From positions 1 to 64,000 of the forward strand of contig CAMHSI010000003.1 of NCBI GenBank assembly GCA_946187775.1: 64,000 nucleotides of DNA. The letters run 5' to 3'. Under the pieces are notes generated by a model, which saw nothing but the letters and a program-made list of their open reading frames with translations, had not been told where the DNA came from and ran no database searches. The first letter of the stretch is position 1; each line of letters starts with the position of its first letter. This stretch comes from an uncultured Clostridia bacterium (GTDB taxonomy: Bacteria; Bacillota; Clostridia; Christensenellales; Aristaeellaceae). Positions 1 through 64,000 of this stretch are shown here, piece after piece. The position numbers were made by a program, and so were the translations under genes.

Positions 1-1
1 C

Positions 2-73
2 GGTGCCATAGCCAAGTGGTAAGGCGAAGGTCTGCAAAACCTTTATTCTCCAGTTCGAATCTGGATGGCACCT
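2..73 (+). tRNA. tRNA-Cys (anticodon GCA)
   Basis: Acceptor stem GGTGCCA (2-8) pairs with TGGCACC (66-72); T-arm ccagTTCGAATctgg; anticodon loop CTGCAAA. Confidence 0.95.
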
Positions 74-148
74 CTCCAGGCCTGCAGCGCGGCTGCAGGT
101 TTTTTTCATGCGCAAATACCCAAATTTCCTTAATTTGTAAAAAAGTTC

Positions 149-177
149 TGTACAAACCAAAAACAACATGGTATACT
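149..177 (+). promoter_or_regulatory. Putative sigma-A promoter (TGTACA-N17-TATACT) upstream of the zinc-ribbon gene
   Basis: Motif and 17-nt spacing read directly. Confidence 0.45.
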
Positions 178-316
178 TTATCCCAAACCCAACCCCTGGT
201 CGTTACGGCGGTTCATTTCCTCCATGGTTGTTACTCAACACCATTGTCTGGAACGGGGCACAGTTCATCACCAATGGCGCGGGTATACAACATTTTTTAT
301 TCAGGAGGAATTAACC

Positions 317-607
317 ATGTACGAAGACAAGACCCTGACCTGCCGTGAGTGCGGCAACGAATTCGTTTTCTCCGCGAGCGAACAGGAATTTTTCGCTCAG
401 AAGGGCTTCCAGAATGAGCCCAGCCGCTGCCCGGCCTGCCGTGCCGCGCGCCGCGCCCAGAACGGCAACGGCGGTGCTCCCCGGCAGATGTTCACCGTGA
501 TCTGCGACGGCTGCGGATGCGAGACCCAGGTTCCCTTCCAGCCCCGCGGAGACCGGCCCGTGTACTGCCGTGAGTGCTTCGAAGCACAGCGCCAGGCCCG
601 GTTCTGA
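317..607 (+). CDS. Zinc-ribbon domain protein (MYEDKTLTCRECGNEF..., several CxxC motifs)
   Basis: AGGAGG RBS at 303-309, ATG at 317; CREC, CPAC, CDGCGC and CREC motifs. Confidence 0.85.
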   Translation: MYEDKTLTCRECGNEFVFSASEQEFFAQKGFQNEPSRCPACRAARRAQNGNGGAPRQMFTVICDGCGCETQVPFQPRGDRPVYCRECFEAQRQARF

Positions 608-616
608 TTGACCGAA

Positions 617-650
617 CAAAAACAGGCTGCCGAACGGCAGCCTGTTTTCT
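617..650 (+). terminator. Rho-independent terminator
   Basis: CAGGCTGCC-gaac-GGCAGCCTG followed by TTTTCTTG. Confidence 0.85.
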
Positions 651-673
651 TGTGCACTTTCCCGGGAGCGGGA

Positions 674-2332
674 TTATTCGCAGAGCTTCCGGACTTCCTT
701 TTCCAGCTTGTCCAGTTCGCGCTCGGCTTCCTCCCGGGCGGCGCCGCGGGCAAAGAGGTAGGCCTTCAGCTTCGGCTCTGTTCCGGAGGGGCGGACGATG
801 AACTTTTCCTCCCCGGGGAGCTGGAACGACAGCACATCGCTCTTCGGAAGGCCGGTTTCATCATGGAGGTAGTCCACGCGGGCGGAAAGGGGCAGGGCCG
901 GGGACGCCAGGTCGGAAAGGGGACGGCGCAGGTTTTCCATGATGGAGGCCATGCGGCGGGCTCCGTTTTCCCCTTCATACTCAAAGGTGAGGAGGCGCTG
1001 GGCGAAGAAGCCGAACTCGGCCCGGAGCTCCTCCAGGCGGGAAAGCAGGGTTTTTCCTTCTTCCTTGAGATTGGCAGCCATCTCGCAGAGCAGCAGGGCG
1101 GCATTGACCGCGTCCTTGTCCCGGACATCGGTGCCGGACAGGTAGCCGTAGCTTTCCTCAAAGCCGAAGAGGAAGCGTTCGGGGGTTCCTTCCTTCTCCA
1201 GGAGGCCGATCTGCTCGCCGATGAACTTGAAGCCGGTGAGCACATTCCGCAGCTCCACCCCATATTTGCGGCAGAGGGCTGAGGCCATTTCCGTGGATAC
1301 GATGGTTTTTACGGCCACCCGGGGAAGGGGGCCGGAGGGAGCGGCGCTGCGGCAGAGGTAATCCAGCATCAGGATTCCCATGTCATTGCCGCTGATGAGA
1401 ACCACATCGGACCCGACGCGGACGCCGGCGCCCATGCGGTCGCAGTCCGGATCGGTGGCAAAGCAGAGATCCGCACCGGTTTCGACGGTCTTACGGATGG
1501 CCAGGTCCATGGCTTCCCGGATTTCAGGATTGGGATAGGGACAGGTGGGGAAGTTTCCGTCGGGCAGCTCCTGCTCAGCCACCACATCCACCCGGATATT
1601 GCCCATACGCTTCATGATTTCGCGGACGGGGACATTGCCAGTGCCGTTGAGGGGAGAATAGACCAGGTGCAGCGGCTGGGAAGAGGGATGCACCCGCAGC
1701 TTCCAGACGGCCTGGTAATACGCCTCAATGGTGTCTTCCCCGATGAGGGTGATCATGCCTTCCCGGAGGTATTGCCGGTAATCCGGCAGGGAATCCGCCA
1801 GGTCCGGCTCACCGTCGATGAAGCGCTGGATCCGGTCCGCAGCCTCCAGGGTGATCTGGCATCCGTCGGGCCCGTAGACCTTATAGCCGTTGAACTTGGC
1901 GGGGTTATGGGAGGCGGTGACCATGACGCCGGCGGAGGTGTGCAGATGGCGCACGGCGAAGGAAAGCATGGGGGTGGGCTGGAGCCGGGGATAAAGATAA
2001 ACCCGGACGCCCATGGAGGCCAGGGCCGCGGCGGTCAGCTCCGCGAAATCCCGGCTGTGGATCCGGCTGTCGCAGCTGACGGCGCAGGAGGGATCCGGGA
2101 AGGCTTCCTTCAGGTAGCGGCCGAGGCCGCGGGTGGCTTTCAGGACGGTGAAGAAATTCATGCGGTTGGTTCCGGCACCGAGGACGCCGCGAAGGCCGCC
2201 TGTGCCGAAGGCCAGATCCCGGTAAAAGCTGTCGTTGCGGGCTTCCGCATCCATGCCGCGCAGATCCTCCAGCAGCTCGGGAACCATAGCGGGGCAGGAC
2301 AGCCAGGCTTCATACTTTTCATTGATGTTCAC
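674..2332 (-). CDS. Phospho-sugar mutase (phosphoglucomutase/phosphomannomutase family)
   Basis: GTASHNPAKFNGYKVYGPDG, DPDCDRMG, GFEESYGYL and RPSGTEPK motifs; GTG start with AGGAG RBS preferred over the longer ORF start. Confidence 0.9.
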   Translation of the reverse strand: MNINEKYEAWLSCPAMVPELLEDLRGMDAEARNDSFYRDLAFGTGGLRGVLGAGTNRMNFFTVLKATRGLGRYLKEAFPDPSCAVSCDSRIHSRDFAELTAAALASMGVRVYLYPRLQPTPMLSFAVRHLHTSAGVMVTASHNPAKFNGYKVYGPDGCQITLEAADRIQRFIDGEPDLADSLPDYRQYLREGMITLIGEDTIEAYYQAVWKLRVHPSSQPLHLVYSPLNGTGNVPVREIMKRMGNIRVDVVAEQELPDGNFPTCPYPNPEIREAMDLAIRKTVETGADLCFATDPDCDRMGAGVRVGSDVVLISGNDMGILMLDYLCRSAAPSGPLPRVAVKTIVSTEMASALCRKYGVELRNVLTGFKFIGEQIGLLEKEGTPERFLFGFEESYGYLSGTDVRDKDAVNAALLLCEMAANLKEEGKTLLSRLEELRAEFGFFAQRLLTFEYEGENGARRMASIMENLRRPLSDLASPALPLSARVDYLHDETGLPKSDVLSFQLPGEEKFIVRPSGTEPKLKAYLFARGAAREEAERELDKLEKEVRKLCE

Positions 2333-2351
2333 GAAAACCACTCCTCTCTGA

Positions 2352-2383
2352 TTAAAAAACGGCGTACCGCAAGCGGTACGCCG
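2352..2383 (-). terminator. Rho-independent terminator (minus strand)
   Basis: CGGCGTACCGC/GCGGTACGCCG hairpin followed on the minus strand by TTTTTTAAT. Confidence 0.8.
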
Positions 2384-2396
2384 CATGGAAGCAGGA

Positions 2397-2942
2397 TCAG
2401 ACCACGCTCTGCCGGCCGGAGCCGTAGAGCTGGTTTTTCCGGAAGGGACGGATGACATTGTTGTCCCAGGTGAACCCGTCCAGGGTCATGCGGATCCCGT
2501 TCTCCGCCAGGAGATTGGCCACATCCTCGAAAAGGACGTAGAGATGGCGGGCGAAGAAACCCATTTCGGAGCCGGCAGGCTCGCAGATGAGCTCGTTCAT
2601 TCCCCAGATCCGGATGGGATCATAGCCATCAAAGGCAAAGGAGGAAGCATAGGGAGAAACGTTGGACGCCCGGAGATCCACCGGGGAGGAGCCCAGCCAG
2701 CTTCCGGCGTTGCGCAGGAGGCTGAAGAAGCACTGCATGACCCGGCCCGGAAGGCTGAAGCAAAGCTCATCAATAAAAATGCCGTCGGCATCATAGGTGC
2801 TGAAGGAAAGGATGCGGTTTTCATACAGAATGACGCAGAACCCTCCGTCTGCCGCGCGGTGATCATGAGCGAGGGGACGGAACTGATACTGGAATACAGG
2901 CTTACAGCTGTATCCTGCAATCATAAACATCCCCACCTTCAC
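2397..2942 (-). CDS. Hypothetical protein
   Basis: ORF of about 180 aa with an RBS-like GGTGGGG near the start and a terminator downstream; the start could be at about 2930. Confidence 0.65.
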   Translation of the reverse strand: MKVGMFMIAGYSCKPVFQYQFRPLAHDHRAADGGFCVILYENRILSFSTYDADGIFIDELCFSLPGRVMQCFFSLLRNAGSWLGSSPVDLRASNVSPYASSFAFDGYDPIRIWGMNELICEPAGSEMGFFARHLYVLFEDVANLLAENGIRMTLDGFTWDNNVIRPFRKNQLYGSGRQSVV

Positions 2943-3041
2943 GATTTCTTCATTTCTCGTCTATGTTAACTAAATATACGCAGAAGGTCAACAGAAGAAC
3001 CCTACATGTTGTGGTCAATTGTTTGAATTTTTTGTAACAAA

Positions 3042-3066
3042 TTAAAAAAACCGGGCCTGGGCCCGG
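3042..3066 (-). terminator. Rho-independent terminator (minus strand)
   Basis: CCGGGC..GCCCGG hairpin followed on the minus strand by TTTTTTTAAT. Confidence 0.75.
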
Positions 3067-3097
3067 GGACGGAGCAATGGGGAAGAAAGAAAAACCG

Positions 3098-4231
3098 TTA
3101 TACTTTCTTAAGAAAATCCATAAAGGCATCCCGATTCTGCACCGGGGTGGTGGCGGGACGGCCGAGATCCGCCCGGGCGCCGCAGGCGCAACGGACTTCC
3201 AGCAGGATGGGCCCGGAGAGGGAAGCGATTTCCCGGAGGGCGGCATCCAGGGACGCGGCACTGTCCGCCCGGAAGACCCGGGCGTATCCGGCGGCGCGGG
3301 CCAGGGCCCCGATATCCAGGGCGCCGGAGCAGACGGGCATGCCGCCTACGGTTTCATGGGCGCCGTTGTTGATGACCACATGCACAAGATTTGCCGGCTT
3401 CCGGCGGCCGATGAGGGGAAGGGCGCCAAGATGCATCAGGAGGGCGCCGTCTCCGTCCAGGCACCAGACCCGGCGGTCCGGCTTCTCCTCGGCGATGCGC
3501 AGGGCGATCATGGAGGCGTGGCCCATGGAGCCGACGGTCAGGAAATCCCGGCGGTGATCCTCGCCGAAGGCCTCCCGGAGCTCATAAACCTCCCGGGAGA
3601 GCTTCCCGGTTGTGGAAACAAACACATCAGAGGGCGCGGCACTGCGGAGGATTCCTTCCGCGGCCTTTTCCCGGGTGAGGGACGCATTGTTTCCGTAAGC
3701 CGGACGGGCGGAGGAGGTGAGGGCTCCCTTGCGGACCACCAGGGCGGCGATCCTGCCGGCGGCCAGCTCCCGGCACAGGGAATCAAAGAGGGCACGGAAG
3801 GCGTCCTCCCCCGTATCCGGGGAAAGAACGGCATAAGGAATGCCGAGCAGGTCCAGCTGGGGCAGGGTGACGGCCCCCTGGGTTACATGCTGGGGCTCAT
3901 CCTTCGTGCCGGGCTCCCCGCGCCAGCCCACCACCAGCAGGCAGGGAAGGGCATAGACCTTCCCATCCATCAGGGAGGCGAGGGGGTTCACGGCGTTGCC
4001 GAGGCCGCTGTTCTGCATATAGCAGAGGGCGGGACGGCCGGAGGCAAGGTAATGACCGGCGCACAGGCCGATGGCGCCGCCTTCGTTATGGGCAACGATG
4101 TGACTGGGGGAATCCGTTCCGTAACGGCTGTACAGCTCATCGCACAGGCCTTTCAGGAAGGAATCGGGAACCCCGGTAAAAAAGTCGATGCCCGCCTGCA
4201 GGCAGGCATCGAGAAGAACGGAAGCGAGCAT
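3098..4231 (-). CDS. aepY: Phosphonopyruvate decarboxylase-like ThDP enzyme
   Basis: N-terminal TGVPDSFLKGLCDE; C-terminal CLDGDGALLMHLGALPLIG..NLVHVVINNGAHETVGGMP ThDP-binding region. Confidence 0.85.
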   Translation of the reverse strand: MLASVLLDACLQAGIDFFTGVPDSFLKGLCDELYSRYGTDSPSHIVAHNEGGAIGLCAGHYLASGRPALCYMQNSGLGNAVNPLASLMDGKVYALPCLLVVGWRGEPGTKDEPQHVTQGAVTLPQLDLLGIPYAVLSPDTGEDAFRALFDSLCRELAAGRIAALVVRKGALTSSARPAYGNNASLTREKAAEGILRSAAPSDVFVSTTGKLSREVYELREAFGEDHRRDFLTVGSMGHASMIALRIAEEKPDRRVWCLDGDGALLMHLGALPLIGRRKPANLVHVVINNGAHETVGGMPVCSGALDIGALARAAGYARVFRADSAASLDAALREIASLSGPILLEVRCACGARADLGRPATTPVQNRDAFMDFLKKV

Positions 4232-4269
4232 GGGAACAGCTCCTTTACAGAAAATGGGCGAAAAGGGAA

Positions 4270-5484
4270 TTACTGGAATTCCAGGGGATAATCCGTGACA
4301 CCCCAGGAGAGGCGGCTGTCATTCTCCGTGTTGCCCTTCAGGGTCAGGAGGACGGAATCCCGGTCATACCCATCCGGGAAAATCCAGGGAACGAGATCGT
4401 TCCTCTCCTTGACGGAGGAAATCCGGATGGGGATTACGCGGAAATCCCGGAAGGAGACCTCGCCGTTTTTCACCCGGTAGCGGATCTGGAAAATAATGGA
4501 GGACATATCCCGGGGCTTGCTGTTTCCGGCAAAGCAGAAATTGCCGAGGGAATAGAGGATATATTTGTTGTTGTAGCACTCAATGGGCTGGATCCGGTGG
4601 GAATGGGTGCCCACCACCAGGTCTGCCCCGGCGTCCACCGCCATGCGGCCCAGGCGGATCTGGTTGTCCGTGGGGATATAGCCCTGCTGGGGATTGGAGT
4701 TGGTGGGTTCCTTTCCCCAGTGGAAGGAGACGATGACCAGGGGGTACAGGGCCTTGGCCTGGGCGATTTCGTCGCAGACGGCCTCCTCGAAGGTGTCATG
4801 GTCCAGGAAGGAAGCGGAATACTCCTCCGGGTGCTTCCTGAAGGAGGTGCCGTAGCGGTCGATACAGTTATAGGAAAGCATGGCAACCTGGATCTGGTCC
4901 TTATAGTTGAAGACCGCCAGGTCCAGGGGGGTGGAATACAGGACGCCGGCGGAATCCAGGGCGGCCTTCGTATCGGCGAGGCCTTCCTCCCCATGGTCCC
5001 GGACGTGGTTGTTATCGAGGGAAACAGCCTCCACCCCGTTGTCCGGAAGGACGGAGACGGCGGAGGGCGTGATGCTGAAGAGGAACTCATTATTCCGCTT
5101 GGAGGAGGGAACAGACTTCGTATCCGTGAGGGTGCCCTCAAAATTCAGGAGGGTCAGGTCATCGTCCATGAAGAGGGAGCGGACGTTTTCCATGACGAAA
5201 TTGATGTCCCCGCCGTGCCTTTCCAGCTCGGGAGTAAAGAGATCCTTATGGTGGTAGGTATCCCCGCCTATGGTGAAGTCCCCGGTGCAGGTAACGGTCA
5301 TGATATAGGCGCCGTCACTGTCCTTCTTCTCCCGGGCTTTTTCCTCCTCGGCGATCTCGATGAGCTCGGTGATATCGAGCTCGGGCTCCTCCATCATCAT
5401 CCCGGTGACTTCCGCTTCCTCAGCGAAGGCGCAGGAGACGCACAGGAGCAGGAGGGTGGCAAACAGGGCGAATTTTCTGAACAT
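4270..5484 (-). CDS. CapA family protein (poly-gamma-glutamate/capsule metallophosphatase-like)
   Basis: Signal peptide; TCTGDFTIGG, SLDNNHVRDHGEEGL, VVSFHWGKEP and VVGTHSHRIQPIE motifs. Confidence 0.88.
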   Translation of the reverse strand: MFRKFALFATLLLLCVSCAFAEEAEVTGMMMEEPELDITELIEIAEEEKAREKKDSDGAYIMTVTCTGDFTIGGDTYHHKDLFTPELERHGGDINFVMENVRSLFMDDDLTLLNFEGTLTDTKSVPSSKRNNEFLFSITPSAVSVLPDNGVEAVSLDNNHVRDHGEEGLADTKAALDSAGVLYSTPLDLAVFNYKDQIQVAMLSYNCIDRYGTSFRKHPEEYSASFLDHDTFEEAVCDEIAQAKALYPLVIVSFHWGKEPTNSNPQQGYIPTDNQIRLGRMAVDAGADLVVGTHSHRIQPIECYNNKYILYSLGNFCFAGNSKPRDMSSIIFQIRYRVKNGEVSFRDFRVIPIRISSVKERNDLVPWIFPDGYDRDSVLLTLKGNTENDSRLSWGVTDYPLEFQ

Positions 5485-5507
5485 ATCGGTCCTCCGGTTG
5501 TATGACT

Positions 5508-6689
5508 TCAGGAATTTTCGGAAACAAACTCCGCGATCCGGTCCAGCGCGGTATTCAGCTTATCCAGGGCTGTGGCGTAGCAGCAGCGGATATTGCCCTC
5601 GCCGCCGGGGCCGAAGGCGGTGCCGGGAACCGCGGCGACATTTTTGGACTTCAGGAGGCCGGCGCAGAACTCCTCGCTGGTCATGCCGGTTTTGCGGATG
5701 GAGGGGAAGACGTAGAAGGCGCCCCGGGGCTCGAAGCAATGGAGCCCCATGGAACGGAAGGCGTCCACCATCAGCCGGCGGCGGCGGTCATAGCTGTCCC
5801 GCATGCGCAGGACGTCCTCATAGCCGTTTTCCCGGCCGGTTTTCAGCGCGGCGGCGGCAGCAACCTGACCCTGCCGGGGAGCGCACATGATGGCGTACTG
5901 ATGGATCTTGTTCATGACGGAAATGATTTCCGCCGGGCCGCAGGCATAGCCCACGCGCCAGCCGGTCATGGCGAAGGCCTTGCTGAAGCCGTTGATGGTG
6001 AGGGTGCGCTCGTACATTCCTTCCACCGCGGCGAAGGCGGTATGGGTATGATCGCCGTAGATCAGCTCGGAATAGATTTCATCGGAAATCACCAGGAGGT
6101 CATGCCTGCGGATGATGGGGGCGATGGCCTCCAGGTCCTTACGGGTCATGACGCCGCCGGTGGGATTGTTGGGATAGGGAAGAATCAGCGCCCGGGTGCG
6201 GGGAGTAATGGCCGCCTCGAGCTTTTCGGGGGTGAGGCGGAACTCATCCTTCTCCAGGGTTTCCACCCCGACGGGGGTGCCTCCGGCGAAAACGACACCG
6301 GGGGAATAGGAAACATAGCTGGGCTCCGGAACGAGCACCTCGTCTCCGGGGGAACAGAGGGCGCGGAGCGCCAGGTCGATGGCCTCGGAGGCGCCGATGG
6401 TCACCAGGATCTGGGTTTCGGGATCATAGGAAACATTGTACCGCCCGGACAGATACAGGGAGATTTCCCGGCGCAGCTCCAACAGGCCGCGGTTGGCGGT
6501 ATACTGGGTTTCCCCGTCCACAAGGGAATTGATGGCAGCATTCCGGATATGGTAGGGCGTGCGGAAATCCGGCTCGCCCACGCCGAGGGAAATGGTATCC
6601 TTCATGGCGGCAGCAAGATCGAAGAAGCGGCGGATCCCGCTGGGGGGAACGGCCACAATCCGGGGATTCAGGTATTTATCGTAATTCAC
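5508..6689 (-). CDS. Pyridoxal-phosphate aminotransferase class I/II (aspartate aminotransferase-like)
   Basis: LPYPNNPTGGV, SDEIYSELIY and GFSKAFAMTGWRVGY motifs. Confidence 0.93.
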   Translation of the reverse strand: MNYDKYLNPRIVAVPPSGIRRFFDLAAAMKDTISLGVGEPDFRTPYHIRNAAINSLVDGETQYTANRGLLELRREISLYLSGRYNVSYDPETQILVTIGASEAIDLALRALCSPGDEVLVPEPSYVSYSPGVVFAGGTPVGVETLEKDEFRLTPEKLEAAITPRTRALILPYPNNPTGGVMTRKDLEAIAPIIRRHDLLVISDEIYSELIYGDHTHTAFAAVEGMYERTLTINGFSKAFAMTGWRVGYACGPAEIISVMNKIHQYAIMCAPRQGQVAAAAALKTGRENGYEDVLRMRDSYDRRRRLMVDAFRSMGLHCFEPRGAFYVFPSIRKTGMTSEEFCAGLLKSKNVAAVPGTAFGPGGEGNIRCCYATALDKLNTALDRIAEFVSENS

Positions 6690-7177
6690 GGGGAGATCAC
6701 CAGCCTGCGGTCGGTCTTTTCATCGTCGAAAATGACGCCCTCTTCCTTATAGCGCTTCAGGACGAAGCTGGTGGCGGTGCCGGTGACGGCCTCGAGGGGG
6801 GAAAGCTTCCCGCTGACGAAGGCGGCCAGCTCCTTCAGGGTGCGCGCTTCCACAAGGACCAGCAGGTCGTAGGAGCCGGACATGAGGAAGACGCTTTTTA
6901 CCTCGTCAAAGCAGTAAATCCGGCGGGCGATGGCATCAAATCCCATATCCCGCTGGGGCGTTACCCGAACCTCAATCATGGCTTCCACCCGCTCCCGGTC
7001 CGTCAGATCCCAGTTGATCATCGGGGCATAGCGCAGGATGACGCGGCGCTCCTCCAGCCCCTGGATTACGGAGGCCACCTCCTCCAGGGAGGCCCCGGTC
7101 ATCACGGCAAGCTTTTCAAGGGGAAGACGGCAGTCCTCCTTCAGCAAATCCAGCAGATCCATTTCCAGCCTGGTCAT
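6686..7177 (-). CDS. Lrp/AsnC family transcriptional regulator
   Basis: MTRLEMDLLDLLKEDCRLPLEKLAVMTG HTH plus AsnC-like effector domain; 4-bp overlap with the aminotransferase; internal ATG start in the longer ORF. Confidence 0.88.
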   Translation of the reverse strand: MTRLEMDLLDLLKEDCRLPLEKLAVMTGASLEEVASVIQGLEERRVILRYAPMINWDLTDRERVEAMIEVRVTPQRDMGFDAIARRIYCFDEVKSVFLMSGSYDLLVLVEARTLKELAAFVSGKLSPLEAVTGTATSFVLKRYKEEGVIFDDEKTDRRLVISP

Positions 7178-7322
7178 GATCAGCCCTTCTTTCACAAAGA
7201 ATAACGGAAAAATTGTACAACAGAACAGGAAGGAAGGCAAGTTTTTCGGCGGTACGGGAGGGACGGAAAAAACCGGCCGCGCCGGAAAACGGCGGGCCGG
7301 AAGGAGGTGAAGCAGGGGGCGC

Positions 7323-8831
7323 TCAGGCCAGGGAATCCCGGAAGTGGTTTTCAGAGGCTTTTTCCAGGGCCTTGACAATAATCCGCAGGGTTTTGATGCG
7401 GGCGTATTTTTTATCATTGGACTCGATGATATACCAGGGGGCATTTTCCGTGCTGGTTTTCGCCAGCATCTCGTCCACCGCGACTTCATACTGGGGCCAT
7501 TTCTCGCGGTTGCGCCAGTCTTCATCGGTGATTTTCCACTGCTTTTCCGGAGTGTTCTGCCGATCGGTAAAGCGGGCGAGCTGGGTATCCTGGTCGATAT
7601 GGATCCAGAATTTCATGAGGACGGCGCCCCAGTCGGTAAGCTGGCGCTCGAACTCGTTGATTTCGTTATAGGCGCGCTGCCAGTCCTTTTCGGAGCAGAA
7701 GCCCTCCAGCCGCTCCACCATGACGCGGCCGTACCAGGTGCGGTCAAAGATGCAGAAATGGCCGGTGCGGGGCAGCCGGGTCCAGAAACGCCAGAGGTAC
7801 TGGCGGTTGAGCTCGGGAGGCAGGGGGGAGGCGATGGGATGGACATCCACGCCGCGGGGATCCAGGGGATAGGCCACCCGGCGGATGTTGCCGCCCTTGC
7901 CGGCAGCGTCCCAGCCCTCGTAGCAGAGGATGACAGGGATCTTTTTGCGGTAGAGGATGTTATGAAGCTCGCTGAGCCGGGCCTGGAGCTTTTTCAGCTC
8001 CTTTTTGTAATCCTCATCGCTGATGACGGGGGACAGGTCCACATCCTTCAGCTTCGGCATCTTCACCAGGGGGAACTTCTCCTCGAAGGGTTCGCCCACA
8101 TAGCGGCCCTTTTCCAGGGCCTTGTCGATTTTGGAGACGAGGAGCTTCAGGGCGTCGCGGACGGCGGCCTTCCGGCGCATGCCGTCCAGGACGTGCCAGG
8201 AAACGTCTTCATCCGTTTTATCCATGAACTCATCATAGGCTTTGCGGAACTCGTCGTACTCCCGGTGTTGCCAGAGATCGTCCCCGTCCACGCGCCACTC
8301 GGTATCCGCGGATTCCCGGAGGGCTTTCAGGCGGTCAAACTGCTCCTCCTTGCTGATGTGGAGGAAGATTTTCAGGACGAGATACCCGCCGTCCCGCAGC
8401 TGGCGCTCAAACTCGTTGACCATGCGGACCCGGCGCTTGTACTCCTCCCGGGAGATTTCGAGGCGGAGCTTTTTCTGGACCAGGTTTTCCATCCAGCCGG
8501 AATCGAAGAAGGCCACATGCCCGTTTTCCGGAATGGCGGCTGCATAGGGATAGAGGAAGGGATACCTGGATTTGTTTTCCGGAATGATGGAGGGGGAAGT
8601 GACCTGATAGAAACGGGGATCCATCTCGCTGATGATCTCCTTGATCAGGCTGCCCTTGCCGGCGGCGGCCCAGCCCTCAATGAGGACCAGCACCGGGAGC
8701 TTGCCGGCGCGGAGCTGCTGCTGCTGGGCTACGAGGCGTGCGCGGAGGGCCTTGATTTCCTGATTCAGCGCGGCTTTATCTTCCTGCTTGTTTTTCTCCA
8801 GAGTTTCGAGCATTGTGACATCCTCCTTCAT
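7323..8831 (-). CDS. pap: Polyphosphate:AMP phosphotransferase (two-domain PPK2 family)
   Basis: Two PPK2 modules, each with Walker A (GWAAAGKGSLIKE; GWDAAGKGGNIRR) and FDSGW/FDRTWYGRV motifs. Confidence 0.9.
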   Translation of the reverse strand: MKEDVTMLETLEKNKQEDKAALNQEIKALRARLVAQQQQLRAGKLPVLVLIEGWAAAGKGSLIKEIISEMDPRFYQVTSPSIIPENKSRYPFLYPYAAAIPENGHVAFFDSGWMENLVQKKLRLEISREEYKRRVRMVNEFERQLRDGGYLVLKIFLHISKEEQFDRLKALRESADTEWRVDGDDLWQHREYDEFRKAYDEFMDKTDEDVSWHVLDGMRRKAAVRDALKLLVSKIDKALEKGRYVGEPFEEKFPLVKMPKLKDVDLSPVISDEDYKKELKKLQARLSELHNILYRKKIPVILCYEGWDAAGKGGNIRRVAYPLDPRGVDVHPIASPLPPELNRQYLWRFWTRLPRTGHFCIFDRTWYGRVMVERLEGFCSEKDWQRAYNEINEFERQLTDWGAVLMKFWIHIDQDTQLARFTDRQNTPEKQWKITDEDWRNREKWPQYEVAVDEMLAKTSTENAPWYIIESNDKKYARIKTLRIIVKALEKASENHFRDSLA

Positions 8832-8931
8832 CCGGGTTGTATAAAACTGCGATCAAAGATAAGAATCCGAAAGGGATATAAAGCTGTTCCTTTTCCTTTA
8901 TCATGCCGAAAAACGGGATAAATGTCAAGAC

Positions 8932-8960
8932 GAAAAAAAGCCCCGCGGCCGGAAGGCCGC
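8932..8960 (-). terminator. Rho-independent terminator after tRNA-Trp (minus strand)
   Basis: GCGGCC-ttcc-GGCCGC followed on the minus strand by CTTTTTTT. Confidence 0.75.
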
Positions 8961-8974
8961 AGGACCCGCGGAAG

Positions 8975-9045
8975 CAGGGGCAGAAGGATTCGAACCCTCA
9001 ACAAAGGTTTTGGAGACCCACGTGTTACCATTACACCATGCCCCT
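8975..9045 (-). tRNA. tRNA-Trp (anticodon CCA)
   Basis: Minus strand AGGGGCA...TGCCCCTG, anticodon loop with CCA, T-arm GGTTCGAATCC, discriminator G. Confidence 0.95.
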
Positions 9046-9100
9046 ATATCCGCAACAGGTTGAATTATACGGGAGGCTTTGCCGTTTGTCAAGGAGTTTT

Positions 9101-9847
9101 TCAGCGAACCAGGTCATACATCATAATCCCGGCGGCAACGGCCGCATTCAGGGACTCCGCGCCGCCGCGCATGGGCAGGCGGAGCCGGTGGGTCGCCTCG
9201 GCCCGGACGGCTTCTGAAACGCCGTTTCCCTCATTGCCGACGATCAGGACGAAGGAGGAAGAGACCCCCTGCCTTTCAAAGAAGGGATCCCCGTCGAGCT
9301 GTGAGGAAAGAACGGAATATCCCCGGGAGCGCAGGCTCCGGAGGGCGGCGGGAAGATCGGCCGGGAAGGCAAAGCACATGCGGAAGATGCTTCCCATGGT
9401 GGAGCGGAGCACCTTCGGGGAAAAGAGGTCGGCGCATTCGGGCCCCAGCAGGACGCCGTCAAAGCCGGCGGCATCGGCGGTGCGGATGATGGTGCCGACA
9501 TTTCCGGGATCCTGGACCGCGTCCAGGGCCAGGAGCTTCGGACCGTCGGGAGGAAGCACCCGGCGGGAAAGCACGGCGGCTACGCCCTGGGGGGTGCGGG
9601 TATCCGCAACAGCAGAGAAGGCGTGCTCCGAAAGGGTGAAGGCAGGAACGCCTGCCGGAAGGGGAAAATCCGGGACATAGTCCTCCCGGAGCAGGAGGGC
9701 GAGGACAGGGAAATCCGAGGCCAGGGCTTCCCGGACCATGCGGGTGCCCTCCACAAGGAAGGCATCGGAGGCTTCGCGGCCCTTCCGCTCCCGGAGGGAT
9801 TTCCAGGAGAGGACCCGGGGATTTTTGGCGGAGGTAATCAGTTCCAT
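9101..9847 (-). CDS. TrmH/SpoU family RNA 2'-O-methyltransferase
   Basis: ALDAVQDPGNVGTIIRTADAAGFDGVLL, VGNEGNGVS and LPMRGGAESLNAAVAAGIMMY SPOUT motifs. Confidence 0.93.
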   Translation of the reverse strand: MELITSAKNPRVLSWKSLRERKGREASDAFLVEGTRMVREALASDFPVLALLLREDYVPDFPLPAGVPAFTLSEHAFSAVADTRTPQGVAAVLSRRVLPPDGPKLLALDAVQDPGNVGTIIRTADAAGFDGVLLGPECADLFSPKVLRSTMGSIFRMCFAFPADLPAALRSLRSRGYSVLSSQLDGDPFFERQGVSSSFVLIVGNEGNGVSEAVRAEATHRLRLPMRGGAESLNAAVAAGIMMYDLVR

Positions 9848-9858
9848 AGGGGCTCCTT

Positions 9859-12800
9859 TCAGGCCAGGTCCAGCAGGTTGCCGATCCAGGCGGACAGGGA
9901 ATCATAGGGCCGGGGCATTTCCGCAGGCGGGAAGGACTGATCCAGGGACGCCGCGATCAGCGCGTCGCCGCGGTCTGTAAAGGGATGGTAATAATCCCCG
10001 GTGAAAAAGCCCGGGAAAAGCATTTCCGCAGAGGCGGGAAATTCCCGGCGGAAGCGGAGCAGGAATTCCGGAAGCAGCTCCGACGGACGCACGGCCACGG
10101 AGGCGGGGACCACGGAGGCCGGGGGAAGACCGGGATACGTTTCCTGCAGCATGGACAGGCCCACGGGGATCTCCATTTTCTTCTCCGAGGAGAAGAGGAG
10201 GGACAGGGAGGCCACACGCCTGTTGCGGAACATGGAGAGGAAATGCCAGAGGGAGGTTTTCAGGGGCGGGGGAAGCGCCTCCAGGAGGGTGGCTCCCCGG
10301 CCGGCCAGGCACAGGGTCATCTGCTCCGGCAGGAAATCGTTGCGGCTGGGATCGGCGGCCAGCTGCAGAAGCACGAGCCCGGAAAGCATCAGCAGATAGG
10401 AAAGATGCAGCAGCAGGAGGGCGCCGGCACGGGAGGGAGTTCCGCCGGAGGCCAGGGAAAGGGACATGGAAACCAGCAGGGAAAGATGGTCCGCGACAAA
10501 ATAATCCAGCGCCGCCCGGGCCCGGCGAAGGGCGACGGCGTCCGTACGCGCGGCGTGAAGCGCCTTTGTAAGCAGGGAAAGATCCCGGAGGAACCGCTCA
10601 TCCGGGCAAAGGCCGAACTCCCGGGCGAGGAGATCCGGATCCCGCAGGAGGGAGGGCAGCAGCATATAGTGTACCCCCAGGGGGATCTGGCAGGTGCGGA
10701 CGGCCTGCTCCCGGCCGCGGAGGAACAGGGAGATATCCGCCGTGCCGGCGCCCAGGTCCAGCACCATGAAACCTCCGCGGGTATCCTCCGGCGCGCAGTA
10801 ACGGAAATAGGCGCCGAGGGCGGAGCTTTCGGAGGCAAAGGAAACGGGGAGGTTTTCTTCGGAGGCAGGATAACCGCTTTCCCGCAGGACGCTGAGGCAG
10901 AGGGAGCGGAAGAGATTCATCAGGGATTCCCGGCCTTCCTTCGCCATTTCATCCGGAAGGGAGAAGCGCCAGGAAAGGGAGGGCGCTCCCTCACACCGGG
11001 CCTGGAGGGCGGACATCAGCAGGATCTGATGGAGGCAGAGCATGCCGGAGCGCCCCTTCTCCTCCTCCCATTTCAGGCCGGTGTATACAGCATCGGAGGG
11101 AGTGCTGACGAGATCCTCCAGATCCGAGGACATGAGCACCATTCCGTCCACAAAGGGAACGGGAGAAGCGCCTGGCACATTCCGGAAGATCCGCACCACC
11201 GTGGGGAACAGGGCGGATACGGGAACGGCCGGAATAAACTCACGGCGGAGCAGCTCCCGGGAGGAGGCGGGGTTGTTCAGCAGGGTGCGGACCATGACGG
11301 GACCGTTGAGGGGCTTGCGCTGCCGGCTGAAGGCGACGACGGCGGAGGTGCCGGAGGAGCCGAAATCCATGCAGACCTCCACGGGGCAGCCCTCCACGGC
11401 AGCGGGCCGGGGAAGCACATTGGGCAGGACGCCCATGGTCTGATCCTCCCGAAGGAGGGAGAAACAGAGGGGAAAGGATTCAAAACGGGCGGAGAAGCGA
11501 TTCTCGGCAACGGCGTCAACATCGGTGAATTCACCGCCCTCGGGCAGGACACGGAGGGTGTAAGCCTCGGGCATATGGGCATAGACAAAATACGCTTTCC
11601 AGTCCTCCGGGGGAAGCGGAAGGGAGGGCCAGAGGGCGAGGGTCGGAATATCATGGGAATAGAGGTTCAGGACTTCCTCCGGGCCATAGGTGCGGACCAT
11701 GCGCACGGGGAAAGCGCCGTCCAGGGTGAGGACCACACGGTAGGAGCCTTCCTCCGCACGCTCAAAGGAAAGGAGGCCGGGCTGCAGCAGGGTGCGGCCT
11801 TCCGGAAGGACGCAGAGGGCCCGGCCGAATTCCGGCGAAAGGGGAGGAAGCACCGCGTCCGGCGGGATTTCCGCCGCTTCCTGATCGGGATCGGCAGGAG
11901 GAGCCGGCCAGAGGGCACACATGGAGGACAGCAGGGCATCCCCGATGACATCCCGCCCCCGGGCGGGGAAAACCGTGAGCAGATCCGAGAAGAGATTCAT
12001 TGCCGCAAGGGGGAGGGATTCCCCCAGGGACTCGCGCAGGACCGTCTGCATGGAGGGGGATTTCGGATCCCAGGGCCAGACGAATTCCGGCGCCCGGCGG
12101 TCCAGCGGGTTTTCCGCCTCCTCCAGGAGGGAGAGGGCGGAGGAACGCACCTCCGGCAGCAGGGAGGGAGACCGGGACAGCATTCCGGCGAGATTCCGGA
12201 CCAGGGCGTCCCGGTAATCATCCGAGGAGGCGGAGAGGACGGAACATTCGGCGGCGAGGCGGCCCAGGGTGTACTCCTCACCGGCGGAGCGGGGGCTTTC
12301 CAGAAGAAGCCGGGAGCTTTCCCGGGCAAAGGGAACATCCCGGTAGAGGTAGAGCACCTCCTCGGGAACACCGGTGCAGGCGGAAGCTGGGAAGGAGGGA
12401 GACCCCGCCAGGACGGAGCCGAGCAGATCATCCCCGGAAAACCGCTCCCAGCGGCAGGACTCTTTGCGGACGCTGCCGGAATATGCGGAAAGGGAGAACA
12501 GGCCGCAGACCGCCCGGATCCTGGTTTTCAGGGCACGGTCCTCCCTGAAGGGCTCCGGATCCCGGGAAAGATCCCGGAGGAACTCCCGGAGGAAGACCCC
12601 GAGCCGGGAAGACGCTTTTTCCCCGGAGAGGGCGCCGGCAAAGGCATTCAGCCGCTCCAGGAGCAGCATCCGGTCCCCTTCGCCCAGGGAATTGCAGGGA
12701 TCGGAGAAGATCCCTTTTTCCCGGTCAAACCAGGTGACGAAGGAAGGAACCAGGGGAGTACAGGCCGCGGTTCTCCGGGCGGGGAGGAAATCCTCCCCGG

Positions 12801-15012
12801 GAAGGACCAGGGCAAAGGGATACGCATCCCCCTCCCGATCCAGGGAAAGGACGAAAACCTTCTCCGCGCGGCGGGCGGAGAGCCAGCAGCGGGAAACGGG
12901 AGAATCCCCGGAAACGCAGGAGGAGACCAGGGAGGCTTCGCCGGGACGGAGGGAGCGGTACTGCCGGAGCAGGAGCATGGCCAGCAGGCCCCGGCGCTCC
13001 GCGACGGCGCTTTCCGGCGGGGTTTCCTCCGGCAGGAGGGAGAGCACATTCCGAAGGGTGAGCAGGGGAGATTCCGGAATCAGGTCCGGCAGCAGGGGAA
13101 GGGCGGGCATGCCGCCGCCGGACAGGAAGCGGCAGCCGGAAAGCTCCTCCGCGCAGAGGGAAAGGGACTGATCCAGCAGGAAGACAAAGGGATCCGCCGG
13201 GACAAGATCCTTACAGGCGGACTGCAGCGCCTTCCAGCGGTTTTTCGCATCCGCGGCGGGAAGATCCCGGAAAAGCGGGGACGGAATCCGCAGGGAGGCG
13301 TCGGCGGGATCCGCGGCGCAAAGCTGCTCCAGGGCGCGCCCCGCTTCGGGAGTGAGGCATGTTCCGTCGTAGGGACCGGCATGCTGCAGGCGGGAAACCG
13401 GCAGGGCGGACACCTGGGACTGGACGGAAACGGGATCCAGCTCCGCCTCGCAGCGGGCGACGGCCGCCTTCAGCAGGCGGATCCGCCGCTCAGCCTTCAG
13501 GAAGGCCAGGTGATCTGCATATTCCGTGGGGGAGGCGGCTTTTTTCTCCGCGTCTCGCAGGGCGGAACGACAGCGGTTCAGGCAGTCCAGCCGTACCTGG
13601 AGGGAACGGTAGCCGCCCAGGGAGGAGAGAATGCCGGAACGGGCGCGGCCTTCTTCCTCCAGCTGCTGCTCCATGGCCGCCAGGCGGCGGGCAAGCTTTT
13701 CCTCCTCAGTATCCGCCAGGGAATCACGATGCACGGGGCGGACGGCATCCAGCCCGGATTCCCGCGCTTCCGCCACGGAGGTATCATATTCGGAGGCAAC
13801 GGTGATATACCGCCCGCAGGCGTTGACCGCCTGCTGCCAGAGGGTGGCGGCCTCCGGGGAATCGCGGAGGGCGGAAGGGACGGAACGGAAGAGACGCAGG
13901 ATGTTCGAGAGAAGCATCCGGAGGGTTTTCCCGGCCTGCTCCGGAAGGGCAGCAAGGGCCGCGGGATCCGGGACATCGGAAAAAAGACGGCGGAGAACGG
14001 CCGTACGGGGGTTCACCGTCAGGGAGCGCAGGCGGGAAGGACGGGAAAGGAAATTTTGCAGGGAGGGGAACACATCGGAGAGCATCCAGGCCATCCAGTT
14101 TACCCGGGCGGCGAAGACGGGAGCCTGGTCCCCGAGGGACGACAGGGAAAGAATCCCGTCGGTTTCCCGGGTATGGAGGCCGGGGGCGGGCTCCGTTTCC
14201 CCGCCCAGGACAGCGCCGAGGATCCGGGCGGTGGACAGGGCCAGCAGCCGGCCGGATTCCCCGGACTCCGCAAGGGAGGAAGGCAGGGACAGCAGCCAGG
14301 CAGCATCCGCCCCGCGGGCCGGGGCATCCCCGGATAAGCGAAGCAGGGCACGGTCCTCCATGGCCTGCAGCGTACCCCGAAGAACGGGACGCACGGATTC
14401 GGGCAGGGGGGAGGACACTTCGGAAAGACCGATCAGATATACAGACATCGGTCTGTTTTTAAGCAGCTCCCGCAGCTCCTGCAGAAGCACCAGGAGAATG
14501 CCGGCGGAAAAAGGATCGCTCAGATCCGCCAGGAGAAACAAACGGACCGGATCCTCCGGATCCCGGCCGGAAGGAAACTCCCCAAGCCAGGAGAAAAAGG
14601 GCTGCAGGGAGGAAGACTCCCCACGGCGGAGCAGATCCGAGAAGGACCATTCCACGGCTTCCCGGTCCGTTGCGATGGACAGGGGGAGCCCCCGGCCCCG
14701 GAGGGCCGAAATCAGGACGGAGGCATCCGGATCCTCCGTCAGCTCCCGGAGGGAACGGAAGGAGGGAACGCAGGAAGCAAAGGCAACTCCTGCGGGAAAA
14801 ACGGCGTTCTTTCCTGAAAAGCCCGGCAGGCGCCGGCAGGCGGAAAGCCCTGACGCCAGCTCCGCCGCCTCAGCGCAGGATTCCTGATCCTGGGAAAGGC
14901 TGAAGACATTCAGCTGTTCCACGGGCAGGGAAACGCCGCAGGAAAGCGCTGTGAAAAGATCCGGCAGGAGCTTTTGGGCGGCGGTGCCGATGCTGAGCAG
15001 GAAGGAAGACAA
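9859..15012 (-). CDS. Giant (~1,717 aa) multidomain protein with C-terminal actin/Hsp70-like ATPase domain; N-terminal region possibly tubulin-like/Rossmann
   Basis: Single uninterrupted ORF; PHOSPHATE-1-like VCMDFGSSGTSAVVAF and PHOSPHATE-2-like FMVLDLGAGTADISLFL. A TTG start at 15012 preceded by AAAGGAG is preferred over the GTG at 15021. Confidence 0.85.
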   Translation of the reverse strand: MSSFLLSIGTAAQKLLPDLFTALSCGVSLPVEQLNVFSLSQDQESCAEAAELASGLSACRRLPGFSGKNAVFPAGVAFASCVPSFRSLRELTEDPDASVLISALRGRGLPLSIATDREAVEWSFSDLLRRGESSSLQPFFSWLGEFPSGRDPEDPVRLFLLADLSDPFSAGILLVLLQELRELLKNRPMSVYLIGLSEVSSPLPESVRPVLRGTLQAMEDRALLRLSGDAPARGADAAWLLSLPSSLAESGESGRLLALSTARILGAVLGGETEPAPGLHTRETDGILSLSSLGDQAPVFAARVNWMAWMLSDVFPSLQNFLSRPSRLRSLTVNPRTAVLRRLFSDVPDPAALAALPEQAGKTLRMLLSNILRLFRSVPSALRDSPEAATLWQQAVNACGRYITVASEYDTSVAEARESGLDAVRPVHRDSLADTEEEKLARRLAAMEQQLEEEGRARSGILSSLGGYRSLQVRLDCLNRCRSALRDAEKKAASPTEYADHLAFLKAERRIRLLKAAVARCEAELDPVSVQSQVSALPVSRLQHAGPYDGTCLTPEAGRALEQLCAADPADASLRIPSPLFRDLPAADAKNRWKALQSACKDLVPADPFVFLLDQSLSLCAEELSGCRFLSGGGMPALPLLPDLIPESPLLTLRNVLSLLPEETPPESAVAERRGLLAMLLLRQYRSLRPGEASLVSSCVSGDSPVSRCWLSARRAEKVFVLSLDREGDAYPFALVLPGEDFLPARRTAACTPLVPSFVTWFDREKGIFSDPCNSLGEGDRMLLLERLNAFAGALSGEKASSRLGVFLREFLRDLSRDPEPFREDRALKTRIRAVCGLFSLSAYSGSVRKESCRWERFSGDDLLGSVLAGSPSFPASACTGVPEEVLYLYRDVPFARESSRLLLESPRSAGEEYTLGRLAAECSVLSASSDDYRDALVRNLAGMLSRSPSLLPEVRSSALSLLEEAENPLDRRAPEFVWPWDPKSPSMQTVLRESLGESLPLAAMNLFSDLLTVFPARGRDVIGDALLSSMCALWPAPPADPDQEAAEIPPDAVLPPLSPEFGRALCVLPEGRTLLQPGLLSFERAEEGSYRVVLTLDGAFPVRMVRTYGPEEVLNLYSHDIPTLALWPSLPLPPEDWKAYFVYAHMPEAYTLRVLPEGGEFTDVDAVAENRFSARFESFPLCFSLLREDQTMGVLPNVLPRPAAVEGCPVEVCMDFGSSGTSAVVAFSRQRKPLNGPVMVRTLLNNPASSRELLRREFIPAVPVSALFPTVVRIFRNVPGASPVPFVDGMVLMSSDLEDLVSTPSDAVYTGLKWEEEKGRSGMLCLHQILLMSALQARCEGAPSLSWRFSLPDEMAKEGRESLMNLFRSLCLSVLRESGYPASEENLPVSFASESSALGAYFRYCAPEDTRGGFMVLDLGAGTADISLFLRGREQAVRTCQIPLGVHYMLLPSLLRDPDLLAREFGLCPDERFLRDLSLLTKALHAARTDAVALRRARAALDYFVADHLSLLVSMSLSLASGGTPSRAGALLLLHLSYLLMLSGLVLLQLAADPSRNDFLPEQMTLCLAGRGATLLEALPPPLKTSLWHFLSMFRNRRVASLSLLFSSEKKMEIPVGLSMLQETYPGLPPASVVPASVAVRPSELLPEFLLRFRREFPASAEMLFPGFFTGDYYHPFTDRGDALIAASLDQSFPPAEMPRPYDSLSAWIGNLLDLA

Positions 15013-15032
15013 GGCGATCACTCCTTTAGCTG

Positions 15033-15069
15033 TAAAAAAGGGTTACCGCTTAAGGCGTGGTAACCCTTT
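15033..15069 (-). terminator. Terminator (near-bidirectional hairpin)
   Basis: AAAGGGTTACC..GGTAACCCTTT with TTTTTTAC following on the minus strand. Confidence 0.8.
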
Positions 15070-15107
15070 GAAAGCCTTCCGCAAAGGAAGGGCGGGAAGA
15101 TCCGGGA

Positions 15108-16013
15108 TCAGAGAGCGGGGGGATAGCTGCCGTTTTCATGGAGCTTTTTGAGCTCGCCGGCGACGTAGGCCTTATCCTCCTTGTAGGTGACACCGAACCA
15201 GACGGCCTTTGTGGAGAGAACCTCCACCTGGAGGCCGGTGGTATGCATAAGGTGGTCCACCAGGGCGGGAAGGAGGCACTCCTTCTTCAGGGGATCCCCG
15301 GAAGGATCGTTCAGGAAATCACGGAGGTACTTCATTCCGTATTCAAAGAAGGAGGGAGCGAAGCCCCAGAGGTTCATGGACACCAGCGCGTCGGGATCGA
15401 GGATCACGCCGTCGGGATCATCGTGGATATCGCGGATGGTTCCGTCCGGGAAAGGAAGGATGCTGTAGGTTTCGGTGACCCGGACAAGATGGCCGGCATC
15501 ATCCGTGGTGCAGACACCGCGGGTGACATGCCCGTTTTTGGAAACGGTGTTTTTGAGGTAATAGGCGACCATGGAGGCCTTGTTTCCGCCCTCACGGAGG
15601 CGGCGGAGGGAATCGGCCATGGCCACGAAAGCGTCCTTGCCGTAATAATCGTCGGCATTGATGACGGCGAAGGGCTCATGGATCAGGTCCTTGGCGCACA
15701 TGACGGCATGCACGGTTCCGTAGGGCTTTGTCCTGTCGGCCGGGGGAACGAAGCCGCCGGGCAGGGAATCGTATTCCTGGTAAGCGTAGGAAACCTTGAC
15801 CTTTTTCGCGATTTTATCGCCGATGATTTCGCGGAACATTTCATCCATGCTGCGACGGATGACGAAGACCACCTTTGTGAAGCCGGCTTCCACGGCATCG
15901 TGGATGGAGTACTCCATGAGGATTTCGCCGTTGGGACCGATGTGATCCACCTGTTTATTTCCACCGTAACGGGAACCAAGGCCGGCGGCCATGATGAGCA
16001 GTGTCGTGTCCAT
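15108..16013 (-). CDS. Sugar-phosphate nucleotidyltransferase family protein
   Basis: LLIMAAGLGSRYGGNKQ nucleotidyltransferase signature; VINADDYYGKDAF. Confidence 0.88.
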   Translation of the reverse strand: MDTTLLIMAAGLGSRYGGNKQVDHIGPNGEILMEYSIHDAVEAGFTKVVFVIRRSMDEMFREIIGDKIAKKVKVSYAYQEYDSLPGGFVPPADRTKPYGTVHAVMCAKDLIHEPFAVINADDYYGKDAFVAMADSLRRLREGGNKASMVAYYLKNTVSKNGHVTRGVCTTDDAGHLVRVTETYSILPFPDGTIRDIHDDPDGVILDPDALVSMNLWGFAPSFFEYGMKYLRDFLNDPSGDPLKKECLLPALVDHLMHTTGLQVEVLSTKAVWFGVTYKEDKAYVAGELKKLHENGSYPPAL

Positions 16014-16136
16014 AAAAAACCAAACTCCTTCATCGCTGAGATTACCTCAAATTTTACCACAGCGCAAAGAGGAATGTCAACGAAGGGGAACCCGCTGCCG
16101 CGGGAGGGGAAATTGCGCTGAGGGGAACAAAAATGG

Positions 16137-16165
16137 TTTACATTTCAATGTAAGAATGATAAAAT
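16137..16165 (+). promoter_or_regulatory. Putative sigma-A promoter TTTACA-N17-TAAAAT overlapping palindrome TTACATT-TC-AATGTAA (16138-16153)
   Basis: Read directly; perfect 7-bp half sites overlap the -35 element. Confidence 0.6.
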
Positions 16166-16236
16166 TCATCGTTAGGCTGCACCCATTCCGGAGCAGCGAA
16201 GGGAACCACGCCGGAAACGGCGGAAAGGGAATGTGA

Positions 16237-17826
16237 ATGAACCAGAACGGTATGAATCAGGGATATCCGCCCGCACAGGGAGGACAGTTCCAGGGATCTT
16301 ACGATGGATACAGGCCGGGCTCGGCTGCAGGCTACAATTCCCCGGCGGGATACCAGCCGCAGCAGGGATACACCGCGCCGCAGGCCGCATACAATACCGG
16401 GCTTCCGCAGGGATACGCCCAGGATCCGCAGGCAGCGCCCTACGCCGGCGCTCCGGTGAACGCCGGGGCTCCCTACGGCGCGCCGGGAGGGTACAACCTG
16501 CCGCCCCAGGGAGGCAGCGGCGGAAGCTATATTCCGCAGACGCCCTACAGCCCGGGATACACAAGCCCGGGATACCAGGCATCCCAGAACGGATACCAGG
16601 CCCCCCAGGCCGGAAACGGCGGGAGCTACATTCCGCAGACGCCCTACAGCCCGGGATACACAAGCCCGGGATACCAGCCGCCCCAGGGCGGATACCAGGC
16701 ACCCCAGGGCGGATACCAGCCCGGGTACAACCCCTACGGGCAGATGGGCCGGGCGCCGCAGATGCCCCAGGATCCGGCGGCGACAAACTCCATTCCGCTC
16801 AACGGCGGCGGATATGTTCCCCAGCGGGTGCCTGTGAGGAAAAGGCCCTTTGCGATCCGGGACTGGCACCTGATCGCGGCGGGAGCCCTGCTGGCGGTGC
16901 TTTTCGCGGTGGGCGTGCTGGTGACGCGGAGCGTTCCGCTGAAGATCCTGCTGATGGTGCTGGCGGCGGGCTCCACCGCGCTGCTGTGGGTCCGTCCCAT
17001 GGGGGTTGATCCGAACAAACGGCAGACCTACTCCATTGTGGCGGCAGCCCTCTGCGTGCTGACGGCGGCGAGCTTCCTGCTGAAGGCCCCGGCGGACACC
17101 ACCAACACCCCGGAGAAAACCAACGGCGGGTCCGTTGCCGCAAGCTCCGGAGAAACCGGCGGGGTTCCGGAAATTCCCGCCGAAAACGGATTCATCGCCG
17201 CCACCGCTCCGCCGGAGGTTACCCCGGAGCCGCAGACCAGGGACAACAGCCTGATGGAGCGGCTGGTTACCTTCTTCCAGTACTGGAGCGGCAACCGGCA
17301 GGATGAAATGCTGGCCCTGTGCGCGCCGAGCTGGCAGAACAAGCAGGAGAATCCGCGCACGAGCCTCTTCGGCCTGCTGGCGAACAGGACGCCCCAGGAC
17401 TGCACGCCGGAAAACATCACCGGCACCGACGCGGACACCAGCCGGCAGGTGACCCTGACCTCGACCATGGACCGGCACAACGGCAAGGATCCGGAGAAAT
17501 ACCGGATGACAGTGCTGATGCTGAAGGAAGGCGAGGAATGGTACGTGGATCCCCAGAGCCTGCAGTCCTTCGTGGCAGAGGAGACTCCGGATCCCAACGT
17601 GACGCCGACCCCGGCGGTTACGGCCACCCCCGCCGTATATTCCAACACGGTGCTGTACTACAACCCCAGCGGCGGTGAGTACTACCACCTGGATCCGAGC
17701 TGCAGGATCATCAACTCCAAGTTTACGCCGCTGCAGGGGCAGTTCACCTTCGCGGAGCTGGGCAACGATCCCTACAACAAGCTGAAGCCCTGCAACGTGT
17801 GCGGCGCGCCGCTGCCCGAATCATAA
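16237..17826 (+). CDS. Membrane protein with Pro/Gly/Tyr/Gln-rich repeat N-terminus, TM helices and C-terminal Cys (CxxC) module
   Basis: Low-complexity GYxxPxxGY repeats, TM stretch (WHLIAAGALLAVLFAVGVLV), C-terminal EYYHLDPSCRIINS...KLKPCNVCGAPLPES. Confidence 0.85.
   Translation: MNQNGMNQGYPPAQGGQFQGSYDGYRPGSAAGYNSPAGYQPQQGYTAPQAAYNTGLPQGYAQDPQAAPYAGAPVNAGAPYGAPGGYNLPPQGGSGGSYIPQTPYSPGYTSPGYQASQNGYQAPQAGNGGSYIPQTPYSPGYTSPGYQPPQGGYQAPQGGYQPGYNPYGQMGRAPQMPQDPAATNSIPLNGGGYVPQRVPVRKRPFAIRDWHLIAAGALLAVLFAVGVLVTRSVPLKILLMVLAAGSTALLWVRPMGVDPNKRQTYSIVAAALCVLTAASFLLKAPADTTNTPEKTNGGSVAASSGETGGVPEIPAENGFIAATAPPEVTPEPQTRDNSLMERLVTFFQYWSGNRQDEMLALCAPSWQNKQENPRTSLFGLLANRTPQDCTPENITGTDADTSRQVTLTSTMDRHNGKDPEKYRMTVLMLKEGEEWYVDPQSLQSFVAEETPDPNVTPTPAVTATPAVYSNTVLYYNPSGGEYYHLDPSCRIINSKFTPLQGQFTFAELGNDPYNKLKPCNVCGAPLPES
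16522..16578 (+). repeat. 57-nt in-frame repeat, copy 1 (GSYIPQTPYSPGYTSPGYQ)
   Basis: 55/57 nt identical to 16621-16677. Confidence 0.9.
16621..16677 (+). repeat. 57-nt in-frame repeat, copy 2
   Basis: 55/57 nt identical to 16522-16578. Confidence 0.9.
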
Positions 17827-19184
17827 TGAAGAAAGAGCCATTGCTGCAGCTCCGGCCGGGAGCGTTCCCGGAGGGAAAATGCGCCGCCGGTTTTTCCGGG
17901 GGAGCGGACAGCACCGCGCTGATGGTGCTCCTGGCGGCCGAGAAGGAAGCGGGGAGGACCGAAATCCTGGCGGTGCACGTGAACCACGGGCTTCGGGGAA
18001 GGGAATCGGACGAGGACGAGGAATTCTGCCGGAACTTCTGCAGGAAGCTGGGAATCCCCCTGCGCACGGCGCGGGCGGACCTGGGCGGCAGGACGGACGA
18101 GAACGCCTGCCGGGAAGCGCGGTTCCGCTGCTTCCGGGAAATCATGGAGGAGACGGGAATCCGGAACCTGGTGCTGGCCCACAACCGGGACGATGTAGCG
18201 GAGACTTTCCTGATGCGCCTGATGCGGGGAGCCGGAACAGAAGGCCTCGGATGCATGGGGGAAAGGGATTTCCGGGAAGGATTCACCATCTGGCGGCCGC
18301 TGACCGGCACAGGCCGGGAGGAAATCCGCGCGGCGCTGCGGGAGGCGGGCATTCCCTGGCGGGAGGACTCCTCCAACGAGAGCGGCGCATACCTGCGGAA
18401 CAGGATCCGGAAGGAGCTGCTTCCGCTGATGGAGAAAATGGCCGGCGGGGTTACGGAAAGGATTGCCCGGACCGCCGCCGTGATTGCCGGGGACAACCGG
18501 GCGCTCCAGGGAGAAGCGGAAAGCTTCCTCCGGGAGCACAGCCGGGACGGATGGCTGGACACGGAAGCGCTGGCGGCCCTGCCGGAGGCGCTGGGGGACA
18601 GGATCCTGAGGACCTGGTGGAAGAGATACGCCCCGGAGCGGAAGGATCACGCCCTGGACGCGCGGCAGACGGAGGAGCTGAGCCGGCTGGCGAAAGCCGG
18701 GCGGGGAAAGATCAGCCTTCCGGGAGACCTGACCGCCGAAAAAGGACGAAACGGCATCTACCTGACCGGGATCCGGAAAAAGAATATGGAGGAGATTCCA
18801 TACACCGCCCCTGAAACGCGGTTCGGGGAGATTACCCTGAGGACACTGCCCCCTGCCGGGAATCCGGGAAACGGAACGACGGCGCAGGAGGTGCCGGCGG
18901 GATTCGCGGAAGGCTGCACGGTACGCACCCGCAGGCCGGGGGACAGGATCCGGCCCTTCGGCATGGAGGGAAGCAGGAAACTGCAGGACTATTTTACGGA
19001 CCGGGGCGTGGACGCCCCGTGGCGGGACGAGATTCCCCTGCTGTGCCGGGGAAACGAGGTTCTCCTGGCCGCGGGCATCGGCGCCGGAGCCGTACCCCCC
19101 TGGCGGGAGGACGCCGGGAACATCCGGCTGGAATGGCAGGGAGAACTCCCCTGGAAGAACAGTAAAGGAAAGGAAAAAGACTGA
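17826..19184 (+). CDS. tilS: tRNA(Ile)-lysidine synthetase
   Basis: GFSGGADSTAL PP-loop, VNHGLRGRESDEDE, LAHNRDDVAETFLMRLMRGAG; TAATG overlap with the preceding stop. Confidence 0.95.
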   Translation: MKKEPLLQLRPGAFPEGKCAAGFSGGADSTALMVLLAAEKEAGRTEILAVHVNHGLRGRESDEDEEFCRNFCRKLGIPLRTARADLGGRTDENACREARFRCFREIMEETGIRNLVLAHNRDDVAETFLMRLMRGAGTEGLGCMGERDFREGFTIWRPLTGTGREEIRAALREAGIPWREDSSNESGAYLRNRIRKELLPLMEKMAGGVTERIARTAAVIAGDNRALQGEAESFLREHSRDGWLDTEALAALPEALGDRILRTWWKRYAPERKDHALDARQTEELSRLAKAGRGKISLPGDLTAEKGRNGIYLTGIRKKNMEEIPYTAPETRFGEITLRTLPPAGNPGNGTTAQEVPAGFAEGCTVRTRRPGDRIRPFGMEGSRKLQDYFTDRGVDAPWRDEIPLLCRGNEVLLAAGIGAGAVPPWREDAGNIRLEWQGELPWKNSKGKEKD

Positions 19185-19744
19185 TGGATCGGAACGCTGG
19201 ATTATACAGGGACCTGGACCGGATTCTGCTGACGAAGGAAGAAATTGCGGAGAAGGTTCGGGAGCTCGGGAAGCAGATTACCCGGGACTATGAAGGGAAA
19301 ACGCCGGTGCTTGTATGCATCCTGAAGGGGGCTTCCGTGTTTTTCGCGGACCTGATCCGGGAAATTGAACTGCCGATGACCCTTGATTTCATGGCGATTT
19401 CCAGCTACGGAAGCGCCACGAAAACCAGCGGCGTCGTCCGGATCCTGAAGGACCTGGACAACGACATCCTGGGGAAGGACGTCATTGTTGTGGAAGACAT
19501 CGTGGACTCGGGAGTCACGCTGAATTACCTGAAGCAGATCCTGTTCCAGCGCGGGGCCAGCAGCCTCCGGATCGCGACGCTGCTGGACAAGCCGGCCAGG
19601 AGGAAGGTCAAGGACCTGAAGGTGGACTACATGTGCTTCGACATTCCGGACGCCTTTGTGGTGGGGTACGGACTGGACTATGACCAGAAGTACCGGAACC
19701 TGCCGGATATCGGGGTGCTGAGCCCGCGGATCTACGAGAAATAA
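19184..19744 (+). CDS. hpt: Hypoxanthine phosphoribosyltransferase
   Basis: VCILKGASVFFADLIREI, VIVVEDIVDSGVTL, FVVGYGLDYDQKYRNLPDIGVL. Confidence 0.96.
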   Translation: MDRNAGLYRDLDRILLTKEEIAEKVRELGKQITRDYEGKTPVLVCILKGASVFFADLIREIELPMTLDFMAISSYGSATKTSGVVRILKDLDNDILGKDVIVVEDIVDSGVTLNYLKQILFQRGASSLRIATLLDKPARRKVKDLKVDYMCFDIPDAFVVGYGLDYDQKYRNLPDIGVLSPRIYEK

Positions 19745-19807
19745 GAAGGCTCCGGGTCCGAAGGGACAGACGGAGCGAAAGATTATAAAAAACAGGAGGA
19801 TACAAGG

Positions 19808-21853
19808 TTGAAACAGAAACCGTCGAGGGGAATACTCGGATATTTCATCCTGATCGGTACCCTGCTCATCATCGCCATTCTGCTGAACGGCGGGCTGAAC
19901 CGCACCGTGAGCAAGCGGATCGAGTACCCGGACCTGCTGAAGGCAGTGGACAAGGGAGAAGTAGGCCGGGTGGCCATCCGCGGAACGTCCCTGGTGGGTG
20001 TGTTTGACGGAAAGAACCGGCAGACCCAGACCGCCGACGTGGATTTTCCGGAAAGAAGCTATGACTTTGAGACCACCATCGGGGAAGACTTTATCCAGAC
20101 CGTGCGGCAGATGAAGGCCACCAAGGAAGGAAAAGAGCTGGACGACGTTTCCGTGAAAGACCTGGACTTCAGCATCCAGTACAGGGCGCCCATCACGATT
20201 CCGTGGTGGTATGAATTCATCCCTTACCTGATCATGCTGGGGATCATGGCCGTTGTATGGTACGTGATGATGCGGGCCCAGGGCGGCGGCAACGGACGGG
20301 TGATGTCCTTCGGCCGCAGCCGGGCGAGAATGCAGGATCCTTCCAAGAACCAGGTAACCTTCGCGGACGTTGCGGGGGCGGACGAGGAAAAGGAAGAGCT
20401 CCAGGAAATGGTGGATTTCCTGAAGAACCCGAAGAACTATACCGAGGTCGGCGCCCGGATCCCCAAGGGCGTCCTGCTGGTGGGCCCTCCCGGAACGGGA
20501 AAAACCCTGCTGGCCAAGGCGGTTGCCGGGGAAGCGGGCGTACCCTTCTTCTCCATCAGCGGCAGCGACTTTGTGGAAATGTTCGTGGGCGTGGGCGCCA
20601 GCCGTGTGCGGGACCTGTTTGAACAGGCGAAGAAGGTGGCTCCCGCCATCGTATTCATCGATGAAATCGACGCGGTGGGCCGTCACCGGGGCGCGGGCCT
20701 CGGCGGCGGACACGACGAGCGGGAACAGACCCTGAACCAGCTGCTGGTTGAAATGGACGGTTTCGCTGTAAACGAGGGGATCATTGTGATGGCCGCCACC
20801 AACCGGCGGGACATCCTGGATCCGGCGCTGATGCGCCCGGGCCGGTTTGACCGGCAGGTGACGGTGAACTATCCGGACCAGGAAGGCCGCGTTGCCATCC
20901 TGAAGGTGCACAGCCGGGGGAAGACCCTGGCGGAGGACGTGGACCTCAACAATATCGCGAAGCGGATGCCCTACGCCACGGGCGCGGATCTGGAGAACGT
21001 GATGAACGAAGCGGCCATCCTGGCGGCGCGGGCGCGGAAAAAGAAGATCGACCAGCAGCTGCTGATCGACGCCATTGCCCGGGTTCAGATGGGTCCGGAA
21101 AAGAAGAGCCACAAGGTCAACGAACAGGACAGGCGCATGGTGGCCTACCACGAAGGCGGCCACGCCATCGTCGGCCACCTGCTGAAGGGCTGCGACGAGG
21201 TGCACCTGATTACCATCGTGCCCCGGGGACAGGCTGCAGGCCACACCCTGGCATTGCCTGCGGAGGAGCATGACAACATCAGCAGGAGCCAGCTGATTGA
21301 CCAGATTACGATGATGCTGGGCGGACACGCGGCAGAGGAGGTTGCCCTGGGCGAGATCTACACCGGGTCCTCCAGCGACCTGAAGCGGGCCACGGAGATC
21401 TGCCGGAAGATGGTTACCCAGTTCGGCATGAGCGACAACATCGGAACGATTTACCTGGGCAGCGACCAGGAAGTGTTTGTCGGCATGGAATTCGGCCAGA
21501 GCCGGGAATACAGCGAGGAGATTGCCGCGAAGATCGACCGGGAGGTTGCTTCCATCCTGGCCCGGTGCTACGAGCAGGCGAAGGCCATTCTCCGGGAGAA
21601 GAAGGACCGGCTGGACGCCCTGGTGGACGCCCTGCTGGAGCATGAGACGCTGAACCGGGCGGAATTCCTCTCCGTGATGGAAACCGGCGCCGTTGAAGAA
21701 GGCCTTGGGGACGACAAGCCCAGGACCGCGGCCCAGGTGCTTGAGGAAGTGAAGGACGTCCTTGCGGCGGAGGAAGCCGAGCGGGCGGCAAAGAAGAGAG
21801 AAGAAGAGGAAAACGGAGAAAAGGGTCCGGACGACCAAGAGCTCCTGAACTGA
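19808..21853 (+). CDS. ftsH: ATP-dependent zinc metalloprotease FtsH
   Basis: [23 protein letters not shown] Walker [14 protein letters not shown] zinc site. Confidence 0.97.
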
Positions 21854-21948
21854 AACAACCATGAGAAAAACAACGAAAGGCGGGATGAACCACGGATCAG
21901 CAGCATAGAAACCGGCGTTCCTCCCGCCAGGCCTCCCCGCCGGAGCGG

Positions 21949-23601
21949 GTGACAAACGCGGCGGAACAGATGCGGAATACCGGCGCCTACGGGCCCTACC
22001 GGGGATTTGTGCCGCAGCAGACGGGAACCCAGCGGCCGGTGCAGCAGCCGGGGCGGGGAAATTACCCGAATATGCCGGGGACACAGGGCATGGCACCGCC
22101 CCCCTACGGCTACGGAAATGGCGTGCAGGGAGCGGCGGTTCCCGCCTCTCCCGCAGTGCCGGAGAAGAAAGGCAACCGAAAGGCGCTGATTGCAGCGGTT
22201 GTGACGGTGGTGGTGCTGGCGCTGATCGGAGGCGCGGTGTGGGCCGGGATCCACGTATCCCGGGACATGACGGAAAAGAAGAAGATCAGCGACAAGGTGA
22301 CCCCCTACGACAACGTTTACTGTCCCGGAATTTATGTGGACGGCATCGCCCTGGAGGGAATGACGCCGGAGCAGGCAATCAATTCCGTGATGAGCCAGAT
22401 CAACCAGCGCCACGACGCCTGGAAGGTTCAGCTGGTTTACGAGGGCAAGGTTGCGGCCAACATTGACACGAACCTGCTGAACATGAACACGGACCAGAAC
22501 GAGCTGCACGAAATCCTGAACGAAGCATGGAGGCTGGGGCACACCGGAACCCAGGCGGAGCGGTATGAACAGATGGAACAGCTGGAGAAGCAGCCCTTCT
22601 CCGCATACACCGCAAGGCCGGACGGGGACACGCAGCAGATTGACAGCCTGCTGGCGGAGCTGAAAAGACAGATCGACGTTCCGGCCCAGGATGCCCAGGT
22701 GCTTGCCTTTGACACCACCCGGGCGTACCCCTTCGTCTTCCAGCAGGAGGTTCCGGGACGGGTGCTGAATACGGAACCGCTGAAGGAACAGCTGTACCAG
22801 ATGGTGAGCACCATGACGAGCGGGACGGTGGAGCTGGTTCCGGAGGAGATCCAGCCGCAGCAGACGGTGGCCGCGCTGGAGAAGCACTACGCGCTGCGGG
22901 CTTCCGCCACAACGCCCATTGACAAGCACTCCACGGAGGACCGGAACAACAACATCCGGAGATGCTTCCAGCTGATTTCCGGGACGGTGCTCCAGCCCGG
23001 GAAGACGTTCAGCTTCAACAAGACGGTAGGCGAGAGAACGATCGCCAACGGATTTTTCCCCGCCATTGAGTACATCAACGACGAGCATGTTGAGGGAATC
23101 GGCGGCGGGGCCTGCCAGGCCAGCACGACGGTTTACCAGGCGGCGGTATGCGCGGGGATGCAGATTGTAAGCCGCAGGCCGCACTCGGATTCCGTATCCT
23201 ACGCGGAATACGGGAAGGACGCCACGGTGTATATGGGCGGAAAACAGATCGACATGGTGTTCAAGAACACCACGGAGGAGCCGATTTACATCACGGCGGA
23301 GGTGCTGAACGACCCCAGCAACAAAAACCGGCTGATGGCCAAGGTCAGCATTTACGGCGCGGACACGGGAAACGAGAAGTACACGCTGGAAACGGAGACG
23401 GTTGAGGTGCTGCCCTCCATCATGGAACCGGTATACGTGAGCGAGAAGGAAAGCGCCGCCAACGCCAAGGACGGATGCATCGTCAACAGCTACCGGGTTA
23501 CCTACACGGACGGCGTGATGACGAACCGGGAGCTCCTGTTCAAGGATACCTACAACCCGAAGCCCGCGAAGATCTACGATCCCCTGCTGGCCGAACAGTA
23601 A
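21949..23601 (+). CDS. VanW family protein with low-complexity N-terminus and one TM helix
   Basis: C-terminal FSFNKTVGERT...EGIGGGACQASTTVYQAAVCAGM...RRPHSDSVSY VanW signature; GTG start predicted (ATG at 21970 possible). Confidence 0.88.
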   Translation: MTNAAEQMRNTGAYGPYRGFVPQQTGTQRPVQQPGRGNYPNMPGTQGMAPPPYGYGNGVQGAAVPASPAVPEKKGNRKALIAAVVTVVVLALIGGAVWAGIHVSRDMTEKKKISDKVTPYDNVYCPGIYVDGIALEGMTPEQAINSVMSQINQRHDAWKVQLVYEGKVAANIDTNLLNMNTDQNELHEILNEAWRLGHTGTQAERYEQMEQLEKQPFSAYTARPDGDTQQIDSLLAELKRQIDVPAQDAQVLAFDTTRAYPFVFQQEVPGRVLNTEPLKEQLYQMVSTMTSGTVELVPEEIQPQQTVAALEKHYALRASATTPIDKHSTEDRNNNIRRCFQLISGTVLQPGKTFSFNKTVGERTIANGFFPAIEYINDEHVEGIGGGACQASTTVYQAAVCAGMQIVSRRPHSDSVSYAEYGKDATVYMGGKQIDMVFKNTTEEPIYITAEVLNDPSNKNRLMAKVSIYGADTGNEKYTLETETVEVLPSIMEPVYVSEKESAANAKDGCIVNSYRVTYTDGVMTNRELLFKDTYNPKPAKIYDPLLAEQ

Positions 23602-23623
23602 CGCGGAAAAACGAAGGAACACA

Positions 23624-23661
23624 AAAAAGGTGCTGAAGCGAGAAACGCTTCAGCACCTTTT
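23624..23661. terminator. Bidirectional terminator between vanW-like gene and fba
   Basis: AAAAGGTGCTGAAGCG-agaaa-CGCTTCAGCACCTTTT. Confidence 0.9.
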
Positions 23662-23679
23662 GAATGAACCGGAAAACGA

Positions 23680-24618
23680 TCAGGCCTTTCCATCGCAGCC
23701 CAGAACGTCAACGATCTTATGCGCGACCATATCGTGCACAGCCTGACGGGCGGGCTTGAGGTACTGCCGGGGATCGAAATGATCCGGATGCTCCGCGAAG
23801 TACTTGCGGATGACAGCGGTCATGGCCAGACGGATATCGGAGTCGATATTGATCTTGCAGACAGCGCTGCGGGCGGCCTGACGGAGCTGATCTTCCGGAA
23901 CGCCGATGGCACCGGGCATATTTCCGCCGTACTGGTTGATGATGTTCACGAATTCCTGCGGCACGGAGGAAGAACCGTGGAGCACGATGGGGAAGCCGGG
24001 CAGCTGCTTGGAGCACTCTTCCAGAACGTCAAACCGGAGCTGCGGCTTGGTGCCGGGCTTGAACTTGTAAGCGCCGTGGCTGGTTCCGATGGCGATGGCC
24101 AGGGAGTCGCAGCCGGTGCGGGTAGCGAAGTCGACGACTTCTTCCGGATGGGTGTACATGGCCTTGTCGGCTTCGACGGAAACTTCGTCTTCAACGCCGG
24201 CGAGGGTGCCGAGCTCCGCTTCGACCACGACGCCGTGATCATGGGCGTACTCAACGACCTGACGGGTCAGGGCGATGTTCTCTTCGTAGGGCTTGGAGGA
24301 AGCATCGATCATAACGGAGGTGAAACCGCCGTCAATGCAGCTCTTGCAGAGTTCGAAGCTGTCGCCGTGATCCAGATGCAGGGCGATCGGGATTTCGGGA
24401 TTCAGCTCAACAGCAGCCTCCACCAGCTTGACCAGGTAGGTGTGGTTGGCATAGGCGCGGGCACCCTTGGACACCTGGAGGATGACGGGAGCTTTCAGCT
24501 CGCCGGCAGCATCGGTGATTCCCTGGATGATTTCCATGTTGTTGACGTTGAACGCGCCGATGGCGTATCCACCGTCATAGGCTTTTTTAAACATTTCAGT
24601 TGTAGTAACAAGTGGCAT
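23680..24618 (-). CDS. fba: Class II fructose-bisphosphate aldolase
   Basis: MPLVTTTEMFKKAYDGGYAIGAFNVNNME; LHLDHGDSFELCKSCIDGGFTSVMID; ELGTLAGVEDEV. Confidence 0.96.
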   Translation of the reverse strand: MPLVTTTEMFKKAYDGGYAIGAFNVNNMEIIQGITDAAGELKAPVILQVSKGARAYANHTYLVKLVEAAVELNPEIPIALHLDHGDSFELCKSCIDGGFTSVMIDASSKPYEENIALTRQVVEYAHDHGVVVEAELGTLAGVEDEVSVEADKAMYTHPEEVVDFATRTGCDSLAIAIGTSHGAYKFKPGTKPQLRFDVLEECSKQLPGFPIVLHGSSSVPQEFVNIINQYGGNMPGAIGVPEDQLRQAARSAVCKINIDSDIRLAMTAVIRKYFAEHPDHFDPRQYLKPARQAVHDMVAHKIVDVLGCDGKA

Positions 24619-24763
24619 GGGAAAGACCTCCTTTTTACAAAGTACAAACATTATAGCACAGGTAAAAATGAAATAAAAGCTTTATCGGGGAAAGTTGGAC
24701 AGAAATCAGGGCGGGGCCGGAGCGCCTGCGGGAAAGGAAAACGGAAGGAAGACAGGGAAGCAG

Positions 24764-24792
24764 TTGCGCGGAGAAGGGGAAAAGAGTAGAAT
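24764..24792 (+). promoter_or_regulatory. Putative sigma-A promoter TTGCGC-N17-TAGAAT
   Basis: Read directly; upstream of the NfnA-like gene. Confidence 0.5.
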
Positions 24793-24825
24793 AAATCCAT
24801 TCTGAAAATGCGGGAGGGAACAGCA

Positions 24826-25668
24826 TTGTACCCTATTGTCAGGAAGCAGGAACTGAATGAAACCACCACCCTGATGACGGTGGAGGCGCCGATGGTGGCC
24901 AGGAAGGCCAAACCGGGGCAGTTTATTATTTTCAGGATTGACGAGGAAGGGGAGCGCGTGCCGCTGACCATTGCCGGATACGACCGGGAAAAGGGAACGG
25001 TTACGATTATCTTCCAGCGGGTGGGCTATACCACGGAGAAGCTGAACTCGCTGGAGGAGGGAGACGCGCTGCTGGATTTCGTCGGGCCGCTGGGTGAGCC
25101 CAGCGCCACGGAAGGGATCCGCCGGGCAGCCGTGATCGGCGGCGGACTGGGCGTGGCCATTGCCTATCCCCAGGCGAAGGCGCTGCACGAAGCCGGCGCG
25201 GAGGTGGACCTGATCGTCGGCTTCCGGAACGAGCATTTGATTATCCTGAAGGACGAGCTGGAGGCCGCGTGCTCCAACCTGATCATCATGACGGACGACG
25301 GGAGCAACGGAAACAAGGGATTCGTGACCCAGGCCCTGGAGAAGCAGATCCAGGCCGGCAGGGAATACGACACCGTGATCGCCATCGGGCCGCTGCCCAT
25401 GATGAAGGCAGTCAGCGAAATGACCCGGCCGCTGGGGATCAAAACCATTGTGAGCATGAATCCCATCATGATCGACGGAACGGGAATGTGCGGCGGATGC
25501 CGGCTGACGGTCGGCGGGGAAACCAAGTTTGCCTGCGTGGACGGACCCGATTTCGACGGACACCTGGTGGACTTTGACGAGGCCATGGCCCGGGGAAGGA
25601 TGTTCCGCCCGGAGGAAGCGCAGGCCCGTGAAAAACACATCTGCAGACTGACAGGGGAGGCAAGATAA
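24826..25668 (+). CDS. Sulfide/dihydroorotate dehydrogenase-like FAD/NAD-binding subunit (NfnA-like)
   Basis: FNR-like fold; Cys cluster MCGGCRLTVGGETKFACVDGPDFDGH; TTG start with GGGAGGG RBS preferred over ATG 24808. Confidence 0.9.
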   Translation: MYPIVRKQELNETTTLMTVEAPMVARKAKPGQFIIFRIDEEGERVPLTIAGYDREKGTVTIIFQRVGYTTEKLNSLEEGDALLDFVGPLGEPSATEGIRRAAVIGGGLGVAIAYPQAKALHEAGAEVDLIVGFRNEHLIILKDELEAACSNLIIMTDDGSNGNKGFVTQALEKQIQAGREYDTVIAIGPLPMMKAVSEMTRPLGIKTIVSMNPIMIDGTGMCGGCRLTVGGETKFACVDGPDFDGHLVDFDEAMARGRMFRPEEAQAREKHICRLTGEAR

Positions 25669-25670
25669 AC

Positions 25671-27053
25671 ATGCCGAATATGTCTTTGAAAAAGAATCCC
25701 ATGCCGGAGCAGGATCCGGCGGTGCGGGCAGGCAATTTCAAGGAAGTCGCCCTGGGCTACACCCGGGAAATCGCCATGGAGGAGGCGGATCGCTGCCTCC
25801 GTTGCAAGAACAGCCCCTGCGTCAGCGGATGCCCGGTGAACGTTCCGATTCCGGACTTTATCGCGAAGATCCGGGAGGGGGACATTACCGGCGCCTATGC
25901 GGTGATCCGCAGCCAGAACGCGCTTCCGGCCATCTGCGGCCGGGTGTGCCCGCAGGAAAGCCAGTGCGAAAGCAAGTGCGTGCGCGGGATCAAGGGCGAG
26001 CCGGTGGGAATCGGCCGGCTGGAACGTTTTGCCGCGGACACGGCCATGGCGGAAGGCACGGCGAAGGCGGAAACAAAGCCGAAGAACGGAAAGAAGGCTG
26101 CAGTGATCGGCAGCGGCCCCGCGGGACTTACCTGCGCGGGAGAGCTGGCGAAGGCCGGATGGGACGTTACCATCTTCGAAGCGCTGCACACTGCGGGAGG
26201 CGTACTGATGTACGGCATTCCCGAGTTCCGGCTGCCCAAGGCGCTGGTTGCCCGGGAGATTGAATCCCTGAAGGAGATCGGCGTGCGGATTATCACCAAC
26301 GCGGTAGCCGGAAAGGCATTCACGGTGAACGAGCTGCTGGAGGAAGGATACGACGCGATCTTCATCGGAAGCGGCGCCGGACTTCCGAACTTCCAGAAAA
26401 TCCCGGGAGAGAACCTCTGCGGCGTATATTCCGCCAACGAGTTCCTGACCCGGCTGAACCTGATGAAGGCTTACACCTTCCCGGAGCATGACACCCCGGT
26501 GAAGATCGGAAAGCGGGTGGCGGTGATCGGCGGCGGGAACGTAGCCATGGACGCCGCGCGCTGTGCCAAGCGGCTGGGAGCCGAGGTGACCATCGTTTAC
26601 CGGCGGAGCGAGAAGGAGATGCCCGCCCGGGCGGAGGAAGTCCACCACGCGAAGGAAGAGGGAATCGCCTTTAAGATGCTGACGGCTCCCACCTCCATCG
26701 AAGGAGACGGGAACGGCTTCGTCGCGGGGATGAAGTGCATTGAGATGCAGCTGGGCGAGCCGGACGAAAGAGGCCGGAGAAGGCCGGTGCCGGTCCCCGG
26801 AAGCGAATTTGAGATGCCGGTGGAAACCGTGATCGTGGCCATCGGGAACAGCCCGAACCCGCTGATCAAAAAAACGACCCCGGACCTGCCCACGGAGAAG
26901 TGGGGCGGCATCAAGACCGACGAGACGGGCAGGACGGGAATGAAGAACGTATACGCCGGAGGAGACGCCGTTACGGGAGCCGCCACCGTGATCCTGGCCA
27001 TGGGGGCCGGGAAGAAGGCGGCCGCGGCGATCCTGGAGGATCATCCGGACTGA
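25671..27053 (+). CDS. gltA: NADPH-dependent glutamate synthase small-subunit-like / NfnB
   Basis: CLRCKNSPCVSGCPVNVPIPDF and CGRVCPQESQCESKCVRG Fe-S motifs; GSGPAGLTCAGELAKAGW; GGGNVAMDAAR. Confidence 0.93.
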   Translation: MPNMSLKKNPMPEQDPAVRAGNFKEVALGYTREIAMEEADRCLRCKNSPCVSGCPVNVPIPDFIAKIREGDITGAYAVIRSQNALPAICGRVCPQESQCESKCVRGIKGEPVGIGRLERFAADTAMAEGTAKAETKPKNGKKAAVIGSGPAGLTCAGELAKAGWDVTIFEALHTAGGVLMYGIPEFRLPKALVAREIESLKEIGVRIITNAVAGKAFTVNELLEEGYDAIFIGSGAGLPNFQKIPGENLCGVYSANEFLTRLNLMKAYTFPEHDTPVKIGKRVAVIGGGNVAMDAARCAKRLGAEVTIVYRRSEKEMPARAEEVHHAKEEGIAFKMLTAPTSIEGDGNGFVAGMKCIEMQLGEPDERGRRRPVPVPGSEFEMPVETVIVAIGNSPNPLIKKTTPDLPTEKWGGIKTDETGRTGMKNVYAGGDAVTGAATVILAMGAGKKAAAAILEDHPD

Positions 27054-27074
27054 CCTGGGAGGAGAAAGGGACCC

Positions 27075-28556
27075 ATGACATTCGCCTTTGATGAACAGTT
27101 TGCCATGTTTGACATCACGCCGGTGGAAAACCAGTTTATCCTGGAATACCTTCCGGGCGCGAAGGGCGACTATGTCAAGGTATACCTGTACGGACTGCTG
27201 TGCTGCTACCACCCCAAGAAGGAGATGGACGCGGGCAGCATGAGCCGGGAGCTGGGCATGACGGAGGAGGAAATCCTGACGGCCTTCCGATACTGGGAGC
27301 GCAGGGGGATCGTACGCAGGATCCAGGATCATCCGCCGGCCTGGCAGTATGTCAACATCAAACAGAAAACCTTCGCGGGGGACGAGCCGGTAGATACGGA
27401 ATACGTGCAGTTCTGCAGGGAGCTTGAAAGCTGCTTCGACGGCATCCGGGATTTCCACGGATCGGAAATCGCGGCGTGCTACGAGTGGAAGGAGGACCTG
27501 CATCTTTCCCAGGAAGTGATCCTGATGCTCCTGAAATACATGGTTCGGACCCGGGGAAAGCATTTCCGGATCAAGGACGCAGAGAAAACGGCCATGATGC
27601 TTTCGGACGAAAAGGCCTTCACCGCGGAGGAAGCGGAGCAGGTGCTGGAGAGGGACGAGGCCATGAACGCCGGATTCCGGAAGGTGCTCCGAAAGATGGG
27701 CAAGAGGTACAATCCCTCGGACGCGAACCTGATGCTGTACCGCAAATGGGTGCAGGAATGGCATTTCACCCAGGAGGCCATCGAGGACGCCTGCGACAGG
27801 ACGGGAACCAGCGATCCGAGCCTGGCGCTGGTGGACTCCATCCTGGAGCAGGCCTACCGGAGCCGGGGAGAAACAGACCGGCCCCTGGGGAAGGCGGAGC
27901 TGGACGCCTACGAACAGGAAAGGAAGAACCTGAAGCAGGTGCTTTCCGAGGCGGGCCAGTACGGCCCGGTGACAGCGGCCCAGCGGAAGCTGTACAAACA
28001 GATGACGGAAATGTATCCCCAGGAGATCATCCTGATTGCCGCCCGGGAGTGCGGGACAAAGCGCCACTCCTTCGACTCGGTGCTCCGGCTGCTGGAAAGC
28101 TGGAAGGAGCGGGGATTCAGGCGGGAGGAGGACATCCGGGAGCATATTGAGGCGTTCCACGAAAAGGAGGAATACCTGCGTTCGCTCCGGAGGAAATGGA
28201 CCTCCCGGGACGCGGAAACAGGCCAGAAGACGCTGCAGATGCTGGACAAATGGGAAAGCGAGCTCGGCTTCAGCCGGGAGATGATCACCATGGCGGCGGA
28301 GCTTGCCTTCGAGTCCAAAAAGCCGGTGAGCTATATGGACAAAATCCTTACCGGATGGGCGGAAAAGGGCATCCGGACCCCGGAGGAGGCCGGAAAGGAA
28401 ATCCGGGAGCGAAGGAGAAAAACCGCAGAGACGCAGGGCAGGAGCGGCGGAAAAGGCGTGACGGCCCAGCAGTATGAACAGCGGGATTATTCGGGAGAGC
28501 AGGAAGAAGCCATGCAGCGGATGCTTTCCATGAACGGAGGGGACGGGCATGCGTGA
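27075..28556 (+). CDS. DnaD-domain replication protein
   Basis: Winged-helix-like N-terminus; repeated YRKWVQEWHFTQEAIEDACDRT / ILTGWAEKGIRTPEEA DnaB_2-type motifs. Confidence 0.85.
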   Translation: MTFAFDEQFAMFDITPVENQFILEYLPGAKGDYVKVYLYGLLCCYHPKKEMDAGSMSRELGMTEEEILTAFRYWERRGIVRRIQDHPPAWQYVNIKQKTFAGDEPVDTEYVQFCRELESCFDGIRDFHGSEIAACYEWKEDLHLSQEVILMLLKYMVRTRGKHFRIKDAEKTAMMLSDEKAFTAEEAEQVLERDEAMNAGFRKVLRKMGKRYNPSDANLMLYRKWVQEWHFTQEAIEDACDRTGTSDPSLALVDSILEQAYRSRGETDRPLGKAELDAYEQERKNLKQVLSEAGQYGPVTAAQRKLYKQMTEMYPQEIILIAARECGTKRHSFDSVLRLLESWKERGFRREEDIREHIEAFHEKEEYLRSLRRKWTSRDAETGQKTLQMLDKWESELGFSREMITMAAELAFESKKPVSYMDKILTGWAEKGIRTPEEAGKEIRERRRKTAETQGRSGGKGVTAQQYEQRDYSGEQEEAMQRMLSMNGGDGHA

Positions 28557-29517
28557 GGACCTGCTGAACGAACTGATGAATGAATACGCCGCGCAGCGGG
28601 CGGAGAACGAAAAACAGGAAGCCGGCCGGAGGGAAAGGATCAGAAGCGGGCATCCTGAAATCGAGGCGCTGGCGCGGGAACGGGAGGAGCTGGTTTTCGG
28701 CACGATCCGGGGAATCCTGGACGGCAACGCGAAGGCGGAGAACCTTCCGGAAAAAATGCAGGAGCTGAACCGGAGGATCGGGCAGAAGCTGCAGGAAGCG
28801 GGATTTCCGACGGATTACCTGGCGCCGGTATACCGCTGCGCCACCTGCAGGGACACGGGATATGTCGGGGACACGGTGCGGGAGCCCTGCGAATGCCTGC
28901 AAAAGGCCTACCAGCAGAAGCTGCGGGACAGGATCGGACTGGGAAACAACCCGGACGAGACCTTTGAGAAATACGACGCTTCCCTGATTCCGGATGAACC
29001 GGTGAACGGAACGGGAATCACCCAGCGGAAGCTGACCGCCATTGCCCGGGAACAGTGCGAAAAATGGGCGGACCAGTACCCGGAGGTGAAGCAGCGGGAC
29101 CTGCTGCTGACCGGGGGAAGCGGGCTGGGGAAGACCTTCCTGATGCGGGCGATGGCCGCGAGGCTGGTGGAACGGGGGATGAACGTGCTGATCGTGAGCG
29201 CGTACACCTTCCTGCAGATGGCCCGGAAAAGCTACTTCGAATCGGAAAACGGCGTGCGGGAGCTGACGGACGTTCCGGTGCTGATGCTGGACGACCTCGG
29301 AAGCGAGCCGCTGATGCAGAACATTACGGTGGAACAGCTGTTTAACCTGCTCAACGAGCGGCAGAACCGCGGGCTGTCCACGGTGATCAGCACGAACCTG
29401 AACCTGCAGGAGCTGCGGGAGCGCTACACGGAGCGGGTGGCTTCACGGCTGAACAATCCGAAGAACTGCCTGATCCTGACGCTGGCCGGCAGGGACCTGC
29501 GGAAATTCGAAAGGTAA
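28549..29517 (+). CDS. DnaC/DnaI-like helicase-loader ATPase
   Basis: LLLTGGSGLGKTFLMRAMAARL Walker A; VLMLDDLGSEP; CATCRDTGYVGD zinc motif; STNLNLQELRERYTERVASRL. Confidence 0.92.
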   Translation: MREDLLNELMNEYAAQRAENEKQEAGRRERIRSGHPEIEALAREREELVFGTIRGILDGNAKAENLPEKMQELNRRIGQKLQEAGFPTDYLAPVYRCATCRDTGYVGDTVREPCECLQKAYQQKLRDRIGLGNNPDETFEKYDASLIPDEPVNGTGITQRKLTAIAREQCEKWADQYPEVKQRDLLLTGGSGLGKTFLMRAMAARLVERGMNVLIVSAYTFLQMARKSYFESENGVRELTDVPVLMLDDLGSEPLMQNITVEQLFNLLNERQNRGLSTVISTNLNLQELRERYTERVASRLNNPKNCLILTLAGRDLRKFER

Positions 29518-29522
29518 AGGGA

Positions 29523-29861
29523 ATGAACATTCAGATTTACTTCGGGAAGAAGAACTTCGACACCCAGAAGGCGGAACGGTATTTCAAGGAGCGCAGGATT
29601 CCCTACCAGGGGCTGGACCTCAAAAAGCACCGGCTGGGGGAGCGGGAAGTACGCCTGATGATGGACGCCATCGGGCCGGAGAAGCTGCTGGACCGGGAGG
29701 ACCGGAAGGTGAAGGAGCACCCGGCCTGCTACTACGACCGGGCGGAGCTGCTGATTCCCGCGATCCAGGAGAATCCCTGGCTGCTGAAAACCCCGATCGT
29801 TCGGAACGGAAATAAAATCACTGCCGGCTATCAGCCGGCAGTGTGGGAAACATGGGAATAG
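29523..29861 (+). CDS. ArsC/Spx family protein lacking the usual N-terminal redox Cys
   Basis: MNIQIYFGKKNFDTQKAERYFKERRIPYQGLDLKKHRLGEREV; KTPIVRNGNKITAGY. Confidence 0.82.
   Translation: MNIQIYFGKKNFDTQKAERYFKERRIPYQGLDLKKHRLGEREVRLMMDAIGPEKLLDREDRKVKEHPACYYDRAELLIPAIQENPWLLKTPIVRNGNKITAGYQPAVWETWE
29809..29843 (-). terminator. Putative pfkA terminator embedded in the 3' end of the convergent ArsC-like CDS
   Basis: 10-bp stem CACTGCCGGC-tatca-GCCGGCAGTG; followed on the minus strand by ATTTTATTT. Confidence 0.55.
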
Positions 29862-29876
29862 GATGGGAAGACGGCA

Positions 29877-30947
29877 TCAGTCACCAAAGCTGATGCCGAT
29901 ATTTTTTGCGGTGACGATCATCTGGTGATCCACGGGAACGGGCTTCGGCACGCCGGCGATTTCGCTGAGGAGATTGTGGTGAACCTGGTTGCCCTTGAGG
30001 GCAACGGAGACGCCGTAAATCTCATCCCGGATGAGCTCCGCCGCGTGAACGCCGAACTCCGTGGACAGGATCCGGTCGTAGGCGCAGGGGGTACCGCCAC
30101 GCTGGATATGGCCGGGAACCACGCTCCGGGCTTCCACGCCAACGGCTTCCTGCAGCTGCTGGGCCAGATAGGCGCTGGCGGAGAAGTGGGAAGCGGCGCG
30201 CTTCGCCTCCCGGTCTTTCTTTTTCAGCTTGGCCTCTTCCCGGTCCATGGCGCCCTCGGCAATGGCGATAATGGTGAAGCCCTTGTTGCTTTCGGCGCGG
30301 CGCTTGACGACCTCGGCCACCTTGTTGATATTGTAGGGGATCTCAGGAATGAGGATGACATCGGCACCGCCGGCAACGCCGGAATACAGGGTCAGCCAGC
30401 CGGCCTTGTTGCCCATGATTTCGATGACCATGCAGCGGCCGTGGCTGGCGGCGGTGGAATGAATCCGGTCGATAATCCCGGTGGCGATATCGTTGGCAGT
30501 GTGGAATCCGAAGGTGAAATCGGTGCCGTACAGGTCGTTGTCAATGGTTTTGGGAAGGCCGATCACGTTGAGCCCTTCCTTGGCGAGGAGGTTGGCGGTT
30601 TTATGGGTTCCGTTGCCGCCGAGGGTTACGAGGCAGTCCAGCTTCTGGGCCTTGTAGGTTTTTTTCATGGCGGCCACCTTGTCAACCTGGTCGTCGCCGA
30701 TTTTCCGCATATCCCGGAAGGGAGTACGGCTTGTGCCGAGAATGGTTCCGCCGATGGTGAGAATACCGGAGAACTGGCTCCGCTTCATTTCGGAACAGTC
30801 GCCCTCGATGAGGCCGCGGTAGCCGTCGTGGATACCGACGATTTCAGCATCGAACATTTCATAGGCGGCACGGGCAACACCGCGGATGGCGGCGTTCAGG
30901 CCCGGGCAGTCGCCGCCGCTGGTCAGGATACCGATTCTTCTTTTCAT
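29877..30947 (-). CDS. pfkA: 6-phosphofructokinase
   Basis: GILTSGGDCPGLNAAIRG, LGGNGTHKTA, LPKTIDND, MVIEIMGNKAGWLTL, PGHIQRGGTP. Confidence 0.93.
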   Translation of the reverse strand: MKRRIGILTSGGDCPGLNAAIRGVARAAYEMFDAEIVGIHDGYRGLIEGDCSEMKRSQFSGILTIGGTILGTSRTPFRDMRKIGDDQVDKVAAMKKTYKAQKLDCLVTLGGNGTHKTANLLAKEGLNVIGLPKTIDNDLYGTDFTFGFHTANDIATGIIDRIHSTAASHGRCMVIEIMGNKAGWLTLYSGVAGGADVILIPEIPYNINKVAEVVKRRAESNKGFTIIAIAEGAMDREEAKLKKKDREAKRAASHFSASAYLAQQLQEAVGVEARSVVPGHIQRGGTPCAYDRILSTEFGVHAAELIRDEIYGVSVALKGNQVHHNLLSEIAGVPKPVPVDHQMIVTAKNIGISFGD

Positions 30948-30967
30948 CGTTCAGATACCCCTTTCAG

Positions 30968-30988
30968 TTTTCATATATGAAAATTATA
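30968..30988 (-). promoter_or_regulatory. pfkA extended -10 (TGATATAAT) abutting perfect palindrome TTTTCATATATGAAAA (30968-30983)
   Basis: Read directly on both strands. Confidence 0.55.
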
Positions 30989-31020
30989 TCATGGGGAAAG
31001 CTGAAAGAAAACCATTTTCA

Positions 31021-31049
31021 TTGCCTTTTTTACAACCGGATGGTATAAT
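31021..31049 (+). promoter_or_regulatory. Putative sigma-A promoter TTGCCT-N17-TATAAT
   Basis: Read directly; upstream of yicC. Confidence 0.65.
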
Positions 31050-31094
31050 TCTACCCACGAATACGGAATCATTCCGAAGGAGGATGCGCGGCAT

Positions 31095-31967
31095 ATGCAA
31101 AGCATGACAGGATGCGGAACGGGACGGGCTGAGGGAAACGGCTGGGAAGTGACTGCCGAGCTCAGGACCGTGAATCACCGCTTCCTGGACATCAGCATGC
31201 GGCTGCCGCGGAACATTTCCTTCCTGGAGACGCCGGTTCGGGAAGCAATCGGCGCCGGAATCAGGCGGGGACATACGGACGTGTTCATGACCGTGCGCAG
31301 CACGGAGGCCTCCTCCGTCCGGATCGAGGTGGACCGGGAGGCGGCGCGCCAGTACTGCCAGGCGGGCCGGGAGCTGAGCGAGGAGCTTGGCGCGGAGTAC
31401 GACCTGAGCGTCAGCAGGCTGCTGCAGATGGAGGCCGTGACCACCCTCACCGAGAAGGAAATGGATTCCGAGCTGATTACCTCCCTGTGCACCGAAGCCG
31501 TTCGGCAGGCGGTGGAGCAGCTGAAGGCCATGCGGGAGCGGGAAGGCGCCCACCTGAAGGAGGACCTGCGGACGCACCTGGACAAGGCGGCGGAGCTGCG
31601 GGAAAAGATTGCGGAAAGGGCGCCCTTCGTGGTTTCGGATTACAGGGAAAAGCTGGAGGCGCGGCTGAAGGCGCTCCTGACGGAGGAGATCGACCCGCAG
31701 CGGCTGGCCCAGGAAACGGCGATCATGGCCGACCGGTGTGCCATTGACGAGGAGCTGGCCCGGCTGGAAAGCCACCTGAAGCAGATGCGGCTCTACCTTG
31801 ACGCGCCGGAGGAAATCGGCAAGAAAATGGATTTCCTGATCCAGGAAATGAACCGCGAAACAAACACCATCGGATCCAAAGCGCAGGACGGGGCCATCGC
31901 CCGGTGCGTTGTTGACCTGAAGAGTGAGATTGAGAAGCTGCGCGAACAGGTTCAGAATGTGGAGTGA
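31095..31967 (+). CDS. yicC: YicC family endoribonuclease-like protein
   Basis: MQSMTGCGTG...WEVTAELRTVNHRFLDISMRLPR; C-terminal EIGKKMDFLIQEMNRETNTIGSKAQD. Confidence 0.94.
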   Translation: MQSMTGCGTGRAEGNGWEVTAELRTVNHRFLDISMRLPRNISFLETPVREAIGAGIRRGHTDVFMTVRSTEASSVRIEVDREAARQYCQAGRELSEELGAEYDLSVSRLLQMEAVTTLTEKEMDSELITSLCTEAVRQAVEQLKAMREREGAHLKEDLRTHLDKAAELREKIAERAPFVVSDYREKLEARLKALLTEEIDPQRLAQETAIMADRCAIDEELARLESHLKQMRLYLDAPEEIGKKMDFLIQEMNRETNTIGSKAQDGAIARCVVDLKSEIEKLREQVQNVE

Positions 31968-31972
31968 GCGGA

Positions 31973-32227
31973 ATGAAATTCATTAACGTGGGATACGGAA
32001 ATATGGCGGCAGCCCACCGGCTGATCGCCGTTGTTTCACCGGACGCGGCCCCTGTGCGCAGGCTGGTGCAGGACGCCCGGGACGCGGGGCATGTGATCGA
32101 CGCCACCTGCGGACATAAGACCCGGGCGGTGCTCGTGATGGACTCGGAGCATGTGATCCTGTCCCCGCTCATGCCGGAAACCATAGCCGCCAGGATCGAC
32201 GGGAAGACAGAGGAGAGGGAAGCATGA
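31973..32227 (+). CDS. DUF370 / RemA-like regulatory protein
   Basis: MKFINVGYGNMAAAHRLIAVVSPDAAPVRRLVQDARDAGHVIDATCGHKTRAVLVMDS. Confidence 0.9.
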   Translation: MKFINVGYGNMAAAHRLIAVVSPDAAPVRRLVQDARDAGHVIDATCGHKTRAVLVMDSEHVILSPLMPETIAARIDGKTEEREA

Positions 32228-32826
32228 AGGAAAAAAGAAAGGGAATGCTTCTGGTGATTTCGGGGCCGTCGGGGGCCGGGAAAGGAACCCTGGTGGCAAA
32301 GCTGCTGGACAAGGATCCGTCCTTTGCGTTTTCCGTCAGCGTTACGACACGGGCGCGGCGGGAAAACGAAATAGAAGATGTGCACTACCACTTTATTTCC
32401 GACGCGGAATATGATAAACTGCTCAGCGAGGACGCGTTCCTCGAGTACGCGTGCGTGCACATGCACCGCTACGGCACGCTGAAAAGCGAGGTGTACGAGC
32501 GGATCGAGCGGGGGCAGAACGTGCTCCTGGATATCGACCCGCAGGGCGCGCGCTCCGTTATGGAGAAAGAAAAGGACTGCGTCAGCGTTTTCATTCTTCC
32601 TCCGAGCTATCACGACCTGAAGGTGCGCCTGCACACCCGGAACACGGAGAACGAAGAAGAAATACAGCGCAGGCTGCACAACGCCAGGGGCGAAATCGAG
32701 CAGATGGGCCGGTACCGGTACCTGGTTGTGAATGATGACCTGGAGCTGGCTTTCGACCAGCTGGCTGCCATTGTACGGGCGGAAAAACAGAACTCCGTCC
32801 GCTATTTTCCGGAAATCGAAGAATGA
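32224..32826 (+). CDS. gmk: Guanylate kinase
   Basis: LLVISGPSGAGKGTLVAKLL; VTTRARRENEIEDVHYHFIS. Confidence 0.96.
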   Translation: MKEKRKGMLLVISGPSGAGKGTLVAKLLDKDPSFAFSVSVTTRARRENEIEDVHYHFISDAEYDKLLSEDAFLEYACVHMHRYGTLKSEVYERIERGQNVLLDIDPQGARSVMEKEKDCVSVFILPPSYHDLKVRLHTRNTENEEEIQRRLHNARGEIEQMGRYRYLVVNDDLELAFDQLAAIVRAEKQNSVRYFPEIEE

Positions 32827-33062
32827 GTCAGGAGGAAAAGAAAATGTCCATCGTAGATCCGAGCGTACTTGAACTGCTGAACCACGCAGATAGCCGCTAC
32901 ACCCTGGTTGTGGAAGCCAGCAAGCGGGGCCGCGAAATCGTTAACGGCGCCATGCCGATGATCGACGCGGAGGGAATGAAGCCGCTGAAGGTTGCCGTGG
33001 AAGAAATCAACCGCGGCCTGCTGACCTATGATAAACCGACTGAGACAGAGGAGCAGGAATAA
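32823..33062 (+). CDS. rpoZ: DNA-directed RNA polymerase omega subunit
   Basis: MSIVDPSVLELLNHADSRYTLVVEASKRGREI; gmk-rpoZ-coaBC synteny. Confidence 0.93.
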   Translation: MSQEEKKMSIVDPSVLELLNHADSRYTLVVEASKRGREIVNGAMPMIDAEGMKPLKVAVEEINRGLLTYDKPTETEEQE

Positions 33063-33063
33063 A

Positions 33064-34266
33064 ATGAACCTTGCCGGCAAAAAGATCGTGCTGGGCGTGA
33101 CGGGAGGCATCGCAGCGTACAAAAGCGCTGAGATTGTCTCCCGTTTGCGTCATCTGGGGGCGGAGGTCCATGTGATCATGACCGAAAACGCCGCAAAGTT
33201 TGTGGCGCCGCTGACCTTCCAGACCCTTTCGGCCAACCCGGTTGTAACGGACACCTTCGCTACGCCGGAAACCTGGAACGTGGAACACGTGGCCCTGGCG
33301 AAGCTGGCGGACATCTTTGTGATTGCGCCGGCCACGGCGAACATCCTGGCGAAAATGGCCTGCGGCATCGCGGACGACATGCTCAGCACCACCGTGCTGG
33401 CCACAAAGGCCCCGGTTCTTGCGGCCCCGGCCATGAACACGGGCATGTGGACCGCGCCGGCCACGGCGCAGAACGTGGAAACCCTCCGGAACCGCGGCGT
33501 GCACATCATCGGCCCGGGCTCCGGCATGCTGGCCTGCGGGGACGAGGGCGCCGGGAGAATGAGCGAGCCGGAGGAGATCGTTGCCGAAATCGAAAGGATT
33601 CTGGCAGCGAAAGCGGACCTGCAGGGACTGAAGGTGCTGGTTACCGCCGGGGCAACCCGGGAGCGGCTGGACCCGGTTCGGTTCCTGACCAACGATTCCA
33701 GCGGAAAGATGGGATTCGCGCTGGCGGAAGCCGCCCGGGACAGGGGAGCCGAGGTTACCCTGGTAAAGGGAAGCACCACGGCGAAGGTTCCTTCCGGGGT
33801 TCGCATCGTTGAAGCGGAATCCGCGGCGGACCTGCTGCGGGCCATGAAAAAGGAAGCGGGACGGCAGGATATTGTGATCCAGGCAGCCGCCGTGGCGGAC
33901 TACCGGCCGGCGACCTTCTCGAAAACAAAGATCAAGAAAAAAGCGGGGGAAGCGCTGACCGTCACCCTGGAGGAGAACCCGGACATCGCGAAGGCGGTGG
34001 GGGCCATGAAGAAAAAAGGCCAGATCCTGGCGGGATTCGCGGCGGAGACGGACCATGTGGTGAAGCACGCGAAGGAAAAGCTTGCCGCCAAGAACCTGGA
34101 CCTGATTGTGGCCAACGACGTAACCCGGCCGGGAGCGGGATTCAACACGGACACAAACATCGTTACGCTGATCACCGCGGATCGGACGGAGGAACTGCCG
34201 ATCATGACCAAGCGGGCAGCGGCGGAAATCATCCTGGACCGGATCCTGGAGATCCGGAAGGGTTAA
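33064..34266 (+). CDS. coaBC: Bifunctional phosphopantothenoylcysteine decarboxylase/synthase
   Basis: LGVTGGIAAYKSAEI; APAMNTGMW; VTAGATRERLDPVRFLTNDSSGKMG. Confidence 0.96.
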   Translation: MNLAGKKIVLGVTGGIAAYKSAEIVSRLRHLGAEVHVIMTENAAKFVAPLTFQTLSANPVVTDTFATPETWNVEHVALAKLADIFVIAPATANILAKMACGIADDMLSTTVLATKAPVLAAPAMNTGMWTAPATAQNVETLRNRGVHIIGPGSGMLACGDEGAGRMSEPEEIVAEIERILAAKADLQGLKVLVTAGATRERLDPVRFLTNDSSGKMGFALAEAARDRGAEVTLVKGSTTAKVPSGVRIVEAESAADLLRAMKKEAGRQDIVIQAAAVADYRPATFSKTKIKKKAGEALTVTLEENPDIAKAVGAMKKKGQILAGFAAETDHVVKHAKEKLAAKNLDLIVANDVTRPGAGFNTDTNIVTLITADRTEELPIMTKRAAAEIILDRILEIRKG

Positions 34267-34283
34267 AAAGCAATACGCAAAGC

Positions 34284-34312
34284 AAAAAGCCGTTCACAGC
34301 GAACGGCTTTTT
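34284..34312. terminator. Bidirectional terminator
   Basis: AAAAAGCCGTTC-acagc-GAACGGCTTTTT. Confidence 0.9.
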
Positions 34313-34335
34313 CAATACGGGAGCGGGAAGGCGGG

Positions 34336-34701
34336 TCAGTCCGGCACCGTCTGGTCGAAGGGAAGATCCAGCGTGTTGGTGCCGTCGTTCCACAGGCGGT
34401 CGAGGCCGTAAAAGGCGCGCTCCTCCTGGTGGAAAAGGTGAACCATGATGCTGCCGTAATCCAGAACGGCCCAGCGGCCCTCCCGGGAGCCTTCGCTGCG
34501 GCGGAGGAGGACGTTTTCGCCGGCCATGAACTCATCGGCGACATCGGTCAGGGAAGAGACCTGATTCGCGGTTCTTCCGCTGGCGATGACAAGATAGTCG
34601 CACAGCACCGTGAGATGGGATACATTGAGGACAACGATGTCCCGGGCTTTTTTTTCATAGAGCAGGGATGCCAGATGAAGTACCAGTTCCTGATCCTGCA
34701 T
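34336..34701 (-). CDS. rsfS: Ribosome silencing factor
   Basis: DIVVLNVSHLTVLCDYLVIASGRTANQV; WAVLDYGSIMVHLFHQEERAFYGLDRLW. Confidence 0.94.
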   Translation of the reverse strand: MQDQELVLHLASLLYEKKARDIVVLNVSHLTVLCDYLVIASGRTANQVSSLTDVADEFMAGENVLLRRSEGSREGRWAVLDYGSIMVHLFHQEERAFYGLDRLWNDGTNTLDLPFDQTVPD

Positions 34702-34721
34702 GAGATTCCTCCTGTTCAGTA

Positions 34722-35672
34722 TTATTTGACGGAAACGGCGGGCAGTGCCCTGAGCCAGGCAATGGTATCCAGGGTTCGCGGATACAGCGGGTATCCTCTG
34801 GAGCGGACGTGGTCTGCAGTGCTTTCCAGGGAGAAGAGGAGCGCCTTTTCCAGGGAGGACCCGGCGAGATGGCGCGTTTCCTCCAGCCCGGGGAAAGGTT
34901 CCCGGTTGGGCTCGATAAAATCGGCAAGGCAGACGCACATGGCAAGGGGGGACATTCCGGGACAGCCGGTATTATGGTACGCGATGGCGGAAAGCATGTC
35001 CGGATCGGTGATCCCGTAATCCCGGCGGGCCAGGACGGCGCCGACGATGGAATGAAGCAGAGCCGGGGAGGCCAGCACTTCGGGCTCGTCGGTCAGGTGA
35101 TTCTCGCGGGCGATTTCCTGCATCTCCGGAAGGGGAAGGCACTTGGCGCAGTCATGAAACAGGCCGGCTTCCTCCGCCTTTGCCGCATCGGCGCCAAAGG
35201 CTGCGGCAAGCTGCGCCGCGGTGCGGGCAACGGAGAGGGAATGGGCGAAGCGATGGGGATTCAGCGCCTTGAAAAGGAGGCGGATCCTGGACTCCGCATC
35301 GTCGATCCGGGGACGGCGGGCGCCGTACAGATCCAGCAGATCGCAGTACTCCTGCACAGAGGGGCACAGCTCCTTCCCGGCGGAAACCGGCGGGGGAAGG
35401 GGAATCAGCTTATCCCCGGGGAACAGGGCGCGAAGGGCGGCAGACCCCTCACCCCTTTTCAGCTTCACGGGGACCAGGTCCCTGGATCCGGCGCAGGCAG
35501 CGACCAGCATCCTCCAGCGATCCCTTCGGGGCGTTCCGGCGGAAGCGCCGGACAGCACAAGCAGGACCCGGTCCAGCCGAAGCTCCCGGAGGGAGGAAAG
35601 GCAGGATTCCGTGTGTGCCAGGGAGACGGGATCGAAGGTACCGAGGAGATAGCCAGTGCGATAACCAGACAA
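34722..35672 (-). CDS. Degenerate NadD-like nucleotidyltransferase domain fused to YqeK-type HD hydrolase
   Basis: N-terminal GYLLGTFDPVSLAHTE; C-terminal HRFAHSLSVARTAAQLA..LFHDCAKCL...AIAYHNTG...CLADFIEPNR; TTG start with GGAGG RBS preferred over ATG 35723. Confidence 0.85.
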   Translation of the reverse strand: MSGYRTGYLLGTFDPVSLAHTESCLSSLRELRLDRVLLVLSGASAGTPRRDRWRMLVAACAGSRDLVPVKLKRGEGSAALRALFPGDKLIPLPPPVSAGKELCPSVQEYCDLLDLYGARRPRIDDAESRIRLLFKALNPHRFAHSLSVARTAAQLAAAFGADAAKAEEAGLFHDCAKCLPLPEMQEIARENHLTDEPEVLASPALLHSIVGAVLARRDYGITDPDMLSAIAYHNTGCPGMSPLAMCVCLADFIEPNREPFPGLEETRHLAGSSLEKALLFSLESTADHVRSRGYPLYPRTLDTIAWLRALPAVSVK

Positions 35673-35791
35673 AGGAGCGTCCTCCGCGAAAACAATATAA
35701 AACAGCCTTGAAACTACATTCATTATAAACCAAAGCCGGCCGGATGGGAAGGGAAAAAAGCCCGGAATGATACATTTTTTTCGGGAAAGGG

Positions 35792-35820
35792 TTGCAATTT
35801 GGACGCAAACATGATATTAT
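35792..35820 (+). promoter_or_regulatory. Sigma-A promoter TTGCAA-N17-TATTAT for rpsT
   Basis: Read directly. Confidence 0.75.
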
Positions 35821-35865
35821 GCCATGCGATGGTTTTTTAAGGATCCTAAGGGGAGGTGAACCGAG

Positions 35866-36132
35866 TTGCCGAATATCCAGTCCGCTAAGAAGCGCGTCAA
35901 GGTCAGCGAAAAGAAAAACCTGCGTAATCGCATCGTTAAGAGCGGCATGCGTACTTCCGTTCGCAAGTTTGATGCTGCTGTAGCCGCCGACCCGTCCAAT
36001 GCCAATGAGCAGTTGTCCGCGACTTCCGCTGTGATCGATAAGGCTGCTTCCAAGGGCGTTATTCACAAGAATGCCGCCAATCGGAAGAAGGCCCGTCTGG
36101 CCAAGCAGCTGAACAAGGCTGCCGCGGTGTAA
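35866..36132 (+). CDS. rpsT: 30S ribosomal protein S20
   Basis: TTG start, GGGGAGG RBS; MPNIQSAKKRVKVSEKKNLRNRIVKSGMRT. Confidence 0.96.
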   Translation: MPNIQSAKKRVKVSEKKNLRNRIVKSGMRTSVRKFDAAVAADPSNANEQLSATSAVIDKAASKGVIHKNAANRKKARLAKQLNKAAAV

Positions 36133-36151
36133 GCGAGAGAATCGCGTGTGA

Positions 36152-36186
36152 TAAACTCCTTTCCGAACAAGAAGGGGGTTTTTCTT
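36152..36186 (+). terminator. Putative rpsT terminator
   Basis: AACTCCTT..AAGGGGGTTTTTC. Confidence 0.5.
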
Positions 36187-36326
36187 TTATCCTTCGGAAG
36201 GAAAACGGGGACTGACCCGTTTGATTAGCGTAAGATATCGCAGGGAATGCCTTGCCACGGGGCATGATATGCGTGTACAATCATTAAGGATCAGAGATGC
36301 ATCCAGAGAAGGAGACTGATACGGAA

Positions 36327-37265
36327 ATGATACGGAAAGCAAGGCGTTTTCCCGCAGCGCTGTTCCTTGCCCTCGTGATACTGTTTGCCGCAGTGTGCGG
36401 CACGGCGGGCGCGGAGAGAACAGGGAAGGTACGCGGAGGATGGCTGATCCTGCGCAGCTATCCGTCCTACAACGGGAAACAGCTGGCCAGCTATCCGACG
36501 GGGACGGTTGTGACCATTACCGGGCAGAGCGGCGCCTGGTACGCGGTGACCGCGCCGGACGGACTGAGCGGATACATGCTCGGGAGCTACCTGACCGTGA
36601 GCGGGGACGACCTGGTGGTCGGCGGGGACGCCTGGGTAACCAGCACGAACGGGCTGAACGTGCGGCTCCGGTCCGGCAACGGAACGAGATACGGCGTGAT
36701 CGCGTCCTATCCGCCGGGAACAAAATGCAAAATCGTGGACAAGCTGGGGACCTTCTGCAGGATCGATATCGGCAAATACACCGGATATATGATGACGAAG
36801 TTCCTGACGGCAACGGATCCGGGCAGCGGCGGAGGAGGAGGAGGAACGGTGCTGTATGACGTATACGTTACCAGCACCAACGGCCGGGGCGTGAACATGC
36901 GCTCCACGCCCTCCAAGGGAAACAACGTGATTGGCTTCTACGACGTTGGGACAAAGGCGGGAATGATCACCCCGGGAGGAACCTGGAGCCGGATTTCCAT
37001 CGACGGGAAAACCGGATACATGATGACGGCGTTCCTGAGCAAAACGGTGCCGGATCCCTTCGTTCCGAGCGGCGGCAGCTATGTGATCAGCTACAACGGA
37101 AAGAATGTCAACCTGCGGAACGGCCCGGGATACAACCACACGGTAATCGGAACCTACGCCCCGGGAACCCCCCTGACGATCCTTACGCCCGGCCCCCAGT
37201 GGGATTTCATCCTGATCGGCGGGGTATACGGGTACATGATGAACCAGTTTATCGTGACCAAATAA
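36327..37265 (+). CDS. Secreted protein with tandem SH3b domains
   Basis: Signal peptide MIRKARRFPAALFLALVILFAAVCGTAGA; repeated WxxxNVRxxPxxxxxVIGxYxxGTxxxI modules. Confidence 0.87.
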   Translation: MIRKARRFPAALFLALVILFAAVCGTAGAERTGKVRGGWLILRSYPSYNGKQLASYPTGTVVTITGQSGAWYAVTAPDGLSGYMLGSYLTVSGDDLVVGGDAWVTSTNGLNVRLRSGNGTRYGVIASYPPGTKCKIVDKLGTFCRIDIGKYTGYMMTKFLTATDPGSGGGGGGTVLYDVYVTSTNGRGVNMRSTPSKGNNVIGFYDVGTKAGMITPGGTWSRISIDGKTGYMMTAFLSKTVPDPFVPSGGSYVISYNGKNVNLRNGPGYNHTVIGTYAPGTPLTILTPGPQWDFILIGGVYGYMMNQFIVTK

Positions 37266-37381
37266 ACCGGGAAACCGCAAGGGATTTTATGTCAGAAATA
37301 TGAAAAAAAGATGAATATCCTTCTTTCTTTTTCAGGGTAGCTCGTGTATAATAAAATGAAAGGGAAGAAGGGGGTGAGCAG

Positions 37382-38263
37382 ATGACCAACCTGATGGGGA
37401 CGCTGAGAACCATGATCTGGAATCTGACTCACCGGGTCAGAATCACCGACATGATCGACATACTGATCGTGGCGGTGATTATTTATGAGCTTCTTCTGCT
37501 TACGCGGCATACCAGGGGCAGCGCGCTGCTGAAGGGAATGCTGATGATCCTGGTGATCGTGCTGCTGAGCAACCTGCTGGGGCTGGTGAGCCTGAACTGG
37601 CTGCTGAACGCCATCCTGCAGAACGGCGCGGTTGTGCTGGTGATCCTGTTCCAGCCGGAGCTGCGGAAGGCGCTGGAACGCATGGGCCGGAGCCGCGTGT
37701 TCAAGAAAGGCCCCAAGAAAAGCCAGGACGAAGAGCGGGATACCATTATTTCCGAAATTATCCAGACCATTATGGACCTGAGCAAGCGCCGGGTCGGCGC
37801 CCTGATCGTTTTTGAGCAGCAGACAGGGCTGCAGGACGTGATTGATACCGGGACCAGGCTGAACGCTGAAATCTCCGCACCGCTGCTGGAGAACATCTTT
37901 GAGCCCAACACGCCCCTTCATGACGGAGCCGTTGTGATCCGGGACAGGGAGATTATGGCAGCGGCGTGCATCCTGCCGCTGGCGGAGGCCAGCGGCGTCA
38001 GCCGGGAGCTCGGTACGCGGCACCGCGCCGCGGTGGGCATCAGCGAGAATACGGACGCGCTGGTGCTGGTGGTTTCTGAGGAAACCGGAATCGTCAGCAT
38101 GGCCCGGGACGGCGCCCTGACGAGGCCGCTGACGGTGAAAGCCCTGGAGAAGATCCTGGACGAGCTGTACACCGAGAAGAAGACCAAGCTGCTCTCTTTC
38201 CTGAAAGCCATGATAGACGGGAAAGATCCGGAAGCGGAAGCGGAGGGAAAGACAAGTGAGTAA
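37382..38263 (+). CDS. cdaA: Diadenylate cyclase CdaA
   Basis: N-terminal TM helices; RRVGALIVFEQQTGLQD; PLHDGAVVI; LGTRHRAAVGISE DAC motifs. Confidence 0.96.
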   Translation: MTNLMGTLRTMIWNLTHRVRITDMIDILIVAVIIYELLLLTRHTRGSALLKGMLMILVIVLLSNLLGLVSLNWLLNAILQNGAVVLVILFQPELRKALERMGRSRVFKKGPKKSQDEERDTIISEIIQTIMDLSKRRVGALIVFEQQTGLQDVIDTGTRLNAEISAPLLENIFEPNTPLHDGAVVIRDREIMAAACILPLAEASGVSRELGTRHRAAVGISENTDALVLVVSEETGIVSMARDGALTRPLTVKALEKILDELYTEKKTKLLSFLKAMIDGKDPEAEAEGKTSE

Positions 38264-39329
38264 AGCATCCTTCTCCGCCCGGGCGAAGGCCGCCGGCAAG
38301 CAGCTGCGGATGATCTTCCGGCACATCGTATTCCACAACGGATGGATCAAGCTGATCGCGGTGCTGATCTCCGTGATCCTGTGGGCCGGGCTGATCTCCC
38401 AGGATGATTCCCTGACACGGGACAAGACCTGGCAGAACGTGAACATCACCGTCAGCGGAGCGGACACGCTCCGGCGGAACGGATATGTGGTGGTCAGCGA
38501 TATGGACCAGCTGCTGTCCAACGTTACCGTTACTGCAGCGGTTCCGCAGCGGCAGTATGAAACGGCGGAAACATCCGCCTACAACCTCCGGGTGGACCTT
38601 TCCAGGATCAGCGGAACCGGGAAGCAGGAGCTGAAAATCCTGAGCACGGCAAGCGGCACCTACGGGAAGGTTGTGAACACTGTTCCCTCGGCACTGACCG
38701 TTGATGTGGAGGACTACGTTGTGCGGCAGCGGATTCCCGTATCGGTGACGGTTACGGGGGATTACCAGAACGGATGGTACAGGGACTGGTACATTCCCAG
38801 TCCTTCGGTGGATCCGGCGCTGATTTCCGTAAACGGGCCGAGATCCCTTGTGCAGACCATTTCAAGGGCCAGGGTTTTCCTGGACCCGGATTCCCTGGAC
38901 TGGACCGAGGAATCCGTTCTTACCACCGGGGAAATCAAGCTGTACAACCGGGCGGGGGAACTGGTTGAAAGCCCGCTGCTGGGGATCACAACGGAATCCC
39001 TGATGATTGACTCCGTGCTGATTGAGGCCAGCGCGCTGCCGACAAAGGCTTTTTCCACCGAGGAGCAGATCGGCCTGAGCGGAAGCGTCCGGGACGGATA
39101 CAGGGTGGTGTCCATGAAAATCTCCCCGGAGACGGTCCGGGTAGCCGCGAAGAGCGAAATCCTGGAGCAGCTGGACGACCTTCCCCTGGATCAGTACATC
39201 ATTGACCTGCAGACGCTGCAGGAAGGAACCACGGTATTCAACATCAAAGTGCAGAAGCCTTCGGAGGACGCGGTTCTTTCCAACGATACCGTGATTGTTA
39301 CGCTCGAGGTTGAGAAGGTCGAAGAATAA
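38256..39329 (+). CDS. cdaR: YbbR-domain protein (CdaR-like)
   Basis: TM near N-terminus; follows cdaA with 8-bp overlap; beta-rich YbbR repeats. Confidence 0.9.
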   Translation: MSKASFSARAKAAGKQLRMIFRHIVFHNGWIKLIAVLISVILWAGLISQDDSLTRDKTWQNVNITVSGADTLRRNGYVVVSDMDQLLSNVTVTAAVPQRQYETAETSAYNLRVDLSRISGTGKQELKILSTASGTYGKVVNTVPSALTVDVEDYVVRQRIPVSVTVTGDYQNGWYRDWYIPSPSVDPALISVNGPRSLVQTISRARVFLDPDSLDWTEESVLTTGEIKLYNRAGELVESPLLGITTESLMIDSVLIEASALPTKAFSTEEQIGLSGSVRDGYRVVSMKISPETVRVAAKSEILEQLDDLPLDQYIIDLQTLQEGTTVFNIKVQKPSEDAVLSNDTVIVTLEVEKVEE

Positions 39330-39340
39330 AGGAGCTATGA

Positions 39341-40024
39341 ATGGGCAGCTTTGCAAATACCGTTTTCAGCGTTCTGCTGGGATGGGTGCAGGCCGTGATT
39401 TCCATGCTCTGGTCTGCCCTGTCTTCCGGAAACGGAAACCCGTTTCTTCAGTTCATCGGAAACAACTGGATCGTGATTGCCCTGGTCCTGTGCGCAGCAG
39501 GACTTGCGGCTGATTTTACCGTTTATCTTTTCCGGTGGAAGCCGTACAAGGTCTGGCGGTCCGCCCTGCGCAGGCTGCTGGGAAGAAGGGGTGAAACCGG
39601 GGAAACGGCGGAAGAAGAGGCCGCGCCGGCGGAGCCCGAGGTTCCCGCGCGCAGGTTTGCGGCGCAGCGGGAAGCGGAACCGGAGACGGACGAGCTTGAA
39701 AGATGGCGGACTCCCGAGGAAGAGATCCCGGAGGCGCCGGAAGAGGAAGAGCCGGACGAGGTTACCCCGGCAGGATACGTTGTTCCCGCGGACAGCCCTT
39801 ACCGGAGGCCCGCGCAGGCATACACGGAAGAGGAACGGCAGATTCCGGCGGAAAGGGAACGGCCCGGAAGGAGACGGACCCGGCTGATCCGCCTGCTGGG
39901 GGATCCGGACAACGAAGAGGAATTCCACTATAATCCCCCGAAACCGATCGTGGACCGGCGGGAAGCGTACAACGCCCCGGTCTATCCGGAAAACTGGCAG
40001 GGAAGCAGGGATCAGGACAAATGA
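39341..40024 (+). CDS. Hypothetical membrane protein with Glu/Pro-rich cytoplasmic region
   Basis: Two hydrophobic segments, then a charged low-complexity tail. Confidence 0.75.
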   Translation: MGSFANTVFSVLLGWVQAVISMLWSALSSGNGNPFLQFIGNNWIVIALVLCAAGLAADFTVYLFRWKPYKVWRSALRRLLGRRGETGETAEEEAAPAEPEVPARRFAAQREAEPETDELERWRTPEEEIPEAPEEEEPDEVTPAGYVVPADSPYRRPAQAYTEEERQIPAERERPGRRRTRLIRLLGDPDNEEEFHYNPPKPIVDRREAYNAPVYPENWQGSRDQDK

Positions 40025-40710
40025 CGAACATATTCGGAAAACACCGGTTTGTGGTGATCACCGGAAACTACGGCAGCGGGAAAACGGAGATTTCCCTGAA
40101 TCTCGCGATGGAATGCGCAAAAAGGGAAAAGACCACGCTGGTGGACCTGGACATCGTGAACCCATACTTCAGGACGGGAGAGAAGGCGGAAGAGCTGAAA
40201 GCAGCCGGCATCCGGGTGCTGATGCCCACCTTCGCCCTGACAACCGTGGATATTCCGGCCTTGCCGGCGGAGATCCAGAGCGTGTTTGAGGTGCCCTCCG
40301 ACCGGGTGATTTTTGACGTGGGGGGAGACGATACGGGAGCGGCGGCGCTGGGCAGGTATTATCCGTCCTTCATGAAATTCAGGGAGAATACGGTTTCAGC
40401 GCTGGTGATCAACTGCATGCGGCCCCTGACCGGGACGGCAGAGGACATCCTGGACCTGGCCCGGCGGATTGAAGGCAGGGGCCGGCTGAAGACCGACCTG
40501 CTGATCAACAACACCAACCTGGCGGACCAGACTACCCCCGAAATGATTGAGCATGGAGAGCGCATTGTGCTTGAATGCGCCCGGGAGCTGGGGATCAGCC
40601 GGGTCTGCACCACCGGGAAAGAAGAGATTCTCCGCCGGAGCAGCCTGCATACCCCGGTGATCCCGGTGCGGAGATACATGGTTCCTGAATGGATGGAGGA
40701 ACAGGAATGA
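40021..40710 (+). CDS. P-loop ATPase of the MinD/ArsA/CobQ type, unassigned
   Basis: FVVITGNYGSGKTEISLNLAM Walker A; TTLVDLDIVNPYFRT; VIFDVGGDDTGAAAL. Confidence 0.82.
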   Translation: MTNIFGKHRFVVITGNYGSGKTEISLNLAMECAKREKTTLVDLDIVNPYFRTGEKAEELKAAGIRVLMPTFALTTVDIPALPAEIQSVFEVPSDRVIFDVGGDDTGAAALGRYYPSFMKFRENTVSALVINCMRPLTGTAEDILDLARRIEGRGRLKTDLLINNTNLADQTTPEMIEHGERIVLECARELGISRVCTTGKEEILRRSSLHTPVIPVRRYMVPEWMEEQE

Positions 40711-42017
40711 CCGCATTGCCGGAAGCCTTTACGGAAAGAATGAGCCGACAGCTCGGAGAGAAGCTGCCGGATTTTTTGCGTGCGCTGGCGGGAAGACCGG
40801 TGCGGGGGATCCGGATGAACCCGGAGAAACCCTTCGAGGGAATGGAAGCCTATACGGGGGGAGAAAGGATTCCCTGGACGGAGACAGGATATGTGCTTCC
40901 GGAAGAAAGCACGGCCGGCGCCACGGTGTTTCACGAGGCGGGGGCCTTCTACCTGCAGGAGCCGGCGGCGATGCTTCCGGCGGAGGTGATGGACGCCCGG
41001 CCGGGAGAGATCCTGCTGGACCTGTGCGCCGCGCCGGGAGGAAAATCGACGCAGATGGGCCTGAAGCTGAAGGGAGAGGGGCTCCTTGTATGCAACGAGC
41101 CGATCCGGAAAAGGGCGCAGATCCTGAGCCGGAACATCGAGCGGATGGGGATCACGAACAGCATCGTGACCAGCTGCTTTCCGGACAAAATACCGGAAAG
41201 CTGGAACGGGATGTTCGACGGTGTGCTGGTGGACGCCCCCTGCTCGGGAGAAGGAATGTTCCGGAGGGACCCGGAGACCCGGAAGGAATGGACCGCGGAG
41301 CAGGCGTCGGGATGCGCGAAAAGGCAGCGGGAGATCATGCGGGAGGCCGCGCGGCTTGTGAGACCCGGGGGACGGCTCGTGTACTCAACATGCACCTACA
41401 ATCCGGAGGAAAACGAGGAGATTGTCGGGTGGTTCACCCGGGAGTTTCCGGAATTCCGGACGGAACCGTTCCGGGTTCCGGGAGCGGACGGGGAGAAGGG
41501 ATACTACCTCTGCCTTCCGCACCGGGACATCGGAGAGGGACAGTTTACAGCCCTGATGAGGAGAACGGGGACAGGGGAGCGGCCTCGGATGAACCGGCCC
41601 TTCCCCCTGCCGGACCGGGAGGAGCTGCGGCTGTTCCGGGAGCAGTTCCCCTGGCTGCCGGAGCCGGACGGCCGGTTCGGAAGCCTGCTGGTGCGGACGG
41701 GGCAATGCCCGGACCTGCGGGGCGTTCCTGTGCTGCGGGCTGGACTGCACCTGGCGGAAGCGCGGGGGAAGATCCTGATTCCGGACCATGCGGCCGCGCT
41801 GGGCGGAAGGATCGTCAATGACGCGCCGGTGACGGAGCTGGGAAGGGAAGACGCCGCCCGGTATCTTTCCGGACTCAGCGTTGAGGGGGACGCCGGGGGA
41901 TGGACCGTCCTCCGGTACCGGGGTCTTCCGCTGGGCTGGGGAAAGGGAAGCGGCGGACAGATCAAGAACCATTACCCGAAGGGACTCCGCAAGGAACGGA
42001 TCCTTACGGAACCGTAA
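40707..42017 (+). CDS. NOL1/NOP2/Sun family rRNA cytosine-C5 methyltransferase
   Basis: LLDLCAAPGGKSTQMGLKLKG; VLVDAPCSGEGMFRRDP; RLVYSTCTYNPEENE. Confidence 0.94.
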   Translation: MTALPEAFTERMSRQLGEKLPDFLRALAGRPVRGIRMNPEKPFEGMEAYTGGERIPWTETGYVLPEESTAGATVFHEAGAFYLQEPAAMLPAEVMDARPGEILLDLCAAPGGKSTQMGLKLKGEGLLVCNEPIRKRAQILSRNIERMGITNSIVTSCFPDKIPESWNGMFDGVLVDAPCSGEGMFRRDPETRKEWTAEQASGCAKRQREIMREAARLVRPGGRLVYSTCTYNPEENEEIVGWFTREFPEFRTEPFRVPGADGEKGYYLCLPHRDIGEGQFTALMRRTGTGERPRMNRPFPLPDREELRLFREQFPWLPEPDGRFGSLLVRTGQCPDLRGVPVLRAGLHLAEARGKILIPDHAAALGGRIVNDAPVTELGREDAARYLSGLSVEGDAGGWTVLRYRGLPLGWGKGSGGQIKNHYPKGLRKERILTEP

Positions 42018-42057
42018 AAAAAGCGCGGAGAAGGGCCTGAAAACAGAAAGAAAATGC

Positions 42058-42086
42058 TTGACTTGCAGGGACGTATGAGGTAAGAT
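42058..42086 (+). promoter_or_regulatory. Sigma-A promoter TTGACT-N17-TAAGAT for rplM-rpsI
   Basis: Read directly. Confidence 0.75.
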
Positions 42087-42094
42087 ATTCGTTG

Positions 42095-42190
42095 GCATCA
42101 AAAGCTCCGCCAGCCCCGGAAGCTCTTGACACTGATCCCGACATGCGACCATCATGGAGGGAATGATCAACCATCACTCTAGGAGGAATA
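42095..42190 (+). promoter_or_regulatory. Candidate structured rplM (L13) 5' leader
   Basis: ~100-nt untranslated leader with agctccg..cggaagct pairing; position matches known L13 leaders, structure not verified. Confidence 0.35.
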
Positions 42191-42194
42191 ACCT

Positions 42195-42626
42195 TTGAAG
42201 ACTTTTATTCCGAAGACTGCGGACATTGACCGTAAATGGTATGTCGTAGATGCAGAGGGTATGGTTCTTGGCCGCCTGGCCAGCCAGGTTGCGAACATTC
42301 TTCGCGGCAAGAACAAGCCCATTTATACCCCCAATATGGACACCGGTGATTACGTGATCATCATCAACGCCTCCAAGGCGGTGCTGACGGGCAAGAAACT
42401 GGATCAGAAGATCTACTACCACCACAGCGGATACGCCGGCGGACTGAAGGAAACCAAGTATCGCAAGCTGATGGCCGAAAAGCCTGAATTTGCGGTCCGC
42501 CACGCGGTTGTCGGCATGCTGCCGAAGGGACCGCTGGGACGCCAGATGGCGAAGAAGCTCAAGATCTATGCCGGCGCTGAACATGATCAGGCTGCCCAGA
42601 AGCCTGAAGTGCTGGAACTGAAGTAA
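42195..42626 (+). CDS. rplM: 50S ribosomal protein L13
   Basis: [30 protein letters not shown]. Confidence 0.97.
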
Positions 42627-42649
42627 GACGCGGAAAGGAGTAATCAGGA

Positions 42650-43039
42650 ATGGCTAAGGGAGAATACAGTGCTGTTGGCCGTCGTAAGAAAGCCGTTGCC
42701 CGCGTCCGTCTGGTATCCGGCGATGGCAAGATTGTGATCAACAAGCGCGATATCGACAACTATTTCGGACTTGAAACACTGAAGATGACGGTTCGTCAGC
42801 CCATGAACCTGACCAATGTCGGAAATTACGACGTGATGGTCAACGTTCGCGGCGGCGGACTTACCGGCCAGGCCGGCGCCATCCGTCACGGCATCAGCCG
42901 CGCCCTGTGCAAGGCTGATCCCGAGCTGCGGGGAACCCTGAAGAAGGCTGGTCTGCTGACCCGCGATCCTCGTATGAAGGAACGCAAGAAGTACGGTCTG
43001 AAGGCTGCCCGCCGGGCACCCCAGTTCAGCAAGCGCTGA
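42650..43039 (+). CDS. rpsI: 30S ribosomal protein S9
   Basis: [14 protein letters not shown]-terminal [17 protein letters not shown]. Confidence 0.97.
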
Positions 43040-43060
43040 TTTCAGTACGGAATTTTGCAT

Positions 43061-43096
43061 GGCTGTCCCGAATCAACCGGGACAGCCTATTTTTTT
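43061..43096 (+). terminator. rpsI terminator
   Basis: GGCTGTCCCG-aatcaac-CGGGACAGCC followed by TATTTTTTT. Confidence 0.9.
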
Positions 43097-43136
43097 ATAC
43101 TTCGAAAGAAGGAACATCAAAGGAACAATACAGGAA

Positions 43137-43166
43137 TTGCGGGCGGGAAGTACAGTATGTTAAAAT
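43137..43166 (+). promoter_or_regulatory. Putative promoter TTGCGG-N18-TAAAAT
   Basis: Read directly; upstream of the amino-acid ABC operon. Confidence 0.5.
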
Positions 43167-43246
43167 TCCGGTGTATTGCAAAGCTGTGTACCGGATCCGG
43201 AGGACGGCCGGGCACGGGAAGAATTGAACAAGGAGGCTTATTTTCG

Positions 43247-44086
43247 ATGAAGAAGGTTCTTACAGGCATCCTGGCCCTGATGCTGATGACGGTGTTCTGC
43301 GCCGCGGCAGGTGCCGAAGGGATCAAGGAAACGGAAGACGGCGTGCTGACGGTGGCGATGGAATGCATGTACGCCCCCTATAACTGGTCCCAGCCGGATG
43401 ATTCCAACGGCGCTGTTCCGATCAAGGACAGCAACATGTACGCCAACGGATACGACGTTATGACGGCGAAGGCCATCTGCGAAGCGAACGGATGGCAGCT
43501 GGAAATCCTCCAGCTGGACTGGGAATCCCTGATTCCCGCGGTTCAATCCGGAATCTGCGACGCGGTTATCGCCGGACAGAGCATGACCAGCGAGCGCATG
43601 GAATCCGTTGACTTTGCCGGACCGTACCTCTATGCGAGCATCGTGTGCCTGGCGAAGAAGGACAGCAAGTTTGCCGAGGCAAAGGGAATCTCCGACCTGG
43701 CCGGCGGAAGCTGCACGAGCCAGATCGGAACGATCTGGTATAAAGACTGCCTGCCGCAGATCAAGGACGCGAAGATCAGCATGCCCGCGGAATCCGCTCC
43801 GGCGATGCTGATGGCGGTGGAATCCGGAATGGTTGATTTCGTCTGCACCGACATGCCCACGGCCCAGGGCGCGCTGATTGCCTATCCGGATCTCGTGCTG
43901 CTGGACTTCTCCGGAAGCGACGATGATTTCCAGGTTTCCGACGAGGAAATCAACATCGGCATCTCCGTGAACAAGGGAAGCACGGCGCTGGTTGACGCCA
44001 TCAATGCATACCTGAAGGACAAGACCGCTGACGACTTCAACGCGCTGATGGCGGAAGCGATCAAAATCCAGCCGCTGAGCGAATAA
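43247..44086 (+). CDS. Polar amino-acid ABC transporter substrate-binding protein
   Basis: Signal peptide MKKVLTGILALMLMTVFCAAAGA; GYDVMTAKAICEANGWQLEI; AAGGAGG RBS, internal start in the longer ORF. Confidence 0.92.
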   Translation: MKKVLTGILALMLMTVFCAAAGAEGIKETEDGVLTVAMECMYAPYNWSQPDDSNGAVPIKDSNMYANGYDVMTAKAICEANGWQLEILQLDWESLIPAVQSGICDAVIAGQSMTSERMESVDFAGPYLYASIVCLAKKDSKFAEAKGISDLAGGSCTSQIGTIWYKDCLPQIKDAKISMPAESAPAMLMAVESGMVDFVCTDMPTAQGALIAYPDLVLLDFSGSDDDFQVSDEEINIGISVNKGSTALVDAINAYLKDKTADDFNALMAEAIKIQPLSE

Positions 44087-44113
44087 CAGCGAAACAAGGA
44101 ACGAGGGATCATC

Positions 44114-44941
44114 ATGTTAATCCAGCTGTTTTCCGATATCGGCAAGCTGTGGGAAAAATACGGATCCGTCTACCTGACCGGAATTGCCAACACGCTGATT
44201 CTTGCCACGGTTGCAACGCTGATCGGATGCGTGATCGGCTTTCTGTGCGGCATACTCAAGACCATTCCCTACGGCCCGAATGACAATATTATCAAACGGT
44301 TCCTTCTCCGGCTGATCCGGATCATCATCCAGGCCTATGTGGAAGTGTTCCGGGGAACCCCCATGATCCTGCAGGCGGTCTTTATCTACTACGGACTCCC
44401 GTATTTCTTCGGGGTGGCCTTCAAGGATATCTGGACGGTAAGCATTCTCGTGGTTTCCATCAATACGGGAGCGTATATGGCGGAATCCGTGAGAGGCGGG
44501 ATCATGAGCATCGACGTCGGCCAGTTTGAGGGAGCAAAAGCGATCGGTATGAACCACTGGCAGGCCATGCTTTATGTGATCCTGCCCCAGACGCTGAGAA
44601 ACATCCTGCCGCAGATCGGAAACAACTATATTATCAACGTCAAGGATACCTCGGTGATGTTCATCATCGGTTTCTCGGACTTCTTTGCGGTGCACAAGAT
44701 GGTATCCGGGGCGGTGTTCAAGTATTTCCCCTCGGCTACGATGGAAATGGTCGGATACCTGTGCCTGACGCTGCTGGCATCCTTCCTGCTGCGGAAGATT
44801 GAGAAAAAGATGGCCGGAAAATCCAATTACGAGCTGGTGAACACAGACCAGCTTGTGATGACGGCCGGGACATACAGCCTGCCGAAGGACGCGGCATCGC
44901 CCTTTGACGAGGTCAACAAAGACATCAGGGAGGGGAAATAG
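44114..44941 (+). CDS. Amino-acid ABC transporter permease
   Basis: [57 protein letters not shown]. Confidence 0.95.
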
Positions 44942-44943
44942 GC

Positions 44944-45684
44944 ATGGAGAATCCAATCCTTGAAGTCCGGCACCTGTCCAAAACTTTCGGAACGAACGCG
45001 GTGCTGAAGGACATTGACTTCACCGTAAACAAAGGGGATGTCACCTCGATTATCGGAGCAAGCGGAAGCGGAAAAAGCACGCTGCTGCGCTGCATCAACC
45101 TGCTGGAAACGCTGACGACAGGCGAAATCCTTTACCACGGGCAGGATGTGACCAAGGGAAAGGTGAACGCGTCGGAATACCGGGCAAAGGTCGGCATGGT
45201 ATTCCAGAGCTTCAACCTGTTCAACAACATGACGGTGCTGAAAAACTGCATGATCGGACAGGAGAAGGTCAGCCACATCAAAAAGGAGGAAGCCAGGGAC
45301 CGGGCGCTGTATTACCTGAACAAGGTAGGGATGGCCCCCTACATCAACGCGCGGCCGGCACAGATTTCCGGCGGGCAGAAGCAGCGGGTGGCCATTGCCC
45401 GGGCGCTGGCCATGGAACCGGAAATTCTGCTGTTTGACGAACCGACATCGGCCCTGGACCCGGAAATGGTGGGAGAGGTGCTGGATGTTATGAAATCCCT
45501 GGCCAGCGACAAGATGACCATGCTGGTGGTTACCCACGAAATGGCTTTTGCGCGGGACGTGAGCACCCACGTGGTGTACATGGCGGACGGCGTGATCGAA
45601 GAGGAGGGGCTTCCGGAGAAAATCTTCACCAATCCGGAGAGCCTGAGCACCAGAAGCTTCCTGAAGCGCATACTGAACGAATGA
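44944..45684 (+). CDS. Amino-acid ABC transporter ATP-binding protein
   Basis: [54 protein letters not shown]. Confidence 0.96.
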
Positions 45685-45694
45685 ACCGAAACAG

Positions 45695-45725
45695 ACGGCC
45701 GGCCGGAAGGCGGGCCGCCTTTTTG
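45695..45725 (+). terminator. Putative terminator
   Basis: GC-rich hairpin followed by TTTTTG. Confidence 0.55.
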
Positions 45726-45777
45726 CGCCCGGGGGCGCCCGGGACGGAACGAAAGGCGCTTTTCATTCCGAAATTCA

Positions 45778-45806
45778 TTGCGAAGGAGATGTAATTCAAG
45801 TATAAT
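45778..45806 (+). promoter_or_regulatory. Sigma-A promoter TTGCGA-N17-TATAAT for pgi
   Basis: Read directly. Confidence 0.7.
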
Positions 45807-45893
45807 ACATACGGTTTTTTGTGATGCGAAGCCCCGGAAGCCGAAGACGGGAACACGGGGTACAACAGGATACCTACCAAGGAAAAACGGAGG

Positions 45894-47483
45894 ATGAAAG
45901 AGATGGAATGGAAAAACCTGGATACACTGAAGACATATCAGGATATGAAGCAGGAAGGATGCCGTACAGACCTTACGAAGGAACTGGCGGGGGAAAAAGG
46001 CGCCCGGCGTGTCGCAGCGTACCAGGTTCCCATGGCAGAGGGCATGATCTATTCCTACGCCGCAAAGCAGGTGGACGATAAGGTGCTGGAGCAGCTGCGC
46101 GCCCTGGCGGAGGAAAGCGACCTGGCGGATAAATTTGCGGAGCTGTACAACGGCGCCGTGATCAATACCGGGGAGAAGCGGCTGGTGCTTCACCAGCTGA
46201 CCCGGGGACAGCTGGGAAAGGACGTGGTGGCCGACGGAGTCAACAAACGCGCGTTTTACCTTGAACAGCAGAAACGGATCGCCGAATTCGCGGAGAAAAT
46301 CCACAAGGGTGAAATCACCAACGAAAAAGGCGAAAAATTCACCACGGTTGTGCAGATCGGCATCGGCGGCAGCGACCTGGGCCCCCGGGCGATGTACCTG
46401 GCGCTGGAAAACTGGGCAAAGAAGAACGGCTGCTTCCGGATGGAAGCGCGGTTCATCAGCAACGTGGACCCGGACGACGCCTCGGGCATCCTGAACATCA
46501 CGGATCCGGAGAAATCGCTGTTCGTGCTGGTTTCCAAGAGCGGAACCACGCTGGAAACCCTTACAAACGAGGCGTTTGTGAAGAACGCGCTTGAAAAGAA
46601 GGGGCTGGACGCCTCAAAGCATATGATCGCGGTTACCAGCGAGACCTCCCCCCTGGCAAAGAGCAGCGATTACCTGGAAGCGTTCTTCATGGACGATTAC
46701 ATCGGAGGACGGTATTCCTCCACTTCCGCCGTCGGCGGAGCGGTGCTGTCCCTTGCCTTCGGGCCGGAGATTTTCGGCCGGTTCCTGCAGGGCGCGGCAG
46801 AGGAGGACAAGCTTGCCGCAGAACGGGATCCCATGAAAAATCCGGCCATGCTGGACGCGCTGATCGGCGTGTATGAGCGGAACATCCTGGGATACCCGGC
46901 AACGGCGGTGCTGCCGTACAGCCAGGCCCTGAGCCGTTTCCCGGCACACCTGCAGCAGGTGGACATGGAATCCAACGGAAAGAGCGTCAACCGCTTCGGA
47001 GAGCCCGTTGACTACCCGACGGGGCCGGTGATTTTCGGCGAACCCGGAACCAACGGACAGCACTCCTTCTACCAGCTGCTGCACCAGGGAACGGACATTG
47101 TTCCGCTGCAGTTTATCGGATTCCGGAAGAGCCAGATTGAGAACGACGTCCAGATCCAGGGCAGCTCCAGCCAGCAGAAGCTCTGCGCGAACGTGGCGGC
47201 CCAGATCATGGCCTTTGCCTGCGGCAAGGAAGACGAAAACAGGAACAAGTATTTCGCGGGAAACAGGCCCAGCAGCATCATCATCGGGGACCAGCTGACC
47301 CCGGAAGCCCTGGGCGCGCTGCTGTCCCATTTTGAGAACAAGGTGATGTTCCAGGGATTCCTGTGGAACCTGAACAGCTTCGACCAGGAGGGCGTACAGC
47401 TCGGAAAGGTGCTGGCGAAGCGGGTGCTGGCCCATGAAACAGACGGCGCCCTGAAAGCCTTCAGCGACCTTCTGGACATCTGA
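45894..47483 (+). CDS. pgi: Glucose-6-phosphate isomerase
   Basis: TTVVQIGIGGSDLGPRAMYLAL; FVLVSKSGTTLETLTNEAF; SFDQEGVQLGK. Confidence 0.95.
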   Translation: MKEMEWKNLDTLKTYQDMKQEGCRTDLTKELAGEKGARRVAAYQVPMAEGMIYSYAAKQVDDKVLEQLRALAEESDLADKFAELYNGAVINTGEKRLVLHQLTRGQLGKDVVADGVNKRAFYLEQQKRIAEFAEKIHKGEITNEKGEKFTTVVQIGIGGSDLGPRAMYLALENWAKKNGCFRMEARFISNVDPDDASGILNITDPEKSLFVLVSKSGTTLETLTNEAFVKNALEKKGLDASKHMIAVTSETSPLAKSSDYLEAFFMDDYIGGRYSSTSAVGGAVLSLAFGPEIFGRFLQGAAEEDKLAAERDPMKNPAMLDALIGVYERNILGYPATAVLPYSQALSRFPAHLQQVDMESNGKSVNRFGEPVDYPTGPVIFGEPGTNGQHSFYQLLHQGTDIVPLQFIGFRKSQIENDVQIQGSSSQQKLCANVAAQIMAFACGKEDENRNKYFAGNRPSSIIIGDQLTPEALGALLSHFENKVMFQGFLWNLNSFDQEGVQLGKVLAKRVLAHETDGALKAFSDLLDI

Positions 47484-47494
47484 TCCCCTGACAT

Positions 47495-47535
47495 AAAAAA
47501 GCCTTCCGGAGTGCAACAACCCGGAAGGCTCTTTT
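47495..47535. terminator. Bidirectional terminator
   Basis: AAAAAAGCCTTCCGG..CCGGAAGGCTCTTTT. Confidence 0.85.
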
Positions 47536-47548
47536 CATTTGCTAAAAA

Positions 47549-48586
47549 TCAGGCATGGATGATCCGGAAGGCGGCGGCGCGGCCGAGGCGGTTCATGACG
47601 GCAAGGCCCATTTCCTCCGGTGGCAGGACTTCGCTGAAGACAACCTCCATCCCTTCCCGGTCCAGGCCGCGCAGGGAGGAGAACAGCCGGTGGGCGACCT
47701 CTTCCGGATGGGCGGAGGAACCGATGTCATGGGGGGAGCAGGACTGAAGCTGCTCCACATGCTCGGAAAAGCAAAGGACGCAGGTCTTACGGCCCTGGGC
47801 GGTTTCCTGCCGGTACAGCTCCTGCAGGCGGGCAAGGACAGCGGACTCCTCTCCGTCCACCAGGGTTACGGACGCCCTGGGGGCGTAATGCTTATAGCGC
47901 ATGCCGGGAGACAGCGCCTTTTCATCCGGCTTCAGGGGGCGGAGAATGCTTCCGGCAAGGGAGACTTCCTGCCCCAGGACGCTTTCCAGCATCTTTCGGG
48001 TTACTCCGCCGGGACGGAGAATCACGGGGGCTCCGTGGCCCAGATCCAGGACGGTGGATTCAACCCCCACATCACAGGGCCCGCCGTCGAGGATCAGCGG
48101 AATCTTTCCGTTCATATCCTCCAGCACATCCTCGGCACGGGTAGGGCTCGGGCGGCCGGAGGAATTGGCGGAAGGGGCCGCGACGGGCAGACCGCATTCG
48201 CGAAGCAGGGACGCCGCTACCGGGTGGGAGGGCATCCGGACCGCTACGGTGGGAAGGCCGGCGGTGACAGCATCTGGGATTGAAGGAAGCTTATTGAACA
48301 GGATCGTAAGCGGCCCCGGCCAGAAAGCGTCCATCAGCGGAACGGCCTGATCCGGAACGGTGCAGATATCCCGCAGCTGAGAGCGGGAATGAATATGGAC
48401 GATCAACGGATTATCGGCAGGGCGGCCTTTCGCCCGGAAAATGGACAGGACCGCCTGCTCATTGGTGGCGTCTGCGCCGAGCCCGTAAACCGTTTCCGTC
48501 GGAAAGGCCACCAGGCAGCCGCTGCGGAGCAGGGAAGAGGCCAGGGAGAGGGAATTCCCGTCAGCGGGAAGAAGCTGCGTTTCCAT
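47549..48586 (-). CDS. Threonylcarbamoyl-AMP synthase (Sua5/YwlC)
   Basis: VAFPTETVYGLGADATNEQAVLSIFRAKGRPADNPLIVHI; PSANSSGRPSPT; C-terminal Sua5 domain SPGMRYKHYAP. Confidence 0.95.
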   Translation of the reverse strand: METQLLPADGNSLSLASSLLRSGCLVAFPTETVYGLGADATNEQAVLSIFRAKGRPADNPLIVHIHSRSQLRDICTVPDQAVPLMDAFWPGPLTILFNKLPSIPDAVTAGLPTVAVRMPSHPVAASLLRECGLPVAAPSANSSGRPSPTRAEDVLEDMNGKIPLILDGGPCDVGVESTVLDLGHGAPVILRPGGVTRKMLESVLGQEVSLAGSILRPLKPDEKALSPGMRYKHYAPRASVTLVDGEESAVLARLQELYRQETAQGRKTCVLCFSEHVEQLQSCSPHDIGSSAHPEEVAHRLFSSLRGLDREGMEVVFSEVLPPEEMGLAVMNRLGRAAAFRIIHA

Positions 48587-48606
48587 GTTTAAAAACCCTT
48601 TCGAAA

Positions 48607-49662
48607 TCAAAGCGTATTTGTGACTGCGGTTTTTTCCGCAAGACGCAGGGCGTCTATAAAAGGAGCCAGATCACCGTTCATGACATTGGCCACCCGGTTG
48701 ACCGTAAGGCCGATACGGTGATCCACCACATAATCATGGTTAAAATAATAGGTTCTGATTTTATCGCTGCGATCGCCCCAGCCGATCTGCATCCGCCGGT
48801 CCCGGAACCGGGATTCGGCCTCGGCGCGCTGCTTCTGGTCCAGCAGCCTGGATCGCAGGACTTTCAGCGCCTTGGCCTTGTTTTCCAGCTGGCTGCGCTC
48901 ATCCTGGCAGGTTACAACGGTGCCGGAAGGCAGGTGGGTGATACGGACGGCGCTGTCCGTTGTATTGACGCCCTGGCCGCCGTGGCCGGAGGCGTGGAAA
49001 ACATCGATCCGGAGATCAGAGGGGTTGATTTCCAGCTCCACTTCTTCAGCCTCCGGGAAAACGGCGACGGTGGCGGTGGAGGTATGGATGCGGCCGCTGC
49101 TCTCCGTGACAGGGACACGTTTCACGCAGTGGACACCGCTTTCGAACTTCATCCTGGCGAAGGCATCCTGCCCGGAAATCATCAGGAGGGCCTCATTGAC
49201 CCCGCCGAGATCGGAATCACTCAGGGAAAGAATTTCGAAGGACAGGGAGTTCCGGTCCGCGTATTTCTGGTACATACGGAGCAGGTCCGCGGAAAACAGC
49301 GCGGCTTCCGCGCCGCCGACCCCGGCCCGGATTTCCAGGATCACATTCCGGGAATCCATCGGATCCGGGGGAACCAGCAGGAGCTTCAGCTCCTCGGTGA
49401 GCTTTTCCTGCAGGGGAGAGAGGTCCGCCAGCTCGGAGGCCGCCTCCGCGGAGAAATCCGGATCGGAAAGCAATTCCCGGGCTTCCCGGATCTGGCGGGA
49501 AACAGACAGGTATTCATGATATTTTTCAAAAAGAGGCTGCAGGCCGGACCGCTCCTTCAGAAGGACCTGGTATTTCTCATAATCCTGGAAAATTTCGGGC
49601 TGGGAAAGGGCTTCATCCAGCTCCCGGCAGCGATCCAGCAGCGCATCCAGCTTGTTAAACAT
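48607..49662 (-). CDS. prfA: Peptide chain release factor 1
   Basis: RAGVGGAEAALF; HASGHGGQGVNTTDSAVRITHLP GGQ motif; RF1-type gene next to prmC. Confidence 0.95.
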   Translation of the reverse strand: MFNKLDALLDRCRELDEALSQPEIFQDYEKYQVLLKERSGLQPLFEKYHEYLSVSRQIREARELLSDPDFSAEAASELADLSPLQEKLTEELKLLLVPPDPMDSRNVILEIRAGVGGAEAALFSADLLRMYQKYADRNSLSFEILSLSDSDLGGVNEALLMISGQDAFARMKFESGVHCVKRVPVTESSGRIHTSTATVAVFPEAEEVELEINPSDLRIDVFHASGHGGQGVNTTDSAVRITHLPSGTVVTCQDERSQLENKAKALKVLRSRLLDQKQRAEAESRFRDRRMQIGWGDRSDKIRTYYFNHDYVVDHRIGLTVNRVANVMNGDLAPFIDALRLAEKTAVTNTL

Positions 49663-50509
49663 AATTCCTCCCGGGAGAAAAGACGGCAAGGATCATCCGA
49701 TCCACGCCGCTGAGATCTTTGCGGACGACAATATCCGAGGCGCCTGCCTTGCGGAGCAGGGCCGAGACGGCGGCGGATTCCCCGAAACCGAGCTCCATCA
49801 GCAGCTTTCCCCCGGCTTTCAGGACACGGGGCGCATCCGAAGCAATCCGCCGGTAGCAGTCCAGGCCGTCGGTGCCGCCGCTGAGGGCGAGGACCGGTTC
49901 CCGCAGGACCTCCGGCTGGAGGGAAGGGCACTCGCCGGCGGGAATATACGGCGGATTGGAAACAACCAGATCGAAGGAATCCTTCGGAAACTCCGACATC
50001 AGATCACTTTGGGAAAAGGATACCCGGACATCCAGCGAGGCCGCATTGCCCCGGGCAACGGCGAGGGCATCTTCGGAGATATCGGAAAGGGTTACGGAAC
50101 AACCAGGCCGCTCCGCGGCAATCGTCAGCCCGATGCAGCCGCTTCCGGCGCACAGGTCCAGCACACGGAGGTTTGCCCCGTACGGAAGCAGGTCCAGCGC
50201 CCAGCGGCACAGCTCTTCCGTTTCGGGACGGGGAATCAGCACACGTTTGTCCACCCTGAAGAAACGGCCGCAAAAAGGTGCCTCTCCAAGAATATACTGA
50301 AGAGGCTCACGGGTGAGGCGGCGATCGGCGAGCGCGGCGAAGGATTCCAGGGTATCCGGATCCAGGACCGTATCCGTGTCCAGCCGAAGGGACAGGGGAG
50401 GCCGGCGGCAGAGGAAGGAAAGAATCAGCGCGCTGTCTGTTTCCGGATCCGGGATTCCGGCCTGCCGGAAACGGGCTGCCGTTTGCCGGAGGAGTGCACA
50501 GGGGGTCAT
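49655..50509 (-). CDS. prmC: Release factor glutamine N5-methyltransferase
   Basis: [27 protein letters not shown]. Confidence 0.95.
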
Positions 50510-51570
50510 GCTTCGGGAAGGGCGGGCCCCTCTTCGGGAAGGGCCGCCGTACGGACGTACCCGGGCTCCGATTCCTCATAGGATTTAAAGATGCCCCAGC
50601 CTTCCGGGGTCTTTGGCGTTCCCTCCGGGAAGCCGTTCAGGACCACATTGACGGAAACAATCGCGCATTCGAGCATGGAGGCATCGGGCTCACGGGTGGT
50701 GAGGCGCTGCAGCTGCATGCCGGGAATGCGAAGGATGCGGGCGATCCGGGAATCGGAATGCGCCAACCCCATGAGGACTTCATAGCTTACGCCGGCCACA
50801 ACGGGCAGCATTGCCAGATGGAAGAGGAAACGCAGGAAGAAATTGCTGATGGGAACCAGCAGGTTCAGCACGAGGAACAGCAGGATGCTGATGGAAAACA
50901 CGATCAGCAGGAAAGCGGTTCCGCACCGGGGGTGCAGGCGGGAAAAGGTCTGCGCGTTTTCCGGGGTAAGGGGAAGGCCGGATTCCTGGCAATGGACGGA
51001 TTTGTGCTCGGCGCCGTGATACTGGAAGGTGCGGCGGATATCGGGAACAAAGCTGACGAGGAACATATAGCCCATCAGGAGCGCAATCTTCAGGAGGCCG
51101 CCCAGGAGGGTGTAGCCCACAGGGCCCATACCGGAGCTTTTCAGCACGGATTCAAGACCGGCGGGAAGGGCCATAAAGAGGCCCAGGGAAAGGGCAACCG
51201 CCAGGACAATGGCAACGGCCATCACGATTTTATCCACGCCCTTGCCCAGCTTCTTCGCAAGCCATTTTTCGAACTTGGTGGGCTCCTCATCCAGGATGCC
51301 GAGCATTTTTGTGGCATCGCTGAGGGTGTTCATTCCGTAATACAGCATGGTGCACATATTGACGATGCCGCGCAGGAAGGGCTTTCCCATCCAGGGATGC
51401 TTTTCCTTCATAGGGACAAAGGGGGTCAGCTTGGTGACCATCGTTCCGTCCGGCCGGCGGACGGTCACGGCGGTGGCGTTCGGAGAGCGCATCATAACGC
51501 CTTCCAGGACGGCCTGGCCGCCGACATCAAATTTTCTTTTTCCCCCGATGGGGCAGGATTTATCAGACAT
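50506..51570 (-). CDS. DUF1385 membrane protein
   Basis: [50 protein letters not shown]. Confidence 0.93.
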
Positions 51571-51693
51571 AATCAACCTCCGGAATTAAACACTTTTAAC
51601 AGAGGCAATTGTACATCAAAGGGCGGGAAGATGTCAAAAACAAACGGCCGGAGGAAAAATGGCCCAATACACATGGGAAAGACGAAAAAAATG

Positions 51694-51722
51694 TTGCAAA
51701 AGTACCGGCGTTATGTTATTAT
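51694..51722 (+). promoter_or_regulatory. Sigma-A promoter TTGCAA-N17-TATTAT for rpmE
   Basis: Read directly; nearly identical elements to the rpsT promoter. Confidence 0.75.
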
Positions 51723-51771
51723 CCTTTTTGCGGTTATACGCCATTGCATACGCGAAAGAGGTGAAACAGCA

Positions 51772-51972
51772 ATGAAGGAAAATATCCATCCCCAGTACGG
51801 CAAGTGCATTGTTCGCTGCGTGTGCGGTGAAACATTTGAAACCGGTTCTACCAAGAAAGAGATGAAGGTTGATATCTGCTCCAAGTGCCATCCTTTCTAC
51901 ACCGGTAAGCAAAAGCTGGTTGACACTGGCGGACGTGTTGATCGCTTCAAGAAGCGCTTCAATATGGAATAA
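51772..51972 (+). CDS. rpmE: 50S ribosomal protein L31
   Basis: [63 protein letters not shown]; zinc-type CxxC/CxxC; true start inside the longer ORF. Confidence 0.96.
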
Positions 51973-51976
51973 AAGA

Positions 51977-52013
51977 CGAAGGGCGTACGTTGGTACGGCC
52001 TTCTCTTTTTTTG
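51977..52013 (+). terminator. rpmE terminator
   Basis: AAGGGCGTAC-gttg-GTACGGCCTTCTCTTTTTTT. Confidence 0.65.
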
Positions 52014-52052
52014 TATTTTCTGCATTTTTTTTACAGATCCCTCAGCGGCGCC

Positions 52053-52081
52053 TTGCGGCGTAAGCGGAGGGGAAGTATAAT
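52053..52081 (+). promoter_or_regulatory. Putative promoter TTGCGG-N17-TATAAT
   Basis: Read directly. Confidence 0.6.
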
Positions 52082-52115
52082 AAAAAAAGAGATTGCATAC
52101 AAGGGAGGAATGCGG

Positions 52116-53075
52116 ATGAACAAAAAGATTGCTGCACTGCTTCTTGCTGCGGTCCTTCTGGTCATCACGGCTCCGGCAGGGGCGGACAGGCTTCCTGAGG
52201 AAAGGCCTGACGACTACATCGGAGCGATGCGCGTAGTTTGGTGCAAGGAATGGGTCTCCCTCCGCGAGGCCCCGAAAAAGACATCGGACCGGCTGGCGCA
52301 GATTCCCCTGGGGGATATTGTGTACTCCTGCGTGCCTACGAAAGATCCGCGCTTCTACAAGTGTGAATACCAGGGGCAGGAAGGATACGTCCTTTCCGGG
52401 TATCTTATTCCCGCGCCGGAATGCGAGCCTCCGCTGTCCTCAGCCGTAAAGAAAAAGATGACCATGGAGGAACTGAAGGGCAACGGGGAAATCGTGCTGG
52501 ACTGGAAGGATTACAATATGTCCGTTGTGGCAGTACGGGATCATGTGCAGGAAAACAAAAGGAAATGGGAAGTGCTGCGGATCGGCTGCTTTATTGACGG
52601 AACCCCCGTATGGGGCCATGAGGAAAAAGTTGAGGAAGGGCAGCTGGAAAGACTGAAGGTATTCATCGGCGGCGTGCAGGACGACTGGAAGGTGATGCTG
52701 TACGACGGGGGATACGGACTGTCCATGCTGGACCTGCTGAGCGGAAAGGAAAAATGGACGCTGTCCGTTGCCAATTGCCCGCTGGGAGATGCCGCGGCGG
52801 TTGCCGTGGACAAAAACGGCACCATGTATATCGCCGGGTCGGACGGACCGGATCCTGTGGCAATTACCCTCGGAGGCCGGGTGCTCTGGAAATCGGACAT
52901 CAGTGATCCGAATGTTTTCGGGCCTTTCGAAATTGCCCTGGAGGACAGCAAAGTGCTTGTCAAGTACCGGTGCGGCCTGACGGATGAATACCGGATGGTG
53001 ACGCTGGACAGCAACGGGGGGCTGGTTTCCATCGGGAACCAGAAGGCTGAGACGGCCCCGACAGAAGCTGAGTAA
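52116..53075 (+). CDS. Secreted SH3-like domain protein with C-terminal beta-propeller/PQQ-like repeats
   Basis: Signal peptide MNKKIAALLLAAVLLVITAPAGA; EWVSLREAPKKTSDRLAQIPLGDIVYSC; LLSGKEKWTLSVAN...DKNGTMYIAGSDG. Confidence 0.82.
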   Translation: MNKKIAALLLAAVLLVITAPAGADRLPEERPDDYIGAMRVVWCKEWVSLREAPKKTSDRLAQIPLGDIVYSCVPTKDPRFYKCEYQGQEGYVLSGYLIPAPECEPPLSSAVKKKMTMEELKGNGEIVLDWKDYNMSVVAVRDHVQENKRKWEVLRIGCFIDGTPVWGHEEKVEEGQLERLKVFIGGVQDDWKVMLYDGGYGLSMLDLLSGKEKWTLSVANCPLGDAAAVAVDKNGTMYIAGSDGPDPVAITLGGRVLWKSDISDPNVFGPFEIALEDSKVLVKYRCGLTDEYRMVTLDSNGGLVSIGNQKAETAPTEAE

Positions 53076-53110
53076 AAAAGAAGGATGCGGCAGCAGGCCG
53101 CATCCTTTTC
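53075..53110. terminator. Bidirectional terminator shared with rho
   Basis: AAAAAAGAAGGATGCGGC..GCCGCATCCTTTTC. Confidence 0.8.
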
Positions 53111-53122
53111 TGATTCGAATGC

Positions 53123-54862
53123 TTATCTGTTCATCAGGGCGAACCAGTCTTTCATCTTCAGCAGGAGATCCTCGTTGGTCTCCGCTTTTTCCATCATGGA
53201 AAGAAGCTGGGGAATGGCGACGGAGGAAGAGGTGGATCCGAGAAGGGTCCGGATCAGGGACAGGCCTTCCTTCTGCCGGTCATTCAGGAGGATATCGGCG
53301 TTTTTGGTAAAGCTGTGCTGCAGATTGAGCGCGGGGGTGATGCCGGCGCGGGCAACCGCGAGATCCAGGGTCAGCTCCATATTGGCTGTTCCCTTGAATT
53401 CCTCCACAACGGAATCATCCACCTTGGAGCCGGTTGCGATATCCATGGCCGCGATTACGGTAAGGCTTCCGCCCTCCTTGCAGGAGCGGGCGGCACCGAA
53501 CATCCGTTTGGCGCGGAAAAGGCTTGCGGGATTCACCATGCCGGGAAGACTGCGGCCCTGCTGCACGGCAGCGGTGGTATAGATCTTCGCCAGGCGGGTA
53601 AGGCTGTCCACCAGGAGGATGACGTCCTTTTTCTGCTCCACAAGGCGCATGGCGCGCTCCAGGACGATCTCCGCAAGGCGCAGGTGAGCTTCCGGTGCCT
53701 GGTCGAAACTGGAGGCGAGAACCGGACAGGGGATGGATTCACGCATCAGGGTGGCATCCTCGGGATTTACATCGATGAGCAGCATCAGCACTTCCGCATC
53801 CGGGTAATTGCTGCTGATGACGCGGGCAAAATTGCGCATCAACTGCGTTTTGCCGGTATTGGGAGGACAGAGGACGAGCCCGCGCTGGCCGAAGCCGATG
53901 GGGGCGATCAGGTCAATCAGGCGCATATCCGGCATGGAAGAATCCCCGGGGATCTCCAGGGAGATCCGGCGATCGGGATAAACCGGGGTCAGTTCATCGA
54001 AGGCAGGCCGGTTAAAGGCCTCTTCCTCCGGGACGCCGTTTACGGAAGAGATATAGAGGAGGGCGGAATACTTGTCGCCCTCGCGCTGGGGACGGATTTT
54101 TCCTTCAATGAAGTCACCGGTGCGAAGTCCGAAACGACGGATCTGCGCCATGGAGACATAGATATCCTTCGTGGAGGGGAGGAAAGACGGCGCACGCAGG
54201 AAGCCGTATCCGTCGGGATGAAGCTCCAGAATGCCGCTGCCTTCTTCGTAATTGCCGGAAGCAAGCAGCTCCTCCAGCGTCGGGGCTGAAGCGGCAGCAT
54301 CCTGGGAAGCCGCGGGAGCAAAAGGCTCGGGACTGCGGCCCTGGGCATTGTACGCAGGGGTGTAATTCGCGGTGATCCTGTGGGTGTAGGAAGGGACAGA
54401 ATCGCCGAAACGATGCTCCGGCAGCGGATTTACCACAGGAGGACGGGGCGTTTCCCGGTGGGGGGCCGCAGGCTCCTCAGCGGCAGGCTGCGGGGCAGCC
54501 GCCGGACCGAAGCGGGGCGTGAAGCCGCCGGGACGGGCAGCCGGAACCCGCTGCTGCGGGGGAAGCTGATGCCCGGAAGGCGTGGTATTCTGCCAGGCCG
54601 GACGGGCAGGGCTGCCGGACGCCTGATAAGCGGGACGCGCGTTGAAACGGGGAGCGTCCGCATTATGCCAGGCGGCCTGGAAACGGGGCTCGGCCTCGGC
54701 GGGCGCATCGGAGGAAGATTTTTCCTCGGCGTCCGGGACATTTTCCAGAATTTTACGAACGATTCCGGCTTTATCGATTCCGGAACCGAGAGAGATATTC
54801 TGCTCCTTTGCAAGCTTGCGAAGCTGCATGACGGTCATTGCTGACAGTTCTTTTTCCGTCAT
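53123..54862 (-). CDS. rho: Transcription termination factor Rho with long low-complexity N-terminal insertion
   Basis: GFGQRGLVLCPPNTGKTQLMRNFARVI; VILLVDSLTRLAKIYTTA; GYGFLRAPSFLPSTKDIYVSMAQIRRFGLRTGD. Confidence 0.95.
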   Translation of the reverse strand: MTEKELSAMTVMQLRKLAKEQNISLGSGIDKAGIVRKILENVPDAEEKSSSDAPAEAEPRFQAAWHNADAPRFNARPAYQASGSPARPAWQNTTPSGHQLPPQQRVPAARPGGFTPRFGPAAAPQPAAEEPAAPHRETPRPPVVNPLPEHRFGDSVPSYTHRITANYTPAYNAQGRSPEPFAPAASQDAAASAPTLEELLASGNYEEGSGILELHPDGYGFLRAPSFLPSTKDIYVSMAQIRRFGLRTGDFIEGKIRPQREGDKYSALLYISSVNGVPEEEAFNRPAFDELTPVYPDRRISLEIPGDSSMPDMRLIDLIAPIGFGQRGLVLCPPNTGKTQLMRNFARVISSNYPDAEVLMLLIDVNPEDATLMRESIPCPVLASSFDQAPEAHLRLAEIVLERAMRLVEQKKDVILLVDSLTRLAKIYTTAAVQQGRSLPGMVNPASLFRAKRMFGAARSCKEGGSLTVIAAMDIATGSKVDDSVVEEFKGTANMELTLDLAVARAGITPALNLQHSFTKNADILLNDRQKEGLSLIRTLLGSTSSSVAIPQLLSMMEKAETNEDLLLKMKDWFALMNR

Positions 54863-54877
54863 GAATACAGTACCTCC

Positions 54878-55891
54878 TTAAGGGTTGTTCTTCAAAAAAA
54901 CGACATCCCGGACAACCGCCTGCTCCACCTCGTGGCGGAGATGCATGAAACGGTCCTCCTCGCAGGGGGAAAGGCCGGCATCACGCGCGGCATCGAAAAC
55001 CTGCCGGGCAGGAAGGGTAAGCGTGTTGAAACTGAGGGCCATGACGCCTCCGGGCAGCAAGGCCTTCTTCCAGCGGGGAAGGGCGCGCCGGAGCAGGCTG
55101 ACAAAGGACTCGGGCTTGCTGCCGAAGGAAGGCGCGTGCTGGATCCCGTAGGGAAGATCCGCAACCAGCAGATGGGCCGGGTGATGACGGCAGAGGGCGA
55201 ACGCGTCCGCCGTATCGCCGGAGGCAAGGCGCAGGAAGCGGGTATCCTTTTGCTGAAAATGCTCCTTTGAATCGGAAAAAACGAACTCGGTAACCGGAAG
55301 AGCGGTTTTGCCGGCGGTTTCCGAAAGGGTGCGGACGGTGTGCTTCAGGAGATGGACCTTCAGGTATCTTGAGAAGAAATCCGAAGCCTCCCGGACCGCT
55401 TTGCGGTCCTGATCCAGGCCGACCGCGTTCATTCCGGCCTGCAGGGCGCAGAAACAGACGGTTCCCTTTCCGCAGAGAGGATCCAGCACCGTAAGGGGAT
55501 GATCCTCCGGGGGAAAGGACGTCAGGGAAAGCGCCATGTTGATCATCAGCCGGATGAAAGGAGCGGAGGTTTTTCCTTTATACTTCAGGATTTCGGGAAG
55601 ATCCTCCTCCAGGTAGTTCCGGCAGACAACGGGGAGGGGCAGGAGCGCATCCCCGCTTTTTTCGGCCATAAAGGCGACGGAAGAGTGACCGGAAAGGAAG
55701 CTGACCTCAGCCCCGGAAAGGGGACGGCATTCGAAGGAAAGAAAATCCGCGCCGCCCATGGATTCCTGAACAATTTCACAATCGATGGAAAGGGAATGAA
55801 GCATGGAAAGCAGCTCATAACGGGAAAGGCGATTCACGGAATCGCGATAGCGAATATTCGCATGCTTATCCAACCCGAACGTATAAACCAT
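54878..55891 (-). CDS. TRM11-like / UPF0020 family methyltransferase
   Basis: VLDPLCGKGTVCFCALQAGMNAVGLDQD; LLVADLPYGIQH. Confidence 0.82.
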   Translation of the reverse strand: MVYTFGLDKHANIRYRDSVNRLSRYELLSMLHSLSIDCEIVQESMGGADFLSFECRPLSGAEVSFLSGHSSVAFMAEKSGDALLPLPVVCRNYLEEDLPEILKYKGKTSAPFIRLMINMALSLTSFPPEDHPLTVLDPLCGKGTVCFCALQAGMNAVGLDQDRKAVREASDFFSRYLKVHLLKHTVRTLSETAGKTALPVTEFVFSDSKEHFQQKDTRFLRLASGDTADAFALCRHHPAHLLVADLPYGIQHAPSFGSKPESFVSLLRRALPRWKKALLPGGVMALSFNTLTLPARQVFDAARDAGLSPCEEDRFMHLRHEVEQAVVRDVVFLKNNP

Positions 55892-55982
55892 TGCTTCCTC
55901 TTTTCATCAGATCATGATATAGAACGATTATAACAAATGAAATCCTTGATTTCAATAGTTTTTAAGAAACTCCGGGCAAAAA

Positions 55983-56008
55983 GAAAACCCTTCCCGGCAG
56001 GGAAGGGA
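55983..56008 (-). terminator. rpsU terminator (minus strand)
   Basis: CCCTTCC-cggca-GGAAGGG with TTTTCTTTTT following on the minus strand. Confidence 0.75.
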
Positions 56009-56021
56009 GCTGGAAAACAAG

Positions 56022-56195
56022 TTACCACTTGCGCTTACGGGCGGCTTCAGCCTTTTTCTTGCGCTTGACGCTGGGCTTCTCATAATGCTCGCGCTTACGA
56101 ACTTCCTGAAGGACGCCGCTGCGGGCGCACTGCCGCTTAAACCGTTTGAGCGCACTTTCCAGGGACTCATTTTCGCGGATACGAACCTCGGACAC
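56022..56195 (-). CDS. rpsU: 30S ribosomal protein S21 (57 aa, absent from the supplied ORF track)
   Basis: Manual translation [60 protein letters not shown] start, GGAGGG RBS. Confidence 0.96.
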
Positions 56196-56269
56196 TTTTA
56201 TCCCTCCCCTCGCTCATTCACGCCTTGCCAGCAGCCGGCCACACGGACGGACGGCAAAACCGTATGATC

Positions 56270-56298
56270 ATTATACCGCTAATCGGAATAACAGTCAA
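56270..56298 (-). promoter_or_regulatory. Near-consensus sigma-A promoter TTGACT-N17-TATAAT for rpsU
   Basis: Read directly on the minus strand. Confidence 0.8.
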
Positions 56299-56360
56299 CT
56301 TTTTTTCAAAAAAGCGGACAACAGGCAGAGAAGAGGACACAGAAAAGCACGGAAAAGGAC

Positions 56361-56705
56361 TCAGGCCATTTTATCCGCCATCTGGCGGCCGCCGAGAATA
56401 TGGAAATGCAGATGGGGAACAGACTGGCACGCGTCGGGGCCGCAGTTTGAAATGACCCGGAACCCGCCGGAAAGAGAGGCATCCGCAGCGATTTTCGCCA
56501 CTGCGCGAAGGCAGGCAGCGACCTCGGAATCCTCCAGCTTGTCGATTTCAGCGACGGAGGCTACATGCTTCTTCGGGACGACAAGCACATGGAAGGGCGC
56601 CTGGGGGTTGATATCCCGGAAAGCAAAAACCCGGTCATCCTCATATACCTTGTCAGAGGGAATATCACCGTTGACAATCTTGCAGAAAAGACAGTTTTCC
56701 ATCAC
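56361..56705 (-). CDS. HIT family protein (histidine triad)
   Basis: CLFCKIVNGDIPSDKVYEDD; HLHFHILGG. Confidence 0.96.
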   Translation of the reverse strand: MMENCLFCKIVNGDIPSDKVYEDDRVFAFRDINPQAPFHVLVVPKKHVASVAEIDKLEDSEVAACLRAVAKIAADASLSGGFRVISNCGPDACQSVPHLHFHILGGRQMADKMA

Positions 56706-56788
56706 GATACCTCCGGATAAATATGATGCAGGATACGAATATTATACACACGGGAAGGCTGAATTGCCATCCGCCGGGGAAGAAAAAT

Positions 56789-58084
56789 TCACAGGAGCAC
56801 GCCGCTGAGCCCACGGGGGCCCGCCTGGCGGACCAGGACCCGGACCGGGACTCCGGAGGTACATTCAGCTTCCGGATTCAGCCGGACGCGAAGGTATTCC
56901 GGGGAATACCCCTCCCAGCAGCCCTCCACTTTCTCCTCCGGAAGGAGGAAGGTTTCGCGCCCGATCCACTGACGCTGATAACAGGAGGCAACCTCCCGGC
57001 CCAGGGCAATCAGTTCCCTGGCGCGGCCCTGCTTCACATCCTCGGGGATCTGGCCGGGCATCTCCGCAGCCGGCGTGCCGGGACGGGGAGAATAAGGGAA
57101 CACGTGAATCCTGGCAAAGCCGGCTTTCCGGATCAGATCCTTTGTTTCCCGGAACTCATCTTCCGTTTCCCCGGGGAAACCGGTGAGCACATCGGTGGTA
57201 AAGGCGGCAAGGGGAAAGACGGAACGCAGGCGGGACAGGGCGTCCATATACCCGGCGGAGGTGTACTGCCGGCGCATCCGCCGGAGGACGCCGTCGCTGC
57301 CGGACTGGAGCGCCAGGTGGAACTGGGGGCAGATCTTCGTCAGGGAACGCAGGGAGTCCGCGAATTGCTGCGTGGCGATCCCGGGCTCAAGAGAACCGAG
57401 ACGGACCCGGAGGATGCCATCCGTATCCTGAAGGATCTTCAGGACATCGAGGAGGGATGCGGGAGAGGAAAAATCCTTCCCGTAGGAAGACAGGTGAATG
57501 CCCGTGAGGACGATTTCCCGGTAGCCGGCAGCCGCAAGCGCTTTTGCCTCTGCACGTATATCCTCCGGATCGCGGGAGCGGATGGGGCCCCGGACGGAAG
57601 GGATCACGCAGTAGGAGCAGCGGTTGCGGCAGCCTTCCTGGATTTTCAGGACAGCGCGGGTATGGTCGTCATGGGCGGTAACATGAAGGGATTCATAAGG
57701 CATTTTTTCCGGCAGCGGCTCCACGGCGCAGCAGGGGACGCCGGTGGACAGCACCCGGCGGAGCAGCGGAACGATATCTGAGCGCCCCTGGGTTCCGATA
57801 ACGAGGTCCGCTCCGGCGGAAAGAAGCTGCTCCCCCCGAAGCTGGGCAAGGCATCCGCAGAGGACAAGCGTGCTTCCGGGATGCTCCCTCTTCAGCCGGC
57901 GGGCGAGCTGCAGGCTTTTGCGGTCCCCGGTGCCGGTTACGGTACAGGTATTGATCAGGTAAACATCCGCTTCCTCCGGAAAAGGAACCTTCGTGAAACC
58001 GTCGGCGGAAAGCAGCTCCTCCATCGCCTGGGTGTCATACTGATTGACCTTGCAGCCGAGGGTGTGGTAAGCAATGGTGGGCAT
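56789..58084 (-). CDS. mtaB: tRNA t6A37 methylthiotransferase MtaB
   Basis: AYHTLGCKVNQYDTQAM; CRNRCSYCVIPSVRGPIRSR radical-SAM motif. Confidence 0.95.
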   Translation of the reverse strand: MPTIAYHTLGCKVNQYDTQAMEELLSADGFTKVPFPEEADVYLINTCTVTGTGDRKSLQLARRLKREHPGSTLVLCGCLAQLRGEQLLSAGADLVIGTQGRSDIVPLLRRVLSTGVPCCAVEPLPEKMPYESLHVTAHDDHTRAVLKIQEGCRNRCSYCVIPSVRGPIRSRDPEDIRAEAKALAAAGYREIVLTGIHLSSYGKDFSSPASLLDVLKILQDTDGILRVRLGSLEPGIATQQFADSLRSLTKICPQFHLALQSGSDGVLRRMRRQYTSAGYMDALSRLRSVFPLAAFTTDVLTGFPGETEDEFRETKDLIRKAGFARIHVFPYSPRPGTPAAEMPGQIPEDVKQGRARELIALGREVASCYQRQWIGRETFLLPEEKVEGCWEGYSPEYLRVRLNPEAECTSGVPVRVLVRQAGPRGLSGVLL

Positions 58085-58090
58085 AACAGG

Positions 58091-58825
58091 TTACTCCATT
58101 TCACCGTATAATCCGAAAAAGACGCTTGCTGCGGCAAGGCCTGCAGTCTCCGTGCGGAGGATCCGCGGGCCGAGGGTCACCGTTTCACAGCCGGAGCACA
58201 GAAGCGCGTCAGCTTCTTCCCCGGAAATTCCGCCCTCGGGCCCGATTACGATTCCGAGGGAAGAAAGGGAAGGATGACGGGAGAAAAACGAAAGGGGGCC
58301 GCCTTCCGGGCAGTTTTCCCACGGAACAGCGACCTTTTCACAGCCCGAAAGAAGGCCGGGAAGGGAAGAAAAGGATACGGGGGAAAGGATCTCCGGAACA
58401 ACGCACCTGCCGGACTGCTTGCCGGCTTCCCGGGCAATTTTCCGCCACCGATCCAGCTTTTTACCGGATTCCCGGACATCGGGATGAACCACGCACCTGG
58501 AAAACAGGACGGGAACGATCCGGGAGACGCCAAGCTCCACGGATTTCTGCACGATCCAGTCCATTTTATCGCTTTTCGGAAGGCCCTGGAAAAGCGTCAG
58601 GGAAAGCCGGGGCTCGGTGGAGGGAAGCTCTTCCGTGGGAAAGAGGGAGACGCCGGCGGGAGAAAGCTCCCGGATCTGCGCAAGGTAGCGCCGGCCTCCG
58701 AAAATCACTTCCACAAGGTCTCCCGGCTGCAGCCGGAGAACCTTCACGGCATGACGCGTATCCGCGTCATCCAGGCGGAAAAGCTCCGCATCGGAGCAAT
58801 CCGGATCAGCGTAGAATCGGTGCAT
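58091..58825 (-). CDS. rsmE: 16S rRNA m3U1498 methyltransferase
   Basis: MHRFYADPD; IVIGPEGGISGEEADALL; LGPRILRTETAGLAA. Confidence 0.94.
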   Translation of the reverse strand: MHRFYADPDCSDAELFRLDDADTRHAVKVLRLQPGDLVEVIFGGRRYLAQIRELSPAGVSLFPTEELPSTEPRLSLTLFQGLPKSDKMDWIVQKSVELGVSRIVPVLFSRCVVHPDVRESGKKLDRWRKIAREAGKQSGRCVVPEILSPVSFSSLPGLLSGCEKVAVPWENCPEGGPLSFFSRHPSLSSLGIVIGPEGGISGEEADALLCSGCETVTLGPRILRTETAGLAAASVFFGLYGEME

Positions 58826-59766
58826 CAGTCGTTCCTCCTGGAGAGGAAGGCGGTCCATTCCCCTTTGTGCTCTGTTTTCAGGATTTCAAAGCCGGCGGCG
58901 AGAAGTGCCTGCCGGACTTCCTCCTCCCGGACGTTGACAATGCCGGAGCAAATGAACAGTCCGCCCGGAAGAATATGCTCCTTCAGGGGCGTGGCGAAGG
59001 AAATGATGATATCGGAGATAATATTCGCCACACAGATTTCACAGGTATCCGGGACATCCTTCAGGAGGTCTCCCTCCAGGACCGTTACAACATTTTCCAC
59101 ATGATTATGCGCCACGTTCTCCGAAGCAACGCGCACGGCGTCCGGGTCGATATCCACGGCCAGCACATGGCCCGCGCCAAGCAGCGCGGCCGCGATGGCG
59201 AGAATGCCGCTGCCGGTTCCCACGTCGATGATCCGCTCGCCGCCGCGGACGGTTTCCTCCAGCAGGGAAATACACATGCCGGTGGTTTCGTGGGTTCCGC
59301 TGCCGAAGGCCATACCGGGGTCAATTTCAATGACACGGTCCCCGGGGGCGGGCGAGAAGTCCTCCCAGGTGGGCTTGATTACCAGATGATCCCCGGCGTA
59401 AAAGGGCTTGTAATATTTTTTCCAGACCTCCGCCCAGGAATCCTCGGACACGGTTCTTGTATCCGTAAGGAGCGAGCCGAAATCGGCCCTTTCCTGCCGC
59501 ATGGCGTCCAGGCGGCCCTGCAGGCCGGAGAGGATGGACGGGAAGGAGGAATCGGGAACAAACCAGGCGTGGACCAGCACATCCTCCGGCATATCATCCA
59601 GCAGTTTGGGATCAATGATTTCCCAGATTCCGTGGGGCTTGGAGGGATCCGGAATGTCCGCCTTGTCCTCAATCATGGTGCCGGTGGCTCCCAGCTCCAT
59701 AAGGCAGTCAGAAACCCAGTCCGATCCGACGGTGGTGGTGTGGACAATCAATTCAATCCAATTCAT
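58825..59766 (-). CDS. prmA: Ribosomal protein L11 methyltransferase
   Basis: DPGMAFGSGTHETTGMCISLLE; IDVGTGSGILAIAAALLGA; VANIISDIII. Confidence 0.95.
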   Translation of the reverse strand: MNWIELIVHTTTVGSDWVSDCLMELGATGTMIEDKADIPDPSKPHGIWEIIDPKLLDDMPEDVLVHAWFVPDSSFPSILSGLQGRLDAMRQERADFGSLLTDTRTVSEDSWAEVWKKYYKPFYAGDHLVIKPTWEDFSPAPGDRVIEIDPGMAFGSGTHETTGMCISLLEETVRGGERIIDVGTGSGILAIAAALLGAGHVLAVDIDPDAVRVASENVAHNHVENVVTVLEGDLLKDVPDTCEICVANIISDIIISFATPLKEHILPGGLFICSGIVNVREEEVRQALLAAGFEILKTEHKGEWTAFLSRRND

Positions 59767-59816
59767 GCGAAACTCCCTTCGACAAATCGTTTTCAGGCAA
59801 GACCGCTGTGCTGCGG

Positions 59817-61403
59817 TCAGCGGGTAGTAAAGGATTCTATGCCGCGAAGCAGCTCGTATTCGCGGACATCCCGGCAGGTTGTGTACATATAACGGGAAAT
59901 CACATTCCCGGTGCGCCAGTAGAGGCAGACGAAGGGGCAGTCCGTCAGGAACTGGTGCTGAATCTCCATGAGCTTCTGGCGGTACTCTTCCTGGGTGGTC
60001 TGCTTGCGCAGGCTCTTGAACAGCTCATCCATCCTGCTGCTTTTATAGCGGTTATAGTTTCCGCTTTTGACGTTTTCCGACATCAGCATAAACCCGGGAT
60101 CCGGGGCAGGATCCATGGCAAAGGCGATCAGGGCCAGATCAAAACTGCCGCTGCTGAGCCGTTCCTGGAGGCTTGCCATGGTCATGGCCGTGATTTTGCA
60201 TTCGATCCCAACCTCCGCAAGGGCGGCGGAGATGATGTTGGCAGTTTCCTCGCGGACATCGTTGTCGGGTTCCTCGTAATAGAAGAAACGCAGGTGAAGG
60301 TTTTCCAGCTCGCCGTCACCGTTGATCCGGTCCAGGACGCCGTTTTCATCGGAATCCTCCCAGCCGGCTTCCGCAAGGAGGCGCTTCGCTTCCTCCACAT
60401 CGTGGGTGATGGAGGAATCAAGGCTGTCGTTATACATCCACGTTCCCGGATAGAAGGGGAAATTCGTGGGAACCGCCAGCCCCATATAGGAGGTGGAGAT
60501 GATTTTGCTTTTATCAATCAGGGCGCGGATGGCCTGGCGGACCTCCAGGGTGAGCTCCCGCGCGTTATTGTTCATATACAGGCACTCCAGCTGATTGGTG
60601 CGGTAGCTCATGGTAAGGGAATTCGCGTTTGTTTTATGCTGGGCGCCGGCGATGGAACGGGTAAAGATGGCTTCCACCTGCGCGAACTCATAGCTCTCCA
60701 CAACGGCGGAGGAAGTGTTCTGGAACATGAAGAGGATTTCGCGGACCTGCGGCTGGGCCTTCCACCAGTTTGTGTTGGCGGAGAGCCACATCCTTTCCCC
60801 GGCATGGAATTCCGTGATGACATAGGGCCCTGTTCCGGGAGGATTGTCAACGGTTTCATAGCCTGCCGGGACGATGGGGAAGGTCATCTGGAACAGAAGG
60901 CCGTAATAAGGCCTTTTTGCCGTAACGGTGACGGTGTAGTCATCCTTTGCGTCGACGGAATCCACAAAGCGGTTCAGGTTCTGGTAGAAGCCGTGGTCCG
61001 TGATGTTGGTATCCTGCGCCTTTGCAAGGATATAATTGACGGACGAGACCACATCCCTGGCGGAGAAAGGAATTCCATTGGAAAAACGGACATCCTCCCG
61101 CAGATGGAAGGTCCAGACCTTTCCGCTGGCGGACACTTCCCAGCTTTCCGCAAGGCAGGGCTGGGGAAGATAGCTGTCATCCAGCGAGACCAGGGATTCG
61201 TAGACCATATTGTAGGCGGAAAGGATATCCGCCTCCACGGGCTCAAAGGGGCGGACGAGGAGCGTCTTCGAGGACTGGATGGCGATGACGATACTGTCAC
61301 CGATTTCCGCCGAGGAGGCTGAAGCGCCCGAAAGAAACAGCAGAAGGATCGCCACCGTCCAGCAGCAGATCCTCAGAAAAGTATTTCGCCCGGTAAATGC
61401 CAT
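59817..61403 (-). CDS. ABC transporter substrate-binding protein, family 5 (peptide/nickel type)
   Basis: Signal peptide; AESWEVSASGKVWTFHLREDVRFSNGIPFSARDVVSSVNYI signature; GTGPYVI. Confidence 0.92.
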   Translation of the reverse strand: MAFTGRNTFLRICCWTVAILLLFLSGASASSAEIGDSIVIAIQSSKTLLVRPFEPVEADILSAYNMVYESLVSLDDSYLPQPCLAESWEVSASGKVWTFHLREDVRFSNGIPFSARDVVSSVNYILAKAQDTNITDHGFYQNLNRFVDSVDAKDDYTVTVTAKRPYYGLLFQMTFPIVPAGYETVDNPPGTGPYVITEFHAGERMWLSANTNWWKAQPQVREILFMFQNTSSAVVESYEFAQVEAIFTRSIAGAQHKTNANSLTMSYRTNQLECLYMNNNARELTLEVRQAIRALIDKSKIISTSYMGLAVPTNFPFYPGTWMYNDSLDSSITHDVEEAKRLLAEAGWEDSDENGVLDRINGDGELENLHLRFFYYEEPDNDVREETANIISAALAEVGIECKITAMTMASLQERLSSGSFDLALIAFAMDPAPDPGFMLMSENVKSGNYNRYKSSRMDELFKSLRKQTTQEEYRQKLMEIQHQFLTDCPFVCLYWRTGNVISRYMYTTCRDVREYELLRGIESFTTR

Positions 61404-62724
61404 AGTCTCTTAACACCCTTCCTGCGTACTGTTTTGTAGGCCCGTCCTGCAATGTATCGATACGGAGCGAGTATCCGTCATCGCTGTGGACCGGATCCGA
61501 AAGCCAGACCTTGACCTGGCCCTGGCCGGCGTGATAAGCCGCGGCAACCGCGGCCGGATCCCCGAGAAAGAGCCTGCTGAGATAATTGAGGTACCAGCAG
61601 CCGAAGCGGATGTTGGATTCAGGATCGTACATCCGCTCAAAGGCGTAACCGCTGACCCGAAGCTTTCCGGCGATCCATTCCGCCGTATCGGGCATCAGCT
61701 GCATGAGGCCCCGGGCGCCGACGCCGGATTCCGCATCCGGACGGAAGGAGCTTTCATTCCGGATGATGGCGGAGACAAAAGCCGGAGCCAGGTTGTATTC
61801 CCCTGCATACTGCTCGATAAGATCCCGGTAGAGCAGGGGATAATTGGCATCGATGGCTTTCTGCTCCCTGATATGCTGTTCCTCACAGGTGCGAAGGTAC
61901 GCGCTCATCAGGAGAGAGGCGGTAATTCCGACCAGCAGGACGGCAGTCGCCGCAATCAGGGAGGACATGAGCCACACCGGCATCCTCCAGCTGGCTTTCC
62001 TGTTTTTCTGGCGCGCGGAGGCTCCGTCGGGACGTTCCATGGTGACGGGAGGCTCCTGGGATTTCGCGGGCACATACGGCACGGGAGCAGCGGGCTCCCG
62101 GGACCGGCGGACAGGGGAGGAAGCGGCAGGGGCGGAGAGTTCTTCGTCGAGAAGATCCGCAACGACGGACAGGGTCTGTTCCGGAGTGCCGGAATTATCG
62201 ATGACCCGGTCTGCCAGGGACGCTTTCTCATCCGACGACAGAACGGAACGAATGCGGGACATGGCTTCCTCCCGGGTGTACCCGTCCCGGGCCATGAGGC
62301 GGGAAAGCTGCAGATCGAGGGGAAGCCAGACGGTCCAGACGGTATCGCAGAGCCGGTTATACCCCTTTTCAAAGAGGAGCGGCATATCCAGGAAACAAAG
62401 GGGAGCGCCGGAGGAACGGATCTCCTCGATGCGGCGGCGGGTCAGCGCCATAAGATGGGGCGCCATCAACTCATCCAGCCGGCGGCGGGCGGAGGGATCA
62501 TTGAAAACGAGCCGGCCCAGGCGCCGCCGGTTCAGCGTTCCGTCCTCACAGAGGACACCCGTGCCAAAGGCCTGTACGATTTCGGGGACGGCGGCTCCGC
62601 CGGGAGCGGTGAGCTCCCGGGAAATCCGGTCCCCGTCTATGACGGGAAAGCCCCGGGAAAGCAGGTAGGCGCTGACGGTGGATTTTCCGCAGGCTATACT
62701 TCCTGTTAATCCGATAATACGCAT
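61297..62724 (-). CDS. coaE: Fusion protein: dephospho-CoA kinase (CoaE) - TM helix - lytic transglycosylase (Slt)
   Basis: N-terminal IIGLTGSIACGKSTVSAYLLSRGFPVIDGDRISREL; TM WLMSSLIAATAVLLVGITASLLMSAYL; C-terminal YNLAPAFVSAIIRNESSFRPDAESGVGARGLMQLMPDTAEWIA. Confidence 0.92.
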   Translation of the reverse strand: MRIIGLTGSIACGKSTVSAYLLSRGFPVIDGDRISRELTAPGGAAVPEIVQAFGTGVLCEDGTLNRRRLGRLVFNDPSARRRLDELMAPHLMALTRRRIEEIRSSGAPLCFLDMPLLFEKGYNRLCDTVWTVWLPLDLQLSRLMARDGYTREEAMSRIRSVLSSDEKASLADRVIDNSGTPEQTLSVVADLLDEELSAPAASSPVRRSREPAAPVPYVPAKSQEPPVTMERPDGASARQKNRKASWRMPVWLMSSLIAATAVLLVGITASLLMSAYLRTCEEQHIREQKAIDANYPLLYRDLIEQYAGEYNLAPAFVSAIIRNESSFRPDAESGVGARGLMQLMPDTAEWIAGKLRVSGYAFERMYDPESNIRFGCWYLNYLSRLFLGDPAAVAAAYHAGQGQVKVWLSDPVHSDDGYSLRIDTLQDGPTKQYAGRVLRDYGIYRAKYFSEDLLLDGGDPSAVSFGRFSLLGGNR

Positions 62725-62759
62725 GAATTGCCCTGTCCTTCGGTGCAGATTGAGAACAA

Positions 62760-62784
62760 GCCCGGCGCTGGAGGCCGGGCCTGC
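62760..62784 (-). terminator. Possible terminator of telA (minus strand)
   Basis: GCCCGGC..GGCCGGGC hairpin, weak T-tract. Confidence 0.4.
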
Positions 62785-62797
62785 AAGAGAAGATGAA

Positions 62798-63964
62798 TCA
62801 GACGTTGGTGGAAAGGAGCTTTTTCTTCAGCTCGGCTTCCATATTGTAGAGGGTCTTTTCCGCCTCGATCCGCTTGGCACGGCCTTCAGACTGGATGTTC
62901 ATAACCTCGTTGATCGTATCGATGAGATCCTGGTTGGTCTGCACAAGGGTTTCGATATCGATGATGCCGCGCTCAGCCTCCTTGGCGGTCTGGACGGTTC
63001 CGACCTTCAGGGCTTCGGCGTTCTTGCGGAGAAGCTCATTGGTCATATCGGTAACGGCTGTCTGGGCCTGGAGGGCCTGCTGGGAATGATGCATTCCGAG
63101 GGCAAGCACCATCTGGCTCTTCCAGAGGGGAAGCGTGTTGGAAAGGGTGGACTGAATCCGCTCCACCAGCAGGCTGTCATTATTCTGAAGCAGGCGGATC
63201 TGCGGAGCCATCTGAATGGAAACCTGGCGGGTCAGCTTGAGGTCGTAGAGCTTTTTCTCAAAACGGTCGCACTGGGCGGCAAGGTCGTTGGCCTTCTGGG
63301 CGTCCATGGCGTCACCGGACTGGGCGGCCTTTTCCTGCAGCTCTTTGAGCTCGGTGGCACGAACCTGCGCCAGCTTTTTATCCCCGGCGATGATATAGAG
63401 GGTGAGCTGATGGAAATAATCGTTGTTCTGATCGTAAAGCCGGTCGAACATGGCGACATCCTTGAGCAGCTGGGTCTGGTAGCCCTCGAGGGAACCGGCG
63501 ATGTTTTCCACATTGGCGGAAACCTTGTTGTAGCGGGCCTTCATCCGGGTGATCTTATCCTCAGCCTTGGAGAAAAGCTTTGCAAGGCCTTTGGGCTCTT
63601 CAGAATCCTTCTGGAAGCCTTTCAATTCGGAAACGAGGTTCACCAGCATGTTTCCGACTTCGCCGGTTTCCTGGGTCCTGACGGCGTCAAGGGCGGTTTC
63701 GGAGAAATCGGCAATCTTCTTCTGGGCGTCAGCACCGAAAAGCAGGACGTGATCGGGGTTTGTAACGTCCACTTTCTGGATGAATTCATCAATGGCCTTC
63801 TTTTCCGCATCGGTCAGCTGGCTTTCATCCAGCTTCGGGGCGGCCGTTTCCGGGGCGGAAGCGGCGGGAGCCTGCTGAATGCTCTCGGCGGAGCCGGCGG
63901 GAGCTTCAGGTTCGGGAGCGGAAGGCGCGAGGGAAAGCTGAAGCATCGGATTGGATTCGGACAT
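62798..63964 (-). CDS. TelA family (toxic anion resistance) protein
   Basis: Coiled-coil/alpha-helical TelA-like; LYDQNNDYFHQLTLYIIAGDKKL; LPLWKSQMVLALGMHHSQQALQAQTAVTDMTNELL; AAGGAGG RBS. Confidence 0.92.
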   Translation of the reverse strand: MSESNPMLQLSLAPSAPEPEAPAGSAESIQQAPAASAPETAAPKLDESQLTDAEKKAIDEFIQKVDVTNPDHVLLFGADAQKKIADFSETALDAVRTQETGEVGNMLVNLVSELKGFQKDSEEPKGLAKLFSKAEDKITRMKARYNKVSANVENIAGSLEGYQTQLLKDVAMFDRLYDQNNDYFHQLTLYIIAGDKKLAQVRATELKELQEKAAQSGDAMDAQKANDLAAQCDRFEKKLYDLKLTRQVSIQMAPQIRLLQNNDSLLVERIQSTLSNTLPLWKSQMVLALGMHHSQQALQAQTAVTDMTNELLRKNAEALKVGTVQTAKEAERGIIDIETLVQTNQDLIDTINEVMNIQSEGRAKRIEAEKTLYNMEAELKKKLLSTNV

Positions 63965-64000
63965 TTTGACATTCCTCCTTTTGTGTTTTACCGGACGGAA

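Follow-up and report, generated by a model that had tools for sequence, protein, structure and literature searches.

The window analysed here, a stretch of 64,000 nucleotides from an uncultured Clostridia bacterium, carries a single gene in which dephospho-CoA kinase (CoaE), the last enzyme of CoA synthesis and normally a small and soluble protein, is joined through a transmembrane (TM) helix to an SLT lytic transglycosylase. The same fusion is present in every CoaE-bearing genome sampled from the GTDB genus of the window, and it contains the only CoaE of those genomes. The explanation regarded as likely is an old and fixed fusion of two operon genes that would give rise to a bitopic two-enzyme protein, with the kinase inside, the transglycosylase outside, and the two halves working independently of each other.

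Domain Architecture and Predicted Topology

The fusion gene, its parts, and its neighbors are located in the window as follows.

61297 to 62724, reverse strand: coaE-slt fusion gene, one uninterrupted ORF of 475 aa from ATG to stop
62185 to 62724, reverse strand: CoaE (dephospho-CoA kinase) domain, aa 1-180, identified by PF01121, TIGR00152, motifs, and Foldseek
62677 to 62703, reverse strand: Walker A motif GSIACGKST, aa 8-16, identified by motif conservation
62242 to 62244, reverse strand: codon of Val161, a residue that is Val in 33/33 fused and Gln in 121/121 separate CoaE
61990 to 62172, reverse strand: Pro/Ala/Arg-rich disordered linker, aa 185-245, delimited by sister SLT tail motifs, pLDDT, and dN/dS
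61900 to 61977, reverse strand: predicted TM helix, aa ~250-275, hydropathy about 2.1, with the positive side on the linker side
61495 to 61821, reverse strand: SLT lytic transglycosylase domain, aa 302-410, catalytic Glu324, identified by PF01464, conservation, and Foldseek
61297 to 61371, reverse strand: poorly conserved C-terminal tail, aa 452-475, pLDDT below 50, overlapping the start of the next gene
62798 to 63964, reverse strand: TelA family gene, the upstream neighbor, by conserved synteny
59817 to 61403, reverse strand: family 5 extracellular solute-binding protein gene, the downstream neighbor, by conserved synteny

The first-pass annotation of this DNA had described an uninterrupted frame of 475 aa encoding a complete CoaE and an SLT domain, and this description is borne out, with both domains complete, by the ORF itself as well as by the Pfam and NCBIfam searches. 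The CoaE family PF01121 matches residues 3-180 with an E-value of 3e-53 (180.5 bits against a cut-off of 27), the equivalog model TIGR00152, 'dephospho-CoA kinase', is matched at 152.5 bits against a cut-off of 65.55, and PF01464 covers residues 302-410 with an E-value of 2.5e-27. The Walker A, PLLFE, and DxD motifs of the kinase and the catalytic NES...GLMQLMP signature of the transglycosylase are all present. An AlphaFold2 model built with 27 orthologues contains two confident domains, a disordered segment at residues 202-243 (pLDDT below 50), a helix at 250-294, and a disordered tail at 452-475. In Foldseek comparisons, the CoaE half resembles the solved CoaE structures of Burkholderia and E. 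coli and mouse CoA synthase (E 1e-14), while the SLT half resembles Slt of Pseudomonas and Slt70.

The hydrophobic TM segment, which had been noted earlier in this region, is located at about 61900-61977 (aa 250-275) and is contained in the modelled helix 250-294. Across the 33 orthologues of the genus, the 15 residues before this segment contain a mean of 4.5 Lys and Arg residues and the 15 residues after it a mean of 2.2, with acidic residues showing the opposite bias. By the positive-inside rule, this charge bias would place the kinase in the cytoplasm and the transglycosylase outside, which supports the predicted topology that the earlier annotation had put forward. At the downstream end, the last 35 codons of the fusion gene overlap the start of the solute-binding protein gene by 107 nt (window 61297-61403). 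The latter gene begins with an ATG at 61403 and encodes a typical signal peptide, and the overlapping C-terminal residues of the fusion protein are disordered in the model.

Distribution in the Genus

A sample of 45 genomes from the GTDB genus of the window was searched with the CoaE family. Exactly one CoaE scored over the cut-off in 33 of them, each within an ORF of ~470-560 aa that also encodes SLT, and none of the 13 genomes with a completeness of 90% or more lacks the fused CoaE. The fusion was observed in the single-contig genomes G023 and G035 and in the near-closed genomes G002 and G213. The first-pass annotation had called for a search of related genomes and had named separate genes in close relatives as evidence against a true fusion; within the genus, the fusion was recovered and no separate pair was found in any of the CoaE-bearing genomes (33/33 fused).

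The remaining 12 of the 45 genomes, 54-85% complete, yielded no CoaE. Because the neighbors TelA and PrmA, for which the synteny loci served as positive controls, are missing from the same 12 assemblies, the absence of CoaE is attributed to incomplete assembly of this block, and loss or splitting of the fusion in these genomes was rejected. One fused gene, L020 (genome G004, 1501-2949), has an SLT half only 43% identical to that of the window, with a CoaE half at 66%, while the SLT halves of the other species are 60-79% identical to that of the window, suggesting fast evolution or domain replacement in L020.

Origin from Adjacent Genes

Outside the genus, coaE and slt are two ORFs, nearly always adjacent, in further genera of the family (g26-g36) and in the other examined families of the order. 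Separate adjacent pairs also occur in the examined loci of Selenomonas, Paenibacillus, Brevibacillus, and Clostridia, so that the earlier remark that coaE-slt adjacency is common in Bacillota agrees with the loci examined outside the genus. The separate pairs of Clostridia, Negativicutes, and Paenibacillaceae agree with the fusion in gene content, order, and strand, and those of the sister lineages also match the fusion locus in the neighbors TelA, SBP, and PrmA. They differ from the fusion in having two ORFs, each with its own start, stop, and ribosome-binding site, and in encoding a soluble CoaE with Gln161. The coaE stop and the downstream slt start of the closest lineages are mostly 16-23 nt apart, with a few pairs closer or overlapping, and a strong Shine-Dalgarno sequence precedes the slt gene in 19/19 sister cases (mean -10.6 kcal/mol). 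The TelA-family gene upstream of coaE in fused and unfused relatives belongs to a family labelled 'toxic anion resistance'.

The operon order TelA-coaE-slt-SBP_bac_5-PrmA is common to fused and unfused relatives. In a maximum-likelihood tree of both domains, the 33 fused proteins form one branch with a support of 99, requiring one state change, and FastTree gives this branch a support of 0.957. The single change on the tree and the shared operon order indicate that the fusion arose once, in place, through loss of the intergenic stop and start signals; the suggestion that two adjacent genes had simply fused is thereby upheld by the sister operons and the single branch. Independent fusions elsewhere were sought by inspecting the fusion-like loci of G037, G039, G048, G235, and G289, none of which was fused. 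Among the phylum-level matches listed, 40 loci whose frame was long or whose match covered both halves were inspected, and none was found to be fused.

The Linker

In the sister lineages, the separate SLT carries a Pro-rich cytoplasmic N-terminal tail, which starts with METPTPxPQRNRRADRY and ends before the TM helix in a motif such as VMERPKAPARRVRKPSHRMPLWL. The fused linkers contain RRRRSxRY near the end of CoaE and MERPxSxRRKPSxRKxxWxMPxWL ahead of the TM helix, and motifs of this kind, RRxRRADRY and MERPxxxxRK..RMPxWL, occur in the tails of the separate sister SLT. The linker motifs found in these tails point to the linker being the old SLT tail rather than new sequence, that is, to its derivation from the cytoplasmic N-tail of an ancestral separate SLT. 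The sister lineages also include separate SLT with very long Pro/Gln-rich cytoplasmic tails (L062, L064, L068, L070, L071, L075, and L076), and sister-lineage tails can reach more than 200 residues N-terminal to the TM helix.

The length of the linker takes 23 different values among the 33 proteins, the span from CoaE to the TM helix ranging over 66-105 aa and always remaining in frame. No stop occurs among 2446 linker codons, though the probability of a stop per codon is about 0.022. The dN/dS of the linker, obtained from the 12 closest pairs, is 0-0.45, with values of 0.04-0.23 for CoaE and 0.07-0.17 for SLT, which indicates purifying selection on the linker despite its changes in length. 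The constant frame, the lack of stops, and these dN/dS values together argue strongly for translation of the linker.

Catalytic Motifs and Copy Number

The CoaE half retains the hallmarks of the enzyme, namely the Walker A Lys, the DxD motif with catalytic Asp32, the lid residue Arg142, and PLLxE; K14, D30, D32, E119, R142, and R146 are invariant in the 33 fused proteins. In the SLT half, which has a lysozyme-like fold, E324, S325, G339, M341, and Q342 are invariant, and the catalytic Glu324 is conserved in the 33 fused proteins and in 81 separate homologues. The motif AYNAG is replaced by AYHAG in 32/33 fused proteins; since the His is also found in 35/81 separate homologues, the replacement probably represents lineage variation rather than damage.

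The fused CoaE is the single CoaE per genome in the 33 CoaE-bearing genomes, so that, without processing, bacteria of the genus would have no free cytosolic CoaE. An archaeal-type dephospho-CoA kinase (PF04019, DUF359-type) was sought in the genus genomes and not found, with positive controls that worked; a second CoaE or an archaeal-type enzyme acting as a backup kinase was therefore rejected. CoaBC is present in the genomes checked, which indicates that the CoA pathway is in use, and a DFP/CoaBC domain is encoded in the window at 33619-34173 on the forward strand, ~28 kb from the fusion. That genomes encoding CoaBC have no CoaE-type gene besides the fusion lends indirect support to its presumed dephospho-CoA kinase activity. 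The fusion is likewise the sole PF01464 gene in 9/9 genomes checked, 8 of which are at least 95% complete.

Derived Residues of the Fused Form

Position 161 is the only kinase column that parts the 33 fused proteins perfectly from the 121 separate CoaE sequences, 17 sister sequences included among the latter, and Gln161 is also found in the aligned Burkholderia, Thermus, E. coli, and mouse sequences. In the AlphaFold2 model, residue 161 is situated past the lid in a loop joining helices 151-159 and 164-170. In M. tuberculosis CoaE, Ala157 and Ala158 were placed near dephospho-CoA by docking (PMC2765170), and counting from shared motifs suggests that they correspond to the residues just before position 161. 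Q161V shows a change of the kinase on the branch of the fusion itself, and the activity or regulation of the enzyme may be altered by it. Additionally, two residues of the SLT half that flank the TM helix, W246 and H284, are nearly exclusive to the fused form, so that the protein may have adapted in part to being fused. Since the substitutions and the fusion share one stem branch, they amount to one phylogenetic observation and do not lend independent support to a functional link.

Relationship to Known Systems

In a search of open-access papers, no report of a CoaE-SLT fusion was found, and the fusion is regarded as a new domain architecture made of known parts. A fusion of CoaE with UPF0157 (GrpB) has been described in mycobacteria and other actinobacteria (NF002879/PRK03333; PMC2765170), which shares with the window fusion an N-terminal CoaE and an extra C-terminal domain in one chain; its extra domain, however, is a cytosolic UPF0157 needed for folding, whereas the window fusion has a TM helix and SLT instead. 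Membership in this family was rejected, as the window fusion scores 144 bits against the NF002879 cut-off of 215, through its kinase part only, and the Pfam scan revealed no UPF0157 domain. In eukaryotic CoA synthase, a PPAT-DPCK fusion reported to reside at the outer mitochondrial membrane (PMC10054636), the partner of DPCK is the preceding CoA enzyme and not a wall hydrolase, and both activities are in one compartment.

Among transglycosylases, XAC4296 of Xanthomonas likewise joins a lytic transglycosylase and a metabolic enzyme, in one lineage and with a single origin, although it combines SLT_2 of transglycosylase family 3B with aldose 1-epimerase and its parts came from unlinked loci (PMC9143381). 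The family 1 transglycosylases Slt70 of E. coli and Slt of P. aeruginosa share with the SLT half the catalytic domain, the ES and GLMQ motifs, and the fold. The SLT half differs from them in having an N-terminal helix anchor without the superhelical U/L domains, and in carrying AYHAG, as in the sister separate enzymes, in place of AYNAG.

Proposed Origin and Alternative Explanations

In the last common ancestor of the genus, the stop and the ribosome-binding site between the operon neighbors coaE and slt would have been lost, creating one frame that has since been retained. The product would be one bitopic membrane protein, in which the only CoaE of the cell would be held at the cytoplasmic face, connected by the disordered linker of 66-105 residues to one TM helix, with the SLT domain outside. 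Each half would act in its own compartment, phosphorylating dephospho-CoA inside and cleaving peptidoglycan outside; what the sequences themselves establish is one ORF with one origin, its conservation, the sole copies, and the intact motifs, while we infer that it is translated as one chain with the predicted topology and that both halves are active and uncoupled. Tethering would set a 1:1 ratio of the two enzymes and confine the kinase to the membrane; as the substrate of CoaE is small and diffusible, such placement should be tolerable. Catalytic coupling would not be required to account for the persistence of the fusion, since the gene could be split again only if a stop, a ribosome-binding site, and a start all arose anew, which is enough to explain it. 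Q161V, the TM-flanking W246 and H284, and the GGAGG sites of the window copy count against this explanation.

The fragmented state of the window's own genome assembly, which is 64% complete, would leave room for an assembly or sequencing artefact that joined two genes, but the same join recurs in 33 independent genomes, single-contig ones among them, and the linker combines a dN/dS below 1 with 2446 codons free of stops; assembly error was accordingly rejected as the origin of the fusion and is refuted for practical purposes, its probability being close to nil. A route to distinct proteins, in which either translation initiates within the linker or a protease cuts the linker or stalk, so that CoaE is released and SLT stays anchored, is given a very small probability. 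Proteases could plausibly attack so long and disordered a linker, yet the aligned sequences, inspected by eye, contain no conserved AxA-type signal peptidase site past the helix. An internal ribosome-binding site and start giving two products had been raised by the first-pass annotation; a conserved one was sought in all 33 fused genes and not found, although GGAGG sequences that look like chance occurrences precede the in-frame GTG250/ATG253 of the window copy. A fair internal Shine-Dalgarno sequence with a start is present there and in L003 (ATG239), L004 (ATG199), and L026/L050 (ATG188), but such sites are weak on average (mean -5.2 kcal/mol, against -10.6 at the sister slt start), vary in position, and fall below -6 kcal/mol in only 9/33 genes, and no position of the linker has a conserved Met. 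A minor internal translation product is thus possible in a few species, that of the window among them.

Functional coupling, in which a membrane-anchored sole kinase and sole SLT would coordinate the supply of CoA (for lipids and precursors) with wall turnover, or would sense through the TM helix, is judged unlikely. Each partner is the sole member of its family in the genomes checked, but the disordered, fast-evolving linker would be a poor conduit for allostery, and the sister SLT already had its tail and TM helix before the fusion. The lack of reversion in 33 species would fit coupling, yet it is accounted for by the need to keep an essential or useful downstream domain in frame. Q161V next to the substrate region and W246 and H284 flanking the TM helix would fit coupling, as would the precedent of XAC4296, where supplementing carbon or nitrogen rescued the mutant phenotypes (PMC9143381); against this, the fusion is one event, with no convergent fusion in the genomes examined. 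A kinase re-tuned by Q161V, W246, and H284, with CoA being made at the sites of wall turnover or in amounts set by them, is held to be no likelier. The data fit a single loss of the stop between the two genes, followed by fixation, just as well as they fit coordination of CoA and the wall, and the coupling of CoA supply with wall remodelling that had been proposed at first is possible but unsupported.

Significance

In the species of this genus, the sole CoaE appears to form the cytoplasmic part of a wall enzyme that is anchored in the membrane. They would thus represent a natural experiment in which an essential cytosolic kinase is fixed to the membrane, with the ancestral two-gene state available in the sister lineages for comparison. 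The fusion also poses a sharply defined question, namely what Gln161, invariant in the separate CoaE compared, does in the enzyme, and whether a kinase with Val at this position stays fully active.
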